Shown: piece after piece, positions 1 through 7,166 of the stretch
Numbering within the stretch: position 1 is the first letter of the stretch
Layout: every line of letters begins with the position of its first letter
Translations under genes and position numbers: made by a program
The notes under the pieces: generated by a model
Told to the model about the DNA's origin: nothing
What the model saw: only the letters and a program-made list of their open reading frames with translations
The model's database searches: none
Source: Candidatus Latescibacterota bacterium
Lineage (GTDB): Bacteria > JAAXHH01 > JACQVL01
Direction of reading: 5' to 3'
DNA: 7,166 nucleotides
Assembly (NCBI GenBank): GCA_016209865.1
Contig: JACQVL010000298.1
Coordinates: 1-7,166, forward strand

Positions 1-98
1 CCGCTGATGATGACGGTGTAGCGTTCCGCGGAGGCGGGCGTTTGGAGAGAGGATGCGGGGAGAATGAACAAAAGAAGAAAGAACGAGCGGCTGAGCAT
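1..98 (-). CDS. Exported protein of unknown function, 5' end only (runs off the left edge)
   Basis: An ATG at 98-96 opens a frame that stays open to the window edge (32 full codons). The translation starts MLSRSFFLLLFILPASS and reaches ...TPASAERYTVIISG. It has a basic residue at position 4, a hydrophobic core at about 6-15 and an A-S-A motif just before ER, so it reads as a classical Sec signal peptide with cleavage after about residue 24. A GAGG ribosome-binding site lies 8 nt upstream, and the start is only 32 nt after the stop codon of the giant secreted protein, which supports translation from one mRNA. The mature protein begins ERYTVIISG. Strands of the type RY.VIISG open some caspase/legumain-fold exported proteins, but nine residues are too few to assign a family. 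Function is unknown. The real-gene call rests on the signal peptide, the ribosome-binding site and the spacing. Confidence 0.72.
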   Translation of the reverse strand, partial: MLSRSFFLLLFILPASSLQTPASAERYTVIIS

Positions 99-106
99 GT
101 GGTGTG

Positions 107-110
107 CCTC
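107..110 (-). promoter_or_regulatory. Ribosome-binding site of the left-edge exported protein
   Basis: On the minus strand GAGG is followed by eight bases and then ATG (98-96). It lies inside the 32-nt gap after the giant gene's stop codon and is the main support for choosing this start. No terminator-like hairpin with a T-run sits in the gap, consistent with read-through from the upstream gene. Confidence 0.55.
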
Positions 111-130
111 GTTGACAGATGCCTGTGGAG

Positions 131-3100
131 CTACCGCATCAACAGCATCTTTCTCGTCTTCACGAACGTGCCCGCTTCCAGACGATACACGTACAGACCG
201 CTGGCGACCGGCCGTCCGCTGGCATCCCGCCCGTCCCACCGAATCGTGTAGAATCCGGCTGGCTTCGGGTCTCCGTCGAGAAGCGTGGCCACCTCCTGGC
301 CGAGGAGGTTGTAGATGCGGAGCGTGACTGCAGTCAATGCGGGCAGGTCGAAGCGAATCGTTGTCTCCGGGTTGAACGGGTTGGGATAATTCTGGTGAAG
401 GGCAAACTCGCGTGGCGGGGTGACGCGCACGGCGATCGGGTCGAACCGCTCCCGGAGACCCGTTCTATACACCGCTTCCAGCCGGTAATAGTATGCTGCG
501 TTGACCTGGACGATGGGATCGATGAAGGCGTAATGTCCGTGGGTGCCTGTGATGAGGACGGAGGTGATCCGTTCGTACGCGCCATCCTGTGCGACGCTCC
601 GTTCGACGTGGAAGCCGGTGAGGTCGTGGTCGTTCGCGGTGCTCCAGCGGAGCGTGACGACCCCGCGCGATTCGTCTGCGACGAATGAGGCGAGCGTGAC
701 CCCCGTCGGCTGGCCTGCGCTGGCGATGAACGTCGCTGCGGGCATCCACCATCCAGCGAACGTGCCGTCATCCGCACGCACGCGCCACCAGTAGCGCGTG
801 CCATCTGTCAAGACGATCCCACTGGGCAAGTTGGGGTCCGAGACTTCCCAGTGGGTCGGGTTGTTGCCCGTCCCCTGTGGGACGCCGGAGGCCTGAATGA
901 CCGAATTGGCGAACGCGGAGTCGGCGGCAACGACGAACTCGTACGTCAGCACGGCCCGGCTCGTGTCGACGGGTGTGGCGTTCGAGATGACGAGGACGGG
1001 CTTGAGGGAGACGGTGTCCCCGGACGCGGGGCTGATGGCGGCGGGCGCGGTCGGGATGCTCGTCGCGGACGGCAACGCCTGCGCGGAATCCGACGGCACG
1101 CTCTCTTTGCCCGATGTACTGACCGTCCTCACCCGATAGGTGAACGTCTGGCCGTTGGCTGCGCTGGCGTCGAGGAGGGTGGTATCCGACACCCCGGTCG
1201 CTAACGGCGTTCCGTTCCGGTACACATTATACCCCGTCACCCCTGTCGAGGTCGAGCGCCGCCACCGGAGCCGCACCGCACCGCTGCCGGGGATGGCCAT
1301 CAGCCCGGACGGACGATCGGGGAGGGTGGTATCCGCCACGGCCGGAGTGAGCAGGCTGTCCATGCTGCTGTACCCGACTCGCAGACCGGTCGTGTCCGTC
1401 GCTGCCACCGCGCCGACCCGGACGTAGTACCTCGTGTTCAGGAGCAGACGGGAAGCCGAGAGAGTATGCGTCAGCCCGCTGGTGTTTTCGATCGAGGCGA
1501 CTGACAGGGAATCCGGCCGCGCCCCGATTTCCAGCAGGCCGGTCGCCAGTTTATCGGTGTTCCATCTCATCGTCACCGTCCCGGTCGTATCCTGCCCGAC
1601 TGTCACCGTCTTCGTCAGGCCGCTGATGACGGGCGGGACGGTGTCCGGGCTGGCGGAGGTCGTCACCGTCAGCGTGGTGCTCGGCGTCGGGCCATTGCCG
1701 TTGAGGTCGGTGGACAGGACACGGACGTAGTACTGCTGGTTGGGTTCGAGCGGGGTGATCGTGATCGAGTGCGCGGTGACCGGTTCAGGGTCGTCCACCG
1801 TTTCGGTCAGGCTGTCCGGGACCGTGCCGTATTCGACCACGCTGTCCGACAGTTCGTCCGTCTGCCAGACGATGACGGCTAAGTTATTCGACGGGCTGGC
1901 GGTGAGCGACCCTGAGATGATGACGGGCGGGTCGGCATCCGTCACGCTGGTTGTCGTCGTATAGAGCGAGCCGCTCGGCGTGGGGCCGTTCCCGATCGGG
2001 TCAGTGGAGTTCACCTGATACTGGTAGGTCGTCGCCGCGTTCAGGCCGGTCAGGGTCATCTGGTGGAAGGTCACCAGGTCAGACACACTGACCTCCTGGT
2101 CGAGGGTCGATCCGGCCCCGAACTGGACGACGCTGTCGCTAATTTCGTCCGTTTCCCAGGAGACTGTCATCGTCGAGGCGGTCTGGGCCACGATCGTCGG
2201 GCCCGCTAAGATGATGGGCGTCTGGGTATCGGGCGTCGGATTCGTCGTGAACCGCCCACCGCTACCGGGGACCTGAACCGTCGTGCTCGGAGTCAGCCGT
2301 TTGGTCGGGATAGTCGCGCCGGGCGGCCAGACGACGGTGTTCCCGCTCGGGTCGGTCGAGGTCACCCGGAACGTGTACCCGACCCCGCGCCGGAGGCCGA
2401 ACACTTTGACGACGTGCTTCCGGACGAAGTTGCTGTTTCCTTGCGATTGGAACAGACTGTCCCCGTCCGCCTGGTAGTAGACGAAGCTATCGCTCGCTTC
2501 GTTCGTCATCCAGCCGAACACGGCGACCTCATCTCCCACATACAGCAGGCGCGGAGTCTGGACAAGGCGCGGCGGCTGGGTGTCCGGCGTGGTCCGTGTC
2601 CTGAACGTCCGGCGCGGCCCGGTCACCCGGTCGTTCGATTGATCGACGGAGATGACGATGTAGGCATAGTGCGTGCCGGGCGTGAGGTCGGTCAGTGTGA
2701 CGACGTGCTGGCGGGCGAGGGAGAGGTCGGGGTTGACTGTCTCGACCGTGTCCGTCGTCCCGACGACCCAGTACTGCACCCGGCTGTCGCTCACCCGGTC
2801 GGTCGTCCAGGTGATGATCGCGCTCGTCTCGGTAATCCCGCGCTCCTCCGGGCGGACGATGATGCGGAGGGGCGCGACCTGCGAGACGGCGGGGGTTTTA
2901 AACGTCAGCGTGTCCCGGTACGCCGTCGTCCGGCCTGCGGCGTTCGTGGAACTGGCGAGGTAGTAGTAGGTCGTGTCCGCCGTCAGGCTGGTGAGCAGGA
3001 TGGCGTGCTCCCGGACGAGCGTCGGATCGCTCACGACCGTCCCTAAGGCTTTGGTCAGGCCGAATTCGACGGTGCTCGTCGCCAGGACGTCCGTCTCCCA

Positions 3101-4708
3101 CCCGATCAGCGCATCCTGCGACCGTCTCGACAGGAGGCGCGGCCGGCCGATGATCCGGGGGGCGGTCGTGTCCGGCGCCGCTTTGGTGCGGAAATTCCGC
3201 ACGTTGGACGACACCTCATTCCCGCTCGCATCCGACGAGAAGACCTGGTAGAAATACTTCGTATTCCGCGTCAGGTTGCCGATCGCCACGCTGTGGAGGA
3301 GGACGAGTCCGGAATCGTCGGAGGCCGTCTGGAGGGCATTTTGCGCAAGGCCGATGGCGACCCGGCTGGTCGAAAGCTCATTCGTGATCCAGGTGACGAC
3401 GACCGACGTATCCGCCGGGTCGGCGGTCGGGCCGTCCGTGATGGTCGGGGGCTTCGTGTCGACGACGAGGTTTCCCTTCGCGATGCCGGCGAGGTCGGAG
3501 AGGTGGGAGAGCGCGGCGACGAGGGACGGAAGGCCGTCGGGCACGCGGACGACCTGGGAGACCAGGCCCGCCTGGGTGAATTCTTTGTCCGTCGAGTACG
3601 CGAAGACGAGGGAATCGACCGCCGAGGAATCGACGCCGGACGCGTGCATGATGCGGGTGAATCGAGCTAATGGCAGCGTCAGGCCGATCGGAAACCCGTC
3701 CTCAAAATCGAACCGGTCGCGCGGATGATCGTTGATCGACACCGTCCCGGTGACGAAGAAGAACACTGGCTTCCCGCGGACGGCGGCGAAGGCCGTCTGC
3801 CCGTCCGGCTGGACGGTCGCCCCGTGGACGGTCAGGTCGAGGCCGATCGACTGGCTGATGCTCCGGAGCGGGATGTCGATGCGTGTCCCCTGGAGCGCGT
3901 CGTACAGCGGCTGAAGCCGGGGGTCGGAGGCGGTGAGCGCCGGGATGGTGAACGACTGGCCGGCTGGACGGGTCTCGGTGAACACGGTGACGCTCGTGTC
4001 TTGCGGAGCGCCCGCGAACCGGACGCGCAGCCGAAACGAGAACGCCACCTCGTCGGCTTTGACGTACGTAAACCCTTTCTTCAGTTGGGCGGACTGGCTG
4101 TCCGGGTTCGTCACAACGACATCCCGCTCGCCCGCCGTGCCGGGCGGAGTCAGAGCGGTGATCGTATCGGCGGAGACGACGGTGACGGTGGTGGCCGCCG
4201 CACCCCCGATCGTGACGGTCGCGCCCGCCTTGAAGTTCTGCCCGGTGATCATCACGGGCGTCCCGCCGGTCGTCGGCCCGCTGTTGGGAATAATGGCGGT
4301 GATGAGGGGCGCAGGGGGTGGCGGGGGAGCCACATAGGTGAACCCATTGTTGAGTGTATCAAACTGGCCATCCGGGTTTGTGACCTTCACAGCCTCCTTG
4401 CCCGCTGTTCCAGGGGGTGTAATGGCCTTGATGGAATCGGCAGAGATGAACTTAACACTATCTGCTGACACCCCTCCGATTTTCACAGTCGCTCCATCCT
4501 GGAAATTCTGCCCGGTGATCGTCACGGGCGTCCCGCCGGTCGTCGGGCCGCTGTCGGGGCTGATGGCGGTGATGCGCGGCTTGGGCGGGGGCGGCGCGGT
4601 CGGGGTTGCCACGCGTTGCGCCTGAGCATTCGTCACGGATGCGCTCCAGAGTGGCAGGAGCAACAGGACGACGGCTATGAAAGTTTTGAGAGGGGTTGTC
4701 GTTTTCAT
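131..4708 (-). CDS. Giant secreted multidomain protein: IPT/TIG domains, FN3-like repeats, type IX sorting tail
   Basis: The protein is 1525 residues. Residues 1-30 are a signal peptide (hydrophobic core IAVVLLLLPL, then ASVTNAQA). A Pro-rich linker (36-44) leads to two IPT/TIG domains (about 45-126 and 135-216), both with SGPTTGGTPV and ITGQNF. Residues 217-415 match nothing I recognise. Seven tandem FN3-like repeats of the purple-acid-phosphatase N-domain type follow (about 417-1124), each with W.T(D/N)..(S/A)(D/T)S and most ending Y.V.S.D..GN. Then come a canonical FN3 (about 1128-1213), an Ig-like module with YWWRVRADDG (1217-1330), an FN3-like module (1334-1430) and a C-terminal sorting/FlgD-like domain (1434-1525). 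No enzyme motif is visible, so it is probably a cell-surface or released adhesive or scaffold protein. The start is supported by the signal peptide and an AAAGGATGGAG ribosome-binding region overlapping the permease stop. The reading frame is intact. Export by type IX secretion is inferred from the tail; ligand and function are unknown. Confidence 0.93.
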   Translation of the reverse strand: MKTTTPLKTFIAVVLLLLPLWSASVTNAQAQRVATPTAPPPPKPRITAISPDSGPTTGGTPVTITGQNFQDGATVKIGGVSADSVKFISADSIKAITPPGTAGKEAVKVTNPDGQFDTLNNGFTYVAPPPPPAPLITAIIPNSGPTTGGTPVMITGQNFKAGATVTIGGAAATTVTVVSADTITALTPPGTAGERDVVVTNPDSQSAQLKKGFTYVKADEVAFSFRLRVRFAGAPQDTSVTVFTETRPAGQSFTIPALTASDPRLQPLYDALQGTRIDIPLRSISQSIGLDLTVHGATVQPDGQTAFAAVRGKPVFFFVTGTVSINDHPRDRFDFEDGFPIGLTLPLARFTRIMHASGVDSSAVDSLVFAYSTDKEFTQAGLVSQVVRVPDGLPSLVAALSHLSDLAGIAKGNLVVDTKPPTITDGPTADPADTSVVVTWITNELSTSRVAIGLAQNALQTASDDSGLVLLHSVAIGNLTRNTKYFYQVFSSDASGNEVSSNVRNFRTKAAPDTTAPRIIGRPRLLSRRSQDALIGWETDVLATSTVEFGLTKALGTVVSDPTLVREHAILLTSLTADTTYYYLASSTNAAGRTTAYRDTLTFKTPAVSQVAPLRIIVRPEERGITETSAIITWTTDRVSDSRVQYWVVGTTDTVETVNPDLSLARQHVVTLTDLTPGTHYAYIVISVDQSNDRVTGPRRTFRTRTTPDTQPPRLVQTPRLLYVGDEVAVFGWMTNEASDSFVYYQADGDSLFQSQGNSNFVRKHVVKVFGLRRGVGYTFRVTSTDPSGNTVVWPPGATIPTKRLTPSTTVQVPGSGGRFTTNPTPDTQTPIILAGPTIVAQTASTMTVSWETDEISDSVVQFGAGSTLDQEVSVSDLVTFHQMTLTGLNAATTYQYQVNSTDPIGNGPTPSGSLYTTTTSVTDADPPVIISGSLTASPSNNLAVIVWQTDELSDSVVEYGTVPDSLTETVDDPEPVTAHSITITPLEPNQQYYVRVLSTDLNGNGPTPSTTLTVTTSASPDTVPPVISGLTKTVTVGQDTTGTVTMRWNTDKLATGLLEIGARPDSLSVASIENTSGLTHTLSASRLLLNTRYYVRVGAVAATDTTGLRVGYSSMDSLLTPAVADTTLPDRPSGLMAIPGSGAVRLRWRRSTSTGVTGYNVYRNGTPLATGVSDTTLLDASAANGQTFTYRVRTVSTSGKESVPSDSAQALPSATSIPTAPAAISPASGDTVSLKPVLVISNATPVDTSRAVLTYEFVVAADSAFANSVIQASGVPQGTGNNPTHWEVSDPNLPSGIVLTDGTRYWWRVRADDGTFAGWWMPAATFIASAGQPTGVTLASFVADESRGVVTLRWSTANDHDLTGFHVERSVAQDGAYERITSVLITGTHGHYAFIDPIVQVNAAYYYRLEAVYRTGLRERFDPIAVRVTPPREFALHQNYPNPFNPETTIRFDLPALTAVTLRIYNLLGQEVATLLDGDPKPAGFYTIRWDGRDASGRPVASGLYVYRLEAGTFVKTRKMLLMR
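134..409 (-). other. C-terminal type IX (Por) sorting / FlgD-like domain of the giant protein
   Basis: Residues 1434-1525 contain, in order, the motifs HQNYPNPFNPETTIRFDLP, LRIYNLLGQEVATL, GFYTIRWDGRD and VASGLYVYRL, ending KTRKMLLMR. This order is characteristic of type-A sorting domains (TIGR04183-like) in the FCB group, which direct a protein through the type IX secretion system and are often removed at the cell surface. The fold resembles the FlgD Ig-like domain. It is the strongest taxonomic marker in the window. Whether this organism has a type IX secretion apparatus cannot be seen here. Confidence 0.9.
1337..3460 (-). repeat. Seven tandem FN3-like repeats coded within the giant gene
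   Basis: The core tryptophans fall at residues 440, 537, 634, 733, 851, 948 and 1049, giving spacings of 97, 97, 99, 118, 97 and 101 residues. Each repeat has a W-x-(T/T-equivalent)-(D/N) strand followed by S-x-x-(V/L)-x-(F/Y/I)G, and six of the seven start after a linker of the form DTxxP or DADPP. Examples are WETDEISDSVVQFG and WQTDELSDSVVEYG. Paralogous repeats have diverged at the protein level, so this is an old array rather than a recent tandem duplication. The one irregular spacing is caused by an insertion at about residues 803-825, rich in Thr, Ser, Pro and Gly. Such arrays usually act as rigid spacers or ligand-binding stalks. Confidence 0.85.
4231..4580 (-). repeat. Direct repeat at the start of each IPT/TIG domain (4231-4310 and 4501-4580)
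   Basis: The two 80-bp segments align without gaps at a 270-bp offset with 10 mismatches by hand count (87.5% identity), including many identical third codon positions. They encode the IPT opening strand with SGPTTGGTPV and ITGQNF. The adjoining 60 bp (4171-4230 versus 4441-4500) align in the same register but differ at 24 positions. The identity therefore falls sharply at one boundary, which fits partial duplication or gene conversion between the domains. Confidence 0.75.
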
Positions 4709-4712
4709 TCTT

Positions 4713-4723
4713 CTCCATCCTTT
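4713..4723 (-). promoter_or_regulatory. Ribosome-binding region of the giant gene, overlapping the permease stop
   Basis: The minus strand reads TAAAGGATGGAGAAGAATG. TAA is the permease stop (4724-4722), AAAGGA and GGAG are both purine-rich Shine-Dalgarno candidates, and the final ATG is the chosen start. GGAG sits 4 nt and GGA about 10 nt from the start. The overlap suggests translational coupling. A second ATG at 4718-4716 opens a different frame of 86 codons with no signal peptide or domain and is not a gene. Confidence 0.6.
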
Positions 4724-6365
4724 AGCGACGATCTTGAGTCGTCAGCAGTGCCACGCCGCAGACGCACCCTAACGCTAAGGCATACAGACAGGCCGTATAC
4801 ACGATCTCCCAGCCGCCCGGCAGCAGAGGAGCCACGCCCATCGCGCGAATGACGATCCAGCCGAGCGACACGACCACGAGGAGGAGGACAAGAGCGGTCA
4901 CGACCTCGCCGCGACTCGTCCCAAGCCAGGACGTCCGGCCGGACGGGTTCGCGGTCGCGTACTCGCGGGCGAAACGGGCAGCGACTTCCTCCGGCGCGGC
5001 AGTCTTGAGGCGCTTCCGCGCCCAAAGGGCATAGTACACCATTCCCCCTATATATAACACTAAGGTGAAGGGCAGGACGTTGATGTTCGTCACCGAGTAC
5101 ATCACCGCCGCGAACAGCGCGAGGATGGCGACCACGACCGGCAACACCGGGTAGACGGGGACCCGATACGGCCTGGGCAGGCCCGGCTCTGATCGCCGGA
5201 GCGCGAACAGGCAGTAGATGCTGAGGATGTACCAGATGAGCGCGGTCAGCGTCGAAACCAGGATCGCCTGCTCGATCGCCTGCTTGTTGAAGTACCCCCA
5301 GGCGATGAACCCGACCGTGACGAGCGACCAGACGAACAACGAGACGGTCGGGGTGCGACGGGTGACATGAACGGTCCCGAAGATGAGCGGCAGGTAGCCC
5401 GCGCGGCCGAGGGCGTACGACTGCCGGCTGGTGGAATACAGCATCCCGTTGAAGCTGACGAGCAGTCCCGCCAAGGCGACCGCCGAGAACGCGGTCACCA
5501 GCCACTCCAACCCGGTGCCGCCCCACACGTCCTGCATGACGAGGGACAGCGGGAACGCGACCGCGCCCGTCTGCTGGTAGTCACGGCCCGCGCCCACCGC
5601 GAAGAACCAGGTCGCCACGACTAACCCGACGAGCGTGATCTGTCCCCAGACCAACCCGGCCGGCAGGTTGCGCTCCGGCTCGTGGACTTCCTCGGCGGAG
5701 AGGGCGACCGCCTCGATGACGACCAGCCACCAGAGGGCGTACGGGACCGCGCCGAGCACCCCCTTCCAGCCGTTCGGCAGCAGCGGGTCGGTCACGATCC
5801 GGTCGAGCCGGACCGCGGGCGCGACCGCGACCCAGAACAAGACGAGCGCGCCGATGGCGGCGTACGTCAGCCACAGAGCGAGGGTCGCCTGCTCCCGCAC
5901 CCCGACGCACTGGAGGGCGAAGAAGATCACAGTGACGATGACCGCGAAGAAGGTCACGTGCAGCGGATCTTGTTGCTGGGAATTGACCAGAAACGCCAGA
6001 AAACTCCCCGCCGCCAGTCCGGTGCCGATCGTCGCGAACAGCGACTCTAAGAACATCGACCATCCCATCAAAAACCCGAACCACGGGCCGACGGCGCGGC
6101 GGCCGTACGCGAGCGGTCCCCCGGAGAACGGTAGGGCGACGGACAGTTCGGCGAGCGCCAGCACCCAGACCAGGTAGAGCACACACACGAACAGGCTGGC
6201 GATCAGCATGCCGAGCGGGCCGCCGACCGGCAGGCCGTAGTTCCACCCGAAATACTCGCCCGCGATCACCACCCCGACGGCCAGGCTCCAGACGTGGATC
6301 GCCCGCAGAGGACGTTTCAATTCCCGTTCCTTGATGTACTCCTGCTCCTCTTTGGTCAGCTCCAT
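4722..6365 (-). CDS. APC-superfamily permease, ethanolamine/amino-acid permease-like, with C-terminal extension
   Basis: This 547-residue polytopic inner-membrane protein probably imports an amine or amino acid by cation- or substrate-coupled transport. TM1 carries GVVIAGEYFGWNYGL (31-45), which closely resembles ethanolamine permeases, whose TM1 has a similar FGWN/S-Y-G stretch. The loop after TM6 has AEEVHEPERNLPAGL (224-238), the conserved APC motif. Twelve helices are readable at about 24-45, 50-71, 97-127, 136-155, 161-183, 202-224, 237-258, 284-306, 340-358, 363-390, 405-425 and 430-449. A charged loop (450-487) and two more hydrophobic segments (488-508, 519-542) follow, making it longer than the usual members of about 440-490 residues. 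I start at M23 of the longest frame because GGGAG lies 5 nt upstream and the 22 extra residues would be coded by the palindromic repeat. No ethanolamine ammonia-lyase genes are in view, so the substrate is uncertain. Confidence 0.9.
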   Translation of the reverse strand: MELTKEEQEYIKERELKRPLRAIHVWSLAVGVVIAGEYFGWNYGLPVGGPLGMLIASLFVCVLYLVWVLALAELSVALPFSGGPLAYGRRAVGPWFGFLMGWSMFLESLFATIGTGLAAGSFLAFLVNSQQQDPLHVTFFAVIVTVIFFALQCVGVREQATLALWLTYAAIGALVLFWVAVAPAVRLDRIVTDPLLPNGWKGVLGAVPYALWWLVVIEAVALSAEEVHEPERNLPAGLVWGQITLVGLVVATWFFAVGAGRDYQQTGAVAFPLSLVMQDVWGGTGLEWLVTAFSAVALAGLLVSFNGMLYSTSRQSYALGRAGYLPLIFGTVHVTRRTPTVSLFVWSLVTVGFIAWGYFNKQAIEQAILVSTLTALIWYILSIYCLFALRRSEPGLPRPYRVPVYPVLPVVVAILALFAAVMYSVTNINVLPFTLVLYIGGMVYYALWARKRLKTAAPEEVAARFAREYATANPSGRTSWLGTSRGEVVTALVLLLVVVSLGWIVIRAMGVAPLLPGGWEIVYTACLYALALGCVCGVALLTTQDRR

Positions 6366-6370
6366 CGTCG

Positions 6371-6375
6371 CTCCC
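6371..6375 (-). promoter_or_regulatory. Ribosome-binding site of the permease
   Basis: GGGAG is followed by CGACG and ATG at 6365-6363, an ideal 5-nt spacing. It decides the start against an in-frame upstream ATG at 6431, which lies inside the inverted repeat and has no good Shine-Dalgarno sequence. The site is just outside the repeat arm (6389-6403). Confidence 0.65.
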
Positions 6376-6388
6376 GTGCCGATTGCAA

Positions 6389-6449
6389 GGGCGAAGCATT
6401 CGCTGGCAGCCCCAGGGGATGTTTGCCTCAACAGGCGAATGCTTCGCCC
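6389..6449. repeat. Palindromic intergenic element with 15-bp perfect inverted repeat
   Basis: The arm GGGCGAAGCATTCGC at 6389-6403 is perfectly complementary to GCGAATGCTTCGCCC at 6435-6449, with a 31-nt loop. The loop contains a smaller CCCC-A-GGGG palindrome (about 6410-6418) and can also pair GGCA (6405-6408) with TGCC (6424-6427). It fills most of the 84-bp gap between the glmU-like gene and the permease and abuts the glmU stop codon. No T-run follows the hairpin on either strand, so it is not a standard Rho-independent terminator. The core GGGGCGAAGCATTCGC resembles a dispersed palindromic repeat I recall from several unrelated bacterial genomes. Copy number cannot be judged from one window. 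It could stabilise the upstream message or attenuate transcription into the permease. Confidence 0.75.
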
Positions 6450-7166
6450 CTACCGATCCGTCCGGCCCATCCGGTCCGTCCGTTCCGTTGTCGTCTCCTC
6501 GAACACCCGGACGAACCGCGCCGTCTCCGCCGGACCCATCGTGACCTTCCGCCGGGCCATCACCCGCTGCGCCACTTCCAGCGCTTTGTCGCACCGGTAC
6601 TCCGTCATGCCGTCCGGGCCGCACCAGCAGAACGACGGGATGAACTTCGGGGGAAACCCGGACGCGACGACGTTGCTCGAAAACCCCACCACCGTCCCGG
6701 TGTTGAAGACAGTGTTGATGGCGGACTTGACGTAATCGCCCATGAACAGACCGACGAACGTCAATCCGGTGTCGATGAGCCTGTCGTGAAGCTGGACGGC
6801 CACCGGCCCGTACGTGTTCTTCAGATCGCTGTTCGTCGTCCCCGCGCCCAAGTTGATCCATTGCCCCAGGTAGGCGTGCCCTAAGAAACCGTCGTGTTGT
6901 TTATTCGAATACCCGTGGATGATCGACGCGTCGATCTCCCCCGCCACCTTGCACACCGGCCCGATCGTCGTCCCCTCGTAGATGCGGGCGCCCGCCTTGA
7001 CGAGCGTGCCATCGCCCACACAGGCCGGGCCCTGGATGTAGACGTGGGGGAGAACCCGCGCCCCGCGGCCGATGACGATCGGCCCGTCGGTCGCAGCCAG
7101 GACGACGCCGGGCAGGATGATGGTGTCCACTCCGATGATGATCTCCGCTTCGTTCAACATCTGCAC
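6450..7166 (-). CDS. GlmU-like sugar-nucleotidyl/acetyltransferase, C-terminal beta-helix domain (5' end off window)
   Basis: The frame is open to the right edge (238 codons seen). The first codon is GTG inside an open frame, so this is not the true start and the expected N-terminal nucleotidyltransferase domain lies outside. The visible part is a left-handed beta-helix of hexapeptide repeats, for example IIIGVDTIILPGVVL, PIVIGRGARVLP and GTTIGP (1-70). It continues with HGYSNKQHDGFLGHAYLG (84-101), INLGAGTTNSDLKNTYG (104-120), GLFMGDYVKSAINTVFNTGT (139-158) and SGFPPKFIPSFCWCG (169-183). These match the alternative bacterial GlmU family (TIGR03991-like, UDP-GlcNAc diphosphorylase/glucosamine-1-phosphate acetyltransferase) of Bacteroidetes and relatives. 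His91 in KQHDGFLG aligns by eye with the catalytic His of classical GlmU (HLTYLG). The enzyme would make UDP-GlcNAc or a related sugar nucleotide in the cytoplasm. The last residues (TTTERTDRMGRTDR) are low-complexity and probably not part of the fold. Confidence 0.88.
   Translation of the reverse strand: MQMLNEAEIIIGVDTIILPGVVLAATDGPIVIGRGARVLPHVYIQGPACVGDGTLVKAGARIYEGTTIGPVCKVAGEIDASIIHGYSNKQHDGFLGHAYLGQWINLGAGTTNSDLKNTYGPVAVQLHDRLIDTGLTFVGLFMGDYVKSAINTVFNTGTVVGFSSNVVASGFPPKFIPSFCWCGPDGMTEYRCDKALEVAQRVMARRKVTMGPAETARFVRVFEETTTERTDRMGRTDR
6453..6495. repeat. Degenerate short repeat coding the tail of the GlmU-like protein
   Basis: On the minus strand the stretch is a run of imperfect units such as ACGGACGGACCGG, ATGGGCCGGACGG and ATCGG. 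It encodes the ERTDRMGRTDR tail, in which RTDR occurs twice. This is simple-sequence DNA next to the palindromic element. It probably expanded by slippage or came with the element, and it extends the protein past its natural end. Confidence 0.5.

Follow-up and report, generated by a model that had tools for sequence, protein, structure and literature searches.

REPINs (Bertels and Rainey 2011, PMC3116915) are units of about 71 bp with two inverted GTAG-tagged ends, a hairpin within each arm, compensatory changes, and a spacer that varies in sequence and not in length, and they occur in hundreds of copies. Head-head dimers of GTAG REPs (Di Nocera et al. 2013, PMC3733652) carry the same tag, are spaced 20–100 bp apart, and lie at gene 3′ ends, where their termini often supply a TAG stop to flanking ORFs. 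The double-foot REPs of TnpA-REP subclass 2.4, or RAYT group 4 (Quentin et al. 2018, PMC6006769), are defined by a GT[AG]G foot at one terminus and its complement at the opposite terminus; each is a single long REP with one long stem, their occurrence is patchy over many phyla, and REP copies inside the tnpA-REP frame, between the HUH and Tyr motifs, were described in 2018 as unique to this subclass. For the chemistry of TnpA-REP proteins, cutting at CT has been reported (PMC8266576), a dinucleotide contained in CTAC, the complement of GTAG. The palindrome that follows the glmU-like gene in the stretch studied here is of this known kind, a double-foot GTAG REP that is REPIN-like in size.

Within the window, meaning the whole 7,166-nt stretch that was analyzed, the element separates the 3′ part of a glmU-like gene from a permease gene (Table 1). 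The original prediction had placed a perfect 15-bp inverted repeat directly after the TAG stop of glmU, and this held exactly: the arms (GGGCGAAGCATTCGC) match without error at 6389–6403 (+) and 6435–6449 (−), and the TAG, which ends a 238-aa open frame, touches the right arm. With three mismatches allowed, this 15-mer would be expected only 0.41 times in the whole window; chance does not explain an exact inverted pair with 31 bp between its arms, and the repeat is confirmed as real. While the palindrome stood, the proposed unit size of 61 bp proved too small; the full unit consists of two 19-bp arms and a 31-nt spacer, reading on the minus strand GTAGGGGCGAAGCATTCGC, the spacer, and then GCGAATGCTTCGCCCTTGC, with a GTAG foot on one side and GCAA on the other. 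The element strand had a predicted folding energy of −42.9 kcal/mol compared with a mean of −27.7 for shuffled sequences (z = −4.5), and none of 200 shuffles folded as well. Terminator and promoter patterns were not found at the element, which has no T-tract, and an Rfam search of it gave no match. Adjoining the permease gene on the same strand, positions 131–4708 encode a 1525-aa secreted-type protein with TIG, purple-acid-phosphatase-N/FN3, and FlgD-like C-terminal domains.

Table 1. Coordinates of the element and its neighbors in the window, with further palindromes on other contigs of the host genome
Feature	Position	Strand	Evidence or remark
Whole 69-bp double-foot GTAG palindrome (REPIN-like unit)	6385..6453	−	31 paired copies in genome
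glmU-side arm GTAGGGGCGAAGCATTCGC	6435..6453	−	Consensus-perfect, GTAG foot
Spacer, 31 nt	6404..6434	−	Length kept among copies, sequence not
Permease-side arm GCAAGGGCGAAGCATTCGC	6385..6403	+	Two mismatches in foot
TAG stop of glmU-like gene	6450..6452	−	Within GTAG foot; most likely older than the insertion
Alternative bacterial glmU (TIGR03991), 3′ part, cut by contig end	6450..7166	−	NCBIfam TIGR03991, E 3.6e-98, above cut-off
Ribosome-binding-site-like GGGAG just past element	6371..6375	−	Read from sequence
APC-family permease; nearest model ethanolamine permease, below cut-off	4722..6365	−	ATG 6365–6363
Further 28-bp GTAG palindromes, host contigs	C104:4932–4959; C231:11336–11363; C161:18863–18890; also C259, C320		

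A genome-wide search with the 19-bp arm (up to three mismatches) returned 33 matches per strand and none for the reversed-pattern control, and pairing of the arms produced 31 units, 22 of them 66–74 bp long, beside a short class of 30–56 bp and two longer units. The palindrome is hence far from single-copy, and the proposal of a dispersed, mobile-type unit beginning with GTAGGGGCGAAGC was borne out. Over the 62 arms, the first four foot positions were G in 61, T in 58, A in 58, and G in 49 cases (A in 11). The arms are conserved across the 31 units, whereas spacer pairs were barely more alike than shuffled spacers. Co-variation between the two arms was pronounced, with 15 shared deviant columns against 3.9 in shuffles and none of 2000 shuffles as high. 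Compensated changes accounted for 14 of 450 base pairs between arms (422 intact) but for only 2 of 300 within an arm (252 intact), and for this reason we regard the long double-ended hairpin as the constrained structure. No target-site duplication was evident, as repeats of at least 2 bp flanked 2 of the 31 units compared with 2.6 by shuffling. Two side observations concern other repeats of this genome: at least two further 28-bp double-foot GTAG palindromes, GTAGGGGCGAATCATGATTCGCCCCTAC and GTAGGGGCGCAGCATGCTGCGCCCCTAC, occur together with close variants, and a longer composite repeat (ATGAATTTTGACGAYCAAAATCGGTAAARACCT ... GTAGGGGCGAATCTTGTATTCGCCCCGATGCGGGCGATCACAAGGATCGCCCCTAC ... TTTTGATTATCAAA; for example, C140:10187) has copies at the ends of contigs, where they probably interrupt the assembly.

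The conserved arms, fixed spacer length, co-variation, and lack of target-site duplication together place the family among GTAG REP inverted dimers, REPINs, and double-foot REPs. With REPINs (PMC3116915) it shares the inverted GTAG-tagged ends, the unit size, the compensatory changes, and the spacer behavior, yet pairing is conserved here between arms and not as a hairpin within each arm, which fits the double-foot type better, and copies number in the tens and not the hundreds. The likeness to GTAG REP dimers (PMC3733652) extends to tag, spacing, position at gene 3′ ends, and use of the TAG foot as stop codon, although the host phyla described below include several absent from that paper's list. 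Compared with subclass 2.4 (PMC6006769), the ends, the single long stem, the patchy occurrence over many phyla, and the location of units in the transposase frame in other hosts all agree; the loop of about 25–35 nt and the unit length of 60–79 bp differ from those of a single long REP, as does the host genome in having no transposase that we could find. In the running text of the papers examined, the arm sequence was not found.

The original prediction also suggested looking for a REP-associated Y1 or a MITE-mobilizing transposase; we found the former in other hosts and not in this one. Neither a Y1_Tnp (PF01797) profile search nor a profile built from element-bearing transposases, the latter aimed at RAYT genes, gave a match in the host genome, unlike a REPtron with its cognate Y1 gene; absence from an assembly that is 83% complete in 356 contigs is weak evidence. 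By comparison, Y1 genes are present in 16 of 18 element-bearing genomes, and those of other hosts both carry the unit and are flanked by it. Seven other hosts have a Y1 gene that contains, in frame, a unit with these arms, positioned between the HxH and Tyr-side motifs. The unit measures 72 bp in Brocadia WS118, Brocadia MAG_8, Oculatella, an Anaerolineales genome, and 'Delta' 1020, where it encodes GRGEAF...NASPL or close variants, and 73 bp in Calditrichaceae MAG_33 and PRO9, the frame after the insert appearing broken in PRO9. The NCBIfam match of these carriers is to REP-associated tyrosine transposase, at a score below the cut-off and in two stretches split by the insert. In related transposases this internal site is occupied by other GTAG palindromes, including one in the host's own order (G011, GTAGGGGCGGGTTTCAAACCCGCCCCTAC). 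In-frame REPs inside transposase genes have already been published (PMC6006769) and are hence not new. A transposase tree was poorly resolved, and carriers of this arm type did not form one clade. Among RAYT-like genes with other palindromes, we also observed the peptides VGAGFKPAPT, VGAIRELPLP, and others, the arm type varying while the site stays constant, and in one transposase frame (G041:C192) the right part of the REP is partly tandem-repeated (repeated NALPLRSAHGTQPGSLAAIVQNF) and the frame stays open.

To describe the spread of the family, we scanned one-genome-per-species contigs for exact 16-bp ends 28–58 nt apart, with all counts being among the matches listed. The same arms, in units of 60–79 bp, occur in at least eight phyla, and hosts among the matches listed comprise Cyanobacteria, Chloroflexi, Planctomycetota (Brocadia, Jettenia), Armatimonadetes, 'Deltaproteobacteria', Calditrichaceae, Latescibacterota, and Chitinophagaceae, names that come from record titles of mostly metagenome-assembled genomes, some of which may be misbinned. 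Unit lengths cluster at 71–73 bp (mode 72–73) among these matches, and spacers are alike inside one genome and different from genome to genome. An exact-pattern search found the exact family in no other genome of the host's own order, which fits a horizontal arrival of the element family. In the genus Microcystis, comparison with empty sites showed the element nested inside larger insertions. A viral collection contained one record with the unit, the putative viral contig UViG_3300021090_000266 of IMG/VR, which may be bacterial DNA; the spacers of its two copies (5557–5624 and 7390–7460) are nearly reverse-complementary.

In the host genome, the copies are found mostly in gaps between tandem or convergent genes or at the ends of such genes, in agreement with the expected placement at gene ends. 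Using a simple codon-usage gene caller, we found that the upstream gene ends exactly at the near-foot TAG or TAA in 14 of the 31 copies, while two genes enter in another frame (binomial p about 1e-5), and a cruder frame count gave 16 versus 8 and 3. At 113 loci of other phyla, adjoining open frames showed no excess of the TAG frame (13/10/8), and a stop-codon target is thus not a shown property of the whole family. Such feet could arise if the TAG came in with the element, landing in the 3′ part of glmU and making the protein shorter or longer, with selection retaining only insertions in the TAG frame; the original prediction likewise held that the insertion supplied the stop and left GlmU with a non-native tail. 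That GTAG feet contain TAG and that 14 copies read in this way agree with such a course, as does the published role of GTAG REP termini as stops for flanking ORFs (PMC3733652), and after in-silico removal of the whole unit 6 of the 14 genes do meet an in-frame stop within 40 codons, four of them within 7. The same removal leaves the other 8 without one over that distance and joins three genes to their downstream neighbors: glmU, which would run in frame into the permease, and the C42 and C336 genes. When one GTAG is kept instead, many junctions are closely followed by a start codon and a sequence resembling a ribosome site, and the glmU junction becomes a normal one with TAG, 19 nt, and ATG, with GGGAG 5 nt before the ATG.

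Protein ends point the same way. Orthologues were taken from same-order genomes, which lack this family by the exact-pattern search, with two of the 14 genes having none in the list. For rpsG, all 16 alignments (from 15 genomes, one of which enters twice) show the same last residue, with a native GTAG or GTAA. For the other genes with a stop at the foot, the best orthologue ends within −4 to +5 residues, and a few weaker or more distant matches are off by at least 10. The GlmU of the nearest relative, which lacks the element, is one residue shorter than that of the host, and those of other relatives are five and six shorter; relatives without the palindrome therefore share the stop for rpsG, and in position but not in codon for glmU. 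Since orthologue ends match, whole-unit deletion removes stops, and the junction with one GTAG is normal, the TAG most likely was the stop of glmU before insertion and then became the foot of the element. The reading of a non-native tail is probably wrong, and a stop brought by the element seems unlikely. In 13 of the 14 stop-at-foot copies, an A or T stands directly outside the far foot, compared with 36% AT in the set of loci, which may be a hint of target preference. More tentatively, and with some doubt on our part, the family may integrate at a short GTAG/GTAA target, such that in-frame stops at operon junctions would be preferred safe landing sites whose own stop becomes a foot.

A locally selected, immobile transcription terminator or mRNA-stabilizing hairpin would account for a strong hairpin exactly at the gene end and for the usual position of copies relative to tandem or convergent genes, but we consider it very improbable given the missing T-tract, the 31 dispersed copies, the identical arms in unrelated phyla, and the in-frame copies in transposase genes. 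Also very improbable is a MITE-type element moved by a DDE transposase, which matches the short, multi-copy unit with terminal inverted repeats and is disfavored by the lack of target-site duplication, the unconserved spacer within the host genome, and the Y1 genes of other hosts that carry and are flanked by the unit.

We therefore favor, with a probability of roughly 78%, a non-autonomous 69-bp double-foot GTAG REP of REPIN type that was mobilized by a Y1 enzyme and landed at an existing GTAG/TAG stop. Counting against this view are the missing Y1 and RAYT matches in the host genome, the absence of the exact family from same-order relatives, the equal use of frames next to elements of other phyla, and the poorly resolved transposase tree. 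The mobile unit would be the folded single strand, whose two GTAG feet and long arm-to-arm stem would be recognized by a Y1/HUH REP transposase of the TnpA-REP subclass 2.4 type, leaving the spacer free to drift. Copies would spread in trans without target-site duplication, as in Y1 (IS200/IS605-type) mobilization, from a source transposase whose reading frame in related hosts itself contains a unit of this type, the cognate enzyme of the host genome having presumably been lost or left unassembled. The glmU copy would have inserted into the operon junction where a GTAG or TAG stop already stood; this stop would have been retained, with the start signals of the permease still intact after insertion. 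In the mRNA, a strong predicted hairpin would extend from the stop codon on, right behind terminating ribosomes. Liang et al. (2015) reportedly found that a REP lying no more than about 15 nt from a stop codon can lower translation in E. coli. The element may have reshaped transcription between glmU and the permease, as originally suggested, and an RNA-level function could exist on top of mobility.

How REPs and REPINs choose integration sites is largely unsettled. The 14 junctions at which a foot is also the stop of a gene, with orthologues showing the native end, make a stop-codon (GTAR) target testable; if it is true, an element-free glmU-permease site would read ...GGATCGGTAG-AATCGGCACGGGAG... 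Similarly, the mobilization model, if true, would place a subclass 2.4 TnpA-REP with a GCGAAGCATT unit in frame in the host or a sister strain. The occurrence in at least eight phyla, together with the in-frame transposase copies, fits a gene with a built-in substrate that would be able to found a family in a new host by horizontal transfer.
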